Positions 1 to 64,000 of a DNA stretch of 64,000 nt are shown piece by piece (within the stretch, counting starts at the first letter, position 1; each line of letters begins with the position of its first letter). The stretch is from Rhodoferax sp. (GTDB taxonomy: Bacteria; Pseudomonadota; Gammaproteobacteria; Burkholderiales; Burkholderiaceae_C): positions 1 to 64,000 of the forward strand of contig NZ_JAQURE010000012.1 of NCBI RefSeq assembly GCF_028715765.1, read 5' to 3'. Both the position numbers and the translations under genes were made by a program. A model generated the notes under the pieces. The model was given only the letters and a program-made list of their open reading frames with translations, was not told the DNA's origin and did no database searches.

Positions 1-2
1 TC

Positions 3-452
3 AACGTGCCCCAAGGCAGTGTCAATGTGGTGCCGGGGCGCTGCACGTTCAGCCTGGATTTGCGTGCACCAAATGACCTGCAGCGCAATGATTTAGAGCG
101 TGACGTGCTATCTCATTTAAAGCAAATTTGTCAACGCCGTGGCTTGCAGTTTGAGCTGACGCAGAGCATGCGTGCCAGCGCCGCACCCAGTGCCCCAGTG
201 TGGCAGCAGGCCTGGGAAGCCGCTGTGGCCAGCCTGGGCCTGCCGGTGCACCGGCTGCCCAGCGGCGCGGGCCACGATGCCATGAAGCTGCACGAGCTGA
301 TGCCCCAGGCCATGTTGTTTGTGCGCGGCCAAAACGCAGGCATCAGCCACAACCCCTTGGAGGCCACCACCAGCGACGACATGCAGCTGGCGGTGGACGC
401 TTTCAGCCACTTGCTGGCGCAATTCAGTCAGTCGGGTGATGCACGCGGCTAG
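3..452 (+). CDS. Zn-dependent amidase/carbamoylase (allantoate amidohydrolase / N-carbamoyl-amino-acid hydrolase family), C-terminal part; 5' end outside window
   Basis: ORF open to window edge; motif RLPSGAGHDAMKL...ISHNPLEATTSDDMQLAVDAF typical of M20/AllC-type enzymes. Confidence 0.8.
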   Translation, partial: NVPQGSVNVVPGRCTFSLDLRAPNDLQRNDLERDVLSHLKQICQRRGLQFELTQSMRASAAPSAPVWQQAWEAAVASLGLPVHRLPSGAGHDAMKLHELMPQAMLFVRGQNAGISHNPLEATTSDDMQLAVDAFSHLLAQFSQSGDARG

Positions 453-507
453 CCCGCCCCACCCATCTCACGCCTATCCCCTTTAGCCTTTAGCCCTTCA
501 TCCCACC

Positions 508-1743
508 ATGACCACTTACACCCAACTCGATGCCTGGATTGATGCCCACTTTGTCGAACAAGTGCGCTTTCTGCAAGCCCTCATCCAAGTCCCCACCGAC
601 ACGCCACCGGGCAACAACGCCCCCCACGCCGAGCGCACCTTCGAGCTGCTGGCCGCTATGGGCATTGCCGCCGAAAAACACGCCGTGCCCAGCGCTGAAG
701 TGCAAGCCGCTGGCCTGCAAAGCATCACCAACCTGGTGGTGCGCCGTGCTTACGGGCCCGGTGGCAAAACTATTGCGCTCAACGCCCATGGCGACGTGGT
801 TCCCCCCGGTGAGGGCTGGACGCACGACCCCTATGGCGGCGAAGTGGTGGATGGCCAAATTTATGGCCGCGCCAGCGCGGTGAGCAAATGCGACTTTTCC
901 ACCTTCACCTTCGCCATGCGTGCCCTGGAGGCGGTGCGCAAACCCACCCAGGGCGCGCTTGAGCTGCTGTTCACCTACGACGAAGAGTTTGGCGGTTCGG
1001 TCGGCCCCGGCTGGCTGCTCAACCATAAGTTGACCCAGCCAGACCTGATGATTGCGGCCGGGTTCAGCTACCAGGTGGTCACTGCGCACAACGGCTGCTT
1101 GCAGTTGGAGGTCACCGTGCACGGCACCATGGCGCACGCCGCCATCCCTGAGTCAGGTGTCGATGCACTGCAAGCAGCTGTCAAAATTCTCAACGCTTTG
1201 TATGCACAAAACACCTTGTACCAGGCCATCACCTCCCAGGTAGAAGGCATCAGCCACCCGTATCTGAACGTGGGGCTGATCGAAGGCGGTACCAACACCA
1301 ACGTGATTCCCGGCAAAGTGCGCTTCAAGCTAGACCGGCGCATGATTCCTGAAGAAAACGCCGCTGAAGTGGAGGCCACGCTGCGTGAGCTGATTGCCCA
1401 AACCGCCGCCGCCTTGCCAGGCATCCGTGTGGAAGTGCGTCGCATTTTGCTGGCAGAGTCCATGAAGCCCCTGCCCGGCAACCAGCCCCTGGTGGCGGCC
1501 ATTCAGAAGCATGGTGGCGAAGTTTTTGGCGAGCCCATTCCAGCCCAAGGCACACCGCTGTACACCGATGTGCGGCTGTTTGGCGAGCGCGGCATTCCCG
1601 GTGTGATTTACGGCGCCGGCCCTCGCTCTGTGCTGGAGTCCAACGCCAAACGCGCCGATGAGCACCTGGCGCTGGCCGACCTGCGCCGCGCCACCAAGGT
1701 GATCGCCCGCACGCTGGCGGACCTGCTGGGTGCTGCAAACTGA
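508..1743 (+). CDS. M20 family metallopeptidase (ArgE/DapE-like)
   Basis: 411 aa ORF; NAHGDVVPPGEGW, YGRASAVSKCDFSTF, TYDEEFGG motifs. Confidence 0.8.
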   Translation: MTTYTQLDAWIDAHFVEQVRFLQALIQVPTDTPPGNNAPHAERTFELLAAMGIAAEKHAVPSAEVQAAGLQSITNLVVRRAYGPGGKTIALNAHGDVVPPGEGWTHDPYGGEVVDGQIYGRASAVSKCDFSTFTFAMRALEAVRKPTQGALELLFTYDEEFGGSVGPGWLLNHKLTQPDLMIAAGFSYQVVTAHNGCLQLEVTVHGTMAHAAIPESGVDALQAAVKILNALYAQNTLYQAITSQVEGISHPYLNVGLIEGGTNTNVIPGKVRFKLDRRMIPEENAAEVEATLRELIAQTAAALPGIRVEVRRILLAESMKPLPGNQPLVAAIQKHGGEVFGEPIPAQGTPLYTDVRLFGERGIPGVIYGAGPRSVLESNAKRADEHLALADLRRATKVIARTLADLLGAAN

Positions 1744-1792
1744 ACACGGGCTAGTCAACCTTGGCTTAAAACCCAATGGGCTAGGGTAATTC

Positions 1793-1827
1793 TGTATACA
1801 GTTTCTTCAAAAAATTGTATACAGTTT
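1793..1827 (+). promoter_or_regulatory. Tandem operator-like direct repeat TGTATACAGTTT x2 (23 bp apart) upstream of the NCS2 permease gene
   Basis: TGTATACAGTTT at 1793-1804 and 1816-1827; TGTATACA is a perfect 8-bp palindrome, ~35 bp upstream of the ATG. Confidence 0.6.
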
Positions 1828-1861
1828 AGGCTTCTCGAAAAAACCTTTTGGAGCCTTTTTC

Positions 1862-3349
1862 ATGTCCACTTCGATTCATCCGGTTGACGAACACCTGCCC
1901 ACGGGCAAAGTCGCCGCCCTGGGGCTGCAACATGTGCTGGTGATGTATGCCGGTGCCATTGCCGTGCCGCTCATTGTGGGGCGGGCGTTGAAGCTGAGCC
2001 CCGAAGACGTGGCTTACCTGATTTCTGCCGACCTGTTTTGCTGCGGCCTGGTCACCCTGATTCAGTCGCTGGGTGCCACCCAATGGTTTGGCATCAAACT
2101 GCCGGTGATGATGGGCGTGACCTTTGCCTCGGTGGCGCCCATGGTGGCCATGGCCAATGCCAACCCCGGCCCGATGGGCGCACAGCTGATTTTTGGTGCC
2201 ATCATTGGCGCGGGGCTCATCTCCATCTTGATCGCGCCGCTGGTCAGCCGCATGTTGCGGTTTTTTCCGCCAGTGGTCACCGGCACCATCATCACGGTGA
2301 TTGGCATCAGCCTGATGCGCATTGGCATCAACTGGATTTTTGGCAACCCCTTTGGCCCTACCGCCCCCAGCGTGGTCAACCCTGAGCATGCCAAGTGGCT
2401 GGCCGACGTGAGCCAGGCTGCAGGCGCGCCCGGCTCGGTGTTGCCCGCCGTGCCGAAAGATTTGGCACTGGTGCCCAAGGTGCCCAACCCCAAATACGCT
2501 GACTTGTCTGGTGTGGGTATTTCGGCGTTGGTGCTGGTGTCGATCATGATGATTGCGCGCTTTGGCAAGGGCTTTATTGCCAACATTTCGGTGCTGCTGG
2601 GCATCATCATCGGCGGCGTGGTCGCCACGGCCATGGGGTTGATGAATTTTGACAAGGTCGGAAAAGCGGCCTGGTTTGACGTGGTGCTGCCGTTCCACTT
2701 TGGCACGCCGGTGTTTGACCCGGTGCTGATTTTGACCATGACCCTGGTGATGATTGTGGTGATGATCGAATCCACCGGCATGTTTCTGGCGCTGGGTGAA
2801 ATGACCGAGCGCAAAGTGGACCAACCCGCCCTGGCGCGCGGTCTGCGCACCGACGGTTTGGGCACGCTCATCGGTGGGCTGTTCAACACCTTCCCCTACA
2901 CCAGCTTCTCGCAAAACGTGGGGCTGGTGGCAGTTACCGGGGTCAAGAGCCGCTTTGTCTGTGTGGCCGGTGGTTTGATTCTGATTGTGCTGGGCTTGTT
3001 GCCCAAAATGGCGGCGTTGGTCGAGTCGCTGCCCACGGTGGTGCTGGGTGGCGCCGGTCTGGTGATGTTTGGCATGGTGGCAGCCACTGGCATTCGGATT
3101 CTGGGTGGGGTTGATTTCAAGGTGAACCGCTTCAACGCCATGATTGTGGCGATCTCGATTGGCGTGGGCATGGTGCCGCTGATTGCGCCCAACTTCAAGC
3201 AATGGATGCCGCACGGCATTCACCCGCTGATTGAGTCGGGCATCTTGCTGGCCAGCTTGTGCGCCGTCGCCCTGAACCTGTTTTTCAACGGTGCCAACCA
3301 TGACACTGCGGCAGCCGTTCGTGCAGCCGCCCAGGCCGACACGCATTAA
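1862..3349 (+). CDS. Nucleobase:cation symporter-2 family permease (xanthine/uric acid type)
   Basis: 495 aa polytopic ORF; NTFPYTSFSQNVGLVAVTGVKSR NCS2 signature. Confidence 0.9.
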   Translation: MSTSIHPVDEHLPTGKVAALGLQHVLVMYAGAIAVPLIVGRALKLSPEDVAYLISADLFCCGLVTLIQSLGATQWFGIKLPVMMGVTFASVAPMVAMANANPGPMGAQLIFGAIIGAGLISILIAPLVSRMLRFFPPVVTGTIITVIGISLMRIGINWIFGNPFGPTAPSVVNPEHAKWLADVSQAAGAPGSVLPAVPKDLALVPKVPNPKYADLSGVGISALVLVSIMMIARFGKGFIANISVLLGIIIGGVVATAMGLMNFDKVGKAAWFDVVLPFHFGTPVFDPVLILTMTLVMIVVMIESTGMFLALGEMTERKVDQPALARGLRTDGLGTLIGGLFNTFPYTSFSQNVGLVAVTGVKSRFVCVAGGLILIVLGLLPKMAALVESLPTVVLGGAGLVMFGMVAATGIRILGGVDFKVNRFNAMIVAISIGVGMVPLIAPNFKQWMPHGIHPLIESGILLASLCAVALNLFFNGANHDTAAAVRAAAQADTH

Positions 3350-3418
3350 GGCTTGAGCCAAAGACGACGTTGCGCACTGCATATGTTGCAATGCTACGGC
3401 GCCTGGCCTGGCCCCGGT

Positions 3419-4186
3419 TCAATGATCTTGCGAGCCCCGGTGCGCCCAACCGGTGGTGTGTTTCTCAATGGCGGAAAACAACTCATACATCACCATGGCC
3501 ATGGCGCCCACCACCACCAGCCCAGCAAATGCCAAACCCATTTGCATGCTGGAGCCAGCCGAAATCAGCAGGTAGCCAATGCCCTCATTGGCGGCGGTCA
3601 TTTCGCTCACCGTGGTGCCGACAAACGCCAGGGTGATGGCCACTTTGAGTGAGCCATAAAAGTAGGGCATGGAGCGCGGCAGCCCCACCTTCATCAGCAC
3701 ATCCCAGCGCTTGGCGCCCAGCACGCGCAACACATCTTCCAGCTCGGGCTCCAGCGTGGCCAGTCCGGTGGCAATGTTGACCATGATGGGAAAAAAACTG
3801 ATCAAAAACGCAGTCAATATGGCGGGGCCCACGCCAATGCCAAACCACACCACCAAAATCGGCACAAAGGCGGCTTTGGGCAAGGCGTTAAAGGCCGTCA
3901 TCAGCGGGTACACGGCGGCATAGGCCAGGCGCGAACTGCCAATCACAAATCCCAGCAACACGCCCACCACAATGGCCAAGCCAAAACCCACCATCGTCAC
4001 CCAGAATGTGCGCCAAGCGTGCCCGGCAATGGTGTCGCGAAACTCCCAAAACTGCGTCCAGATGCGCCATGGGCTGGGAAAGACGAACTCAGACACATCA
4101 AACCCAGAGCACAGCACTTGCCACAACACCAGCACTGCCAGCAGCAGCAGCCAGGGCGACCAAATTTCCATTTGTTTCTTGTTCAT
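3419..4186 (-). CDS. ABC transporter permease, NitT/TauT (SsuC-like) family
   Basis: 255 aa, BPD_transp_1-type; overall similarity to NitT/TauT permeases. Confidence 0.85.
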   Translation of the reverse strand: MNKKQMEIWSPWLLLLAVLVLWQVLCSGFDVSEFVFPSPWRIWTQFWEFRDTIAGHAWRTFWVTMVGFGLAIVVGVLLGFVIGSSRLAYAAVYPLMTAFNALPKAAFVPILVVWFGIGVGPAILTAFLISFFPIMVNIATGLATLEPELEDVLRVLGAKRWDVLMKVGLPRSMPYFYGSLKVAITLAFVGTTVSEMTAANEGIGYLLISAGSSMQMGLAFAGLVVVGAMAMVMYELFSAIEKHTTGWAHRGSQDH

Positions 4187-4212
4187 CAGAAAAACCTTGT
4201 GGGTGAATGCAG

Positions 4213-5040
4213 TTATTGAGGCACCGCTGCACCCGCTTGGCGCATGGCACCAATGTGGCCGCGCAAGTCGTGCACGATGTCGCTGAATGCCGAGGTGTAG
4301 GTCACTTCCAGCTCACGCGGGCGGGGCAGGTCAATCTCGCGCTTGACCACAAATCGACCCGGGCTCTTGCTCATCACATACACCGTGTCGGCCAGAAACA
4401 CGCTCTCGCGCAGGTCGTGTGTGACCAGAATCACGTTGAACTGCTGCTCGGTCCACAGGTCACGCAAGATGCACCAAAGTTCTTCACGGGTGAACGCATC
4501 CAGCGCACCAAAGGGCTCATCCAGCAGCAGCATCTTGGGTTCGTGAATCAGCGCGCGGCAGATGCTGGCGCGCTGCTGCATGCCGCCCGAGAGTTGCCAG
4601 GGGAATTTGTCTTCATAGCCAGCCAGACCCACTTTTTGCAGCAAAGCTCTGGCGCGTGCTTCGTATGCCTTGCGTTGAACCTTGAAATTGCTGCGGTAGG
4701 GTTCCACAATTTCCAGCGGCAGCAGCACGTTGTCGACCGTGGTGCGCCAGGGCAGCAAGGACGAGGCCTGAAACGCCATGCCACTGATCTTCAGCGGCCC
4801 GGTGACGGGTTGCTGGTTGATGTGGATGCGCCCCATCGAGGGCATCTTCAGGCCAGTGGCCAACTTCATGAAAGTGGACTTGCCGCAGCCTGAAGGCCCG
4901 ACGATGGCGATGAACTCACCTTGTCGCACCTTCAGGTCGATGGCCTCTACAGCGAACTGGTTTTGTGCCAGCAACGCGTCGTTGTAGGCCAGCCAAACGT
5001 CCGAGAAGTCGACAAACCACGGGGTTGGGGCGTGTTGCAT
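4213..5040 (-). CDS. ABC transporter ATP-binding protein, NitT/TauT family
   Basis: Walker A GPSGCGKST, LSGGMQQR signature, Walker B LLLDEPFGALD. Confidence 0.9.
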   Translation of the reverse strand: MQHAPTPWFVDFSDVWLAYNDALLAQNQFAVEAIDLKVRQGEFIAIVGPSGCGKSTFMKLATGLKMPSMGRIHINQQPVTGPLKISGMAFQASSLLPWRTTVDNVLLPLEIVEPYRSNFKVQRKAYEARARALLQKVGLAGYEDKFPWQLSGGMQQRASICRALIHEPKMLLLDEPFGALDAFTREELWCILRDLWTEQQFNVILVTHDLRESVFLADTVYVMSKSPGRFVVKREIDLPRPRELEVTYTSAFSDIVHDLRGHIGAMRQAGAAVPQ

Positions 5041-5056
5041 TTTTATATAAGAAATT

Positions 5057-5094
5057 GGCCTCTAGAGCTTACAGAATAAGCGCTAGTAGCTATT
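5057..5094 (-). repeat. Dispersed palindromic repeat (family A), intergenic
   Basis: RC reads AATAGCTACTAGCGCTTATTCTGTAAGCTCTAGAGGCC, matches family A consensus. Confidence 0.85.
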
Positions 5095-5115
5095 AAAAAC
5101 AGATCAATTTGCGGC

Positions 5116-6144
5116 TCACTTTTTGGGCAAGATATCCAGTGCGGCCTTAGCCGGCAAAAAGCTGTCGTTCCAGACCGCTTCCGGGTTGACCCGGGTTTTG
5201 GTGTTGAACGCGTCCGACACTTGGCTGGCCATCAGCGACAGGCGAGAGCCGTTAACCTGACCAAACCCCTCAGCGCGGGCGCTGGGGCTGTTGATGGCGG
5301 TGTCAATGGCGAGTTGCAGGCGGCGCGTTTCGAGTGCCACATTGACGATGCCGTCACGCGCCTTCACGTCGGCAATGGCTGCCGCCGGATTCGCCATGAC
5401 CTCTTTGGCGCCCTTGGCAAAAGCCGTCAAAAAGGCTTTGATGGCCGCCGGATGTTCCTTGACCATTTTGGGTGAAGCAATGATCACATTGCCGTACAGC
5501 TTGACCCCATAGGCAGGGTAGGGCAGCACCACCACGTCGTCCGCCTTCACGCCACGCGCTTCCAGGTTCAGCAGCGAGGTGAAGGTGAAGCCGGTGATGG
5601 CATCCACGTCGCCACGCACCAGCATGGTTTCGCGCAGCGGCGGGTCCATGGCCGTCCAGGCCACGTTGGTGATGGCGTTGGCTTTGGCAAAAATGGGGAA
5701 CGCCTTGCGGCCTGCGTCGAACACCGGGGCACCGAGTTTTTTGCCGCTCAGGTCGGCTGGGGTTTTGATGCCGGATTTTTTCAGAGTCATGACCGAGGCG
5801 GGGGTGTTGTTGTAGACCACCATCACCGCCACGGGTTTGTTTGGCGCGTCGGGGTTGTTGGCATGGAACTCCATCAGCGCGGCCAGGTCGGCAAACCCCA
5901 TGTCGTAGGCGCCCGAGGCCACCCGCGTGACGGTGCCACCTGAGCCGTTGCCCGCGTCTACGCTCACGTCCAGCTTGGCTTCTTTGAAATAGCCCTTGGC
6001 GGCAGGGGTCAGAAACAGCGCGGCTGGCCCCTCAAAGCGCCAGTCGAGCTGGAATTTGATTGGTGTGACTTGCGCGTGAGCCAAAACACCCGCAGAGATG
6101 CCAACCAGAAACACTGCAGATTGAAGAAAGGTACGCTTGAACAT
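5116..6144 (-). CDS. ABC transporter substrate-binding protein (NMT1/THI5-like)
   Basis: Signal peptide and KFQLDWRFEGPAALF...; adjacent to cognate ABC genes. Confidence 0.85.
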   Translation of the reverse strand: MFKRTFLQSAVFLVGISAGVLAHAQVTPIKFQLDWRFEGPAALFLTPAAKGYFKEAKLDVSVDAGNGSGGTVTRVASGAYDMGFADLAALMEFHANNPDAPNKPVAVMVVYNNTPASVMTLKKSGIKTPADLSGKKLGAPVFDAGRKAFPIFAKANAITNVAWTAMDPPLRETMLVRGDVDAITGFTFTSLLNLEARGVKADDVVVLPYPAYGVKLYGNVIIASPKMVKEHPAAIKAFLTAFAKGAKEVMANPAAAIADVKARDGIVNVALETRRLQLAIDTAINSPSARAEGFGQVNGSRLSLMASQVSDAFNTKTRVNPEAVWNDSFLPAKAALDILPKK

Positions 6145-6289
6145 GGGTGCCTTTTGAATGGGTTGAAAACCATCGCTTCAAAGCAACAAGAGTGCCAGCT
6201 GGTTTTGACTGATGATCATCAGCCCACCCCAAAGGCCTAGGCTTGCCCAGCCGCACGCGCCACATGCATGGTGGTGGCCTCTTGGGCGC

Positions 6290-6306
6290 TGCACCATTGA
6301 AATGCA
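6290..6306 (+). promoter_or_regulatory. Candidate NtrC-type site upstream of ureA
   Basis: TGCACCATTGAAATGCA, close to the TGCAC-N7-GTGCA dyad; a further half-site TTGGTGCA at 6341-6348. Confidence 0.4.
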
Positions 6307-6400
6307 GACCCAGGTCTTGCGACTCAAATGGTTCATCAAATTGGTGCATTTCCGTTAGGGTCGCCGGATATGGCGTGCTGCAGCCCCGCAGCAAATGATC

Positions 6401-6416
6401 GGGCATGGCTTTTGCG
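6401..6416 (+). promoter_or_regulatory. Candidate sigma54 promoter for ureA
   Basis: GGGCATGGCTTTTGCG; GG-N10-GC spacing, near TGGCAYR-N4-TTGCW. Confidence 0.5.
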
Positions 6417-6502
6417 TTGCCATCACAATGCAAGCAAATTCTCGTGCTCGGCGCGCAAGTGCGGCCACACGACCCAATGGCCCAAACATTGAGTGAAACG
6501 AA

Positions 6503-6805
6503 ATGGAACTGACGCCTCGTGAAAAAGACAAGCTGCTGATCTTTACCGCTGGCCTGCTGGCTGAGCGGCGCAAAGCCCGTGGTTTGAAATTGAATTACCC
6601 CGAAGCTGTGGCCCTGATCAGCGCTGCCGTGATGGAAGGCGCGCGAGACGGTCAAACCGTGGCCGAACTGATGAGCTACGGCCGCACCCTGCTGACCCGC
6701 GCGGATGTCATGGACGGCATTGCCGAGATGATCCCCGACATCCAGGTCGAGGCCACCTTCCCAGACGGCACCAAACTGGTTACGGTGCACCAGCCGATTG
6801 TTTAG
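6503..6805 (+). CDS. ureA: Urease subunit gamma
   Basis: [39 protein letters not shown]. Confidence 0.98.
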
Positions 6806-6829
6806 GAAACCCCCTTTGAGGAGCGCGCC

Positions 6830-7015
6830 ATGAAATCTGTGATGAACTTAAAAAACATAGCTGCTTGCGCTTTATTTATAAGCGCTAGCACTTCTTTTGC
6901 CCATGAAAATCATGGGTTGGCAGGCAGCCATTGGCACGCCACAGACACTTGGGGCTTTGTGGCGCTAGGTGCTTTGGTGGTGCTGGGGTTTTGGTTTTCC
7001 GGGCATGACAAATGA
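6830..7015 (+). CDS. Small exported/membrane protein, His-rich, between ureA and ureB
   Basis: 61 aa; signal-peptide-like N-terminus then [16 protein letters not shown] and one TM; stop overlaps ureB start. Confidence 0.75.
6857..6889 (+). repeat. Family A repeat inside the 61-aa ORF
   Basis: ATAGCTGCTTGCGCTTTATTTATAAGCGCTAGC. Confidence 0.85.
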
Positions 7016-7329
7016 GCCAAGCCATGATTCCAGGCGAACTTTTTACCGATGGCCCTGAGCACACGCTCAACCCCGGCAGGCGCACCCTCACCCTGGTGGT
7101 GGTTAACGCGTCTGATCGCCCCATCCAGGTCGGCTCGCATTACCACTTTGCCGAAACCAATGGCGCATTGGGCTTTGATCGCGCAGCCGCGCACGGCATG
7201 CGGTTGAACATTCCGTCTGGTTCGGCGGTGCGCTTTGAGCCGGGGCAGCAGCGCACCGTGGAGCTGGTGGACTACGCTGGTGACCGTGTGGTTTACGGCT
7301 TTCGCGGCCTGGTCATGGGATCGCTTTGA
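7012..7329 (+). CDS. ureB: Urease subunit beta
   Basis: [46 protein letters not shown]. Confidence 0.98.
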
Positions 7330-7344
7330 ATTTACAGTGTTTTG

Positions 7345-7383
7345 TGCCTCTAGAGCTTATGGAATAAGTGCTGGAAGCTATTA
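7345..7383 (-). repeat. Family A repeat between ureB and ureC
   Basis: TGCCTCTAGAGCTTATGGAATAAGTGCTGGAAGCTATTA. Confidence 0.75.
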
Positions 7384-7400
7384 TTTTTGAAAGTACTGAG

Positions 7401-9200
7401 ATGACCACGATTGGACGACGCGCCTATGCCGAACTGTTTGGCCCCACGGTGGGCGACCGGGTACGCCTGGCCGACACCAACCTGATCGTCGAGGTCGAAG
7501 CCGACCTGACGCTGGGCGCGGGTGGCTATGGCGAAGAAGTGAAATTTGGCGGTGGCAAGACCATCCGCGACGGCATGGCGCAAAGCCAGCGCGCCAGAGC
7601 CGAAGGTGCGGTCGATACGGTCATGACCAACGCGCTCATCATCGACCACTGGGGCATCATCAAAGCCGACATTGGCCTCAAAAACAGCCGCATCGTTGCC
7701 ATTGGCAAAGCTGGCAACCCCGACACCCAGCCCGGCGTGGACATCATCATTGGCCCGGGCACCGAGATCATCAGTTGTGAAGGCTCCATCGTCACCGCGG
7801 GCGGCTTTGACAGCCACATCCACTTCATCTGCCCGCAGCTCATTGAAGAAGCCTTGAGCAGCGGCATCACCACCATGACTGGCGGCGGCACCGGCCCTGC
7901 CACCGGCACCTTTGCCACCACCTGCACGCCCGGCCCGTGGCACATTGAACGCATGCTGCAGGCGGCTGACGGCTTTGCCATGAACTTGGGCTTCATGGGC
8001 AAGGGCAACGCCAGCCTGCCCGCCGCCCTGCACGAGCAAATCAACGCCGGCGCCTTGGGCCTGAAGCTGCACGAAGACTGGGGCACCACACCTGCGGCCA
8101 TCGACAACTGCCTGAACGTGGCCGAACTCACCGACACCCAGGTGGCGATCCACACCGACACCTTGAATGAGTCGGGCTTTGTGGAGAACACGCTGGCGGC
8201 TTTCAAGGGTCGCAGCATCCACACCTTTCACACCGAAGGCGCAGGCGGCGGCCACGCCCCAGACATCATGAAACTGGTGGGCGAACCCAATGTGCTGCCC
8301 TCAAGCACCAACCCGACGCGCCCGTACACCGTCAACACGCTGGACGAACATGTGGACATGCTGATGGTCTGCCACCACCTGGACGCGGGCATTGCCGAAG
8401 ACCTGGCGTTTGCTGAGAGCCGCATCCGCAAGGAAACCATTGCAGCCGAAGACATCCTGCACGACCTGGGCGCCATCAGCATCATGAGCAGCGACAGCCA
8501 AGCCATGGGCCGGGTGGGTGAAGTCATCATCCGCACCTGGCAAACCGCGCACAAGATGAAAGCGCAGCGCGGCTGGCTGGCGCCGCCCTCTGTCTCTCTC
8601 CCTCCCCCCCTGGGGGAGGGCAGGGGTGGGGGCATGCCTGCCAACAACAGCGCCGCAGCGGTAGAGCAAAACCCGCGCAACGACAACTACCGCGTCAAAC
8701 GCTACCTGGCCAAATACACCATCAACCCTGCTTTAACCCACGGCATGGCGCATGAAGTGGGCAGCCTTGAGGTCGGCAAATGGGCTGACTTAGTGGTCTG
8801 GAAACCCGCTTTCTTTGGTGTGAAACCAGCGTTGATTCTGAAAGGCGGCATGATTGCCATGGCCGCCATGGGTGACCCCAATGCCAGCATTCCCACCCCG
8901 CAGCCGGTGCATTACCGACCCATGTTTGGCAGTTTTGGCGGCGCACTGGCGCGGGGTTCCATCACCTTCATCTCACAAGCGGGGGAAAACGCTGGCATCA
9001 AGGCGCGTTATGGCCTGAGCAAAAACGTGAGCGCCGTGCGCAACATTCGTGGCATTCAAAAGCGCCACATGATCCACAACGCCTATCTGCCCAAGATGGA
9101 AATCGACGCCCAGACTTACAGCGTGCGCGCTGATGGCGAACTGCTGACGTGTGAACCCGCAGTGAGCTTGCCGATGGCGCAGCGGTACTTTTTGTTTTAG
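7401..9200 (+). CDS. ureC: Urease subunit alpha (ATG at 7401 preferred over GTG at 7368); carries an unusual in-frame insertion
   Basis: [56 protein letters not shown]. Confidence 0.98.
8598..8632 (+). repeat. Family B repeat (CCTCCCCCCCTGGGGGAGGGCAGGGGTGGGGG) inside ureC
   Basis: GC-rich palindrome; same family as the intergenic copy at 48346-48418. Confidence 0.8.
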
Positions 9201-9207
9201 AGAAATT

Positions 9208-9244
9208 GGCCTCTAGAGCACGTATGCATTGCGTTAGCAGCTAT
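9208..9244 (-). repeat. Family A repeat immediately after the ureC stop codon
   Basis: GGCCTCTAGAGCACGTATGCATTGCGTTAGCAGCTAT. Confidence 0.8.
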
Positions 9245-9430
9245 ATTTAAAACAGCAAAAACCAGCGCTCGGCGCAAATTTGAAGGTTGGTGTTGGGGCT
9301 GGATGAATGACTGTTTAAGACCCCTTGCAGAACTTGGCCAAGGTCGGCTTTACTGCCGGAGAAATCCTGTGCTTGCACTTTCCTGCCGTCGGCCCTCAGT
9401 TGGACTCCCTCAATCAACCAGGAGTCCATC

Positions 9431-10054
9431 ATGGAAAACTCATCTGAGCACGTTCAGCACGCACCTTGGAACAAGGGTGTGATCGTCAGTCAAAAATCGC
9501 CGTTCAAATTGAAAGAGATCTGGGCTATCCGTGTCCGTCTTCAACTTCAACATCGGGTTCGTGAGCTCGCCATGTTCGACTTGGGACTCGACAGCAAACT
9601 ACGGGCTTGCGATTTGGTCAAGATGCGGGTGCGCGACATATGCCATGGCGAACATATTGCACCGCGTGCCACCGTGATGCAGCAAAAAACCTCGCGGCCA
9701 GTTCAGTTCGAGATAACGTAGCCCACCCGAGATGCTGTCAGCGAGTGGATCAAGGAGGCCAAACTTGGGCAGGACGACTACTTGTTCCCCAGCCGCATTC
9801 ATGAGTCACCCCATATCGGAACCCGCCAATACGCCCGTATTGTGGATTCGTGGGTGACAGAGATTGGGTTGAATCCGTCGGAATATGGAACCCATTCGAT
9901 GCGCAGAACCAAGGCATCCTTGATCTACCGGCGCACAAAAAACTTGCGTGCCGTGCAACTGCTACTTGGACACACCAAATTGGAGAGCACCGTGCGCTAC
10001 CTGGACATCGAGGTCGATGACGCTTTGGAAATGGCCGAGCAGACCGAGATTTGA
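9431..10054 (+). pseudogene. Tyrosine recombinase (phage-type integrase) interrupted by an in-frame TAG at 9719-9721
   Basis: 9431-9721 and 9782-10054 ORFs share a frame; GTHSMRRTKASLIYRRTKNLRAVQLLLGHTKLESTVRYL catalytic-region motif. Confidence 0.85.
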
Positions 10055-10067
10055 TTGGCCAATCGCT

Positions 10068-10388
10068 TCAGGCTGCTACCGAGTGCGCAGACAGGTTGAC
10101 CTGCAGCCGCTCGCGCACTGCCCGAAAAATGGCTGCCAGGTTGTCCATGCTGGGGTTGCCCGTGGGCGACAACATACGGTGCAAACTTTTGCTCGGCTTG
10201 GCGGTCAGCGTTGCGAGTTGCTCGAAACCGATGGTGGCGTTCACCAAGTCACGCAAAATCAGTCGGGCTGTTTCCGGCTCACCATTGAGAAATAGTGTCG
10301 CAGCCTCGTCAAGCAGCGCCTGCGCAAATGACGCGTCACTCTGCACACGCTGGATGACAGTTTCTTTAAAATTTCTGGTTAATGCCAT
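10068..10388 (-). CDS. HTH-type antitoxin / addiction-module antidote-like regulator
   Basis: 106 aa; AKPSKSLHRMLSPTGNPSMDNLAAIFRAVRERL HTH-type C-terminus. Confidence 0.6.
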   Translation of the reverse strand: MALTRNFKETVIQRVQSDASFAQALLDEAATLFLNGEPETARLILRDLVNATIGFEQLATLTAKPSKSLHRMLSPTGNPSMDNLAAIFRAVRERLQVNLSAHSVAA

Positions 10389-10425
10389 TCTATTACCCCT
10401 TGTGCTTGCTGCCTGATTTGGCCGT

Positions 10426-10512
10426 TATCGCCTTATTGTGGTCTACCGTGTCAAAGGAAAGCGCATTGAGGTTATCCGACTGCTACACAGTTCGCAGCAG
10501 TGGCCAGTCTAG
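10426..10512 (+). pseudogene. C-terminal remnant of a RelE/ParE-family toxin
   Basis: Translation YRLIVVYRVKGKRIEVIRLLHSSQQWPV* resembles the RelE/ParE C-terminus; no complete ORF. Confidence 0.5.
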
Positions 10513-10683
10513 GCGCGCTGTCGCCATCTGAGATAGGTGTCTGATCTGTTTCCAGATTCATGAAATTGGCTCATCCGGAACCGGGTATTGGTGGCATTCG
10601 AATAAGCCGGTCGCCATGCCGTTTGTTGATGTCGCTTGAAGAAATTGCTTGCGCGTCCCCGAATTTGATAGCTGTTCGCGCTG

Positions 10684-11838
10684 TCAGCCAGCCGCCTCTT
10701 GCCAGCAGCGGACGTTGATTCCCTCGCGTTGGTAGCTGGTCGGTGCGGCGCAGACCAGGCGCGGCTGGCGCGCGGCATCACCCGCAACGGCCAGCCATTT
10801 GCGCAAGCCTTTGAACAAATCGTTGGTAACGGTGGCGCAAGATTTGATCTCGATCGGCAACAAGCCCTCGGGTTCTTCCAGCAGCAAATCCACTTCCAAG
10901 CCCACGTTGTCACGCCAGAAAAATAGGTTAGAGGCAAACCCGGCGTTGAACCGTGCCTTGAGAAATTCAGACACGATCAGAGTTTCAAACAGCGCGCCGC
11001 GCAACGGGTGAATGGCTAACTGCGTGGTGGTTTGAATGCCCATCAGTGAGGCGGCCAGCGCGCTATCCAGAAAATACAGTTTGGGCATTTTGACGACGCG
11101 CTTGCCCAGATTGCGGTGGTGTGGTCGTAGCAAAAACACGATGTAGCTGGCCTCCAGCACCGACAACCAGGCACGCGCCGTGGTTTGGGCAATGCCTGCA
11201 TCCTGTGCCAGATTGCTCAGGTTGAGCAGTTGACCGGTACGCCCGGCACACAAGCGCAAAAAACGCTGAAAGGCGGACAGGTCCTGCACTTGGCTGATTT
11301 GGCGCACATCGCGCTCCAGGTACGACATGGTGTAGTCTGCCAGCCAGCGTGCCGGGTTCAAGGTGCGCGCATACAGCGCCGGGTAGCCGCCACGCAGCAG
11401 CATGGCATCTAGCTCAGCAGGCAATTGCCCGCAAGCCGACAGCTCGGCGATCGACAGCGGCAGCAATTGCACCAGGGCCGAACGCCCGGCCAAGCTTTGG
11501 GTGATGTTGGCCATCAAGGCAAAATTTTGTGAACCTGTCAGCACGTAGCGACCCATCTGCCCACGGTCATCCACATCGGTCTGAATCCACGAGAAAAGCT
11601 GAGGCACATGCTGCACCTCGTCGATGATGGCACCAAGGGGCCAGCGTGCCAGAAAACTGCGCGGGTCGGTGGTGGCAAATTCGCGCTCGTCAGGCGTTTC
11701 CAGCGACACATAGGGCTTGTCAGGAAAAGCGGCTCGCGCCAAGGTGGTCTTACCCGACTGGCGTGGCCCGGTGATGGTAATGACGGGGTAGCCTGTGCGC
11801 AGTTCATTGAGCAATGTGGTAGCAAAGCGTGGGATCAT
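10684..11838 (-). CDS. AAA ATPase with DUF4143-type C-terminus
   Basis: ITGPRQSGKTTLARAAFPDKPYVSLETPD, IIDEVQHVPQLFSWIQ. Confidence 0.85.
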   Translation of the reverse strand: MIPRFATTLLNELRTGYPVITITGPRQSGKTTLARAAFPDKPYVSLETPDEREFATTDPRSFLARWPLGAIIDEVQHVPQLFSWIQTDVDDRGQMGRYVLTGSQNFALMANITQSLAGRSALVQLLPLSIAELSACGQLPAELDAMLLRGGYPALYARTLNPARWLADYTMSYLERDVRQISQVQDLSAFQRFLRLCAGRTGQLLNLSNLAQDAGIAQTTARAWLSVLEASYIVFLLRPHHRNLGKRVVKMPKLYFLDSALAASLMGIQTTTQLAIHPLRGALFETLIVSEFLKARFNAGFASNLFFWRDNVGLEVDLLLEEPEGLLPIEIKSCATVTNDLFKGLRKWLAVAGDAARQPRLVCAAPTSYQREGINVRCWQEAAG

Positions 11839-11893
11839 AAAAACCTTACAAATTAGCTTTAATTTCATGTAATTGTAAGACTATTTGAATCGA

Positions 11894-12805
11894 TCAACTC
11901 ACCAATCCAGCCACCACATAGTCAATCCACACACGCAATTTCGCCGCCATAAACCGGTTTGACGGGTACAGCAGCCAGACTGTGCCGGCGTAGTGGGTCA
12001 GGTGTTCCCAATCTGCCAGCACCGGCACCAACGCCCCACTGGTCAGGCTGGCGCGGGCGGTAAATTCTGGCAAGCTGGCAATACCCAATGATTGCAACGC
12101 GCCATCCAGACGCACTTCGCTATGGTTGGCAACGTAGCGGCCTGACACTTTAACGCTAACTTCTTCGCCGTTGCGCCCAAAACGCCAGTGCCGATCCAGT
12201 TCGTTCTCACCCAGATAGATGCAACTGTGCTGCGCCAGATCATGCGGATGCTGGGGCACCCCATGTTCGGCCAGGTAGCTCGGGCTGGCACACACCAGAT
12301 GGCGAATGCGCATCAGCGGTCGCCCGGTTAATCCGGGTGGCGGCTCATCGGTGATGCGAATGGCCAGGTCGATGGCTTCTTCAAACAAATCCACCGTGCG
12401 GTCGGTGATGACCAGTTGCACATCTACCTCGGGGTACTGGCGCAAAAAGGCGGGCATCAGCGGGTGCACCACCAACCTGCCAAAGGCTTTGGGCATGCTG
12501 ATACGCACCAGACCACGCGGCGTAGCGGTATGCGTGTCACTCAGCGCAAGCACCTCGCGCGCCGCAGCCACCATGTCCTGGCAGCGGCTGAAAGCTGCAG
12601 TGCCCGCCTCGGTCAGCCGCAGCTTGCGGGTGGTGCGCTCCAGCAGGCGCACGCGCAGCACACCCTCCAGGCGCGCCACCTGGCGGCTGACAGCCGAGGG
12701 GGTGATGCCAAGCTGGCGGGCAGCACCCGAGAAACTACCGGCATCCACCACGCAGGCAAAAACCGCCATATCGGGCAGGCATTCGAGTTGGTTATTGATG
12801 CTCAT
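11894..12805 (-). CDS. LysR-family transcriptional regulator
   Basis: N-terminal HTH AVFACVVDAGSFSGAARQLGITPSAVSRQVARLE; divergent to the DMT transporter gene. Confidence 0.9.
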   Translation of the reverse strand: MSINNQLECLPDMAVFACVVDAGSFSGAARQLGITPSAVSRQVARLEGVLRVRLLERTTRKLRLTEAGTAAFSRCQDMVAAAREVLALSDTHTATPRGLVRISMPKAFGRLVVHPLMPAFLRQYPEVDVQLVITDRTVDLFEEAIDLAIRITDEPPPGLTGRPLMRIRHLVCASPSYLAEHGVPQHPHDLAQHSCIYLGENELDRHWRFGRNGEEVSVKVSGRYVANHSEVRLDGALQSLGIASLPEFTARASLTSGALVPVLADWEHLTHYAGTVWLLYPSNRFMAAKLRVWIDYVVAGLVS

Positions 12806-12896
12806 GGCGCACAAGTTCTATTCTGTTTTACCGGATTATCACGAGAAAGGGTTAAATTGATAATTTCAACTTCTTTAGAAACCATTACCAAGCCAC

Positions 12897-13787
12897 ATGA
12901 CCACCCTCGTCCTGTCTCAGCCGAAAAGCTTGATGCGCCTGTCCGACCTGGCGCTGCTGCTGGTTGCCGTGGTCTGGGGCACCAGTTATGGCGTGGCCAA
13001 AGGCGCGCTGGCCTTTTATCCGGTGCTCGGTTTTTTGGCTGTGCGGTTCATCCTTACCTTTGTGGTGCTCTTGCCCGCGCTGCTGCGCACGGCGGGCCAG
13101 CCCAGGCGCGATGCGCTTCGGTCAGGCTTACCGCTGGGCACGCTGATGCTGGGCATTTTTCTTTGTGAAACCTTTGGTGTGGCAAATACCCAGGCCAGTA
13201 ACGCCGCCTTTTTGATTAGCCTGTGCGTGGTGTTTACTCCCTTTGTTGAGTGGTGGCTGCTGGGCAGCCGCCCGGCACAGGGAATGTTTGTGTTTGCCGG
13301 CATCTCTTTGCTTGGCGCTGCCCTGCTCAGCGGTGAGTTGGCCGGTGAGTTTGGTCTTGGCGATGGTTTGATGCTGGCGGCGGCCGTGCTGCGCGCCATC
13401 AACGTGTGCCAGACCACCAAGCTAACCCGTCATTGCAACGCGACCACTTTGGCGATAACGGCGGTGCAGGCTGGCGTGATTGGTTTTGGCAGCCTGTTGC
13501 TCGCGCTATGCCTACCCGGTGGTTTGCCACCATTGCCGGTGGCGGCTGCCTTTTGGCAGGCCAGTCTGTACCTGGTGCTGGGCTGCACCATCTTTGCCTT
13601 CTTTGCGCAAAACTGGGCGCTGAAACACACGTCGCCCAGCCGCGTCGCCTTGCTGACCAGCAGCGAACCCGCCTTCGGTGCACTGTTTGCCGTGCTCTGG
13701 CTGGGTGAATCGCTCAGCGTCAGCGGCTGGATAGGTGGTGGGCTGATCGTGCTGGCCGCGATGTGGATAGTGCTTCGGCGGGAATAA
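12897..13787 (+). CDS. DMT/EamA-family transporter
   Basis: 296 aa polytopic; VWGTSYGVAKGALAFYPVLGFLAVRFI; HTSPSRVALLTSSEPAFGALFAVLWLGE. Confidence 0.85.
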   Translation: MTTLVLSQPKSLMRLSDLALLLVAVVWGTSYGVAKGALAFYPVLGFLAVRFILTFVVLLPALLRTAGQPRRDALRSGLPLGTLMLGIFLCETFGVANTQASNAAFLISLCVVFTPFVEWWLLGSRPAQGMFVFAGISLLGAALLSGELAGEFGLGDGLMLAAAVLRAINVCQTTKLTRHCNATTLAITAVQAGVIGFGSLLLALCLPGGLPPLPVAAAFWQASLYLVLGCTIFAFFAQNWALKHTSPSRVALLTSSEPAFGALFAVLWLGESLSVSGWIGGGLIVLAAMWIVLRRE

Positions 13788-13818
13788 TTTCACCACTTTC
13801 GACCCTTGCGAAAAATCC

Positions 13819-14190
13819 ATGTCAATCAAATCACCACTCGCCGTCGTTCAAGCCCAACTTGATGCCTACAACGGCAAAGATATTGAAGCGCTTTTAAACA
13901 CGTATGCCTTTGACGCTGAGCAATTCACGCTGCATGGCGAACGCCTGGCGCAAGGTCACGACGAAATGCGCGCGCGCTTTCTGCTCAGATTTGCCGAGCC
14001 GGATTTACATGCACGGCTTCTGTCAAGGGTCGTCATGGGCAACATCGTCATCGACTTTGAATTGATAACCCGCAACTTTCCGGAGGGTCGCGGGACCGTT
14101 GAAATGCTGTGCGTCTATGAGGTCCTGAATGGGCGTATCCAGCAGGCATCTTTTTCGCTGGGGGAAAAGAAACTGGTTGCCGAACTCTGA
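13819..14190 (+). CDS. SnoaL/NTF2-like protein
   Basis: VVQAQLDAYNGKDIEALLNTYAFDAEQF...HGERLAQGHDEMRARF. Confidence 0.6.
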   Translation: MSIKSPLAVVQAQLDAYNGKDIEALLNTYAFDAEQFTLHGERLAQGHDEMRARFLLRFAEPDLHARLLSRVVMGNIVIDFELITRNFPEGRGTVEMLCVYEVLNGRIQQASFSLGEKKLVAEL

Positions 14191-14196
14191 TTTATT

Positions 14197-14817
14197 TTGA
14201 AGCTGGCCTTGTCAACAAGTAGCGAAATGATAAAAAAACACATCACGGTCGGCCTGATTGGCGACTACAACCCATCCGTACCCGCGCACCAGGCGATCCC
14301 GATGGCGCTGCAAGCTGCCGCAGAGACTCTGCACATTGAAGTCGTATTTGAGTGGATTTCCACAGAAGAAATTGCTTCATCTGTACGCGTCTGCGGATTC
14401 GATGGCTTGTGGTGCGTGCCAGCAAGCCCTTATCGCAACATGGACGGTGCGCTGCATGCCATTCGTTACGCCCGCGAAAGCGCCACGCCATTCCTAGGTA
14501 CCTGCGGCGGATTTCAGCACGCCGTCATCGAGTACGCGCGCAACGTAATGGGCTGGGCCGATGCGGATCATGCGGAAACAGCGCTCAATGCAGCCCGCGC
14601 TGTCATTTCGCAGCTGGCGTGCGCGTTGGTCGAAACAACAGGTGTGGTTCGGCTGTACTCTGGCACGCGCATTGCAGCGGCCTATGGTGCCACTGAAGTC
14701 ACAGAGGGATATCGATGCCGATACGGACTCAACCCCGATTTTCAGCCCGAACGTGCTGCTCTCAAGGGTGAATCTGCGCCGCTGGTTGTTTCGTTCATCA
14801 AGGCGTGTGCAGCATGA
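14197..14817 (+). CDS. CTP synthase C-terminal-region-related (GATase-like) protein, probably internally deleted
   Basis: VGLIGDYNPSVPAHQAIP...PFLGTCGGFQHAVIEYARNVMG...QPERAALKGE; short segment between YGLNPDF and QPERAAL. Confidence 0.7.
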   Translation: MKLALSTSSEMIKKHITVGLIGDYNPSVPAHQAIPMALQAAAETLHIEVVFEWISTEEIASSVRVCGFDGLWCVPASPYRNMDGALHAIRYARESATPFLGTCGGFQHAVIEYARNVMGWADADHAETALNAARAVISQLACALVETTGVVRLYSGTRIAAAYGATEVTEGYRCRYGLNPDFQPERAALKGESAPLVVSFIKACAA

Positions 14818-14948
14818 CGACGACCCTCGCTATGGGTCAAACTATGCTGCGCAAGTTGTCGTTCCAGATGCAACTCCAGTAAAGTCTGACGTGTCAGAGT
14901 TCAGCATTTGCTGATTGAAAATTTACAGCCAAGCCTCTTAAGAATTAC

Positions 14949-15080
14949 ATGGTTACTTGCTATCTGCGCTACATCATCGACCCATTCAAGCTCAAGGAAT
15001 TTGAGCACTACGGAAAAATCTGGATGCCACTCGTTGATAAATTTGGTGGAAACCGCCACTTTAAGCAGTTGCCCATCTGA
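14949..15080 (+). pseudogene. NIPSNAP-family protein, N-terminal fragment
   Basis: MVTCYLRYIIDPFKLKEFEHYGKIWMPLVDKFGGNRHFKQLPI* ; truncated after ~36 aa of recognisable family sequence. Confidence 0.6.
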
Positions 15081-15256
15081 ACCACTTGAAGGACAAAGGG
15101 GCCAGGCTCGCATTCAAAGCAGGTGGTGGTGGGCGATGCCGCACTGCGCACCTGATGCCAGCTTCACGCTGATGCGCTATGACCAGTCAGGGATGATTCG
15201 GAGCCCGGTCACTTTTATCCTTATCCCAACCCGACGTTCTGGCCACCACCTGCGCC

Positions 15257-15601
15257 TCAACGTCCTACCGCAACACCCGTTGTCCCAGTCAATGCCTTGT
15301 GCTGTTTGAGCCAATCTCGCATGGCATCGTTGACCCGGGTTTGCCAGCCTTTTCCACCCGACTTGAGTGCCGCCAGCACATCGGCATCAAAGCGAATGGT
15401 GGTGGGCACTTTTGTTGGGGCTTTTTGCGGCCCACGCGCCCGGCGCAATTGGGCCAGGGTGGCATCCGCGCCACCGCCTTGAGTCGCAACGGCTTGTGCC
15501 CAAGAGCCACGCTGACCCGCAACGCCAGCCGGGGCGGCGGCCAAAGCGGCTTGCATTTGTGCCGCGCTAAATAAAGGCTTTGAAGTAGCGTTTGGTTTCA
15601 T
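15257..15601 (-). CDS. BrnA-family antitoxin
   Basis: PTTIRFDADVLAALKSGGKGWQTRVNDAMRDWLKQH. Confidence 0.7.
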   Translation of the reverse strand: MKPNATSKPLFSAAQMQAALAAAPAGVAGQRGSWAQAVATQGGGADATLAQLRRARGPQKAPTKVPTTIRFDADVLAALKSGGKGWQTRVNDAMRDWLKQHKALTGTTGVAVGR

Positions 15602-15780
15602 GTTTATCACCGTTACGGCAAGAAATGAGATGTGGCCCAGTCGCACGTTCAACCCACACCAGCAGCACCACGCGACTATTGAGCCAGCCAAGGCTTTGCA
15701 AGCGCTGTTCGCCATAGGTATCACGCGTGTCTTCTTTGGTCAGCATGGGCGAATCAAAGATGGCTCTAATGAATTTCAAT
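15567..15780 (-). pseudogene. BrnT-family toxin lacking its N-terminus
   Basis: RAIFDSPMLTKEDTRDTYGEQRLQSLGWLNSRVVLLVWVERATGPHLISCRNGDKHETKRYF; N-terminal FxWDxxKxxxNxxKH block absent. Confidence 0.6.
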
Positions 15781-15913
15781 CGGCATCGCCATGGGCGACA
15801 GCCATAGCAGTTTTGACAGCCTGGTGCTTGCCGCCGACGGCGCGATGTACCAAGCCAAGCATCAAGGGCGTGGGTGCTATGTGGTGGCCAATACACCGAG
15901 TCCGTGCTTCTGA
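15776..15913 (+). pseudogene. C-terminal fragment of a GGDEF (diguanylate cyclase) domain
   Basis: SIGIAMGDSHSSFDSLVLAADGAMYQAKHQGRGCYVVANTPSPCF*. Confidence 0.7.
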
Positions 15914-15950
15914 ACCACTGCCCATAGTTTGAGCGCCATTCCGCTGTGTG

Positions 15951-16349
15951 TCAGCGTACCAGCAGGTGCTGGCGAACCCAAGCGGCGAAGGCGGCCTCGT
16001 CGATATCGCCTGCAGCGACGGACAGCATGGTCACAACGCAGTCAGCATCTGTGGCGGTCAACTCAAAGTCGTTGAGTGCCAAAAACAATTCCATGGCGAC
16101 AAAGCCGGTTCGCTTGTTTCCATCAATAAAAGGATGGTTGCGCGAGATCCCATAACCGTAGCTGGCGGCCAGATCAGCCGTATCGGGCGTGCCATAGTTT
16201 TCAAGTTGCTTCGGCCTTGCCAAGGCTGATTCCAGCAAGTTCAAGTCACGCACGCCAGCGCCACCGCCGTGTTCTGCCAACTGTTCATCATGCACGGCGT
16301 GAATCAGGGCGATCTCAATCCACCCCCAGGTTTGTCGCTGGCCACTCAT
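15951..16349 (-). CDS. Doc/Fic-type toxin (death-on-curing family)
   Basis: Fic motif HPFIDGNKRTGF; overlaps upstream antitoxin by 4 nt. Confidence 0.85.
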   Translation of the reverse strand: MSGQRQTWGWIEIALIHAVHDEQLAEHGGGAGVRDLNLLESALARPKQLENYGTPDTADLAASYGYGISRNHPFIDGNKRTGFVAMELFLALNDFELTATDADCVVTMLSVAAGDIDEAAFAAWVRQHLLVR

Positions 16350-16570
16350 TTGGCCAACTCATGCAACACGGCGCGGCGTTTTTTCATGATGCGGCGCGCT
16401 TGCGTCATCTGTTCATCAAAATTCGGGTCATAGGGGGAAATGTTGAACCCATTGGCGGTGTCAGTCATGTACACCGCATCCCCTTTTTCAAGATTGAGTC
16501 GAGCCAAAACTTCCTTGGGCAGAATCACGCCAACCGAATTGCCGATTTGGGTGAGTTTGAGTGCAGTCAT
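16346..16570 (-). CDS. AbrB/MazE/SpoVT-type antitoxin
   Basis: LTQIGNSVGVILPKEVLARLNLEKGDAVYM. Confidence 0.85.
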   Translation of the reverse strand: MTALKLTQIGNSVGVILPKEVLARLNLEKGDAVYMTDTANGFNISPYDPNFDEQMTQARRIMKKRRAVLHELAK

Positions 16571-16587
16571 GGTGAAACCTTCAAAGT

Positions 16588-16603
16588 TATAACGGTTGTT
16601 ATA
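16588..16603. promoter_or_regulatory. Inverted repeat TATAAC-GGTT-GTTATA, candidate operator of the mazE-like/doc operon
   Basis: 6-bp perfect dyad 18 bp upstream of the antitoxin start. Confidence 0.5.
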
Positions 16604-16729
16604 TTATCAGCGCTGATCCAGCTCAGCAAGGCCGCGTTTGGTCGGTGTGGCCTGGCCTCACATCGACAGGTCGGCACGGCTCTTGCAGAGTTGACCGCAC
16701 CCCCATCCAAAATGCGTTGCAACGCCACC

Positions 16730-17332
16730 ATGCTCCACATCTCCAAACTCATCCCCCAAGGCCACGGCCTGGCGGCCGCCTTGCTCAAACGCGCTGGTCA
16801 TGTGGCGCTGGACTGGGACGTGCGGCAAAAAAGCCGGTTCGACGCCACCGACTCCGCTGACCGCCTACTTGGCATTTTTCTGCCGCGTGGCACGGTCGCA
16901 CGCGGTGGCGACGTGCTGGTGGCGCAAGATGGCTCGCTGATCAAGGTGCTGGCTGCGCCGCAAACGGTGCTGAAAATCACCCATTGCCCCAATCACGGCA
17001 CGCCGTTTGACCTGATCCGCGCCGCCTACCACCTGGGCAACCGCCATGTGCCAATCGAGCTGAAACCCGACCACCTCAAAATCGAACCTGACCACGTGCT
17101 GGCCGACATGCTGCGCGCCATGCACCTGGTCGTGACCGAGGTGACCGAACCGTTCGAGCCAGAAAACGGTGCCTACGCCACTGGTGGGCACTTTGGCGGA
17201 CACCACCACGGGCATGACCATGACCATGACCACAACCTGGACCATGCTCAAGTCCACACGCCCGCACCCGCTGCCGTCCCAGATGCGCAGCCACCCCATG
17301 TGCATGGGCCGGGCTGCAGCCACCACCCTTAA
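16730..17332 (+). CDS. ureE: Urease accessory protein UreE with His-rich C-terminal tail
   Basis: MLHISKLIPQGHGLAAALLKRAGHVALDWDVRQKSRFDA; tail GGHHHGHDHDHDHNLDHAQVH. Confidence 0.92.
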   Translation: MLHISKLIPQGHGLAAALLKRAGHVALDWDVRQKSRFDATDSADRLLGIFLPRGTVARGGDVLVAQDGSLIKVLAAPQTVLKITHCPNHGTPFDLIRAAYHLGNRHVPIELKPDHLKIEPDHVLADMLRAMHLVVTEVTEPFEPENGAYATGGHFGGHHHGHDHDHDHNLDHAQVHTPAPAAVPDAQPPHVHGPGCSHHP

Positions 17333-17344
17333 GGCAGAGCCAGC

Positions 17345-18022
17345 ATGCGTGACAGCAGTCTGATTCAGCTGATGTGGCTGGCCTCGCCAGCCTTGCCGAT
17401 TGGTGGTTTTTCTTACTCAGAATGCCTTGAAGCCGCCGTAGATAGTGCTCAAGTAGCTACTGAAAGCGAAGCATCAAACTGGCTGCTGGATCAGCTTGAG
17501 CTGAGTCTGGCACGAAGCGATCTGGCGCTGCTGGCACAAGCCATTCCTGCCTGGCAGGCCGCCGACGCCGGGCGCATAGCGACCCTCAACGCCTGGGCGT
17601 TGCAAACCCGAGAAAGCAGCGAACTGCGTGCGCAAACCGAGCAAATGGGCCGCAGTTTGCTGGAGTGGCTGCGCAACCACACCACTGCCAAACCAGCGCA
17701 GATTGAGCTGTTGGCCAATGGGCAACCCACCTATCCCATCGCGTTTGCCTTGGCCGCCAGCAGCACGGCCGCACCCCTGCGCGACTGCCTGCTGGCCTAC
17801 GCCTTTGGCTGGGCCGAGAACATGGTGCAGGCGGCCATCAAATCGGTGCCGCTGGGTCAAAGCGCTGGGCAGCGCATCCTCTCCAGACTGGCCGCAGAAA
17901 TTCCTGCAGTCGTCGACCACGCACTGGCGGCAACCGACGACACACGCCAGGCGTTTGCCCCCATGCTGGCCATCTTGAGCGCCCAGCACGAGGTGCAATA
18001 TTCAAGGCTTTTCAGGTCCTAG
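17345..18022 (+). CDS. ureF: Urease accessory protein UreF
   Basis: [27 protein letters not shown]; position between ureE and ureG. Confidence 0.95.
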
Positions 18023-18049
18023 ACCTTATATTTAAAGCATAAGCAGCTA
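18015..18049 (-). repeat. Family A repeat (divergent) overlapping the ureF stop codon
   Basis: GGTCCTAGACCTTATATTTAAAGCATAAGCAGCTA; contains the TAG stop. Confidence 0.6.
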
Positions 18050-18073
18050 CACATTTTGAATAAAACACCGACC

Positions 18074-18730
18074 ATGAACACACCTTTGCATCACATCAAA
18101 AAGCGCACCAAACCCCTACCGCCTTTGCGCGTGGGCATTGGCGGGCCGGTCGGCTCCGGCAAAACCACACTGCTTGAAATGCTGTGCAAAGCCATGCGCG
18201 ACAAGTACGACCTGGTGGCCATCACCAACGACATTTACACCAAAGAAGACCAGCGCCTGCTGACCGTCAGCGGTGCCTTGCCCGCTGATCGCATCATGGG
18301 GGTAGAAACCGGCGGCTGCCCGCACACTGCCATCCGCGAAGACTGCTCGATCAATCTGGAAGCCATCGACCGCATGCTGGTCGATTTCCCCAACGCCGAC
18401 ATCGTGTTTTTAGAAAGTGGCGGCGACAACCTGGCCGCCACCTTCAGCCCCGAGCTGAGCGACTTGACGATTTACGTGATCGACGTGGCCGCTGGTGAAA
18501 AGATTCCCCGCAAAGGCGGCCCTGGCATCACAAAGAGCGACCTGTTTGTGATCAACAAAACCGACCTGGCACCGCATGTGGGGGCCGATTTGGACGTGAT
18601 GGCGGCTGACACCACCCGCATGCGCACCACGGCCAAGGGTCTCAAACCGTTTGTCATGACCAACCTCAAGACCTTGAGCGGCCTGGATGACGTGATTAAG
18701 TTCATTCAAACCAAAGGCTTGTTGGGCTAA
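18074..18730 (+). CDS. ureG: Urease accessory GTPase UreG
   Basis: [25 protein letters not shown]...[18 protein letters not shown]...[15 protein letters not shown]. Confidence 0.98.
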
Positions 18731-18800
18731 TCGCATTTTTTTGCCCTGAAACTTTGCCCTGAAAACCGGCAGGGTATGGGGCAGCGGGTTTAATCGGGGC

Positions 18801-19979
18801 ATGATGAATGCCAGTTTGTTCGGTTTAAAGTGTTCAGCGCTGCTGTTTTGTGCCCTGATGTGGTGCATTGGCATGGCGCAGGGCGAAGAGGCCCACTCAT
18901 CCAACGCCTTGCCCGCCAGTGCACCGACTTTGGCGGCCAGCTCAACCCCGGCAGATAGTCCGGTGCTTGGGGCGAGTGCCGCTCAGGCGGATGTCCGCCG
19001 GCGCTGGGTGTCTGTGCCACGCATTCAGGGCAAACTCACCGCGGCCGACCTGGGGGTGGTCATCAACACCGCAGACCCTTATTCGGTGGCGGTGGGTAAC
19101 TATTACGTGGCCAAGCGCGGCGTGCCGCAGGCGCAGGTGCTGCGCGTGGTGCTGCCGGTGCAAAAGTCATTGAGCGCGGCCGAGTTTGAGCGGCTTAACA
19201 TCCAAATCAAAGCGCACATGGCGCCGCACGTGCAGGCTTTGGCGCTGGCCTGGTCGCAGCCCTTTGCGGTGCAATGCAATGGCATCACCGCTGCGGTCAC
19301 GTTGGGGCTTGATCTGCAAGCCTGCCAAAACACCTGTGCCGCCAGCAAACCGTCGCGCTATTTCAATTCACCCAGCGCAAGACCTTACACCGACTTGGGG
19401 TTGCGGCCGTCGATGCTGTTAGCCGCGCGCACCATCAGCAGCGCCAAGGCTATGATCGACCGCGGTGTGGCGGCCGATGGCCAGCTGGGCAAGCTCGGTG
19501 GCTTGCCTGCCAACGCGGTGTTTGTCAGCACCGCAGACAGCGCGCGCAACGTGCGTGCCCCATTGTTCCCGCCCCCTGGCGGGTTGCCGCGCCGTGCCAT
19601 TGCGGCGCAGCTGATCAACACGGATGCCACCCCCAACCTCAGTCGCGTGTTTTTGCTTCAAACTGGCTTGCCCAACCCAGACGTGCTCGCGCCCACGCAG
19701 TGGCTACCCGGGGCGCTGGCAGACCACCTGACCTCGTTTGGCGGGCAGTTGCTGGGTGGGTTGGGGCAAATGAGCGTACTGGACTGGCTTGAATCAGGCG
19801 CCACCGCCAGCTACGGCACCGTCAGCGAGCCCTGCAACCACTTGCAAAAGTTTCCGCATCCGCAGGTGCTATTGCTCAACTATGTGCAGGGCAGCACGGC
19901 GCTAGAGGCCTATTGGCGCAGTGTGGCGTGGCCCACTTTGGGCGTCTTTGTGGGCGAGCCGCTGGCCGCACCTTTTTAG
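18801..19979 (+). CDS. TIGR03790-type conserved exported protein
   Basis: LGVVINTADPYSVAVGNYYVAKRGVP...GLDLQAC...GALADHLTSFGGQL. Confidence 0.65.
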   Translation: MMNASLFGLKCSALLFCALMWCIGMAQGEEAHSSNALPASAPTLAASSTPADSPVLGASAAQADVRRRWVSVPRIQGKLTAADLGVVINTADPYSVAVGNYYVAKRGVPQAQVLRVVLPVQKSLSAAEFERLNIQIKAHMAPHVQALALAWSQPFAVQCNGITAAVTLGLDLQACQNTCAASKPSRYFNSPSARPYTDLGLRPSMLLAARTISSAKAMIDRGVAADGQLGKLGGLPANAVFVSTADSARNVRAPLFPPPGGLPRRAIAAQLINTDATPNLSRVFLLQTGLPNPDVLAPTQWLPGALADHLTSFGGQLLGGLGQMSVLDWLESGATASYGTVSEPCNHLQKFPHPQVLLLNYVQGSTALEAYWRSVAWPTLGVFVGEPLAAPF

Positions 19980-20130
19980 CCATCAGCTGCCATTAGCTGT
20001 ACGCCACTCGGCGTATTTCCCAAACCTTCTCGCTTGCCTAAAGTCACTCCATCGCTCAAGCACAGGCCTGTCATGCCACCGAAGGCACAGCCTGAGCGAC
20101 AACGGTTTTATCAACTTTGGAGTAGCACAC

Positions 20131-21405
20131 ATGTCAACTTTGAACTCACGTCGTTTTACCCTCAAGGCACTCACTGCCGCCGTCGCGCTGACCACCCTGT
20201 CGGCATTGCCCGCCTACGCCGCCGACACCATCAAGGTCGGTATCTTGCACAGCTTGTCTGGCACCATGGCCATTTCTGAGACCGTGTTGAAAGACACCGT
20301 GCTGATGGCCATTGACGAGATCAATGCCAAGGGCGGACTGCTCGGCAAGAAGTTGGAACCCGTGGTGGTTGACCCGGCTTCCAACTGGCCGCTGTTTGCT
20401 GAAAAAACCAAGCAGTTGCTGGGTCAGGACAAGGTCGATGTGATCTTTGGCTGCTGGACCAGCGTAAGCCGCAAGTCGGTGTTGCCGGTGGTCGAAGAAA
20501 TGAACGGCTTGCTGTTCTACCCGGTGCAGTACGAAGGTGAAGAGCTGTCCAAAAACGTGTTCTACACCGGTGCCGCGCCCAACCAGCAAGCCATTCCCGC
20601 AGTGGACTATTTGATGAGCAAAGACGGCGGCGCAGCCAAGCGCTGGGTCTTGTTGGGCACCGACTACGTGTACCCCCGCACCACCAACAAAATTTTGCGT
20701 GCCTACCTTAAATCCAAGGGCGTGGCTGACAAAGACATTGACGAAAAATACACACCGTTTGGCCACAGTGATTACCAGACCATCGTGGCTGACATCAAAA
20801 AATTCAGCGCCGGTGGCAAAACCGCCGTGGTTTCCACCATCAATGGTGACTCCAACGTGCCGTTCTACAAAGAACTTGGCAACGCCGGCCTGAAGGCCAA
20901 AGACGTGCCAGTGGTGGCCTTCAGCGTGGGTGAAGAAGAGCTGCGCGGTGTGGACACCAAGCCGCTGGTGGGTCACCTGGCCGCCTGGAACTACTTCCAG
21001 TCCATCAAGAACCCAACCAACACCGAGTTCATCAAAAAGTGGACAGCCTATGCCAAGGCCAAGGGCATTGCCGGTCACAAAGACAAGGCTTTGACCAACG
21101 ACCCGATGGAAGCCACCTACATCGGCATCAACATGTGGAAACAAGCGGTTGAAAAAGCCAAGTCCACCGACGTGGACAAGGTGATTGCCGCCATGGCCGG
21201 CCAAACCTTCAAAGCCCCCAGCGGCATTGTGAGCAAGATGGATGAGAAGAACCACCACTTGCACAAGAGTGTGTTCATTGGCGAGATCAAGGCCGACGGC
21301 CAGTTCAACGTGGTCTGGAAGACTCCTGGCCCGGTGAAAGCCAAGCCATGGAGCCCGTACATCGAAGGCAATGCTGGCAAGCCTGACGAACCGGCGAAGA
21401 AGTAA
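20131..21405 (+). CDS. urtA: Urea ABC transporter substrate-binding protein
   Basis: DTIKVGILHSLSGTMAISETVLKDTVLMAIDEINAKGG; followed by urtBCDE. Confidence 0.95.
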   Translation: MSTLNSRRFTLKALTAAVALTTLSALPAYAADTIKVGILHSLSGTMAISETVLKDTVLMAIDEINAKGGLLGKKLEPVVVDPASNWPLFAEKTKQLLGQDKVDVIFGCWTSVSRKSVLPVVEEMNGLLFYPVQYEGEELSKNVFYTGAAPNQQAIPAVDYLMSKDGGAAKRWVLLGTDYVYPRTTNKILRAYLKSKGVADKDIDEKYTPFGHSDYQTIVADIKKFSAGGKTAVVSTINGDSNVPFYKELGNAGLKAKDVPVVAFSVGEEELRGVDTKPLVGHLAAWNYFQSIKNPTNTEFIKKWTAYAKAKGIAGHKDKALTNDPMEATYIGINMWKQAVEKAKSTDVDKVIAAMAGQTFKAPSGIVSKMDEKNHHLHKSVFIGEIKADGQFNVVWKTPGPVKAKPWSPYIEGNAGKPDEPAKK

Positions 21406-21444
21406 GAAGCTACTGCGCGAGCCAATCTGGGGCTTGCAGTGCTC

Positions 21445-21462
21445 GCCGTACGGGAGTACGGC
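21445..21462. repeat. Hairpin GCCGTAC-GGGA-GTACGGC in urtA-urtB spacer
   Basis: Perfect 7-bp stem, 4-nt loop. Confidence 0.5.
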
Positions 21463-21585
21463 TGTGCGCTTCAAACCCCACCTTGACCCGCTCGCGACGC
21501 TTCTTCCTTTCTTCGCCAATTACCCTTTTCAAAAGAAATTGCAGCGTGGGCACTGCCACCCGTGCCCACACTACAGGTTCTGAAT

Positions 21586-23157
21586 ATGCTCAAAAGACTC
21601 CTTTCAATTACTACGCTTTTTATAGCTACTAGCGCATATTCCATAAGCGCTAGCGATGTAAAAAGCATCACACTCGGCGAAACCGACGCGCGTATCGAGG
21701 CGCTGGCCCAAGCCATGCAGGCAGCCGATGACCAGACTGCTGCCTTTCTGCAAGCCTTGTCTGACGATGCCGTCAAAGTCGCCGGAGAGCAGGTGTTGGT
21801 GGTGAAAGACGACAAGGCTTTTGATGCAGTCACCGGGGCTGAAATCCCCCTGCCTGAGGCGCTCGAAGACGTGATCAACAACAACCGCATGCGCGGTGAA
21901 ATTGACTCGGCACTGGCCGCGCTCAAGCTCTTTTCCAAAGACGACACCGTGCGTGCCGCCGCGGTGAAACAACTGCAAAGTGATGCGGACGAAACCAAAC
22001 TGCCGCTGATCGAAAAAGCCCTGGCCACCGAGCAAAACGCCGCCATCAAAGACCAACTGGGCATGGTGCGTGCCGCCGCCTTGCTCAATAGCACAGACAA
22101 AACCAAACGCCTGGAAGCCGCCAAACTGCTGGCCAGCAGCGGCCAGGCCAACACCAAAACCATGCTGTTGGCGCGCCTTGAGCAAGAGCCTGACGCACAA
22201 GTTAAAGCCGCTCTGGGCGCGGCACTGCGCCAGGTGGAAGCTGCCCTGGCCTGGGGTGACCGGCTGGGAGCCTTGTTCAGCGGCATCAGCCTGGGCTCGA
22301 TCCTGCTGCTGGTGGCGCTGGGCCTGGCCATCACCTACGGGCTGATGGGCGTGATCAACATGGCGCACGGCGAGCTGATGATGATTGGCGCCTATGCGAC
22401 CTATGTGGTGCAAGGCCTGTTTCAAAAATACCTGCCCGGCGCGTTTGACTGGTATTTGCTGGCGGCGGTGCCGGTGGCGTTCATGGCATCCGCCCTGATG
22501 GGAGCGGCGCTGGAGCGCAGTGTGATCCGCTTTTTGTATGGCCGCCCGCTGGAAACCCTGCTGGCCACCTGGGGCATCAGCTTGATGCTGATGCAGTTGG
22601 TGCGCAGCATTTTTGGTGCCCAAAACGTGGGGGTGGAAAACCCGTCGTGGATGAGTGGTGGCGTGCAGGTGCTTGGCAATTTGTCGCTGCCCTACAACCG
22701 CTTGGTCATCATTGGTTTTGCCCTGTTTGTGCTGGGCAGCGTGGCCTGGATGATTGGCAAGACACGGCTGGGGCTGTTCGTGCGCGGGGTCACGCAAAAC
22801 CGCCCGATTGCCTCGTGCATGGGGGTGAACACGGCGCGCATTGACACCTACGCCTTCGCGTTGGGCTCTGGCATTGCCGGGCTGGCGGGTTGCGCCTTGA
22901 GCCAGGTGGGCAACGTGGGGCCAGACCTGGGCCAGGGCTACATCGTCGATGCCTTCATGGTGGTGGTGCTGGGCGGTGTGGGGCAGTTGGCGGGCACGGT
23001 CTACGCCGCGTTGGGGCTGGGCATTTTGAACAAGTTTCTGGAGGGGTTGACCGGTGCGGTATTGGCCAAGATTGCGGTGCTGGTGTTCATCATCATCTTC
23101 ATTCAAAAACGACCCCAAGGCATCTTCGCCATGAAAGGCCGCTCGGCGGAGGCATGA
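21586..23157 (+). CDS. urtB: Urea ABC transporter permease UrtB with N-terminal periplasmic domain
   Basis: Signal peptide MLKRLLSITTLFIATSAYSISAS; HEAT-like N-terminus; GLMGVINMAHGELMMIGAYATYV. Confidence 0.95.
   Translation: MLKRLLSITTLFIATSAYSISASDVKSITLGETDARIEALAQAMQAADDQTAAFLQALSDDAVKVAGEQVLVVKDDKAFDAVTGAEIPLPEALEDVINNNRMRGEIDSALAALKLFSKDDTVRAAAVKQLQSDADETKLPLIEKALATEQNAAIKDQLGMVRAAALLNSTDKTKRLEAAKLLASSGQANTKTMLLARLEQEPDAQVKAALGAALRQVEAALAWGDRLGALFSGISLGSILLLVALGLAITYGLMGVINMAHGELMMIGAYATYVVQGLFQKYLPGAFDWYLLAAVPVAFMASALMGAALERSVIRFLYGRPLETLLATWGISLMLMQLVRSIFGAQNVGVENPSWMSGGVQVLGNLSLPYNRLVIIGFALFVLGSVAWMIGKTRLGLFVRGVTQNRPIASCMGVNTARIDTYAFALGSGIAGLAGCALSQVGNVGPDLGQGYIVDAFMVVVLGGVGQLAGTVYAALGLGILNKFLEGLTGAVLAKIAVLVFIIIFIQKRPQGIFAMKGRSAEA
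21615..21651 (+). repeat. Family A repeat encoding the UrtB signal peptide
   Basis: TTTTTATAGCTACTAGCGCATATTCCATAAGCGCTAGCG. Confidence 0.85.
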
Positions 23158-24275
23158 ACATGAACACAACTTTGAACCCGGTTTCCTTGCCCGCCCCCGC
23201 GCCGTTGCTCAGTCGCAGCGGTTGGGCCGGCTTTCTGGTCGCCTTGATTGTGGTGTGTGCGGTGGCTCCGGTGCTGAATTTGGCAGTGCCGCAGGGCAGT
23301 GTGTTTCACCTGAGTGACTACGGCGTGGGGCTGCTCGGTCGCATCATGTGCTATGCCATTTGTGCGCTGGCCATGGATTTGATCTGGGGCTTTACCGGCA
23401 TCTTGAGCTTGGGGCACGGCTTGTTTTTTGCGCTGGGTGGCTATGTCATGGGCATGTATTTGATGCGCCAAATTGGGCTGGACGGCAATTACAAAAGTGC
23501 CCTGCCTGACTTCATGGTGTTTCTGGACTGGAAGACGCTGCCCTGGCACTGGACGTTTTCCGGCAGCTTTGTCGCCACCCTGTTTCTGATCATCGCTGTG
23601 CCAGGCCTCGTGGCCTTTGTGTTTGGCTACTTTGCCTTTCGCTCGCGCATCAAGGGCGTGTACTTTTCCATCATCACCCAGGCCATGACCTTTGCCGCCA
23701 TGCTGCTGTTTTTCCGCAACGAGACTGGTTTTGGCGGGAACAACGGTTTTACCGACTTCAAGCGCATTCTGGACATTCCCATTGCCACGCCCCACATGCG
23801 CATGACCTTGTTTGTGCTGACCGGCCTGACACTGCTGGGTTTCTTTTTGCTGTCGCGTTGGCTCATCAACAGCAAGTTTGGCCGCGTGTTGCAAGCCGTA
23901 CGCGACGCTGAAACACGGGTCATGTTCAGTGGCTACTCGCCCGTGGGCTACAAGCTCACCATCTGGACCATTTCAGCCATGATGTGCGGCGTGGCCGGTG
24001 CCTTGTATGTGCCGCAAGTGGGCATCATCAACCCCAGCGAAATGAGTCCGGCCAATTCGATTGAGATTGCCATCTGGGCCGCCGTAGGAGGCCGCGCCAC
24101 GCTGATCGGGCCAATTCTGGGCGCGTTCATTGTCAGCGGCGTCAAAAGTTGGCTGACCGTGGCCTACCCCGAGTTTTGGTTGTATTTTTTAGGTGCGCTG
24201 TTCATTGGGGTTACGCTGTTTTTACCTGACGGCGTGGTGGGTCTGGTCAAAAAACTGAAAGGTGGTTCGAAATGA
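23154..24275 (+). CDS. urtC: Urea ABC transporter permease UrtC
   Basis: ATGA overlap with urtB; WGFTGILSLGHGLFFALGGYVMGMYLM. Confidence 0.95.
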   Translation: MNMNTTLNPVSLPAPAPLLSRSGWAGFLVALIVVCAVAPVLNLAVPQGSVFHLSDYGVGLLGRIMCYAICALAMDLIWGFTGILSLGHGLFFALGGYVMGMYLMRQIGLDGNYKSALPDFMVFLDWKTLPWHWTFSGSFVATLFLIIAVPGLVAFVFGYFAFRSRIKGVYFSIITQAMTFAAMLLFFRNETGFGGNNGFTDFKRILDIPIATPHMRMTLFVLTGLTLLGFFLLSRWLINSKFGRVLQAVRDAETRVMFSGYSPVGYKLTIWTISAMMCGVAGALYVPQVGIINPSEMSPANSIEIAIWAAVGGRATLIGPILGAFIVSGVKSWLTVAYPEFWLYFLGALFIGVTLFLPDGVVGLVKKLKGGSK

Positions 24276-25156
24276 CGCCCGAGCTGATGGAGCAGGGCGC
24301 GCGCCATGCCGAAGCCTACCGCGCCAAACAGTCCCAGCGCCAGGGGCAAACCGCCTCGGGTGGGCGTTCTGCGGGTTTTGCCAGGCTGGCGCCGGCACCG
24401 GGTGAAGTGGATGTGACCCACGGGCGCATTCTTTACCTGGAAGATGTCAACGTGAGTTTTGACGGCTTCAAGGCCATCAACCATTTGTCGCTTGACATTG
24501 CTCCCGGCGAGCTGCGCTGCATCATTGGCCCCAATGGCGCGGGCAAAACCACCATGATGGACATCATCACTGGCAAAACCCGCCCGGATTCGGGTCAGGT
24601 GTTTTATGGCAGCACGATCGATTTGTTGCGCTTCAAAGAGGCCGAAATTGCCCAGATGGGCATTGGCCGCAAGTTCCAGAAACCCACGGTGTTTGAGCAG
24701 CTCACGGTGTTTGAAAACCTGGAGCTGGCTTTGAAAACCAACAAGGCCGTGACCGCATCCATGTTGTTCAAGCTGGATTCAAAGCAGAGCGACCGACTGG
24801 CCGAAGTGCTGCACACCATCCATCTGGCAGACAGCGTGTCGCGCCAGGCGGGCTACCTCAGCCATGGGCAAAAGCAGTGGCTGGAGATTGGCATGTTGCT
24901 GATGCAAGACCCCAAGCTGTTGCTGCTGGATGAACCTGTGGCGGGCATGACCGATGAGGAAACCGAGCGTACGGCTGAGCTTTTTTTGTCTTTGAAGGGC
25001 AAGCATTCGCTGATGGTGGTGGAGCATGACATGAGCTTCATCAACACCATCTCGGACATCGTCACGGTGTTGTGCGACGGCGCGGTGCTGGCGCAGGGCA
25101 CGCTGGCGCAGGTGCAGGCGGATGAACGGGTGATTGAGGTGTATCTTGGACGGTGA
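24272..25156 (+). CDS. urtD: Urea ABC transporter ATP-binding protein UrtD
   Basis: IIGPNGAGKTTMMDIITGKTRPDSG, LSHGQKQWLEIGMLLMQDPKLLLLDEPVAGMTD. Confidence 0.95.
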   Translation: MTPELMEQGARHAEAYRAKQSQRQGQTASGGRSAGFARLAPAPGEVDVTHGRILYLEDVNVSFDGFKAINHLSLDIAPGELRCIIGPNGAGKTTMMDIITGKTRPDSGQVFYGSTIDLLRFKEAEIAQMGIGRKFQKPTVFEQLTVFENLELALKTNKAVTASMLFKLDSKQSDRLAEVLHTIHLADSVSRQAGYLSHGQKQWLEIGMLLMQDPKLLLLDEPVAGMTDEETERTAELFLSLKGKHSLMVVEHDMSFINTISDIVTVLCDGAVLAQGTLAQVQADERVIEVYLGR

Positions 25157-25206
25157 GTTTGTGTCTTTACCAGACGGGGTGGCCGGGATGTGCGCCCGGC
25201 TGCGCA

Positions 25207-25240
25207 CTCACTTTTCTTTGCTTCGCCAAAGAAAAGTGAG
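25207..25240. repeat. Palindrome CTCACTTTTCTTTG-CTTCGC-CAAAGAAAAGTGAG between urtD and urtE
   Basis: Perfect 14-bp stem, 6-nt loop; A/T-rich arms without a typical T-tract terminator. Confidence 0.85.
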
Positions 25241-25304
25241 TCGCCCGCCGGGGCGAGACCCTGCCAACAGCCGCATCAAAAACCATAAAAAAGGATAAAC
25301 ACAG

Positions 25305-25997
25305 ATGCTGAACGTCACCAACATCAACCAATACTACGGCGGCTCCCACATCTTGCGCGACGTGAACCTGCAAGCCAGCCTGGGCAAAATCACCGTCATT
25401 TTGGGCCGCAACGGGGTCGGCAAAACCACCCTGCTCAAAAGCCTGATGGGTCTGGTGCCAATCAAAACAGGTGCGATTGAATTCGACGGCAGGCCCATCC
25501 AAAACGCCACACCTTTTGAGCGTGCCAGAGCCGGCATCGGTTTTGTTCCGCAAGGCCGCGAGATTTTTGCCAGGTTGACTGTCGAGGAAAACCTGGCCAT
25601 GGGACTGGCCTACAAACCTGCCAGCACACCGATTCCGCCCGAATTGTTTGAACTGTTCCCGGTCTTGAAGCAAATGCTCAAGCGCCGTGGCGGCGACCTG
25701 TCCGGCGGCCAGCAACAGCAGTTGGCCATTGCCCGCGCGCTGGCCGCTGGCCCCAAACTGCTGATGCTCGACGAGCCCACCGAAGGCATCCAGCCCAGCA
25801 TCATCAAAGACATTGGCCGCGTCATCCGCATGTTGGCCGACCGAGGTGACATGGCCATTGTGCTGGTGGAGCAGTACTACGACTTCGCCCAAGAGTTGGC
25901 TGATCACTACGTGGTCATGGAACGCGGTGCCGTCAAAGCCCAAGGCTTGGGTGCCAACATGGAAGCGGATGGCGTGCGGCAGATGGTGGCGATTTGA
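25305..25997 (+). CDS. urtE: Urea ABC transporter ATP-binding protein UrtE
   Basis: MLNVTNINQYYGGSHILRDVNL, LGRNGVGKTTLLKSLMGL. Confidence 0.95.
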   Translation: MLNVTNINQYYGGSHILRDVNLQASLGKITVILGRNGVGKTTLLKSLMGLVPIKTGAIEFDGRPIQNATPFERARAGIGFVPQGREIFARLTVEENLAMGLAYKPASTPIPPELFELFPVLKQMLKRRGGDLSGGQQQQLAIARALAAGPKLLMLDEPTEGIQPSIIKDIGRVIRMLADRGDMAIVLVEQYYDFAQELADHYVVMERGAVKAQGLGANMEADGVRQMVAI

Positions 25998-26010
25998 AAT
26001 TGCAAGCCCG

Positions 26011-26433
26011 TCAATCTTCAAAATACAACGCGACACGATCAGTCGTCCATGTCGCCACACCAGTGCCAAAAAAATCAGCATCTTCCGTCCACACTGGGCA
26101 ACCAATCGTCAGGGCGCATGCAAGAACCGGCCAATCATCGGCATCGCGGATGGAAATTCTTTGGAGCGATTGTTGCTTGAGTCCTTCGTAAAGTTCGAGT
26201 TCTACGGGTTGAACGATTGACTCAAGGGTGTCCAGCACGGTCACGGCCGCACTGCTGTCAAGGCCGCGCTTTTCCAATAATGCAGGCAAGTACTTGCGGG
26301 CATCCAAGTAGGCAACATCAGGTGCAAAAAATTTGGTTGTAGCCGCGTTGACAAGCAACAGCTGCCGCACGCGTTTGCCCAGTACTGCCCGGATCAGAAT
26401 ATTGGCATCCAAGACAAGGGCTTTGGGGCTCAT
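26011..26433 (-). CDS. PIN-domain toxin
   Basis: ALVLDANILIRAVLG...RDADDWPVLACALTIGCPVWTEDADFFGTGV. Confidence 0.8.
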   Translation of the reverse strand: MSPKALVLDANILIRAVLGKRVRQLLLVNAATTKFFAPDVAYLDARKYLPALLEKRGLDSSAAVTVLDTLESIVQPVELELYEGLKQQSLQRISIRDADDWPVLACALTIGCPVWTEDADFFGTGVATWTTDRVALYFED

Positions 26434-26714
26434 TGCGCCGTCACCTTGAGTTTTTTATTTGCAGTGGTCTGTTTGCGCACTGCTTTGAAGTCAGCAACAA
26501 CTGTCTCCACATCCACGTCGTGTGCTGCCAGCAATTGGTCTAGTGTTTTGCTGGCCTTTTTCAGTGCCGTGATGTCTGCATCGACCTGGCCATGGGTCGG
26601 AATGAAATACCCAACTGTGTGGCCATGACGCGTTACCGCGACGGGTGAACTCGATGCAATGAACTCTGCGATACCGGCTCGGAACTCGCGAATGCCTACT
26701 TTGGTGGTTTCCAT
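26430..26714 (-). CDS. Phd/YefM-type antitoxin
   Basis: VGIREFRAGIAEFIASSSPVAVTRHGHTVGYFIP; 4-nt overlap with PIN toxin. Confidence 0.8.
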   Translation of the reverse strand: METTKVGIREFRAGIAEFIASSSPVAVTRHGHTVGYFIPTHGQVDADITALKKASKTLDQLLAAHDVDVETVVADFKAVRKQTTANKKLKVTAQ

Positions 26715-26869
26715 GGTGCTGCCCTTGATGTTCGGAATTGAGATAGAAATGTGTATTTAAGTGTACGCAATTTGTTTTGAATTTGCGCAAAACCCAAAAC
26801 GAGTGAAGTTGCGTTGCTGTCCACCGTCAAGGCGTTGGACCAGAAGCGCCCGCCAATACACGGTAGATC

Positions 26870-27700
26870 TCACATAGACCAAATCCGGGGTAGGGTGGCT
26901 GGCAACCCCCAAAAATGCGCCCGCCAGTTCACCCACACTTGTCGCAGCAATTCCACTGCGGGTTCCACCAGCGGCGACAGCACCCGCACCACCAGCACTT
27001 GCGGGTTGGGGCAGGTGGCACCCGCCGTGCCGCGCAAAGCATGGCCATCGAGCACTTGGCGAGCCATGTCTAGCGCGGCCGCGCGGCGGGGTTTGTCAAG
27101 TGCAGTGCCCGCAGCAAAAAACAGGGTGGCCATGCAGCGCTGGCCTGCCAGCCCCAGCGGGCCGTCCATCAGGCGGGTGTCGCTGGCATCGATCAGCCCA
27201 CGCTCCAGCCACACGTCAGGCAGCTCAAGGTGTTGCAACAAACGGCCTTGGGTAAAGGGTAAATCGGCTGCGGGCAGGCCCAGCGCGGTGATGTCCCAAC
27301 CCATGCATTCGGCTTGCGGCGCCAGGTTCAAAGTGAGGTGGTTTTCGGCCAGGCATTGGTTGTAGGCGATGGTCTCCAATGGCAACCATTCCAGCCGTGC
27401 CTGGTCACGCAGGGTGATCTGGGTGCGCTGCACTGCTGGCTCGCCTGCCGAGCGGTAAAAACGGGTGGCACCCGGGGTGGTGATCAGGCCATGCGCGGCG
27501 CCGCTGGCCGCCACCGTGATGTCAAGCGTGTCGCCACCCACCAAGCCGCCGGGCGGGTGCACCAGCACGTTGTGGCAGACCGCATGACCCTCGGGGTAAA
27601 GGCTTTGCAGCAGCCGCAGTGGACCGCTGTGGGTGTGGCGCGCCACGCTGCGTTGCTGCTCTTGGCTGTAGTTGATGTCAAGTTGGGCGTGCCAGGTCAT
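26870..27700 (-). CDS. ureD: Urease accessory protein UreD
   Basis: PEGHAVCHNVLVHPPGGLVGGDTLDITVAASGAAHGLITTPGATRFYRS. Confidence 0.95.
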   Translation of the reverse strand: MTWHAQLDINYSQEQQRSVARHTHSGPLRLLQSLYPEGHAVCHNVLVHPPGGLVGGDTLDITVAASGAAHGLITTPGATRFYRSAGEPAVQRTQITLRDQARLEWLPLETIAYNQCLAENHLTLNLAPQAECMGWDITALGLPAADLPFTQGRLLQHLELPDVWLERGLIDASDTRLMDGPLGLAGQRCMATLFFAAGTALDKPRRAAALDMARQVLDGHALRGTAGATCPNPQVLVVRVLSPLVEPAVELLRQVWVNWRAHFWGLPATLPRIWSM

Positions 27701-27710
27701 GGGTGCGAAT

Positions 27711-28004
27711 TTACCGTAAGCCCCGCATGTAACGAATCAGCCCCGTGTCTTCATGCCTTAAATCGGTCTTTTTATAACCATTGGTCTGTGGCTGGGGTGG
27801 CAGCAGCAGCACGCTGAGCTTTTCAGCCAGTTCGGCCAGGTCGGGATGGCCTTCCTTTTGGGCATAGTCGTTTGAAAATCGAATGATTTCCTCTGCGTAT
27901 TCGCGGTTGCAAGCCAACCATTCGGTGTCGGTCACACGGCCAGTTTTACGCCGCAGCATCACATGCATGCGGGCGGCCAGGGCAATTTTTTCGCTGCTTC
28001 TCAT
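27711..28004 (-). CDS. Hypothetical protein (97 aa)
   Basis: MRSSEKIALAARMHVMLRRKTGRVTDTEWLACNREYAEEII; compact spacing between amtB and ureD. Confidence 0.6.
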   Translation of the reverse strand: MRSSEKIALAARMHVMLRRKTGRVTDTEWLACNREYAEEIIRFSNDYAQKEGHPDLAELAEKLSVLLLPPQPQTNGYKKTDLRHEDTGLIRYMRGLR

Positions 28005-28017
28005 GGTGTGACTCCAA

Positions 28018-29397
28018 TCAAGTGCCAAGTTGTTCCCGATGCAGGGAAATGTCCAGACCGGTTTGCTCAAAAGCTTCATCCACCCGCAAGCCAACCCATC
28101 CTTTGGTGACCCACAGCAGCAAGGCGCTCATGGCGCCGCTGTACAGCACCACAACCGCCACACCTATCAGCTGGGTACTCCAATGCGCCGGTACACCCGA
28201 GATGCTTTTGCTGGCCAATACGCCGGTGAGCAGCGAGCCCACAATGCCACCAATGCCATGCACGCCAAACACGTCCAGCGAGTCATCGGCATTGAGCATG
28301 CGCTTGAGACCCGTGGCACCCCAATAACATGCCAGCCCAGCCACCGCACCAATCAGCACTGCAGATCGTGGCGTGACAAAACCTGCAGCGGGAGTGATGG
28401 CCACCAGACCTGCCACCAGCCCCGAGCACAAACCCAGCAAAGACGGACGGCCGCGCACCAGCCACTCCCCCAGCATCCAGAAAATGGCTCCGGCCGCCGC
28501 CGCGATTTGCGTCACTGCCATGGCCAAACCGGCACGCCCGTCTGCAGCAAGGGCTGAGCCGGCGTTAAAACCAAACCAGCCCACCCACAACAGCCCGGCT
28601 CCGACCATGGTCAGGCCTAGGTTAAACGGCTGAAAAGGTTCATGCCCGTAACCTTTGCGTGGGCCCAAGGCATAGGCACAGACCAAGCCGGTGACCCCGG
28701 CGTTGATGTGCACCACCGAGCCACCGGCAAAGTCCAGCACGCCCATTTGCGCCAGCCAGCCACCTGGCTCCCAGACCCAGTGCGCAATTGGGGCATAGAC
28801 CAGCATCGACCACAATCCAATGAACCACAACAGTGCTGAAAACTGCATGCGCTCCACCACTGCGCCCACAATCAAGGCCGCCGTGATGATGGCAAAACTG
28901 AGTTGGTACATGGCGTACACCGATTCCGGCAAATTGGGGGCGATGTAACTGACCGCCACCTGGCCGCTGTCCTTGATGTAGTCCAAGCCAACAAACCACA
29001 AACGCTCAGTGCCACCCCACCAGGGGTTGCCAGGGGTAAAGGCCAACGAGTAGCCCACAGCGAACCACAACAAGGTGACCAACCCAGCAATGGCCACCAC
29101 GCTGGCCAGGGTGTTGATGAAATTTTTGCGTCGGATCATGCCACCGTAAAACAAGGCAATACCTGGCAAGGTCATCAGCAGCACCAAAGCGGTGCTGGTG
29201 AGCATCCAGGCGGTATCAGCGCTGCTGATGCTGCTCTGGGCAACCAAAGCGGGGTGAGTTAGCGCCACACTGGAGGCAACAGCAGCGCTGACCGCACTGG
29301 CCGCCAGCGTGGGTGCAGTTGCCATATCTTGAGAAGCTGCACCAAAGTGGAAACTCCACAACACAGCCCAAAGGCCAATCAGTTTGAATAGATGCAT
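28018..29397 (-). CDS. amtB: Ammonium transporter
   Basis: GIALFYGGMIRRKNFINTLASV...GGSVVHINAGVTGLVCAYALGPRKGYG. Confidence 0.95.
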   Translation of the reverse strand: MHLFKLIGLWAVLWSFHFGAASQDMATAPTLAASAVSAAVASSVALTHPALVAQSSISSADTAWMLTSTALVLLMTLPGIALFYGGMIRRKNFINTLASVVAIAGLVTLLWFAVGYSLAFTPGNPWWGGTERLWFVGLDYIKDSGQVAVSYIAPNLPESVYAMYQLSFAIITAALIVGAVVERMQFSALLWFIGLWSMLVYAPIAHWVWEPGGWLAQMGVLDFAGGSVVHINAGVTGLVCAYALGPRKGYGHEPFQPFNLGLTMVGAGLLWVGWFGFNAGSALAADGRAGLAMAVTQIAAAAGAIFWMLGEWLVRGRPSLLGLCSGLVAGLVAITPAAGFVTPRSAVLIGAVAGLACYWGATGLKRMLNADDSLDVFGVHGIGGIVGSLLTGVLASKSISGVPAHWSTQLIGVAVVVLYSGAMSALLLWVTKGWVGLRVDEAFEQTGLDISLHREQLGT

Positions 29398-29431
29398 CGT
29401 ATGAGTCCAACAGTTGTAATGGTTAACCCTA

Positions 29432-29447
29432 AGCACAGGGTGTGCCA
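29432..29447 (-). promoter_or_regulatory. Candidate sigma54 promoter for amtB
   Basis: RC TGGCACACCCTGTGCT; GG-N10-GC. Confidence 0.55.
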
Positions 29448-29544
29448 ACTGCTGATTGATGCGCTGAAACTAATGCCCTTGAGCGCTACGCTGTGCCCAG
29501 GCTGTGGTGTGTTGGCTGGAACCGGCCGAGATCATCCCTCAGGG

Positions 29545-32520
29545 TCAAGAAAATTGCCGCACCATGCGCTGCAACTGTGGCACGCACGAGCCGCAGTTGG
29601 TGCCGCAATGCAACGCGGCTTTCAATGCGTCAAGCACGTGGGTGGCCTGGCCCGTGTGGGAGGCATCAGAGGCATGCGCAGCATGGCTGCTGAGGTGGTT
29701 TTGAATGGCCACATCGGTGACGTTAAAACAGGTGCAAACCGTGGTGCCGCGCGATACCACCGGCACCGGCGGTGTGGCTCCGGGGATGAGCAGCGCCCGG
29801 CCATACGAATGGGCTGGCAAAGATTCTTTGAGCAAGGTGGTGATCCAGCTTTGGGCGCTGATGTCCCCGGCCAGCAAAAAGCCTTCCAGCGACGTTTGTG
29901 TGTCGTGCTCCACCAGCCGGGCGGCACGGCGCTGACCGCGTTTGGGGTCTGAGTAACGCAGCACCTCTGGCCCTTTGATGTGTAAGAGTGACTCTATTTG
30001 TGCCAGCACGGCAGGCTCTGGTGCGGCGTGGTGCGCAGCGCGAAACAGCAGGCCACAGCGCTCGCTGGTGCTGGTGTCGTTGCCGTTGCCAGGGCCAGTG
30101 GCATCAGTCGCACTGGCGGCACTGACCACATTGGCATCTACACCATTGGAAAACGGCACGCAGGTGGCAAAGTCAAATTGCGTCATCAGCGCTTGCAGGT
30201 CGTTGCGGACGTTGATCAGCTGCGACTCGGGCAACCAAGCCATGGTCAGCAGTTGCCAGGGCAGGTCGGCCTTGAGGATTTTGATGGGGGTGTGTTTGAA
30301 CTCGGGCTGTTTGGAGTCTGGGCAAAACACGCCGCTGGTCAAGGCGTTGACCCCTGCCAGGCGCTCGCCTTGGGCGTTTTGACCACTGATGAATTCTTCA
30401 CCCCAATGCATGGCCATGAAAGCCTGACTTGCACTGATTTCAGGGCTGGCTTGCACTGGCACCAGCACCGAGCCACGCACACTGGTGAGGTACACCAGGT
30501 CACCGTCTTTGAGGCCACGCTGGCGCATGTCTTGCGGGTGCATTTGCACGCAGGGCTCACTGTCGTGGCCAAACAGGCGGCCCAACGTGCCGGTTCGGCT
30601 CATGCCGTGCCACTGGTCGCGCAGGCGTCCGGTGGTCAGGGCAAACGGGTAGCGGGCGCTGCGAGGCTCGGCCACGGCCTGAAAAGCGGCAGGGATGAAG
30701 TGCGCCTTGCCGTCTGCCGTGGGAAACACACCGTCCTCATAAAGTCTGGCTTTGCCTTGGCGTTCGCCTTCTGTCAAAGGCCATTGTTGGGGTGCAGCCT
30801 CCAGCATGGCGTAGCTCATGCCGGTGATGTCGAGGTCGCGCCCACGGGTGGTTTCGCGGTGTTCGTTCCAGATGGATTCTGGGTTGGTGTAGGGGAACAG
30901 GCTGCTTCGGTTTAAACCCGCCATCGGGGTCAGAGCCGAATTCGGTGCTGCATCTGCTGTCTTCGGCAAAGCTTGTAGCCCGAATTCGGATCTGACCCCG
31001 CTGGCTGGCATTGTTGGCAAATGTGCTACCAGCCGTTGCGCAAAGTCGGTGGCGATCAGCCAGTCGTGGCGGCACTCGCCCGCCGGGTTGACAGCGGCGC
31101 GCACGCGGCTGATGCGCCGCTCTGAGTTGGTCACGGTGCCTTCTTTTTCGCCCCAGGTGGTGGCCGGCAGCAGCAGGTCGGCATAGCGGCAGGTGGCAGT
31201 GGTGGCAAAGGCTTCTTGCACCACCACAAATTCGGCGCGCTGCAAGGCGCGGCGCACCGTGGCTTGGTCGGGCATGGATTGCGCTGGGTTGGTGCAGGCA
31301 ATCCACAAGGCTTTGATGTCGCCGTCTGCAGCAGCCTGGAACATTTCGACGGCTGTTTTGCCGGGCTTGGCCGGCACGTCTGGCACACCCCACAGGGCGG
31401 CCACTTCAGCGCGGTGGCTGGCGTTGGCCAAGTCGCGGTGACCAGAGAGCAAGTTGGCCATGCCGCCCACTTCGCGCCCGCCCATGGCATTGGGCTGGCC
31501 AGTGAGCGAAAACGGGCCGGCGCCAGGCTTGCCGATCTGGCCAGTGGCCAGGTGCAGATTGATGAGCGAGGTGTTTTTGGCGGTGCCGCTGCTGGACTGG
31601 TTCAAGCCCTGGCAGTACAGGCTCAGCGTCGGGGTGCGGCCCTGTGGGGTGACCCCTGCAAACCACTGCGCGGCTTGCAGCAAGGCGGCTTGGGAGATAC
31701 CGCACATGTGCGCCACTTTGTCAGGCGTGCAATCGCGCACCAGGGTTTTCAGAGCCTCAAAACCGCTGGTGTGTGCCGCGACAAACCCGGTGTCAAGCCA
31801 GCCTTCCCACAGCATCAGGTGCAACATGCCGTGGTGCAGCATGACATCAGTGCCGGGCTGGATTTGCAAAAACAGGTCGGCGTCAGCTGCGGTGTCGGTG
31901 CGCCGGGTGTCAACCACCACCACTTTCATGGCCGGGTTGGCACGGCGTGCATCTTCAAGGCGGCGGTACAAAATGGGGTGCGCGTAAGCCGGGTTGGCGC
32001 CGGTAATGAACAGTGTGCCAGCGTGTGGCAGGTCGTCATAGCAAGCTGGGGGCGCATCCATGCCCAGCGTTTGCTTGTAGCCCGCCACGGCGCTGCTCAT
32101 GCACAGGCGCGAGTTGCTGTCGACGTTGTTGGTACCCACCAAGCCCTTGGCGAGTTTGTTGAAGACGTAATAGTCTTCGGTCAGCAACTGGCCTGACAAG
32201 TAAAAACCCACTGCATCCGGGCCATGCGTCTGGATGACTTGCGCAAACTTCTTTGCCGCCATATCCAGCGCACTGTGCCAGTCGGTGCGTTGTGCCGGTG
32301 CGTCGCGCTGGGCGCGCTGCATGGGGTGCAGCAACCGCGCTTGCGCAGTGATGTCGGCGCTGGCCGTCAGGTGCAGGGTAGAGCCCTTGCTGCACAGGCG
32401 GCCAAAGTTGGCTGGGTGGTCGGGGTCGCCGCGCACGCCGGTGATCTGGTTGCCGCTGGATTCGATGATCACCCCGCAGCCCACACCGCAGTAAGGGCAG
32501 GTCGAACGCGTTTCAGTCAT
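29545..32520 (-). CDS. nasA: Assimilatory nitrate reductase catalytic subunit (molybdopterin oxidoreductase with C-terminal BFD-like [2Fe-2S] domain)
   Basis: TRSTCPYCGVGCGV, SLINLHLATGQIGKPGAGPFSLTGQPNAMGGREVGG, C-terminal CTCFNVTD...CGTNCGSCVPQL. Confidence 0.92.
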   Translation of the reverse strand: MTETRSTCPYCGVGCGVIIESSGNQITGVRGDPDHPANFGRLCSKGSTLHLTASADITAQARLLHPMQRAQRDAPAQRTDWHSALDMAAKKFAQVIQTHGPDAVGFYLSGQLLTEDYYVFNKLAKGLVGTNNVDSNSRLCMSSAVAGYKQTLGMDAPPACYDDLPHAGTLFITGANPAYAHPILYRRLEDARRANPAMKVVVVDTRRTDTAADADLFLQIQPGTDVMLHHGMLHLMLWEGWLDTGFVAAHTSGFEALKTLVRDCTPDKVAHMCGISQAALLQAAQWFAGVTPQGRTPTLSLYCQGLNQSSSGTAKNTSLINLHLATGQIGKPGAGPFSLTGQPNAMGGREVGGMANLLSGHRDLANASHRAEVAALWGVPDVPAKPGKTAVEMFQAAADGDIKALWIACTNPAQSMPDQATVRRALQRAEFVVVQEAFATTATCRYADLLLPATTWGEKEGTVTNSERRISRVRAAVNPAGECRHDWLIATDFAQRLVAHLPTMPASGVRSEFGLQALPKTADAAPNSALTPMAGLNRSSLFPYTNPESIWNEHRETTRGRDLDITGMSYAMLEAAPQQWPLTEGERQGKARLYEDGVFPTADGKAHFIPAAFQAVAEPRSARYPFALTTGRLRDQWHGMSRTGTLGRLFGHDSEPCVQMHPQDMRQRGLKDGDLVYLTSVRGSVLVPVQASPEISASQAFMAMHWGEEFISGQNAQGERLAGVNALTSGVFCPDSKQPEFKHTPIKILKADLPWQLLTMAWLPESQLINVRNDLQALMTQFDFATCVPFSNGVDANVVSAASATDATGPGNGNDTSTSERCGLLFRAAHHAAPEPAVLAQIESLLHIKGPEVLRYSDPKRGQRRAARLVEHDTQTSLEGFLLAGDISAQSWITTLLKESLPAHSYGRALLIPGATPPVPVVSRGTTVCTCFNVTDVAIQNHLSSHAAHASDASHTGQATHVLDALKAALHCGTNCGSCVPQLQRMVRQFS
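30926..30999. repeat. Inverted repeat inside nasA (family C): GGGGTCAGAGCCGAATTCGG / CCGAATTCGGATCTGACCCC
   Basis: 20-bp arms, 19/20 complementary, 34-nt spacer, translated in frame. Confidence 0.85.
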
Positions 32521-32608
32521 GGCTTGGGTTCTTTCAAAGCGTGTGTGCGTGGCCAAGCAGCGGGTGGATCGGTGTCATGGTCACGCTGCAGGGGAGTTGG
32601 CAATGGCC

Positions 32609-32992
32609 TTAAACGCAGGCCTTGTGCCGCGCCGGGCCAGCGATGGGGCGGGTTTGCTCTGTGGCGTGGCTGGCCAGCTCGGCAGTTTTCAGGAACACTT
32701 GCCCGGCCACTACCTTGATTTCAAAACGCGGCGTACAGCCCTCGTCTGGCGCGGCGGCCTGGCCGGTGCACAGGCCAATGGTCCAGTTGTGCAACGGGCA
32801 GGCCACACTGGTGCCAAACACTATGCCTTGGCTCAAGGGGCCGCCTTTGTGCGGACAGCGGTCAAGCAGGGCAAACACCTCGCCCGTGTCGTTGCGAAAC
32901 ACCGCCACATCCATGCCAGCGCTGCGAGACACGCGGCGAGAGCCCAGCACAGGGATGTCGTCGATTTGGCAGATGAGAGTCCATTCGTTCAT
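32609..32992 (-). CDS. nirD: Nitrite reductase small subunit (Rieske-type)
   Basis: LLDRCPHKGGPLSQGIVFGTSVACPLHNWTIGLCTGQA. Confidence 0.93.
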   Translation of the reverse strand: MNEWTLICQIDDIPVLGSRRVSRSAGMDVAVFRNDTGEVFALLDRCPHKGGPLSQGIVFGTSVACPLHNWTIGLCTGQAAAPDEGCTPRFEIKVVAGQVFLKTAELASHATEQTRPIAGPARHKACV

Positions 32993-33007
32993 TTTGCTAT
33001 TTCCTTT

Positions 33008-33060
33008 GTAGCTTATTACGCTTGTTGTATATGGTCTAGAGGCCTAAAAAGCATATAAAA
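33008..33060 (+). repeat. Family A repeat between nirB and nirD
   Basis: GTAGCTTATTACGCTTGTTGTATATGGTCTAGAGGCCTAAAAAGCATATAAAA. Confidence 0.75.
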
Positions 33061-33073
33061 ATAGGGTCAAGGT

Positions 33074-35539
33074 TCAGACACTCAAGGCTTCAAACTGGCG
33101 TGTATCTACCGCCGCTTTGTCAAATTCAAACCAGGGGTCGGGTTCGCCGTCCAGGGCAAACTGCAGGTTGTCCCAGAGTGTTTTTCGGCCTGCTGCGTCT
33201 TCCACGATGCGTTTTTTGATGTAGTCCAAGCCGACGCGGTTGACAAAATGCACGGTGCGCTCCAGGTACCAGCCTTCCTGGCGGTACAGCTCACAAAAAG
33301 CGCCGGTGTATTCCAGCACCTCGGCGGCGGTCTTGACCTTCACCAAAAAGTGCGCCACCTCGGTCTTGATGCCACCGTTGCCTGCCACATACATCTCCCA
33401 GCCACTGTCGACACCGATGATGCCGACGTCTTTGATGCCCGCCTCAGCACAGTTGCGCGGGCAGCCGCTGACGGCAAATTTGACCTTGTGCGGTGCGTAC
33501 ATGCGCCACATGGCGCGCTCCAGGTCTTTGCCCATTTGCGTGCTGTCTTGCGTGCCCATGCGACACCACTCAGAGCCGACGCAGGTTTTCACGGTGCGCA
33601 GCGCCTTGGCGTAGGCGTGGCCACTGGGCATGCCGAGGTCTTGCCAGACGGCGGGCAACTGCTCTTTTTTAACCCCCAGCAAGTCAATGCGCTGACCGCC
33701 GGTGACCTTGACGGTGGGAATCTGGTACTTGTCCACCACGTCGGCAATGCGGCGCAGTTCACTGGCACTGGTCTCGCCGCCCCACATGCGCGGAATCACG
33801 CTGTAAGTGCCGTCCTTTTGGATGTTGGCATGGCTGCGCTCATTAATAAAACGGCTTTGCGGGTCGTCTTTGGCTTCTTTGGGCCAGGTGCTGATCAGGT
33901 AATAGTTCACCGCCGGGCGGCAACTGGCGCAGCCGTTGGGGGTTTTCCATTCCAGGAAGCTGTAGACATCGGCCAAGGTGGTGAGCTTGTTGGCGCGAAT
34001 GGCGTCGCGCACCGCTTGGTGGCCGTGGTCGGTGCAGCTGCACAGGGGTTTGGTTTTGGGGGTGGCCGAGTAGTCAGCCCCAGCGGTAAAGATCAGCAGC
34101 TGCTCCACCAGACTGGTGCATGAGCCGCAAGACGCGCTGGCCTTGGTGTGTTTGCGCACCTCATCGAGGGTCATCAGGCCTTTTTCTTTGATGGCTTTGC
34201 AGATGGTGCCTTTGGTCACGCCATTGCAGCCGCACACCTCGTCGGTGTCAGCCATGGCCACGGCCTTGTTTTGGCCTTGGTGACCAGCGTCACCCGTGCT
34301 GCCTTCACCAAACATCAGCTTGTCGCGGATGTCAGCCACCGGGCGGCCATCGCGCAGCAGCTTGAAGTACCAGCTGCCGTCCACCGTGTCGCCATACAGG
34401 CAGGCACCCACCAGCTTGTCGTCTTTGAGCACCAGCTTTTTGTAGACCCCGCCCTTGGGGTCACTCATGACAATTTCTTCGGTGTCTGTGCCCCCGGCAA
34501 AGTTGCCGGCGCTGAACAAGTCAATGCCGGTGACCTTGAGTTTGGTGGAGGTCAGTGAGCCGGTGTAACGCCCAATGCCAAACTGCGCCAGGTGATTGGC
34601 CGCCACTTTGGCTTGCTCAAACAGCGGTGCCACCAAGCCGTAAGCGGTGCCACGGTGGGCAGCGCATTCGCCCACGCTGTAGATGCGTGCGTCGGTGATG
34701 GTTTGCAGTGTGTCGTTGACCACAATGCCCTTGTCGCAATGCAGGCGCATGGCTTGTGCCAGCTCGGTGTTGGGGCGAATACCCACCGCCATGACCACCA
34801 AGTCAGCAGGCACCTCACTGCCATCTTTGAACTTGATGGCTGTGACGCGGCCATCCGGGCCACCCACCAGCTCCTGGGTTTGTGCGCCCATCAGGAAGTT
34901 CAAGCCGCGCTCTTCCAATGACTTTTGCAACAGTTTGCCGGCCACGTCGTTAAGTTGGCGCTCCATCAAGGTGGGTTGCACATGCACCACGCTCACCGTC
35001 ATGCCGCGCAGCATCAGGCCGTTGGCGGCTTCCAGGCCGAGCAGACCGCCGCCAATGACGACAGCATGTTTGAAGTGCGTGGCCGCGTCGATCATGGCGT
35101 TGGTGTCGGCAATGTCGCGGTAGGCAATCACGCCAGCCAGATCTTTGCCCGGAATCGGCAGCATGAAAGGGTTCGAGCCGGTGCACAGCAGCAAGCGGTC
35201 GTAGCCCGTGCTGATGGTTTCACCCGCAGTATTTTGGGCGTGCACCACACGTTTGATGCGGTCGACCGAAGTCACACGCCAGCCGGCGTGCAGGGTGATG
35301 TGGTGGTCGGTGTACCAAGACCAGTCGTTGAGCACGATTTGGTCAAGCGTTTGCTCGCCTGCCAGCACCGGGCTGAGCAAGATGCGGTTGTAGTTGGGGT
35401 GCGGCTCAGCGCCAAACACCGTGATGTCATACAGGTCGGGCGCAATTTTGAGCAGCTCTTCCAAGGTGCGTACACCGGCCATGCCGTTGCCGACCAGCAC
35501 GAGTTTCAGTTTGGGTTTGGGTTCTACGCGCATGTCCAT
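33074..35539 (-). CDS. nirB: NAD(P)H nitrite reductase large subunit
   Basis: VLVGNGMAGVRTLEELLK, CGCNGVTKGTICKAI, CPRNCAEAGIKDVGIIGVDSGWEMYVAGNGG. Confidence 0.95.
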   Translation of the reverse strand: MDMRVEPKPKLKLVLVGNGMAGVRTLEELLKIAPDLYDITVFGAEPHPNYNRILLSPVLAGEQTLDQIVLNDWSWYTDHHITLHAGWRVTSVDRIKRVVHAQNTAGETISTGYDRLLLCTGSNPFMLPIPGKDLAGVIAYRDIADTNAMIDAATHFKHAVVIGGGLLGLEAANGLMLRGMTVSVVHVQPTLMERQLNDVAGKLLQKSLEERGLNFLMGAQTQELVGGPDGRVTAIKFKDGSEVPADLVVMAVGIRPNTELAQAMRLHCDKGIVVNDTLQTITDARIYSVGECAAHRGTAYGLVAPLFEQAKVAANHLAQFGIGRYTGSLTSTKLKVTGIDLFSAGNFAGGTDTEEIVMSDPKGGVYKKLVLKDDKLVGACLYGDTVDGSWYFKLLRDGRPVADIRDKLMFGEGSTGDAGHQGQNKAVAMADTDEVCGCNGVTKGTICKAIKEKGLMTLDEVRKHTKASASCGSCTSLVEQLLIFTAGADYSATPKTKPLCSCTDHGHQAVRDAIRANKLTTLADVYSFLEWKTPNGCASCRPAVNYYLISTWPKEAKDDPQSRFINERSHANIQKDGTYSVIPRMWGGETSASELRRIADVVDKYQIPTVKVTGGQRIDLLGVKKEQLPAVWQDLGMPSGHAYAKALRTVKTCVGSEWCRMGTQDSTQMGKDLERAMWRMYAPHKVKFAVSGCPRNCAEAGIKDVGIIGVDSGWEMYVAGNGGIKTEVAHFLVKVKTAAEVLEYTGAFCELYRQEGWYLERTVHFVNRVGLDYIKKRIVEDAAGRKTLWDNLQFALDGEPDPWFEFDKAAVDTRQFEALSV

Positions 35540-35648
35540 GATGTGCTTTCAGTTTTGGGGTGGCGATTAACGGTGATTTGCAGGGCAGATTTGCACCCGG
35601 CCAGTCCAGCTGAAGTCGGCCCTGCAGATGGGGTCTGGCAAAGACAAC

Positions 35649-36485
35649 TCAGGCTGCTTTTTCCACATGGGCTTGCCGGGTGTACAAAAAGTCGATCACC
35701 GCTTTGCGGTAGTGCAGGTACTGGGCGCTGTCGGCCAGCTCAACCCGGCTGCGCGGGCGTGGCAAGTCCACCACCAAGACCTCGCCAATGGTGGCGCTGG
35801 GCCCGTTGGTCATCATCACAATCTTGTCAGAAAGCAGCACGGCTTCGTCCACGTCGTGCGTCACCATCACCACCGTGCTTTCGGTACGCGCCACAATTTC
35901 AAGCAGCTCGTCCTGCAGCTTGGCGCGCGTGAGGGCGTCCAATGCACCAAAAGGCTCGTCCATCAGCAGCACTTTGGGCTCCATCGCCAGGGCGCGGGCA
36001 ATGCCCACGCGCTGCTTCATGCCGCCCGATATTTCACCAGGGCGCTTTTGTGCGGCTGGGGTCAGGCCCACCAGCGCCAGCGCGGCGTCGGTGCGCGCCA
36101 TCAGCTGTGCCTTGTTTTCTGAGGGTGCGCCAGTGGACTTGTTGGCCGCGCCAAAGACACGTTCCACACCCAGGTAGATGTTCTCAAAACAGGTCAGCCA
36201 GGGCAACAGCGAGTGGTTTTGAAACACCACGGCGCGGTCTGGGCCAGGGCCGGCAATTTCGCGGTTGTCGCACAGCAGGTGGCCTTGGGTGGGGGTGGTC
36301 AGGCCGGCAATCAGGTTCAGCAGGGTGGACTTGCCGCAGCCCGAGTGGCCAATCAGCGCCACAAACTCGCCCTTGGCCACCGTCAGGTTCACGCCTTGCA
36401 GTGCGCAAAACGGGCCTTTTTTGGTCTTGAACGTTTGCTCGACACCGACGATGTCGATGAACTTGGTGGTTTGGTTGATGTTCAT
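35649..36485 (-). CDS. nrtD: Nitrate ABC transporter ATP-binding protein
   Basis: GHSGCGKSTLLNLIAGLTTPTQG, SGGMKQRVGIARALAMEPKVLLMDEPFGALDALTRAKLQ. Confidence 0.85.
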   Translation of the reverse strand: MNINQTTKFIDIVGVEQTFKTKKGPFCALQGVNLTVAKGEFVALIGHSGCGKSTLLNLIAGLTTPTQGHLLCDNREIAGPGPDRAVVFQNHSLLPWLTCFENIYLGVERVFGAANKSTGAPSENKAQLMARTDAALALVGLTPAAQKRPGEISGGMKQRVGIARALAMEPKVLLMDEPFGALDALTRAKLQDELLEIVARTESTVVMVTHDVDEAVLLSDKIVMMTNGPSATIGEVLVVDLPRPRSRVELADSAQYLHYRKAVIDFLYTRQAHVEKAA

Positions 36486-37414
36486 GACTTCACCTCTTCA
36501 AACGTGAACGCGGTGGCTACCTTGATCAGCGCGTATTCCAGAATCAAACCAACTACACCAATCACAAAGATAGCGATGATGATGTTTTTGACGTTCAGGT
36601 TGTTCCACTCGTCCCAGACCCAGAAGCCAATGCCGACACCGCCCGTGAGCATTTCGGCGGCCACAATCACCAGCCAGGCCGTGCCCACCGCCAGCCGCAC
36701 ACCGGTGAGCATGTAGGGCAGCACCGAGGGGAACAAAATCTTGGTCACGATCTTCCACTCAGACAAGTTCAGCACTCGCGCCACGTTCATGTAGTCTTGC
36801 GGCACGCGCTGCACACCGACGGCGGTGTTGATGATCATCGGCCAGATGGAGCAAATGAAAATGGTCCAGATGGCGGCTGGGTCGGCACCCTTGAACACCA
36901 GCAAGCCAATCGGCAGCCAGGCCAGCGGTGACACCGGACGCAGCAGGCTGATCAGCGGGTTGAACATGCGGCTCAAAAACTCAAACCGCCCCACGGCAAA
37001 CCCCACCGGAATACCCACCACCGCCGCCAGCCCAAAGCCGACTGCCACGCGCTCCAGGCTCATCAAGATGTTCCAGCCCACGCCCTGGTCGTTGGGGCCG
37101 TTGCTGTAGAACGGGTCGCTGAAAATCACCAGCGCTTGTTTGAATGTGTCGGCAGGCGAGGGGATGCTGCTGGCCGTGCTGATGCTCACCAGCGCCCAAA
37201 TGCCCACCAGCAGCCCAAAGCCCAGCACTGGCGGCAACACTGCGAGCCACAAGGCGCGCCAGTCAAAAGCCGGTTTTTGTGAGGTTTTTGAGACTGTAGA
37301 GCTTGTATTTGTTGCGTGAGTAGCTACAGATTTCATATTTTTGTGTGAGACAGTAGGAGCTTCTGGCGCAGAGCCAGAGGCTTCCAGTGGCGAGTGAAAA
37401 ACAGCGCTGACCAT
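36482..37414 (-). CDS. nrtB: Nitrate ABC transporter permease
   Basis: GTAWLVIVAAEMLTGGVGIGFWVWDEWNNLN. Confidence 0.9.
   Translation of the reverse strand: MVSAVFHSPLEASGSAPEAPTVSHKNMKSVATHATNTSSTVSKTSQKPAFDWRALWLAVLPPVLGFGLLVGIWALVSISTASSIPSPADTFKQALVIFSDPFYSNGPNDQGVGWNILMSLERVAVGFGLAAVVGIPVGFAVGRFEFLSRMFNPLISLLRPVSPLAWLPIGLLVFKGADPAAIWTIFICSIWPMIINTAVGVQRVPQDYMNVARVLNLSEWKIVTKILFPSVLPYMLTGVRLAVGTAWLVIVAAEMLTGGVGIGFWVWDEWNNLNVKNIIIAIFVIGVVGLILEYALIKVATAFTFEEVKS
37291..37328 (-). repeat. Divergent family A repeat inside the nrtB N-terminal extension
   Basis: RC TGTAGCTACTCACGCAACAAATACAAGCTCTACAGTCT. Confidence 0.5.
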
Positions 37415-37487
37415 GGTGATCTCCTTGAAAAAGGGGGCGGTATGCAGGCGCTCAGGGTGATGTGGGCGCCTGCGGCTAGGTGACTGT

Positions 37488-38732
37488 TCAGGCCTTGACT
37501 TTGAAGCTGTCGGCGTACTTTTTGGGGTCTTTGCCGTCCCAGACCACGCCGTCGATGAGTTTGCTGGTGCGCATCACGTCTTTTGGAATCGGCGTTTTGC
37601 TGGCCGTGGCGGCTTGTTTGTAAAGGTCAATCTGGTTGATCTGCTTGGCCACCGCCAGGTAATCCGGATGCTGTTTGAGCAAGCCCCAGCGTTTGTGCTG
37701 GGTCAGGAACCACATGCCGTCGCTCAGGTACGGGAAGTTGACCGCGCCGTCGTTGAAAAACTTCATGTAGTTGGGGTCGTCCCAGGTCTTGCCCATGCCG
37801 TTTTGGTAGCGCCCCAAAATGCGCTGGTTGATGGCGTCCACGCTGGTGTTGACATAGCTTTTGGCGGCAATGGTTTCAGCCATTTTGTTTTTGTTTTGCA
37901 GGCCAGCGTCAATCCACTTGCCGGCTTCCAAAATGGCCGCCGTGACAGCGCGCGCGGTGTTGGGGTATTTTTTGACAAAGTCAGCGGTGGTGCCCAGCAC
38001 TTTTTCAGGGTGATCGCGCCACACCTCTTGCGTGGTGGCCGCCGTGACGCCAATGCCGTCGATGATGGCGCGGTGGTTCCAGGGCTCGCCCACGCAAAAG
38101 CCGTCCATGTTGCCCACGCGCATGTTGGCCACCATTTGCGGTGGTGGCACGGTGATGACTTTGGCCCCGGTCATCGGGTTGATGCCATTGGCCGCCAGCC
38201 AGTAGTACAGCCACATGGCATGTGTGCCGGTGGGGAAAGTTTGGGCAAAGGTGTAGTCGCGCTTCTCGGTGGTCATCAGTTTGGCCAGCCCTGCACCATC
38301 CACCGCGCCTTTGTCGGCCAGCTTTTTGGACAGGGTGATGGCCTGGCCGTTGTGGTTCAGGTTCATCAGCACCGCCATGTCTTTTTTCGCGCCGCCTACA
38401 CCCAAATGCACACCGTAGACCAGGCCGTAGAGTACGTGGGCAAAGTCAAGCTCGCCATTGACCAGCTTGTCGCGCACACCGGCCCAGCTGGATTCTTTGC
38501 TGGGGACGATCTTGACGCCGTATTTTTTGTCAATGCCCAGCACGCTGGCCATGACCACGCTAGCGCAGTCGGTCAGCGGGATGAAGCCGATCTTGACCTC
38601 GGTTTTTTCCGGGGCATCAGAGCCTGCGGCGTAAACCACCGAGCGCAGCGCCGGGCTGATGCCAATGGCACCGACGGCAGCGGTTTGCAACACCGCGCGG
38701 CGGCTGAAACTGGGTTGAGAGAAGTCTGTCAT
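37488..38732 (-). CDS. nrtA: Nitrate ABC transporter substrate-binding protein (Tat-like signal)
   Basis: FSRRAVLQTAAVGAIGISPAL; EKTEVKIGFIPLTDCASVVMASVLGIDKKYG. Confidence 0.92.
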   Translation of the reverse strand: MTDFSQPSFSRRAVLQTAAVGAIGISPALRSVVYAAGSDAPEKTEVKIGFIPLTDCASVVMASVLGIDKKYGVKIVPSKESSWAGVRDKLVNGELDFAHVLYGLVYGVHLGVGGAKKDMAVLMNLNHNGQAITLSKKLADKGAVDGAGLAKLMTTEKRDYTFAQTFPTGTHAMWLYYWLAANGINPMTGAKVITVPPPQMVANMRVGNMDGFCVGEPWNHRAIIDGIGVTAATTQEVWRDHPEKVLGTTADFVKKYPNTARAVTAAILEAGKWIDAGLQNKNKMAETIAAKSYVNTSVDAINQRILGRYQNGMGKTWDDPNYMKFFNDGAVNFPYLSDGMWFLTQHKRWGLLKQHPDYLAVAKQINQIDLYKQAATASKTPIPKDVMRTSKLIDGVVWDGKDPKKYADSFKVKA

Positions 38733-38756
38733 GGCGAGTCCTTTGCAGTGAGTGGC

Positions 38757-38830
38757 AGAAAAAACAAACAAAAAAAGGCGTCCTCACGTTGCAGTGCGCT
38801 TGGGGCAAGCGCTGTGCAAGTGGGGACGCC
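38757..38830 (-). terminator. Intrinsic terminator in the nrtA 5' leader
   Basis: RC AAAGGCGTCCCCACTTGC...CAACGTGAGGACGCC followed by TTTTTTTGTTTGTTTTTT, upstream of the nrtA SD. Confidence 0.8.
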
Positions 38831-38848
38831 TTTGTCCGGTGTGGCTGA

Positions 38849-38894
38849 CACTGCTCGCCGTTGAGCGGTGCCAGGCCGATGACCCTCGGTGGTC
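38849..38894 (-). ncRNA. ANTAR-type leader RNA: two hairpins with A1/G4 hexanucleotide loops
   Basis: RC: GACC-ACCGAG-GGTC (38881-38894) then CACCGCTC-AACGGC-GAGCAGTG (38849-38870), 10-nt linker, then the terminator. Confidence 0.75.
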
Positions 38895-38907
38895 TTACAG
38901 GTTAATA

Positions 38908-38923
38908 AGCAATAGCCATGCCA
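38908..38923 (-). promoter_or_regulatory. Sigma54 promoter for the nrt-nirBD-nasA operon
   Basis: RC TGGCATGGCTATTGCT matches TGGCAYR-N4-TTGCW. Confidence 0.75.
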
Positions 38924-38956
38924 ACAGTAATTGAGTCTGTATGTAAATAAAAAACA

Positions 38957-38994
38957 ATAGCTGCTTACGCTTTATTGATAAGGGCTAGAGGCTA
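38957..38994 (+). repeat. Family A repeat just upstream of the sigma54 promoter
   Basis: ATAGCTGCTTACGCTTTATTGATAAGGGCTAGAGGCTA. Confidence 0.85.
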
Positions 38995-39029
38995 ATTTCT
39001 TATATAAAAACTGGTTGCAGTGACTGTGG

Positions 39030-39044
39030 GCACTGAAATTGTGC
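39030..39044. promoter_or_regulatory. Candidate NtrC enhancer site for nrtA
   Basis: GCAC-TGAAATT-GTGC matches GCAC-N7-GTGC. Confidence 0.55.
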
Positions 39045-39055
39045 AACGCACCAAT

Positions 39056-39703
39056 TTAACCCATCAGGTCGGCCACATCCAGCATGCGTTGTGCTACTTC
39101 GGCCAGTTTCAGGCCTTTGTCCATGGCGGTTTTGCGCATTTTTTTAAACGCTTCTTCCTCGCTCAAGTCCTGTCGCTGCATCAGCAGGCCTTTGGCGCGG
39201 TCGATCAGTTTGCGGTCACGCAATTCCGCGCTGAGTTCGTCGCGCTCGGTTTGGGTGCTGGCCAGGGTTTGCAGCAGCGCTTGCTGGTGCTCAAAGCGCG
39301 CCATGGCCACGTCCAAAATAGGGCGGATGCGCTCGTGCGAGAGCCCCGCCACCACATAGGCCGACACCCCGGCAGCCACGGCGGCACGGGCGTGGCCGGG
39401 GTCTTCGTCATTGGTGAACATGACGATGGGGCGGGGCGCATCGCGGGTGGCCATCACCACGTGCTCAAGCGCGTCGCGGGCATCGCTTTCAGCGTCCACA
39501 ATCACCATGTCGGGCTGCAGTTGCGCCAAGCGCTCGGTCAAAAACACGTCGGCGGGCAAGCTGGCCACCAGGTTAAAACCGTTCTCAAGCAGGCCAATGC
39601 GCAGGTAGCGTGAGCGCTCGGCTTGGCTGTGGGCGTGATCGTCGTCAGGGTCTGCAATGACCAGATCAGGCGCCACCACCACAATTTTCAGGGGGGAAGT
39701 CAT
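39056..39703 (-). CDS. nasT: ANTAR-domain response regulator/antiterminator (NasT-like)
   Basis: C-terminal ELRDRKLIDRAKGLLMQRQDLSEEEAFKKMRKTAMDKGLKLAEVAQRML = ANTAR. Confidence 0.88.
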   Translation of the reverse strand: MTSPLKIVVVAPDLVIADPDDDHAHSQAERSRYLRIGLLENGFNLVASLPADVFLTERLAQLQPDMVIVDAESDARDALEHVVMATRDAPRPIVMFTNDEDPGHARAAVAAGVSAYVVAGLSHERIRPILDVAMARFEHQQALLQTLASTQTERDELSAELRDRKLIDRAKGLLMQRQDLSEEEAFKKMRKTAMDKGLKLAEVAQRMLDVADLMG

Positions 39704-39744
39704 GCTGACCCATGACGCAAGTTTCGCGCCAGTGACCCGGCGGG

Positions 39745-42700
39745 TCACGCCAGGGGTGGCTGCTGCCTGACGTAAGCCGCAAACGCATCCGCGCTTAACG
39801 GGTGACTGAAATAGTAGCCTTGCACCTCGTCACAGCCTTGCAGTCGCAAAAAGGCCAGCTGGCTGGCAGTTTCTACACCTTCAGCAATGGTTTGCAGCCC
39901 CATGCTGCTGGCCAGGTTGATGATGGCGGTGACGATGGCTTTGTCGTCCGCATCGTGGCTGAGGTCGCGCACAAAAGACTGGTCGATTTTGAGTTTGTAA
40001 ACCTTGAATTTTTTCAGGTAACTGAGGCTGGAGTAGCCGGTGCCAAAGTCGTCAATTGACATGCGGATACCGTGCTCGTGCAGGCGGTTCATGATGCTGA
40101 TGGCGATGTCGGGGTGATCCATGGCGATGGCCTCCGTCAGCTCAAGTTCAAGCAGCTCTGGGGGCACGCCCGCCTGCGCCAAGATGCCTGTCACCAGGTG
40201 CAGCAAGTCGGCGTGGCGAAACTGCACCGCTGACAAGTTGACCGCCATCACCACGGGGGGCAGCCCTTGATCCATCCAGCTTTTGAGCTGGTTGACGGCA
40301 CTGCGCAGCACCCATTCGCCAATCTCCAGAATCTGGCCACTGTCTTCGGCAATGGGGACGAACTCGGCCGGCATCACCAGACCCAGCTCGGGGCTCTGCC
40401 AGCGCAGCAGCGCCTCGACACCGATCACGCGGCCATCTTGCATGGCCACTTGGGGCTGGTAGTGCACCTGCATTTCATGGCGCGCCAGCGCGTGGTGCAA
40501 GGCGTTGACCAGCTGCAAACTGCGCACCGAGTTGGCCTGCATCTCAGGCGTAAAGAAGCAAAAACCATTGCGTGCGGCGTGTTTGACGCGGTACATGGCA
40601 GTGTCGGCATTTTTGGACAGAGTCTCAAAATCTTGCCCGTCATGGGGGTACATGGCCAGGCCAATCGAGAGCGTGTTGACCAGCTCAAACGGTTCAATCT
40701 GGCACGGCAAACTGGCCGCGGCAAGCAACTTCAAGGCCACTTGCTGGGCGCCTTCATGGTCGATGTTGGGCAGCAACAAAATGAACTCATCACCACCCAG
40801 GCGCGACAACGTGTCTTCCGTGCGCAACTGTGCGTTGAGGCGGCGTGCCATCTCCACCAGCAGTTGGTCGCCCACGCTGTGCCCCAGGGTGTCGTTGACA
40901 TTTTTAAAGTGGTCAATGTCCATGAACATCAGGCACAGGCTTTGGCTGTGGCGCTGCGCCAGGCTCAGGGCAAATTCAAAGCGGTTTTGCAGATCGGTGC
41001 GGTTGGGCAGGCCGGTGAGCTGGTCAAACAGAGCCAACTGTTTGAGTTTTTCTTCGGTTTGGCGCTTTTCGGTGATGTCGCGGGTGATGCTCAAAATGCA
41101 CGCCACGTCCTGGAAGCGCACCACCGCGGCGGACATCAGTCCATGCACCAGGCTGCCGTCCTGGCGCACAAAGTCTGCCTCCAGGTTGGTCACTTGGCCG
41201 TGCTGTGTCAAGCCCTCTACCAGCCGCTGGCGGTCTGCCATGTCGTGCCAAATGTTGATGTCTTGGGAGGTTTTGCCCACCACCTCGGCATGAGCCCAGC
41301 CGGTGATGCGCTCAAACCCCTGGTTCACCTCCAGGTACAAGCCATCACTCATTCGGTTGATGTTGATGGCGTCGGGGCTGGTCACAAAGGCGGTGCGGTA
41401 GCGCTCTTCACTGTCTTGCAGGGCGCGCAGGGTGGTCTGGCGCTGAGCTTCGTCTTCAAAGTGATCCAGCGCAAAGCTGATGTCCATGGTCATTTCAAGC
41501 AGCAGGTTTTGTGCCGCTTCATCAAACGCGTCGGGGTGTGCGGCATAGACCGAAAACACCCCCACCACTTGACCTTTGCGGTGCAAGGGCATGGACGCCA
41601 CTGCGCCCCAGCCAAATTGCTTGGCTCGCTCGTGCCAGGGGGCAGTGGCTGGGTCGTGCTGAAAGTCTTGAAACCAAACCGGTTTGTTTTCGCGCGCTGC
41701 ACTGCCCACAGGGCCGCGGCCTTGCGGCACAGCAGCATCAATGCACACATCCAGGTGCGCCACATACTCAATGCCTTGGCCAAAAGAGGCCACTGGCTCA
41801 ATCGCGCCGGAGGGGCTGACCACGCCAATCCAAGCCATCTTCATGCCGCCAAAGTTGACCGCGTCACGGCACAAAATGGGAAACAGCTCAGCCTCATTGG
41901 TGCAGCGCACAATGGCCTGGTTGCACTGGCTCAAGGCGGCATAGAGCTGGGTCAGGCGCGCCAACTTGAGCGCCTGGTGTTTGCGCTCGGTGACATCGCG
42001 CGACAGCACAATGAACGTGGGCTCGGCCTGTGCCAAGGGTGCTTTGTGAGCCACCGAGAGCTCAAACCAATGGCTGCCATCGGCGAGCTGCAGCTCAATT
42101 TCTTGGCCCTGTGAGAAGCCAGTGCGTGCCGCCTCTTCAATGGCGCGCAGGCACACCGCGGCGGCTGGCGCGGGTAACACATCGGCGATGTTTTTGCCAA
42201 CCAGGTCTGCCGCAGGCGCTGCCAGCAGCGCGCTGCGTGGCGTGTGGCAGGCCAGATAGCGTCCCTGCAGGCTGATCTCAAACAGCAAGTCGGGCATGGC
42301 GTCAAGCGTGGCTTGCAGCTGATGATTGAGCGCCGTGATCTGCTGTGCCTGGCTGCCCACATTGCCTTGCAACTGCTGTGCCAGCGCCTGCGCCACCATC
42401 CATTGCTTGACAACCAGCGCCAGCAGGGCACTGAGCAGCCCGCCCAAAGCCAGCTTTAACAGCAGCCCCACCGGGTCAGTCCACCCCGTATTGGGTGTCA
42501 CACTCAGCGTCCACTGGGCATTGGGTACGCGCAGCACAACGTCCACCGCGTCGCTGGGTACTGCGCCCGACTGGGCCATGACCTGGCGCTGCTGTGTGGC
42601 CGGGTCGCTGCGCCACAGCGCATAGTGCAAGCCTTGTTTGACCAGTTGTTCAAACTGTGCGGGGCCCAGCGCCTGCGGCAGCCGGATCACCACGTTGGTA

Positions 42701-43236
42701 AACCCCCAAAATTGCGGCTGCCCCTGGGCATCATTCAAAAACACCGGGAAAAAGCCCAGCGCACCCAAGCCGCCTTGCACCAGCTCAAAAGGGCCTGCCA
42801 GGGTGATCTGGCCTGTGTCACGCGCTTGGCGTGCTTCTTTGGCGCGCGCCGGGTGGTTGAGCACATCCAGGCCAATGGCATCGCCGTTGCCTTGCAGCGG
42901 AACAATGCGGCGCACCACACCCTGCGGCTCCAGTGCCATGGCCGACACCCCAGGGTAGTGCGCCAGCATGCGGGTGGCCAGCGCGTCAAAGTTGGGAATG
43001 TCGCCCTGGTTCACCTGCACCAAGGCCGCCAAGGCCTGGGTGGCTGACAAGGCTTGCAACAAGTTTTCCTGCAGACGTTGGGCGTGGTCTGCCGCCAGGG
43101 CTTGCACCCGCTCGCGCTCGGCCTGCTGTCGGTGCTTTTCAGACTGCACGCTCACGGTGCTGGTTAGCAAGGCCGCCAGTAAAAAAACCAACACACCCGC
43201 CATGCGCGGGCTTTTGAACAAACGTTGGGCAAACAT
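39745..43236 (-). CDS. CHASE-PAS-GAF-PAS-GGDEF-EAL protein
   Basis: SRLGGDEFILLLPN intact GGDEF; GVEALLRWQSPELG, ELELTEAI, SIDDFGTGYSSLSYL EAL motifs. Confidence 0.9.
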   Translation of the reverse strand: MFAQRLFKSPRMAGVLVFLLAALLTSTVSVQSEKHRQQAERERVQALAADHAQRLQENLLQALSATQALAALVQVNQGDIPNFDALATRMLAHYPGVSAMALEPQGVVRRIVPLQGNGDAIGLDVLNHPARAKEARQARDTGQITLAGPFELVQGGLGALGFFPVFLNDAQGQPQFWGFTNVVIRLPQALGPAQFEQLVKQGLHYALWRSDPATQQRQVMAQSGAVPSDAVDVVLRVPNAQWTLSVTPNTGWTDPVGLLLKLALGGLLSALLALVVKQWMVAQALAQQLQGNVGSQAQQITALNHQLQATLDAMPDLLFEISLQGRYLACHTPRSALLAAPAADLVGKNIADVLPAPAAAVCLRAIEEAARTGFSQGQEIELQLADGSHWFELSVAHKAPLAQAEPTFIVLSRDVTERKHQALKLARLTQLYAALSQCNQAIVRCTNEAELFPILCRDAVNFGGMKMAWIGVVSPSGAIEPVASFGQGIEYVAHLDVCIDAAVPQGRGPVGSAARENKPVWFQDFQHDPATAPWHERAKQFGWGAVASMPLHRKGQVVGVFSVYAAHPDAFDEAAQNLLLEMTMDISFALDHFEDEAQRQTTLRALQDSEERYRTAFVTSPDAININRMSDGLYLEVNQGFERITGWAHAEVVGKTSQDINIWHDMADRQRLVEGLTQHGQVTNLEADFVRQDGSLVHGLMSAAVVRFQDVACILSITRDITEKRQTEEKLKQLALFDQLTGLPNRTDLQNRFEFALSLAQRHSQSLCLMFMDIDHFKNVNDTLGHSVGDQLLVEMARRLNAQLRTEDTLSRLGGDEFILLLPNIDHEGAQQVALKLLAAASLPCQIEPFELVNTLSIGLAMYPHDGQDFETLSKNADTAMYRVKHAARNGFCFFTPEMQANSVRSLQLVNALHHALARHEMQVHYQPQVAMQDGRVIGVEALLRWQSPELGLVMPAEFVPIAEDSGQILEIGEWVLRSAVNQLKSWMDQGLPPVVMAVNLSAVQFRHADLLHLVTGILAQAGVPPELLELELTEAIAMDHPDIAISIMNRLHEHGIRMSIDDFGTGYSSLSYLKKFKVYKLKIDQSFVRDLSHDADDKAIVTAIINLASSMGLQTIAEGVETASQLAFLRLQGCDEVQGYYFSHPLSADAFAAYVRQQPPLA

Positions 43237-43414
43237 GTGGCTGATGTGGTGAGCTTGTCAAATGACTGCTCTCTGCGCAGTTAGGCCAGTGTGGCAAGCG
43301 GGTGGTGCGCAACCCTAAGCAGGATCGCGTCAATGCACCGGAATTTATCACCAAACAGCGTAAAAAAGTACCAAATTCATGGCATGGACAGCGCCACGCT
43401 TAGCTTCTATCAGC

Positions 43415-44113
43415 TCAAGCAGCACCGTAGTTCACCAGTTTTTTTACGTCCAGAATGCGAATTTCGCGGCGGTCTACATGGATCAATTGCTTGTGTTCCA
43501 AGTCATGCAGCACCCGCGAAAAGTATTCAGGAGTGAGTGACAGGCGCGAGGCAATGGTGCTTTTGTTGGCTGGCAGTGCCACGGTTAAAGTTGATTGGTC
43601 TGGCAGGTGGTTGGCATCCACGTCGCGCAGCAGGTAGCCAATCAGCCGCTGCAGGCCGTTTTGCAGCGCATAGCCTTCCACATCTTGAACCAACCCATGC
43701 AGGCGGCGCGAAATGCCTGCCAGCATGTGCATGGCAAATTGGGGGTCTTGCGCGATGGCGCTGTAAACCCCTTGTTTGCTGACATTGACCAAGGTGGTCT
43801 CAACCAAGGCTTGGGCACTCAAGATATAGGGTCGGTTCAAAAACACCAGCGCTTCGGCAAAGCTTTGCCCAGGGCTGATGAGCTCGATCACTTTCTCATG
43901 GCCAGAGGGCGACACCACAAACAGCTTGACTTGGCCACTGACCACAATGTGAAAGGCGTCACAGGCGTGCCCCACCATGAACACCATTTCGCCTTTGGTG
44001 TAATTGGCCACCATGCAGCTTTGTGAGATTTGAACCAGCTCTTCAGATGACAAGCCGCTGAACAGGGGTGAGCTGGCCAAAAAATCTGGCATGTTGAAAA
44101 ACGTGTGGTGCAT
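43415..44113 (-). CDS. Crp/Fnr-family transcriptional regulator
   Basis: cNMP-binding fold and C-terminal HTH NKSTIASRLSLTPEYFSRVLHDLE; no N-terminal Fnr Cys cluster. Confidence 0.85.
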   Translation of the reverse strand: MHHTFFNMPDFLASSPLFSGLSSEELVQISQSCMVANYTKGEMVFMVGHACDAFHIVVSGQVKLFVVSPSGHEKVIELISPGQSFAEALVFLNRPYILSAQALVETTLVNVSKQGVYSAIAQDPQFAMHMLAGISRRLHGLVQDVEGYALQNGLQRLIGYLLRDVDANHLPDQSTLTVALPANKSTIASRLSLTPEYFSRVLHDLEHKQLIHVDRREIRILDVKKLVNYGAA

Positions 44114-44120
44114 GGTGTGT

Positions 44121-44525
44121 TCAGACCAAATCGATGGCTTGCCCTGACGTGTCAAAGGCGATCATGTTAGCCAAAGTGCCAAGTTTGATGGCCTCAACCA
44201 TGCGTTGCAGCACAGGTTCAGCGGTTTTGCTGCTGGGCGGCTCGCTGCCTTGTCCCGACAGGGTGCTGACAAACACCACCTGCCAGGCGGTGCCAAACTG
44301 GTTGGCCTCTTGCACCAGGCGCTCAAAGTTGCCAATTTCGTCGGGCGTTTGATCCACACACATGGCCGGCACCAGCGCGCCACCATGGCCTTGGGCAAAG
44401 TCTGCGCGCTGCTCTGGGGTGGCATCTTCAGGCAACTCCGCGCTGGCAAACACCAGCAGCAGGCGCTGCCCTTGGGGCTGCTGGCAGGCTGCCAACAGCA
44501 GGTCGTCAAAGCAAGAAATTTGCAT
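44121..44525 (-). CDS. Conserved hypothetical protein of nar cluster
   Basis: 134 aa ORF tightly spaced between ppiC-like gene and Crp/Fnr gene. Confidence 0.6.
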   Translation of the reverse strand: MQISCFDDLLLAACQQPQGQRLLLVFASAELPEDATPEQRADFAQGHGGALVPAMCVDQTPDEIGNFERLVQEANQFGTAWQVVFVSTLSGQGSEPPSSKTAEPVLQRMVEAIKLGTLANMIAFDTSGQAIDLV

Positions 44526-44536
44526 GTTTTGGCCTT

Positions 44537-45328
44537 TTATTGCACCAGGGCAGAGTCTGCGCGATCCAGGTCTACGCCTTGAATGTCAGCCTCAGCCGCC
44601 AGCAAGCTGAGGTATTGGCGCAGCGCAGTCACAAAAGTTTGCTGCTTGAGGCGCATTGATACCGCACCCCGCACAGCCTCAAACGGCTGGGCTGTGCCCG
44701 CTTCGCGCGCCAGCACCTCGACCACATGCAGGCCAAAACGGCTGTGCACCAGGCGCGGCAGCACGCCTATTTCCTTGTTGCCAAACAGCTCTTTGGCAAA
44801 CTCTGGGGCGCAGTCGGCCGTGGTGAGCCAACCCAGCTGGCCACCCTCTGAGCCACTGGGGCAGTTGGACATGGTGCGGGCGGCTTTGGCAAACGCATCA
44901 TCAAGCGCCTGGTCATCATGGCAGCGCACATTGAGCAGCGTGGCCTCGGCTTGTTTGCGCAGGGCATTCAGGTCAACGCCGGGGGTCACTGCAAACAGGA
45001 TGTGGCGCACGTTGACACGTTCACCCGTGGTGTACAAGGCCTGGTGGGCGGTGTGGTAACGCCAGCAGTCAGCATCTGCTGGCTCGGGTATCACCAGTTC
45101 TTGCGCCAGCAGCAACTCAATGGCATTGGAAGCGGCTTCACTCAGTACACCCTCTGTGGCGGGGGTGTCGTTGGTGGCCAGCAAGCCTTGTTCAATGGCG
45201 CGCTGGCGCAGCAGCTCGGAACAGGCACGCTGGCGCAGCGTGTCAGCATCGACCTTTTCACTGGCGCTTTGCAGGGCTACGCCATTAATATATGCCAAAT
45301 TGGCCTCTAACGCTTGTTCTGTATGCAT
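44537..45328 (-). CDS. PpiC/parvulin-type peptidyl-prolyl isomerase
   Basis: VNVRHILFAVTPG...LGWLTTADCAPEFAKELF...VHSRFGLHVVEVLARE. Confidence 0.85.
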   Translation of the reverse strand: MHTEQALEANLAYINGVALQSASEKVDADTLRQRACSELLRQRAIEQGLLATNDTPATEGVLSEAASNAIELLLAQELVIPEPADADCWRYHTAHQALYTTGERVNVRHILFAVTPGVDLNALRKQAEATLLNVRCHDDQALDDAFAKAARTMSNCPSGSEGGQLGWLTTADCAPEFAKELFGNKEIGVLPRLVHSRFGLHVVEVLAREAGTAQPFEAVRGAVSMRLKQQTFVTALRQYLSLLAAEADIQGVDLDRADSALVQ

Positions 45329-45336
45329 GAGTAGCT
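45302..45336 (-). repeat. Family A repeat spanning the ppiC-like start codon
   Basis: RC AGCTACTCATGCATACAGAACAAGCGTTAGAGGCC (ATG internal). Confidence 0.7.
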
Positions 45337-45338
45337 CC

Positions 45339-46073
45339 TTAAATGCTAGCGTCAGAAGCGCGTGGCTGATTGCGCCCAGCTGGCACATTCAGGCGGCGTG
45401 CGCGCACCACCTGGTAGGGGCGCATCAAATAACCCACCGAGGCAAAACCGCTCCAGACGTGCACCAGGCGGGTGAACGGGAAGATAAAGAAAATACTCAT
45501 GCCAAGGAACATGTGCATCTTGAAAACAAAACCCGCTTCGGCCAACATGTCCACTGCGCCAGGTTGGAACGTGACGATGGCCTGGGCCCAGCCAGCCAGC
45601 TTGAGCATCATGCTGCCGTCAAGGTGTTGGCCTGACAGTGGCACCGTGGCCAAGCCCAGCGCAAGTTGCAACCACAACAGCACCAGCAGCACGATGTCGC
45701 TGGTTTTGGAGTTGATGCGAATGCGTGGCTCGGTCAGGCGGCGATGCAGTAGCAACGTCACACCAATAAAGCCAAGCAGACCAGCCAAGCCACCACTGAT
45801 CATGGCCATGAGTTGCTTGTTGCCAGCGCTGATGAAGTGCTCATAAATAAAGTGCGGCGTCAACATGCCAATGGTGTGACCAAAGAACAAAAACAACACG
45901 CCAATGTGAAACAGGTTGCTGCCCAGCCGCAATTGACCCATTTTGAGCATCTGAGAAGAATCGCTTTTCCAGGTGTATTGGTCGCGGTCAAAGCGCAGCA
46001 GACTGCCGGCAATGAAAACAACAAAGGCGATGTAGGGGTAAATGCCGAACAGAAAGTGGTCAAGGGTGTTCAT
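45339..46073 (-). CDS. narI: Respiratory nitrate reductase gamma subunit
   Basis: FLFGIYPYIAFVVFIAGSLLRFDRDQYTWKSDSSQML. Confidence 0.95.
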   Translation of the reverse strand: MNTLDHFLFGIYPYIAFVVFIAGSLLRFDRDQYTWKSDSSQMLKMGQLRLGSNLFHIGVLFLFFGHTIGMLTPHFIYEHFISAGNKQLMAMISGGLAGLLGFIGVTLLLHRRLTEPRIRINSKTSDIVLLVLLWLQLALGLATVPLSGQHLDGSMMLKLAGWAQAIVTFQPGAVDMLAEAGFVFKMHMFLGMSIFFIFPFTRLVHVWSGFASVGYLMRPYQVVRARRLNVPAGRNQPRASDASI

Positions 46074-46789
46074 AGTGATGCTCCTTCAGCTGTGGTGGCG
46101 CTGGCACGCGCGCTGGCCGCATTGGTTTTTACAAAGTGAATCGGTTGGGGTTGGTCGGGCTTGCCCTGGCCTTTGACGGAGCAGCCGCCAAACACCTCGG
46201 GTTCTTCCCATGACGCATCAAGCGCCTCGTCGGCCACCACGGCGACGGCTTGCGCCTTTTCGCCGCTGAGTTCAATCAAGGCGCCAATCACGCTGGCGTA
46301 TGCGGTGTTGCGCTGTTGCAGTGCGCTGAAGATGGCGTTGAGGATGTGAGTCATCTCACCCAAAAACGCACGCGCTTCCTGGGGCGGTTGGGTGGATGCA
46401 TATTCCAGTACCACTGGCAGGTAGTCGGGCAGTTCACCCTCGGCCAGAAACAGCCCGGCTTTTTCATAGGTCTGGGTCAGGTCAATCATGGCCGGGCCAC
46501 GGTCACGTGAATCCCCGTGCACATGCTCAAACAGGTGCAATGAGGTGGCATGCCCGCGGTCAAACAGCTCAACGTAATCGGCTTCAATTTGTAGCGTATC
46601 GCCCTTCGCGATGTTGTCCATCAGCATGAATAACTCGGCTTGGCGTGAGCGTGTCACTGCCTGTTCGGACTGTATGGCGGCACGCATGTCAGCCAGGTCA
46701 GCGCGTAAAGCTGCATTCGGGTAAGACAGCAGCCGTGCCAGCACGCGCAGGCTGCGCGACATGCCGGTGATGTTGGAGATAAGTGACAT
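46070..46789 (-). CDS. narJ: Nitrate reductase molybdenum cofactor assembly chaperone
   Basis: LRVLARLLSYPNAALRADL...YVELFDRGHATSLHLFEHVHGDSRDRGPAMIDL. Confidence 0.95.
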   Translation of the reverse strand: MSLISNITGMSRSLRVLARLLSYPNAALRADLADMRAAIQSEQAVTRSRQAELFMLMDNIAKGDTLQIEADYVELFDRGHATSLHLFEHVHGDSRDRGPAMIDLTQTYEKAGLFLAEGELPDYLPVVLEYASTQPPQEARAFLGEMTHILNAIFSALQQRNTAYASVIGALIELSGEKAQAVAVVADEALDASWEEPEVFGGCSVKGQGKPDQPQPIHFVKTNAASARASATTAEGASL

Positions 46790-46791
46790 GC

Positions 46792-48315
46792 TCAGACCTC
46801 CGCCTGGATCGGGATGGTGCGACGCTTGCCCGCGCCAAACAGGCTGACCTCGCTGGCTCCATCAGAGCAACCGTTGCCAAAGCTGAAGCCGCAGCCGCCA
46901 CGCACGTCAAAGGTGTTCTCGGCATATTCACGGTGGGTGCTTGGGATGACAAAACGGTCTTCGTAGTTGGCAATGGCCATCACGTGGTACATCTCTTCCA
47001 CTTCCAACTGGGTCATTTGCACTTGTTCCAGCGCAGCGGTGTTGATGCGGTTGTCCACATGCTTCTCACGCTGGTAGGCGCGCATGGCCAGCATCCGCTC
47101 CAGAGCCCGTTCCACCGGCATGGTGTCACCGGCGGTGAGCAAATTGGCCAGGTACTTGACCGGAATGCGCAGTTGCTTCACATCAGGAATAACACCGTTG
47201 GTACCAATCTGCCCTGCATTGGCAGCGGCGCTGATGGGAGACAGCGGTGGCACGTACCAAACCATCGGCAGCGTGCGGTATTCGGGGTGCAGCGGCAGGG
47301 CCACTTTCCATTGCACCGCCATCTTGTACACCGGGCTGTTGCGGGCGGCATCCATCCATTTGTCGGGAATGCCGTCAAGGCGCGCTTGCTCGATGACTTT
47401 GGGGTCGTTCGGGTCGAGGAAGATGTCGAGCTGTGCCTGGTACAAATCGCGGTCGCGCTCGACGCTGGCTGCTTCTTGAATGCGGTCTGCGTCATACAGC
47501 AACACGCCCAGGTAACGGATACGGCCAACGCAGGTCTCAGAGCACACGGTGGGCATGCCGGCCTCAATGCGCGGGTAGCAGAAGATGCATTTTTCGGCCT
47601 TGCCGCTTTTCCAGTTGTAGTAAATCTTTTTGTACGGGCAGCCGCTGATGCACATGCGCCAGCCGCGGCATTTGTCCTGGTCAATCAGCACAATGCCGTC
47701 TTCTTCACGCTTGTAGATGCTGCCTGACGGGCACGATGCCACGCACGCCGGGTTCAGGCAGTGCTCGCACAGGCGCGGCAGGTACATCATGAAGGTGTTC
47801 TCGAACTGGCCGTAAATGTCTTTCTGGATGTCGTCAAAGTTCTTGTCTTTGCTGCGCTTGGCGAATTCACCACCCAGAATTTCTTCCCAGTTCGGGCCCC
47901 ATTCAATTTTCTCCATGCGTTGCCCGGTGATCAGGCTGCGCGGGCGGGCGGTCGGCACGTTGTTGCCCGCCGGCGCGCTTTGCAGATGGGCGTAGTCAAA
48001 GGTGAAGGGTTCGTAGTAGTCGTCAATCTGTGGCAGATTCGGGTTGGCAAAGATTTTCATCAACAGCTTCCACTTTGCCCCTTGGCGCGGCTCGATCTTG
48101 CCGTCTGCTTTACGCACCCAGCCACCGTTCCATTTGTCCTGGTTTTCCCACTCTTTGGGGTAGCCGATACCGGGTTTTGTTTCGACGTTGTTGAACCAGG
48201 CGTATTCCATGCCGGGACGGCTGGTCCAGACGTTTTTGCAGGTGACCGAGCAAGTGTGGCAACCAATGCACTTGTCCAGGTTGAGCACCATGCCGATTTG
48301 TGCGCGTATTTTCAT
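46792..48315 (-). CDS. narH: Respiratory nitrate reductase beta subunit
   Basis: MKIRAQIGMVLNLDKCIGCHTCSVTCKNVWTSRPGMEYAWFNNVETKPGIGYP. Confidence 0.98.
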   Translation of the reverse strand: MKIRAQIGMVLNLDKCIGCHTCSVTCKNVWTSRPGMEYAWFNNVETKPGIGYPKEWENQDKWNGGWVRKADGKIEPRQGAKWKLLMKIFANPNLPQIDDYYEPFTFDYAHLQSAPAGNNVPTARPRSLITGQRMEKIEWGPNWEEILGGEFAKRSKDKNFDDIQKDIYGQFENTFMMYLPRLCEHCLNPACVASCPSGSIYKREEDGIVLIDQDKCRGWRMCISGCPYKKIYYNWKSGKAEKCIFCYPRIEAGMPTVCSETCVGRIRYLGVLLYDADRIQEAASVERDRDLYQAQLDIFLDPNDPKVIEQARLDGIPDKWMDAARNSPVYKMAVQWKVALPLHPEYRTLPMVWYVPPLSPISAAANAGQIGTNGVIPDVKQLRIPVKYLANLLTAGDTMPVERALERMLAMRAYQREKHVDNRINTAALEQVQMTQLEVEEMYHVMAIANYEDRFVIPSTHREYAENTFDVRGGCGFSFGNGCSDGASEVSLFGAGKRRTIPIQAEV

Positions 48316-48345
48316 GATTTGATTTCCTTTGCGTTATTGACTTGT

Positions 48346-48418
48346 TCCCTCCCCCTCTGGGGGAAGGTTAGGGTGGGGGTCAGCCCCCATCCCTGCCTTC
48401 CCCCAGAGGGGGAAGGGG
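48346..48418. repeat. Family B repeat, inverted pair, between narG and narH
   Basis: CCCTCCCCCTCTGGGGGAAGGTTAGGGTGGGGGT...CCCCCATCCCTGCCTTCCCCCAGAGGGGGAAGGGG. Confidence 0.85.
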
Positions 48419-48432
48419 TAAGACAGCTAGGT

Positions 48433-51400
48433 TCATGCCGCTGTTCCTTCGTCATCCAGCCAGTCCACCTTGCTCATCTTGCGCAACACCACGAACTCAT
48501 CGCGGTTGGTGCCGATGGTGCCGTAGTAGTTGAAGCCGTAGCTGAACTGCGCGTAGCCACCAATCATGTGGGTGGGTTTCAGCACAATGCGGGTGACCGA
48601 GTTATGGATGCCGCCACGCCCACCGGTGATTTCCGAGCCCGGCATGTTCACCAATTTTTCCTGGGCGTGGTACATCAGGCACATGCCGTTGCGCACGCGC
48701 TGGCTGACCACGGCACGGGCGGTCAAGGCACCGTTCAAGTTAAAGAGCTCGATCCAGTCGTTGTCCTCAATGCCGGCCGCTTTGGCATCGTCTTCACTGA
48801 TCCAGACAATCGGGCCGCCACGGCTGAGCGTCAACATGTGCAGGTTGTCGCTGTAGGTGCTGTGAATGCCCCATTTTTGGTGCGGGGTGATGAAGTTCAG
48901 CGCAATTTCTTTGTTGCCATTGGGCTTGCGGTCTTGCATGGCGTTGGTGGTCTTCAAGTCCACGGGCGGGCGGTAGCTGCTGAAGCCTTCGCCAAATGCC
49001 GTCATCCACGGGTGATCCATGTAGAACTGCTGACGGCCGGTCAGGGTGCGCCATGGGATCATCTCGTGCACGTTGGTGTAACCGGCGTTGTACGACACGG
49101 TCTCAGACTCAATACCGCTCCAGGTGGGGCTGGAGATGATCTTGCGTGGCTGCGCCTGAATGTCGCGGAAACGAATCTTTTCGTCTTCGCGGTGAATGGC
49201 CAGGTGGGTGTGATCCAGCCCGGTTTGTTTGCCCAAGGCTTGCCAGGCTTTTACAGCCACGTGGCCATTGGTTTCCGGAGCCAACTGCAAAATCACTTCA
49301 CAGGCATCAATGTCAGTCTCAATTTTGGGCATGCCGCAGGTCACACCAGCATCGGTCACCAAGCCATTGAGCTGGCCGAGTTGCGTGACTTCAATCTTGG
49401 TGTCCCAGGAGATGCCTTTGCCACCATTGCCCACCTTGTTCATCAGTGGGCCAACCGCGGTGAAGCGCTTATAGACATTGGGGTAGTCGCGCTCGACGAC
49501 CATGAAGCTTGGGGCGGTCTTGCCAGGAATCAGGTCGATTTCCCCCTTTTTCCATTCCTGCACACCAAACGGTTGCGCCATCTCAGCCGGGGTGTCGTGC
49601 ATGATGGGGGTGAGCACCATCTCGCGCTCCACGCCCAGGTGGCCGACACAGAGATCGCTGAATTTTTTGGCAAAACCTTTGTAGATTTCCCAGTCGCTGC
49701 GCGATTGCCAGGCCGGATCCACCGCTGCCGAGAGCGGGTGAATGAACGGGTGCATGTCGCTGGTGTTCATGTCGTTCTTTTCGTACCAGGTGGCTGACGG
49801 CAACACGATGTCGCTGTACAGGCAGGTGGTGCTCATGCGGAAGTCGAGGGTGACCACCAAATCGAGCTTGCCTTCAGGCGCCTGGTCGTGCCACACCACT
49901 TCAGTGGGGCGGCCGTCTTGCTGGCCCAAATCTTTGCCTTGCACGCCGTTTTTAGTGCCCAGCAAGTGCTTCAAAAAGTACTCATGGCCCTTGCCGCTGG
50001 AGCCCAAAATGTTGGAGCGCCAGACAAACATGTTGCGCGGCCAGTTGTTGGGGTGGTCTGGGTCTTCGCAGCTCATGACCTGGCTGCCATCTTTCAAGCC
50101 CTTGGTCAAATAGTCTTTGGGGTCCATGTTGGCGGCTGCTGCGGCGCGCACCACCTCAAGCGGGTTGGTCTTGAGTTGTGGGGCGCTGGGCAACCAGCCC
50201 ATGCGTTCGGCGCGCACGTTGTAGTCAATCATGCTGCCGCCAAACTTGGCTTTGTCGGCCAGGGGCGACAGGATTTCATCCACACCGACGGTTTCGTAGC
50301 GCCACTGGTCGGTGTGGGCGTAGAAAAAGCTGGTGCCGTTCATTTGCCGGGGCGGGCGGATCCAGTCCAGCGCAAAGGCCAGCGCCGTCCAGCCGGTTTG
50401 TGGGCGCAGTTTTTCTTGCCCCACATAGTGCGCCCAACCGCCACCCGACTGGCCAATGCAGCCGCACATCATCAGCATGTTGATGACGCCGCGGTAGTTC
50501 ATGTCGGCGTGAAACCAGTGGTTCATGGCCGCGCCGATGATCACCATCGACTTGCCGTGCGTTTTGTCAGCGTTCTCGGCAAATTGGCGCGCCACGGTGA
50601 TGAGCTGCTCACGCGGTGTGCCGGTGATGCGCTCTTGCCAGGCTGGCGTGTAAGGCGTGTCGTCGTTGAAGTCCTTTGCCGCCATTTCGCCCGGCAAGCC
50701 ACGTGCCACGCCGTAGTTGGCCACTTGCAGGTCAAACACAGTGGCGACCAGGGCCTCACGTTGGTCTCCTTCTTTGCCCAGCGAGATGCGTTGCACCGGC
50801 ACGGTACGCACCAGCACATTGTTGGCCGCATCACCCGTGGCGTTGTTGGGGAAGTGCTCGGACACGATGCCGCCAAAGTAGGGAAAGCCCACCTTGGCCG
50901 TCTCGCTGCTGGGGGCATCGCCTTCGAGCACCGTTAATTTGAGTTTGACCTCGGTGCCATGGCGTGCTTCTTTGGCCTCCAGGTTCCATTGGCCCTGGTC
51001 GGCGCGGCCGTCTGCGCCCCAGCGGAAACCGATTGCACCGTTGGGCAGCACCACTTTGCCGGCCATGTCCAGTGCCACGGTTTTCCACTCGGGGTTGTTG
51101 GCCTGGCCGAGCTTGCCGTTGAAGTCGCTGGCACGCACGTAGCGGTCGGGCACCATCACGGTGTCACCGCTGGGCAAGACCTTTTCTTTGAGCATGACCA
51201 ACATCGGCATGTCGGTGTAGCGGCGCACGTAGTCGTCAAAGTAGGCGCTGCGCTGGCCGTTTTCTGGAAAGTAAAAGTCTTTCAGAATGACGTGGCCCAT
51301 GGCCATGGCTACAGCGGCATCGGTGCCCTGCTTGGGTTTCATCCAGATGTCGGACAGCTTGGCCACTTCGGAGTAGTCGGGCGTGACGGCCACGGTCTTG

Positions 51401-52224
51401 GTGCCTTTGTAGCGCACTTCAGTGAAGAAGTGAGCATCTGGCGTGCGCGTTTGCGGCACGTTGGAACCCCAGGCAATGATGTAGCTGCTGTTGTACCAGT
51501 CGGCCGACTCAGGCACGTCGGTTTGTTCACCCCAGATTTGCGGGCTGGCCGGTGGCAGGTCGCAGTACCAGTCGTAAAAGCTGATCGGCACGCCACCAAT
51601 CAGGCCAAGGTAACGGCTGCCAGCGGCGTAAGACACCATCGACATGGCCGGAATAGGCGAGAAGCCAACAATCCGGTCAGGGCCGTATTTCTTGATGGTG
51701 AATACATTGGCAGCGGCCACCATTTCATTGACTTCATCCCAGCTGGAGCGCACAAAGCCGCCCATGCCGCGCTGGGTCTGGTAGCTTTTGCGCTTGGTAT
51801 CGTCGAGTGCAATCGATGCCCAGGCTTCAATGGGCGCTTTGGTTTGGCGTGCTTCGCGCCAGAGCTTGAGCAAGCCACCGCGCACCATGGGGTACTTGAC
51901 ACGGTTGGCGCTGTACAAATACCAGCTGTAGCTGGCACCACGGGCGCAACCACGCGGCTCGTGGTTGGGCATGTCCCAGCGCGTACGTGGGTAGTCGGTT
52001 TGCTGGGTTTCCCAGGTGACGATGCCGCCCTTGACGTAAATCTTCCACGAGCAACTGCCGGTGCAGTTCACCCCGTGGGTGGAGCGCACGATCTTGTCGT
52101 GCGCCCAGCGGTCGCGGTAGGCGGCTTCCCAAGTGCGGTCTTCACCGGTGGTGACGCCGTGCTCGCCAGAGAACGATTCCCTGGGTTGCGAGAAATAAGT
52201 GAGTCGGTCAAGAAAATGGCTCAT
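48433..52224 (-). CDS. narG: Respiratory nitrate reductase alpha subunit
   Basis: MSHFLDRLTYFSQ...DRTWEAAYRDRWAHDKIVRSTHGVNCTGSCSWKIYVKGGIVTWETQQTDYP. Confidence 0.98.
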   Translation of the reverse strand: MSHFLDRLTYFSQPRESFSGEHGVTTGEDRTWEAAYRDRWAHDKIVRSTHGVNCTGSCSWKIYVKGGIVTWETQQTDYPRTRWDMPNHEPRGCARGASYSWYLYSANRVKYPMVRGGLLKLWREARQTKAPIEAWASIALDDTKRKSYQTQRGMGGFVRSSWDEVNEMVAAANVFTIKKYGPDRIVGFSPIPAMSMVSYAAGSRYLGLIGGVPISFYDWYCDLPPASPQIWGEQTDVPESADWYNSSYIIAWGSNVPQTRTPDAHFFTEVRYKGTKTVAVTPDYSEVAKLSDIWMKPKQGTDAAVAMAMGHVILKDFYFPENGQRSAYFDDYVRRYTDMPMLVMLKEKVLPSGDTVMVPDRYVRASDFNGKLGQANNPEWKTVALDMAGKVVLPNGAIGFRWGADGRADQGQWNLEAKEARHGTEVKLKLTVLEGDAPSSETAKVGFPYFGGIVSEHFPNNATGDAANNVLVRTVPVQRISLGKEGDQREALVATVFDLQVANYGVARGLPGEMAAKDFNDDTPYTPAWQERITGTPREQLITVARQFAENADKTHGKSMVIIGAAMNHWFHADMNYRGVINMLMMCGCIGQSGGGWAHYVGQEKLRPQTGWTALAFALDWIRPPRQMNGTSFFYAHTDQWRYETVGVDEILSPLADKAKFGGSMIDYNVRAERMGWLPSAPQLKTNPLEVVRAAAAANMDPKDYLTKGLKDGSQVMSCEDPDHPNNWPRNMFVWRSNILGSSGKGHEYFLKHLLGTKNGVQGKDLGQQDGRPTEVVWHDQAPEGKLDLVVTLDFRMSTTCLYSDIVLPSATWYEKNDMNTSDMHPFIHPLSAAVDPAWQSRSDWEIYKGFAKKFSDLCVGHLGVEREMVLTPIMHDTPAEMAQPFGVQEWKKGEIDLIPGKTAPSFMVVERDYPNVYKRFTAVGPLMNKVGNGGKGISWDTKIEVTQLGQLNGLVTDAGVTCGMPKIETDIDACEVILQLAPETNGHVAVKAWQALGKQTGLDHTHLAIHREDEKIRFRDIQAQPRKIISSPTWSGIESETVSYNAGYTNVHEMIPWRTLTGRQQFYMDHPWMTAFGEGFSSYRPPVDLKTTNAMQDRKPNGNKEIALNFITPHQKWGIHSTYSDNLHMLTLSRGGPIVWISEDDAKAAGIEDNDWIELFNLNGALTARAVVSQRVRNGMCLMYHAQEKLVNMPGSEITGGRGGIHNSVTRIVLKPTHMIGGYAQFSYGFNYYGTIGTNRDEFVVLRKMSKVDWLDDEGTAA

Positions 52225-52256
52225 GGGTGTCCTCTTAAAAAATTTATACAAAAACA

Positions 52257-52293
52257 GGCTCTAGCCCTTTTATATTAAGCGGTAGCAGCTATT
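52257..52293 (-). repeat. Family A repeat upstream of narG
   Basis: RC AATAGCTGCTACCGCTTAATATAAAAGGGCTAGAGCC. Confidence 0.8.
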
Positions 52294-52561
52294 TAAAATA
52301 TAGCGTTTCATGCGCCATTTCTTTTCTGCTGTTGCACGCGTACCGGCTATTTGGGGTTGATAGAACTGTAGTTTTGGGGCGGCTTGGGCGCTATCCCTCT
52401 GAAGTACAGCCCAGGCCGAAGAATGGAACTAGCCGCAGCCATAGGGGAATAGTTCGATAGAACTAGGTCCCATACCGCACCCGGCCAAATGCCCGCCCAA
52501 CAGATAATGTGTTCCCGTGCTTGCCAGCCATGCGGGCAGACCTTTCACCCCGGTACCTCTT

Positions 52562-53344
52562 ATGCAAACCCATACCCCCATTTCACTCAAAGGCCAACCC
52601 ATTGCTGGCGGCAACCTGCCGCTGATCTGCACCCCGCTGGTGGGGCGCACGCCAGACCAGCTCATGGCCGAGTTGGCGGTGGTGCTGCCCAAAAAGCCAG
52701 ATGTGTTGGAGTGGCGTGTTGATTTCTTTGAACAAATTGGCCAGCCAGAGGCCGTCATCGCTGCAGCAGCAGCTATCAAAAAAGAGGCAGGTGGCGTGCC
52801 GTTGCTGTTCACCCGCCGCTCTGTGTTGGAAGGCGGCGAGCCCATTGCCTTGCACGAAGACCAGGTGGTGGCGCTGCTTACAGCGGTGTGCCAAAGCAAA
52901 ACCATCGACCTGGTGGATTACGAGCTGGTCAACGATGCGGATCACCTGGCGCAGGTGCGCGCAGCGGCCAAAGCCAACGGCATCCAGCTGGTGCTGTCGT
53001 ATCACAACTTTGCGTGCACCCCGGCGCTAGATGAGTTGGTGGCCAAATTTTTGTTGGCTGAGCAGTGCGGTGCCGACGTGGCCAAAGTAGCCGTCATGCC
53101 ACAAGATGTGGGCGATGTGCTGACCCTGCTGACCGCCACCCATCAAGCCCGCAGCAAGCTGCATATTCCGCTGATTTCCATGGCCATGGGGCCACTGGGC
53201 GCGGCGACTCGGTTGGTGGGCGGTGTGTTTGGCTCCAGCCTGACCTTTGCAGTGGGCGCCAGCAGCTCGGCTCCCGGCCAGGTGCCGATAGAAGACCTCA
53301 ACGCGGTGCTGGCGGTGCTCGCGCGAGCCATGGGGGAGCGGTGA
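52562..53344 (+). CDS. aroD: Type I 3-dehydroquinate dehydratase
   Basis: PLICTPLVGRTPDQL, LEWRVDFFEQIG, PLLFTRRSVLEGGE, SMAMGPLGAATRLVGGVFGSSLTFAVG. Confidence 0.92.
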   Translation: MQTHTPISLKGQPIAGGNLPLICTPLVGRTPDQLMAELAVVLPKKPDVLEWRVDFFEQIGQPEAVIAAAAAIKKEAGGVPLLFTRRSVLEGGEPIALHEDQVVALLTAVCQSKTIDLVDYELVNDADHLAQVRAAAKANGIQLVLSYHNFACTPALDELVAKFLLAEQCGADVAKVAVMPQDVGDVLTLLTATHQARSKLHIPLISMAMGPLGAATRLVGGVFGSSLTFAVGASSSAPGQVPIEDLNAVLAVLARAMGER

Positions 53345-53501
53345 TGGTTTTGACACCGTTTGATGCCAATACGGATCCATATTTAGCTTTGTCCAACGAA
53401 GCGGCACACTACCGAGCCCGTCATAGGGAAATACGATAATCACCGCGAAAGTCTTTACCCGTTGCTACGATCACAATTAGCACTTTGAATAGGTGGTTTT
53501 A

Positions 53502-53732
53502 ATGTTCGATCTTGTTTCTGAGTTATCGCAAAAGTCTCAAGCACTTCGTCCAGCGCAACGAGCCTATCTTGCGGAGTTGTTGCTTGATTCGATTCACATC
53601 AGTGCTGATCAGACCATTGAAGATGCCTGGGCTGAAGAATTGAAACGACGAGTTGACAAGGTAGATCGTGGTGTTGCCAAGCTTGTTTCAGCCGAAGATG
53701 CATTTGCTGAGGTTAGACGCGCAATTCTGTGA
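53502..53732 (+). CDS. Addiction-module antitoxin (short helical protein)
   Basis: LRPAQRAYLAELLLDSIHISADQTIEDAWAEELKRRVDKVDRG; overlaps downstream toxin by 4 nt. Confidence 0.75.
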   Translation: MFDLVSELSQKSQALRPAQRAYLAELLLDSIHISADQTIEDAWAEELKRRVDKVDRGVAKLVSAEDAFAEVRRAIL

Positions 53733-54034
53733 GGAGACTCTTGCGTTTTCACGAGGATGCGTTGGCAGAATTTGCTGCCCAAGCCAAGTATTACGAATCA
53801 AAGTCAAAGGGGCTTGGCGAAAAATTTATCAATGAAGTTGAGGCGGCAACTGAGGTCGCGCGTGAATTTGCTGAAATGGGTGCACCTTTCAAGTTCAGCA
53901 CCCGTCGTGTTTTTCCAAAAAAATTCCCTTTTGCCGTGGTTTATCGAATTCTTGCTGAAGGGATCGTTGTCATCGCAGTGGCTCCAGATGCGCGCAAGCC
54001 TGGTTACTGGCGTAGTCGGAAAAATGATGGTTAA
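53729..54034 (+). CDS. RelE/ParE-family toxin
   Basis: FHEDALAEFAAQAKYYESKSKGLGEKFINEVEAATEVA...RRVFPKKFPFAVVYRI. Confidence 0.85.
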   Translation: MRRLLRFHEDALAEFAAQAKYYESKSKGLGEKFINEVEAATEVAREFAEMGAPFKFSTRRVFPKKFPFAVVYRILAEGIVVIAVAPDARKPGYWRSRKNDG

Positions 54035-54064
54035 CCCATCACTTGGCACAGACGAGTTAAATTG

Positions 54065-54288
54065 CTAATAACTCATATTTAAATAGCTACTAGCGCATAT
54101 CCCATAAGCGCTAGAGCCCTGTTTCTTACAAAACTCTGACTCGTGCCGCAGCGCTTCAATGGGGTCTAGCCGGGCGGCGCGGCGGGCTGGGAAGTAGCCA
54201 AACGACACGTCCATCACCCGCGCCAAATCCACCGAGGCCAGGGTGGCCAGGGCAATGCCAATGACCCCGCCCAGCGCTGATAGCACCA
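54065..54288 (-). pseudogene. Partial, internally deleted duplicate of the macB-like 3' end
   Basis: VVLSALGGVIGIALATLASV-LARVMDV...FGYFPARRAARLDPIEALRHES matches 54991-56193 gene; lacks ~24 internal residues. Confidence 0.85.
54083..54118 (+). repeat. Family A repeat (in duplicated block, copy 1)
   Basis: ATAGCTACTAGCGCATATCCCATAAGCGCTAGAGCC. Confidence 0.85.
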
Positions 54289-54351
54289 TCTCGCGCCAGC
54301 ACGCCAATTTGTGCGGCTTGCCTCATTGCGATTCATAAATACAATGTACGT

Positions 54352-54858
54352 ATGATCAAGTTCGAATGGGATGAACCCAAAGCCATTGCAAATCTCAAAA
54401 AACATCAAGTGTCTTTTGAAGAAGCGAAATCGATTTTCTTCGACGAATTTGGCATTCAGTTCTTCGATCAGGATCATTCAACTGACGAGGAGCGTTTCCT
54501 GATGCTTGGCATGAGCTCGGCGGCAAAGTTGCTTATCGTTTGTCACTGCGAGCGCGAGCATGGTGCAGTTATTCGCATCATCTCAGCACGCAAGGCGACC
54601 AAGCGCGAAAGCGCGTTTTATCTAGGTGAACACATGAAAGCCGAATACGACCTTTCCAAACTAAAGTCCCGCAAGAATCCGTACGCGTCCAAGCTGAAAA
54701 AGCCTGTGACGATGCGCCTTTCAGGGGATGTTGTGGATTATTTCAAGGGAATGGCCGATGAATCTGGCGTTCCGTATCAGAGTCTGATTAACCTGTACCT
54801 GCGCGACTGTCTTGCCAACAGTCGAAAGGTGCAAATTCATTGGCCACAAACTGTTTAA
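54352..54858 (+). CDS. Fused BrnT-BrnA toxin-antitoxin protein (single ORF)
   Basis: N-terminal BrnT-like FEWDEPKAIANLKKHQVSFEEAKSIFFDEF...RIISARKATKRESAFY; C-terminal BrnA-like MKAEYDLSKLKSRKNPYASKLKKPVTMRLSGDVVDYFKGMADESGVPYQSLINLYLRDC. Confidence 0.85.
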   Translation: MIKFEWDEPKAIANLKKHQVSFEEAKSIFFDEFGIQFFDQDHSTDEERFLMLGMSSAAKLLIVCHCEREHGAVIRIISARKATKRESAFYLGEHMKAEYDLSKLKSRKNPYASKLKKPVTMRLSGDVVDYFKGMADESGVPYQSLINLYLRDCLANSRKVQIHWPQTV

Positions 54859-54937
54859 CAGTTGGGTCGATACGGACATGCAGCAGAAGGAGACCGTTGC
54901 GCGGCTGGCATTGGCAACGTTAATTACTCACATTTAA

Positions 54938-54979
54938 ATAGCTACTAGCGCATATCCCATAAGCGATAGAGCCCTATTT
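54938..54979 (+). repeat. Family A repeat (in duplicated block, copy 2), just 3' of macB-like gene
   Basis: ATAGCTACTAGCGCATATCCCATAAGCGATAGAGCCCTATTTC. Confidence 0.85.
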
Positions 54980-54990
54980 CTCATAAACTC

Positions 54991-56193
54991 TCACTCGTGC
55001 CGCAGCGCCTCAATGGGGTCTAGGCGAGCGGCGCGGCGGGCTGGGAAGTAGCCAAACAGCACGCCAATACCGGCCGAGAACACAAATGCCAGCGCGTTAA
55101 TGCCCGCATCAAACACAAACGGCACGTCCATCACCCGCGCCAGCCCCACCGAGGCCAGGGTGGCCAGGGCAATGCCAATGACCCCGCCCAGCGCCGACAG
55201 CACCACGGCTTCTATCAAAAACTGCAGCAGCACCTCGCGCTCCAGCGCGCCAATGGCCAGGCGCAGGCCGATCTCGCGGGTGCGCTCGGTCACGCTCACC
55301 AGCATGATGTTCATGATGCCAATGCCACCCACCAGCAGGCTCACTGCCGCCACCGCGCCCAGCAGCGTGGTCATGACCTTGGTGGTGCTGGAAAACGCCT
55401 CACCGAGCTGCTTGGTGTCGAGCACATTGAAGTTGTCTTCGTCACTCTCCGCCAGCTTGCGGCGCTCGCGCAGCAGCTGGGTGATGGCGGCTTTGACGCG
55501 CTCAGGCTCAGCCCCGTCTTGCATCGACACCAGCAAGGTGTTGACCCGGGTGTTGCCGGTAATGCGTCGTTGCAGCGTGTTGATGGGCATCAACACCACG
55601 TCGTCTTGGTCGTTGCCAAACGCGCCTTGGCCTTTGGAGCCCAGCACGCCAATGACTTCACAGCTGATCTGCTTCACGCGCATGGCCGCGCCCACCGCCG
55701 CTTGGCTGCCAAACAGTTCGCGGCGCACGGTTTCACCAATCAGGCACACGGCCGAGCCTGCCATTTGCTCCTCAAGCGTGAAGACGCGGCCGTCGGCCAC
55801 TTTCCAGTTGCCGGTGGTCAGCCAGGCTTGCGTGCTGCCGATCACGCTGCTGCTCCAGTTGCGCCCATCAAGCACCAGTGTGGCGCCACTGCGCGCCTCA
55901 GGTGCCACCGCCAGCAGGCTGCTGACTTGGGTGGACACAGCCACCGCGTCAGCCGCTTTGAAGGCGGGTGCGCCACCGCCACCGCCCATCATGCGTTGGC
56001 CAGGGCGCACCTGCAGCAAATTGGTGCCCAGGCCAGAGATTTGGTTTTGAATGGCCAGCGTGGCACCGTTGCCCACAGTGACCATGGTGATGACGGCGCT
56101 GACGCCAATCACGATGCCCAAAATGGTTAAAAACGAGCGCAGCAAGTTGCGCCGGATCGAGCGCATGGCCAACAGCAGGGTACTTAGCCACAT
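54991..56193 (-). CDS. MacB-like ABC transporter permease
   Basis: RRNLLRSFLTILGIVIGVSAVITMVTVGNG; GVLFGYFPARRAARLDPIEALRHE. Confidence 0.9.
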   Translation of the reverse strand: MWLSTLLLAMRSIRRNLLRSFLTILGIVIGVSAVITMVTVGNGATLAIQNQISGLGTNLLQVRPGQRMMGGGGGAPAFKAADAVAVSTQVSSLLAVAPEARSGATLVLDGRNWSSSVIGSTQAWLTTGNWKVADGRVFTLEEQMAGSAVCLIGETVRRELFGSQAAVGAAMRVKQISCEVIGVLGSKGQGAFGNDQDDVVLMPINTLQRRITGNTRVNTLLVSMQDGAEPERVKAAITQLLRERRKLAESDEDNFNVLDTKQLGEAFSSTTKVMTTLLGAVAAVSLLVGGIGIMNIMLVSVTERTREIGLRLAIGALEREVLLQFLIEAVVLSALGGVIGIALATLASVGLARVMDVPFVFDAGINALAFVFSAGIGVLFGYFPARRAARLDPIEALRHE

Positions 56194-56194
56194 G

Positions 56195-56935
56195 TCAAAC
56201 CCCCTCCGTGGCCGGTGCTTGCTGCAGCGCAGCAGGGTGCGGGTTGGGGCTGTCGCTGTGCACCACACCGTCAACAAAATGCACGATGCGCTTGGCGTAG
56301 GCGGCCATGTCAGCCTCGTGGGTGACCATCAGCACGGTGATGCCGTGATCCACATTGAGCCGCCACAGCAGCTCCATGATTTCATGGCTGCGGTGGGTGT
56401 CCAGATTGCCGGTGGGCTCGTCGGCCAGCAGCACGGTGGGCTCGGTGACGATGGCGCGGGCAATGGCCACGCGCTGCTGTTGCCCGCCTGAGAGCTCGGC
56501 CGGGGTGTGGTGCTCCCAGCCCGCCAGGCCGACCGAAGCCAGGGCTTTTTTGGCCGCGCTGTGGCGGGTGGCGGTGGGCTCGCCGCGGTAGAGCAGCGGC
56601 AGCTCCACATTTTCTTGGGCGCTGGTGCGTGCCAGCAGGTTAAAGCCCTGAAACACAAACCCCAGGTAGCGCCGGCGCAGCAGGGCGCGCTCGTCGCGGC
56701 TGAGGTTTTCCACATGCAAGCCGTTGAACACATAGGCGCCAGAGCTGGGTGTGTCTAGCAGCCCCAGGGTGTTCATGGCGGTGGACTTGCCCGAGCCACT
56801 GGGCCCCATGATGGCCACAAATTCACCCGCGTTGATGCGCAGGTTGACCCCGTTGAGGGCTTGAAATGCGGTGCTGCCTTGGCCGTAGGTTTTGGTCACG
56901 GCCTGCAGTTCGATCAAGGGCGCGGGTGTGCTCAT
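56195..56935 (-). CDS. ABC transporter ATP-binding protein (MacB/LolD type)
   Basis: [50 protein letters not shown]. Confidence 0.92.
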
Positions 56936-58245
56936 GGCTTTTTGGCCGCGCTGGCGGCGCCCGCGGCGGCGGTGGCAGAGCGCTGGTCGGTGATGACGGC
57001 CATGCCTTCTTGCAAATCACCGCCGGTGATTTCGGTCATACGCCCGTCTGAGATGCCCGGTGTGACGCTGACCTCCACCGGCGCGCCGTCGCGCAGCACC
57101 CACACGTGCTTGGCGGTGCCGCCGCTGGCTTTTTTGGTGGCACGGGGCATGCGCGGCATGACGCTGGACATGATGTCGCTGCCGCCCTTGGCTTTGGCGG
57201 CACCCGCGTTGGGTGGGCTAAAGCGCAGGGCGGTGTTGGGCACCAACAGCACGTCTTTGCGCTCCACGGCAATGATGCTGCTGGTGGCCGTCATGCCTGG
57301 GCGCAGGCTCAAGTCGTCGTTGTTGACGTCAAGCAGCGTGGGGTAGGTGACCACGTTGTCGGTCAGGGTGGAGCCAAAGGCCACGCGCGTGATGGCTGCC
57401 GGAAAGCGCCGCCCGGGGAACGCGCTGACGGTAAAGCTGGCTTTCTGGCCGAGCGCAACGCGCCCCACATCGGCCTCGTCCACATTCACTTGCAGGCGCA
57501 TGTGGCGCAGGTTTTCAGCCACGGTAAACAGCGTGACCGCTTGCAACGAGGCCGCCACTGCGTTGCCCGGGTCGACCGTGCGGGTCAGCACCACGCCGTC
57601 TATGGGGGAGCGAATCGAGCCTTTGGACAGGTTGGTTTCATCGGTGGCCAGACTGGCGCGGGCAGAGTCGACGTTGGCCCGGGCGCTGAGTTCGGCCGCC
57701 ATGGCGCGCTCGGCGGCGGCGCGGGCGGTGTCAAGCTCGGTTTTAGACGGCACTTTGCCGCCCGAGAGCTTGGCCACTTCTTCCAGCCGCGCCAGGTTGG
57801 CTTGGCTTTCTTTGATGGTTGAGACGGCCTGCGCCAGCTGGGCATTGGCGCTGGCCAGTGCGGCGCGTGAGCGGGTCACCTGGTCGCTGAGTTTGGAGGT
57901 GTCTAGCTCCACCATCACCTGGCCTTTTTTGACCTGGTCATTCACATCCACCAGCACCCGCCGCACCGTGCCTGAGAGCTCGCTGCCAATGTTGACCGAG
58001 CGCGTGGGCTGCAGGGTGCCATTGGCTGTGACGACCAGCGTGAGGTTGCCTTTGGCCGCCGCTTCAGTGACATACACAGGCGCGGCATTTTTGAGCTTGT
58101 TTTGCTGCCAAGCGTAGTATCCATAAGCGCTAGCAGCTATTAAAAAAAGAGTTGCCCAGAGCTTTTTCTGACGCCACCAAGGCTGCTTGGTGGGCAGTTG
58201 CAGCAGGGTTTGCAGGTCTTTGGGGGGGCTGGTGTCAGTGCTCAT
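56932..58245 (-). CDS. HlyD/MacA-type periplasmic adaptor
   Basis: GNLTLVVTANGTLQPTRSVNIGSELSGTVRRVLVDVNDQVKKGQVMVELD. Confidence 0.92.
   Translation of the reverse strand: MSTDTSPPKDLQTLLQLPTKQPWWRQKKLWATLFLIAASAYGYYAWQQNKLKNAAPVYVTEAAAKGNLTLVVTANGTLQPTRSVNIGSELSGTVRRVLVDVNDQVKKGQVMVELDTSKLSDQVTRSRAALASANAQLAQAVSTIKESQANLARLEEVAKLSGGKVPSKTELDTARAAAERAMAAELSARANVDSARASLATDETNLSKGSIRSPIDGVVLTRTVDPGNAVAASLQAVTLFTVAENLRHMRLQVNVDEADVGRVALGQKASFTVSAFPGRRFPAAITRVAFGSTLTDNVVTYPTLLDVNNDDLSLRPGMTATSSIIAVERKDVLLVPNTALRFSPPNAGAAKAKGGSDIMSSVMPRMPRATKKASGGTAKHVWVLRDGAPVEVSVTPGISDGRMTEITGGDLQEGMAVITDQRSATAAAGAASAAKKP
58111..58142 (-). repeat. Family A repeat encoding the MacA-like N-terminal TM anchor
   Basis: RC TAATAGCTGCTAGCGCTTATGGATACTACGCT = LIAASAYGYYA. 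Confidence 0.75.
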
Positions 58246-58293
58246 GGTGTGTGGCTTTGGAGAGATGCAAAAAATAGGGTGAACGCGTGGTGC

Positions 58294-59724
58294 TCATAGC
58301 CAGCCCCCGCCCATGGCTTTGACCAGGCGCACATGGTCGTTGCTGAGCTCGGCTTGCAGGCTGGCCAGGCTGTCTTGGGCGCTCAAGAGCGTGCGCTGGG
58401 TTTGCAGCACGGTTTGAAAGTCCACCAAACCACTGTTGTAACGGTTTTGCGCCAGCAGGGCGGCGTTGTGTGCGGCGCTGGCCGCTTGTTGCAAATGACC
58501 CAGACGGGTGCGGTCGTTGTGCTGCGCCACCACCGCGTCTTGCACTTCTTTGAGCGCGGTCAACAGGGTGTTTTGGTAAGCGGCGCGGGTTTGCTGCAAC
58601 ACGGCTTCTTGCACCTTGACCTGGGCGTTGGCCGCACCGCCGTCCAACAGGGGGGCTGAAATGCTGGCCAGCACCTGGCTGGCCAGAGCTGCGCCGTTGC
58701 TCAACCCGGTCAGGGTCAGCGCCGTCAAGCCAACCGAGCCACCCAGGCGAAAGCTGGGTTTGCGTGCGGCGTCGGCGGCGTTGAGCGCGGCCATGGCGGC
58801 GGTGATGCGCGCCTCAGCCGCGCGCACATCGGCACGCTGGCGCAGGCTGTCGGCCGGGATCACGTCTGCCAGCGTCCCCGCTACCTGGGGAATGGCCGCC
58901 GGGGTTTGCAGCTGGGCATCAAGCGCCTGCGGGCGCTGGCCGGTGAGGGTGGCCAGGCTGTGGCGGGCTTTGGCCAGGTTGCTTTGCAGCAGGGGGATTT
59001 GCGCCGCAGTTTGCGACACGGCGGTTTGCGCTTGCTCCACTTCGAGCGAGGTCACCAGCCCGGCCTGGGCGCGCCACTGGGTGATTTGCAGGGTTTCAGA
59101 CTGGCTGGCCAGGTTGGTTTGCGCTATGCCCAGCTGCGACTGCAAGCCGCGCAGCTGGATGTAGGCCAGCGCCACTTCGGCGGTCATGCTCAGCTGCACG
59201 TCGCGCAGGCTGGCGCGGGCGGCGACCAGGTCGGCCTCGCGGTTGGCTACATTGCTTTGCTTGGCGTCAAACACGTCAAGCTCCCAGCTGGCATCAAGCC
59301 CGCTTCGGAAGCTGATGCTGGCAGGGGTGTTGTCAGACGTGCTGCGTTGTGCAGAACCGGTGACTGTGAGCTGGGGGCGGGTGGCGGCCAGCTGAACGTC
59401 GCGCACCGCGCGCGCTTGCAACAGGGCGGCCTGGGCAGATGCAATGTTGGCGTTGGCCTGCAGGGCTTGGGTGATCAGGTCTGCCAACAGCGGGTCTTGA
59501 AAGTCTCGCCACCAAGTCATGCTGGTGTGCGTGGCGGCAGGGTCTTCAGCGGCGGTGGTGTTGGCATCAGCCAGCGGCGCTGAGGCGCACCCTGCCAGCA
59601 GGCTACCCGCCAGCAGCAGGCTCAAGGCCAGCTGGGTCGGCTGCGCGCGGTGGTGCGGCTTGGTTTGTGGTGCTGGGTGGGTGGGCATCCGTGCGCAATC
59701 AGTTGGAATGTAAAAGTGATTCAT
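58294..59724 (-). CDS. NodT-family outer-membrane efflux lipoprotein (1)
   Basis: Lipobox LLAGSLLAGCAS; TolC-like repeats. Confidence 0.88.
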   Translation of the reverse strand: MNHFYIPTDCARMPTHPAPQTKPHHRAQPTQLALSLLLAGSLLAGCASAPLADANTTAAEDPAATHTSMTWWRDFQDPLLADLITQALQANANIASAQAALLQARAVRDVQLAATRPQLTVTGSAQRSTSDNTPASISFRSGLDASWELDVFDAKQSNVANREADLVAARASLRDVQLSMTAEVALAYIQLRGLQSQLGIAQTNLASQSETLQITQWRAQAGLVTSLEVEQAQTAVSQTAAQIPLLQSNLAKARHSLATLTGQRPQALDAQLQTPAAIPQVAGTLADVIPADSLRQRADVRAAEARITAAMAALNAADAARKPSFRLGGSVGLTALTLTGLSNGAALASQVLASISAPLLDGGAANAQVKVQEAVLQQTRAAYQNTLLTALKEVQDAVVAQHNDRTRLGHLQQAASAAHNAALLAQNRYNSGLVDFQTVLQTQRTLLSAQDSLASLQAELSNDHVRLVKAMGGGWL

Positions 59725-59841
59725 GTGGCTTGACTCTGAACACCCGCTTTGGAGCAGCTTTGAGTGAAAAAAGTTCCAAGGCCATTGTGAGGCAGACGCA
59801 GATTTAACCTGCCCGTCTCTGCGGGTGCAACACCTGACGCA

Positions 59842-61362
59842 TCAGTGGGCCGGGCTGGCGCCACCACCGATCACCTTGAACAGCTGCACCTGGTTTTGCA
59901 GATACGCCAGGCGGCTTTGCACGGCGCTTTGCTGGGCGGCAAACAGGCTGCGCTGGGCGTCCAGGGCGTCGAGCTGGCTGGCGGCGCCGTGGGTCAGGCG
60001 CAGTTGGGTCAAGGCATGGCGCTGGGTTTCGGCAGCCAGCAGGGCTTGGCTGGCTTGCACTTGCTGGGCCAGGCTGGCGCGGCTGGCCAGCGCATCGGCC
60101 ACTTCGCGGAACGCGGTTTGAATGGCTTTGTCGTACTGGGCCAAGGCCACGTCGCGCGCTACTTGGGCGGCTTGCAGGTTGGACTGGTTGCGCCCGGCAT
60201 CAAAAATGGGCAGCACCAGCTGGGGAGCCAGGGTCCAGCCCCAAGAGCCCGCGGTGAACAAATTGGCCAGCGCGCTGCTGGCCGAACCCACCCCAGCGGT
60301 CAGGCTGATGCGCGGGAAAAATGCCGCCCGGGCGGCGTCAATGTTGGCGTGGCTGGCTTGGAGCAGCAGCTCGGCCTGGCGAATGTCGGGGCGGCGGGTC
60401 AGCACGGCAGAGGGCAAGCCTGGGGGCAGTTCAGCCAGCTGCAGTTGGCTCAAACGGGTTGCGCCCAAAGCCAAAGCCGTGACGCCACCCGCAGCGGGTG
60501 CGGCCATGGCCGGTGCACTGGCCGGTGAAGCTGCAGCTGCGGCCAGCGCTTGTTGGGCGGGCGCGGGCAGGGCTTGACCCAGCAGCAGCACCAGGGTGTT
60601 TTCGTCCAGGGCGCGCTGGCGGATTTGCTGGGCGTGTGTCACACGGGTGGCCTCTAGCAGGGTTTGCGCCAGCTGGCGGTCTAGCTCTGAAGCGGCACCG
60701 TGCTGGAATTTAAGCTCAATCAGCTTGAGCGACTGCGCCCGGGTGTCGAGCGTCTGGCGGGTCACACCCAGCAGCTCTTCGTCAGCCAGCAAGGCCAGCC
60801 AGCTTTGTGCCACTGTGGCCAGCAAACTGATGCGTGCGGTGTGCGCCGCTTCGGTGCTGGCCAAATACTGCGCCAAGGCCTGCGCTTTGAGGCTGTTGAC
60901 CCGGCCAAAAAAGTCCAGCTCGTAGGCCGTGACCAGCAGCCCGCCCGTATATGCGCTGTTGATGCTGCCTGCGCTGCTGGGGCTGCGCGAGCCGCTCACA
61001 CTGGCGTTGACCGTAGGCCACTGGTCGGCTTGGCGCAAGCCCAGCTGTGCTTGCGCTTGCAGCGTGCCCAGCGTGGCCAGGCGCAGGTCGCGGTTGTGCT
61101 GCAGGGCGGTTTCTAGCAACTGGCGCAAGGTGGGGTCAGTGAAATAGGTCTGCCAATCGAGTGTTCCGCCTTGCGGCGCTGGTGCAAGGCGGAGCTGGGG
61201 AGTGGCTTGCGGGCTGGCTTGCGCCGACTCAGGCCACTGCGCCGCAACCGCTTGTGCGTCTGCCTTGGCAGGGGCGTTGTCGGTGGGAAACTGGCTGCAA
61301 GAAGATGTAAAAAGCATAGCTGCTAAAGCAGTCAGCGTAAGCGCTAGAGGCCTAAAAAGCAT
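59842..61362 (-). CDS. NodT-family outer-membrane efflux lipoprotein (2)
   Basis: MLFRPLALTLTALAAMLFTSSCSQF lipobox; DWQTYFTDPTLRQLLETALQHNRDLRLA. Confidence 0.9.
   Translation of the reverse strand: MLFRPLALTLTALAAMLFTSSCSQFPTDNAPAKADAQAVAAQWPESAQASPQATPQLRLAPAPQGGTLDWQTYFTDPTLRQLLETALQHNRDLRLATLGTLQAQAQLGLRQADQWPTVNASVSGSRSPSSAGSINSAYTGGLLVTAYELDFFGRVNSLKAQALAQYLASTEAAHTARISLLATVAQSWLALLADEELLGVTRQTLDTRAQSLKLIELKFQHGAASELDRQLAQTLLEATRVTHAQQIRQRALDENTLVLLLGQALPAPAQQALAAAAASPASAPAMAAPAAGGVTALALGATRLSQLQLAELPPGLPSAVLTRRPDIRQAELLLQASHANIDAARAAFFPRISLTAGVGSASSALANLFTAGSWGWTLAPQLVLPIFDAGRNQSNLQAAQVARDVALAQYDKAIQTAFREVADALASRASLAQQVQASQALLAAETQRHALTQLRLTHGAASQLDALDAQRSLFAAQQSAVQSRLAYLQNQVQLFKVIGGGASPAH
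61316..61362 (+). repeat. Family A repeat encoding the NodT-like signal peptide
   Basis: ATAGCTGCTAAAGCAGTCAGCGTAAGCGCTAGAGGCCTAAAAAGCAT. Confidence 0.7.
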
Positions 61363-61489
61363 AAATTTTTTACCATGAAATGCAGTGTATTGTGCGGCGC
61401 GGGTCAAAGCAGCGCCAGGTTGTAAATGCGCCCCAACCCGCGCCAGGCGAACGGTTGCACGGCTCGGGCTGGCGTTGTGTTCACCAAAT

Positions 61490-64000
61490 TTAGTCATGGC
61501 CGTGCACTCCCATGTGAGCGGCTTGTTCGGCGTGGACGGCTTGTTGGCGGGCACTGTCTTTGAACAGGCTGCGCACCACCACAAAGAAGATGGGCACAAA
61601 CACCACTGCCAGCGTGGTGCCGGTCAAGATGCCACCAATCACCCCGGTGCCAATGGCGCGCTGGCTGGCCGAGCCGGCGCCGCTGGCCAGGGCCAGTGGC
61701 AGCACGCCCAGCGTGAAGGCCAGCGAGGTCATCAAAATCGGCCTGAACCGCAGGTGCGCCGCTTCCAACGCGGCAGCCACCACGCTCTTGCCTTGGGCTT
61801 GCAGGTCTTTGGCAAACTCAATGATCAAAATGGCGTTTTTGGCTGATAGGCCAATGATGGTGATCAGGCCGACCTGAAAGTACACGTCGTTGGCGTAAGC
61901 CCGTAACAGCGTGGCCACAATCACGCCCAGCACGCCCAGCGGCACCACCAGAATGACTGCCAGCGGAATGCTCCAGCTCTCGTACAGCGCGGCCAGGCAC
62001 AAAAATACCGACAAGATGGCAAAGCCGTACAGGATGAGGGCTTGTGAGCCCGCCAATTTTTCCTCGCGCGAGGTGCCGGTCCACTCAAAGCCAAAGCCCG
62101 GTGGCAGTTGGCGCGCCAGGGTTTCTATTTCGGCCAGCGCTGCGCCGGTGCTGTAGCCAGGCGCGGCACTGCCGCTGATGCGCATGGCCGGGTAGCCGTT
62201 GTAGCGCACGGTTTGCATGGCACCACTGACCCAGCGGGTGCTGGCAAAGCTTGCGAAGGGCACCATTTGGCCGGTTTTGTTGGCCACGAAGAGTTTCAGC
62301 AAGTCATCGGGCTGCATGCGTGCCGGGGCATCGGCTTGCACCACCACGCGCTGCAAGCGCCCGGCGTTGGGGAAATCATTGGCATAGCTGGAGCCCAAGG
62401 CGGTGGAGAGGGTGGCATTGATGGTGTCAAACCCCACACCCAAGGCGCTGGCTTTGTCGCGGTCAATGTCGACTTGCAGCTGGGGTGCGTCTTCCAGGCC
62501 ATCGGGGCGCACTTGCGCCAGGACTTTGCTTTGGCTGGCCATGCCCAGCAGTTGGTTGCGTGCCCCGAGCAAGGCCGCGTGTCCCAAGCCGGCCCGGTCT
62601 TGCAGGCGCAGGGCAAAGCCAGACGAAGAGCCCAGCTCTGGAATGGGCGGTGGGCTCAAGGGGAAGATGAAAGCATCGCGCACGCCCATCAGCGCACCAA
62701 AAGCACGCCCCGCCAGGGCTTGGGCTGAACTGCCGGGGCCCGGGCGTTCGGCCCAGTCTTTCAGGGTGACAAATGCCAGCGCGGCGTTTTGCCCCTGGCC
62801 CGAGAAGCTAAAGCCCAGCACGCTGACCATGCCTTGCACCTCGGGCTGTTTGAGCATGAAGCCCTCTACCTGCTGCATCACGGCCAGCGTGCGTTCGCGC
62901 GTGGCGCCGGGGGGCAGTTGCACGTTGACCAGCATGGTGCCTTGGTCTTCGCTGGGCAAAAATGAGGTGGGCAGGCGTTGGTACATCCAGGCCGCGCCGG
63001 CCAAAATGGCCAAGTAAATCACCATGTAGCGCCCCGCCTTGGGTAACAGCTTGGCGATCCCACCTTCATAGCCCTTGGCCGTTTTGGCAAAACCGCGGTT
63101 GAACCAGCCAAAAAAGCCAGACTTGGCGTGGTGGTGACCCGCTTCTACGGGCTTGAGCAAGGTGGCGCACAAGGCCGGTGTGAGTGACAAGGCCAAGAAG
63201 GCCGAGAACGCAATTGCCACGCCCATCACGGTGGCAAACTGGCGATAGATGTTGCCAATGGAGCCGCTGAAAAACGCCAGCGGCACAAACACCGAGACCA
63301 GCACCACCGTCACGCCCACAATGGCGCCCTGAATCTGCCCCATGGCTTTGCGCGTGGCCGCCAGCGGTGGCAGGCCTTCTTCGCTCATGATGCGCTCAAC
63401 GTTTTCCACCACCACAATGGCGTCGTCCACCACAATGCCGATCACCAGCACCATGGCAAACATGGTCAGCACGTTGATGGAGTAGCCCAGAGCCAGCAGT
63501 GTGGCAAAGGTGCCCAGCAAGGCCACCGGCACCACCAGCGTGGGAATGAGCGTGTAGCGCCAGTCTTGCATGAACAAAAACATCACCAAAAACACCAGCA
63601 GAACAGCTTCCAGCAGTGTCTCGGCGACCTGACGCAAAGAGGTTTCAATGAAGCGCGAGCTGTCGTAGGGAATGGCCCAGGTCATGCCTTTGGGAAAGAA
63701 TTTTTCCAGCTCGGTCATGCGCGCCCGCACCGCTTTGGCGGTGGCCAGGGCGTTGCCGCTGGGGGCCAGCTGCACGCCAATGCCGGTAGAGGGCTTGCCG
63801 TTGAGCCGCGCCGAGGTGGCATAGGACTGGGCACCGAGTTCAATGCGCGCCACGTCTTTCAAGCGCACGGCCGAGCCGTCGGTGTTGGCGCGCAGCACCA
63901 CTTGGCCAAATTCGGCTACGCTGCCCAATTGCCCGTTGACCACCACGGTGGCTGCAATGCCTTGGCCAGCTACATTGGGCAAGCTGCCAATTTCACCCGC
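61490..64000 (-). CDS. RND multidrug efflux permease (HAE1/AcrB family); 5' end outside window
   Basis: GIVVDDAIVVVENVERIMSEEGLPPLAATRKAM; LSAKNAILIIEFAKDLQAQGKS. Confidence 0.93.
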   Translation of the reverse strand, partial: AGEIGSLPNVAGQGIAATVVVNGQLGSVAEFGQVVLRANTDGSAVRLKDVARIELGAQSYATSARLNGKPSTGIGVQLAPSGNALATAKAVRARMTELEKFFPKGMTWAIPYDSSRFIETSLRQVAETLLEAVLLVFLVMFLFMQDWRYTLIPTLVVPVALLGTFATLLALGYSINVLTMFAMVLVIGIVVDDAIVVVENVERIMSEEGLPPLAATRKAMGQIQGAIVGVTVVLVSVFVPLAFFSGSIGNIYRQFATVMGVAIAFSAFLALSLTPALCATLLKPVEAGHHHAKSGFFGWFNRGFAKTAKGYEGGIAKLLPKAGRYMVIYLAILAGAAWMYQRLPTSFLPSEDQGTMLVNVQLPPGATRERTLAVMQQVEGFMLKQPEVQGMVSVLGFSFSGQGQNAALAFVTLKDWAERPGPGSSAQALAGRAFGALMGVRDAFIFPLSPPPIPELGSSSGFALRLQDRAGLGHAALLGARNQLLGMASQSKVLAQVRPDGLEDAPQLQVDIDRDKASALGVGFDTINATLSTALGSSYANDFPNAGRLQRVVVQADAPARMQPDDLLKLFVANKTGQMVPFASFASTRWVSGAMQTVRYNGYPAMRISGSAAPGYSTGAALAEIETLARQLPPGFGFEWTGTSREEKLAGSQALILYGFAILSVFLCLAALYESWSIPLAVILVVPLGVLGVIVATLLRAYANDVYFQVGLITIIGLSAKNAILIIEFAKDLQAQGKSVVAAALEAAHLRFRPILMTSLAFTLGVLPLALASGAGSASQRAIGTGVIGGILTGTTLAVVFVPIFFVVVRSLFKDSARQQAVHAEQAAHMGVHGHD

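Follow-up and report, generated by a model that had tools for sequence, protein, structure and literature searches.

Can a dispersed palindromic repeat become the export signal of a conserved protein, and can the change be traced through related genomes? The question arises in the window, a 64,000-nt stretch of contig C12 in the draft genome G000 (3.41 Mb), in which the initial annotation had derived the lipoprotein signal peptide of a NodT-like protein from a repeat copy. The operon and its signal peptide comprise the following features.

59842–61362, minus strand: outer-membrane efflux channel of the NodT/OprM type, predicted lipoprotein, 506 aa counted from ATG61362
61490–63982, minus strand: RND permease of the AcrB/MexB type, upstream gene of the same operon, continuing beyond the window edge
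61297–61362, minus strand: short-form signal peptide MLFRPLALTLTALAAMLFTSS with lipobox Cys22 (translation; Cys codon 61297–61299)
61316–61374, minus strand: repeat copy encoding the n-region and hydrophobic core of the signal peptide, 31.7 bits

The channel protein matches Pfam OEP (E 3.5e-45; 154.6 bits, cut-off 22) and belongs to TIGR01845 (297 bits, curated cut-off 210). The RND permease lies directly upstream of it (PF00873, 954 bits; TIGR00915, 1243 bits), as expected for an RND-efflux operon. The channel signal peptide, MLFRPLALTLTALAAMLFTSSC, is encoded on the minus strand, from 61362 to 61297. By a simple lipobox and hydropathy rule, applied in place of SignalP, the short form falls in the lipoprotein class, with a positive n-region, a hydrophobic core, a lipobox Cys and a mean hydropathy of 1.93. 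The lipobox of the window gene, FTSSC, is weaker and less canonical than the IAGC of orthologs. The repeat-derived peptide is predicted to act in export and in lipidation at Cys22.

The repeat family and its match to the channel gene

A palindrome pattern allowing at most two mismatches finds 139 matches in the 3.41 Mb genome (both strands counted), and the reversed pattern finds none. An iterated profile, run over 1.23 Mb of the 3.41 Mb, recovers 191 copies, with no match in a reversed-genome control. The consensus is ~60 nt long (TTATATGacAAATaGGCCTCTAGCGCTTATgaAAtAAGCGTAAGCAGCTATTaATTTtATAGCA) and begins with a weakly conserved, AT-rich head (TTATATGAC AAATAGGCC...); the usual coding frame of the family reads xPLALxxxAQAAIxFIA. 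Two typical copies in the window serve for comparison.

5031–5096, plus strand: typical repeat copy, 55.0 bits
38954–39018, minus strand: typical intergenic repeat copy, 57.1 bits, also present in genome G125

The copy at 61316–61374 attains its score (E 1.1e-7) against the iterated profile trained without this copy, and scores 19.4 bits (E 4e-5) against a small profile made from ten of the other copies in the window. When the peptide is synonymously recoded with the codon usage of the genome, none of 20,000 recodings reaches 25 bits and the best reaches 16.1 bits, indicating that the nucleotide sequence itself, beyond the peptide it encodes, resembles the repeat. AT-weighted codons bring 2 of 20,000 recodings to 31.7 bits; taken by itself, the copy is therefore strong evidence but falls short of proof. 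ATG61362 aligns with an ATG in the weakly conserved head of the repeat.

The AT-weighted recodings bear on the possibility of convergence, whereby Leu/Ala-rich signal peptides written in AT-rich codons come to resemble the repeat by chance, with no common descent. Two other genes lend this some weight. Among the orthologs of a UrtB-like permease, one and the same peptide motif ranges by degrees from no match up to 32 bits. A MacA-like gene (56932–58245), at first a candidate for a second repeat-encoded membrane segment with a match of 25.6 bits, was rejected: the large profile gives it 14.6 bits, the peptide persists in orthologs that lack the repeat, and the match is probably due to chance. 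On the other side stand the genome-usage recodings and the empty reversed-genome control, together with the orthologs of the channel described below.

By our own gene calls, made with a home-made hexamer gene finder, 76 of the 191 copies lie inside predicted genes, 97 between genes and 18 at gene edges. The conserved genes with copies include those for YidC, PutA/proline dehydrogenase, E2/dihydrolipoyl acyltransferases, a CheA-like protein and a CysN-like protein. The family thus resembles REPs in being a short palindrome with many dispersed copies, but departs from them in that ~40% of the sampled copies are intragenic and in that the consensus (CTAGCGCTTAT...AAGCAGCTAT) has no GTAG tag at its head. 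It resembles Rickettsia palindromic elements (RPEs) in its in-frame occurrence within conserved genes, without the insertion relative to orthologs, which was seen neither in YidC and SCO1 nor at the orthologous loci. The genome encodes a single Y1_Tnp protein (G000 C23:38184–38510, L211) resembling REP-associated tyrosine transposases, at 79.3 bits just under the REP_Tyr_transpos cut-off of 80, and one repeat copy lies just behind its stop codon. Of 301 sampled genomes of the bacterial family, 65 contain one or more pattern matches; the repeat is found in other genera as well, and Rfam gave no match.

Two local arrangements of copies were also observed. At 54065–55205 of the window, two copies 855 nt apart and 91% alike lie in an apparent tandem duplication of a permease gene fragment. 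Elsewhere in the genome (G000 C2:61600–61665), a pantothenate synthetase-like gene (MKIITTVTELR...) apparently has its start codon in the tail of a copy (AGCTATGAAAATTATC) that is also present in G125.

The repeat among channel orthologs

We scored 37 orthologs and outgroups of the channel with the same profile. The repeat occurs at the same site and in the same frame in ten same-genus orthologs (L141, L142, L143, L145, L146, L147, L155, L157, L161 and L166), with scores of 16.4–45.4 bits, and a weak match of 13.7 bits is present in L156. The 26 others have no match to this profile at the channel site; orthologs lacking a detectable copy still have signal peptides. In the best-preserved copy, that of L141 (45.4 bits), the match extends over profile positions 9–74 and includes both head and tail. 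The L141 peptide MSNFYKTFKPLALNTLAQAAIIFIAGC begins immediately behind the start codon and reaches the lipobox, where IA of IAGC is the last part encoded by the repeat tail (..AGCAGCTATTATTTTTATAGC).

The convergence of Leu/Ala-rich peptides accords poorly with a match of such extent in L141, nor does it accord with the concentration of carriers in genomes that have the repeat family. L141, L143 and L161 already refute it to a large degree, and we consider it highly unlikely. The signal-peptide DNA of the channel gene is a copy of the dispersed palindromic repeat family. The derivation put forward in the initial annotation is thus borne out by a profile match without self-training, by the recoding control and by retention in orthologs, and the coordinates given there are right to within about 12–26 nt.

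The length of the segment is constant: the distance from the start codon to the lipobox Cys is 27 codons in every intact carrier. L159, L160, L165 and L169 have no detectable repeat, yet they have the same 27 codons and end in ...ALA(A)ITFLAGC-like sequences, which is what a repeat-bearing signal peptide would leave after erosion. On the ortholog tree the repeat label needs 5 changes, against 9.7 with shuffled labels, and the starred branches force at least two changes. This distribution fits one old gain followed by several losses; the tree alone is no proof of a single origin. In genome G149 the channel gene (L155) retains the repeat, with no match to the 35-nt core pattern elsewhere in that genome; the N-terminal sequence of L155 is that of L032, from Rhodoferax sp. 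Kmv23. As a separate observation, ACG replaces the start ATG in L143 (G171), which also has an in-frame TAG with the repeat still present, and this gene is probably decaying.

Judged from these sequence comparisons, the repeat in the channel gene is an old inherited domestication in part of the genus, not a recent accident. Beyond the DNA match, the orthologous conservation and the constancy of length, we infer that the repeat was there before it took on the signal peptide function. It is quite probable that the repeat was recruited as the channel signal peptide in an ancestor within the genus, and was then inherited and eroded. In the proposed course of events, a REP-like repeat of ~60 nt would have been present in, or have moved into, the segment of an RND-efflux channel gene that separates start codon and lipobox, in a Rhodoferax-like ancestor. 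Read in the usual frame of the family, it would have supplied the hydrophobic core of a lipoprotein signal peptide; in L141, it would also have given the first residues of the lipobox, with host DNA giving GC. The repeat would then have been passed on at a constant 27 codons, its likeness to the family being slowly lost in many descendants.

How the repeat entered the gene is a further matter. Recruitment by insertion has against it that no ortholog offers a clean empty site and that the insertion itself is unseen. In addition, coding copies in the YidC linker and in the SCO1 signal peptide are present without any change in length relative to repeat-free orthologs, allowing for sequence change in place. 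The motif might accordingly be copied onto existing coding sequence, through gene conversion or through biased uptake recombination, in the manner of DNA uptake sequences and with no net insertion; copies within genes as well as between them would fit, as would the absence of clean empty sites, coding sites included, among 32 orthologous loci compared with G125. Nevertheless, 25 of the 32 loci found in both genomes have copies at orthologous sites, indicating that most copies are old and that insertion events are not seen, and old shared sites explain the missing empty sites equally well. Moreover, the element, at ~60 nt and with modest conservation per position, is far longer than known uptake sequences, and it is REP-like in a genome with a gene resembling those of REP-associated tyrosine transposases and a copy just downstream of that gene. 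We therefore regard spread by overwriting as unlikely and retain recruitment of the repeat in an ancestor within the genus as the preferred reading.

The start codon of the channel and the 120-nt insertion

The initial annotation had placed the start codon itself in the repeat flank. Four further features bear on this point.

61495–61497, minus strand: ancestral start ATG overlapping the RND stop (ATGACTAA), at a position conserved in orthologs
61507–61511, minus strand: Shine-Dalgarno-like GGGAG before the ancestral start, conserved in orthologs
61360–61362, minus strand: candidate start ATG in the AT-rich repeat head, equivalent to internal Met6 in four orthologs
61363–61482, minus strand: 120-nt insertion, in frame and stop-free, found by alignment with six orthologs and only in the window genome

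In intact repeat-bearing orthologs, the start ATG overlaps the RND stop (CATGAATAA or CATGAGTAA) behind GGGAG and lies upstream of the repeat, and ATG61362 corresponds to internal codon 6 (Met) of L145, L146, L157 and L166. The 120-nt insertion separates the ancestral ATG from the repeat-encoded signal peptide. No second copy of the insertion was found in its own genome, a search of 90 same-genus genomes gave only short weak matches, none convincing, and plasmids gave no match; we therefore rejected the idea that it is a repeat or mobile sequence of a known kind. Read in frame, it has a coding score of −0.1, higher than in the other frames but lower than the 5% quantile for pieces of real genes (median 34.5).

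Because the in-frame insertion lies between the two candidate starts, either could be used in the window genome. The later insertion would have parted the ancestral start from the signal peptide, so that translation would now begin at ATG61497, adding an N-terminal extension of 45 residues, or at ATG61362 in the repeat head. If the repeat created the start codon, the protein would be made from ATG61362 on that account. Such a start lies in the repeat head, and the resulting short form has a normal lipoprotein signal of 21 residues; the long form, by contrast, does not pass the simple lipoprotein rule, and the insertion scores below 95% of gene pieces as coding sequence. Weighing the other way, the start of the orthologs lies further upstream, the window genome preserves the ancestral ATG and GGGAG, the insertion is in frame and stop-free, and no good Shine-Dalgarno sequence precedes ATG61362 (CATGGTAAAAAATTTATG). 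We consider a repeat-made start a serious possibility, against which we lean slightly.

A start codon within the repeat flank is possible only for the window genome, and the placement in the initial annotation is not established. The annotation had also taken an upstream start with a distinct signal sequence as grounds against the derivation; this does not apply here, as the upstream start, if used, would keep the repeat-derived core and the lipobox.

Other repeat-encoded signal peptides and comparison with known systems

The channel is one of several exported proteins with a copy at the N terminus. In a DUF4136-like predicted lipoprotein (gene 5040–5648, minus strand), the entire signal peptide MKNMPLELMKYAQAAILTIAFTLTGC is a repeat copy (G000 C9:5600–5661, L226:5600–5661; 53.7 bits). 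The signal peptide of a SCO1/SenC lipoprotein (gene 134250–134870, minus strand) is likewise a copy (G000 C2:134787–134834, L186; 31.2 bits), in the orientation opposite to that in the channel, and its orthologs L298 and L315 score 41.6 and 37.8 bits. The UrtB-like branched-chain-type ABC permease gene (21586–23157, plus strand), with orthologs L270 and L264 at 29.5 and 26.4 bits, has a partial copy in the window.

21619–21653, minus strand: partial repeat copy in the UrtB-like signal peptide, MLKRLLSITTLFIATSAYSISA, 32.7 bits (this copy was in training)

Further N-terminal copies in signal peptides occur in TctC and, in G125, in a small periplasmic protein (MKNWHLALMGLAATAIFTIANGA). Copies are used in both orientations, the channel having one and SCO1 and UrtB the other. 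By the simple rule, five of the eight N-terminal copies considered in real G000 genes are signal peptides, against a base rate of 16% under that rule (p 0.004), a post hoc count over eight self-chosen cases, with only a partial match in UrtB, that gives a lead rather than a result. The initial annotation had proposed that, owing to palindromic symmetry, either strand would yield a hydrophobic peptide. The intergenic copies lend this no support, since 48 of them give 10 hydrophobic open frames, against about 8.5 in shuffled sequence, and signal peptides may simply tolerate the repeat well. We consider it slightly less likely than not that the repeat is a recurrent source of signal peptides, serving unrelated exported proteins (the channel, the DUF4136-like lipoprotein, SCO1, UrtB, TctC and the small periplasmic protein of G125) in both orientations, some of these outliving the loss of the family from the genome.

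A selfish-type bacterial repeat would here have become a functional export signal in a conserved gene, traceable across at least ten species. With its many coding copies and sequenced relatives, the family offers a system for how dispersed repeats replace signal peptides, which tolerate change, and for whether repeats enter genes by insertion or by overwriting.

A literature search of partial coverage found no earlier description of the family. The betaproteobacterial repeat BRE (PMC3110155) likewise has some copies in coding sequences, four of its copies being in Rhodoferax ferrireducens; it is about 90 bp long, 69% GC in Bordetella and often tandem, and from this description we judge it to be different. 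Intragenic REPs of the GTAG and CGTC superfamilies (PMC3733652) are, like the element here, short palindromes, some of them in genes and with a RAYT in some hosts, whereas the element here is longer and its consensus has no GTAG head tag. The same paper warns that N-terminal REP copies may reflect mis-annotated starts; in the channel, by contrast, the ortholog starts lie upstream of the repeat. RPEs and their Wolbachia equivalents (Ogata 2000, 2005, as cited in PMC2229807 and PMC3733652) are, as described in the citing papers, also in-frame palindromes in conserved genes and intergenic; they are 105–146 bp long and seen as inserts, whereas the repeat here is shorter, occurs in Comamonadaceae and shows no net insertion at the sites examined. 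The precedent of Yersinia RU-2/YPAL in YPO1552 (Delihas 2007, PMC2759123; review PMC2229807) involves an element of 168 bp, against ~60 nt here, and a hypothetical protein in two nearly identical species, against a conserved efflux-channel family in at least ten species and a lipoprotein signal. Precedents mostly concern single genomes or hypothetical proteins; the novelty here lies in the conservation of the target gene, in the many species that retain the repeat and in the lipoprotein signal.
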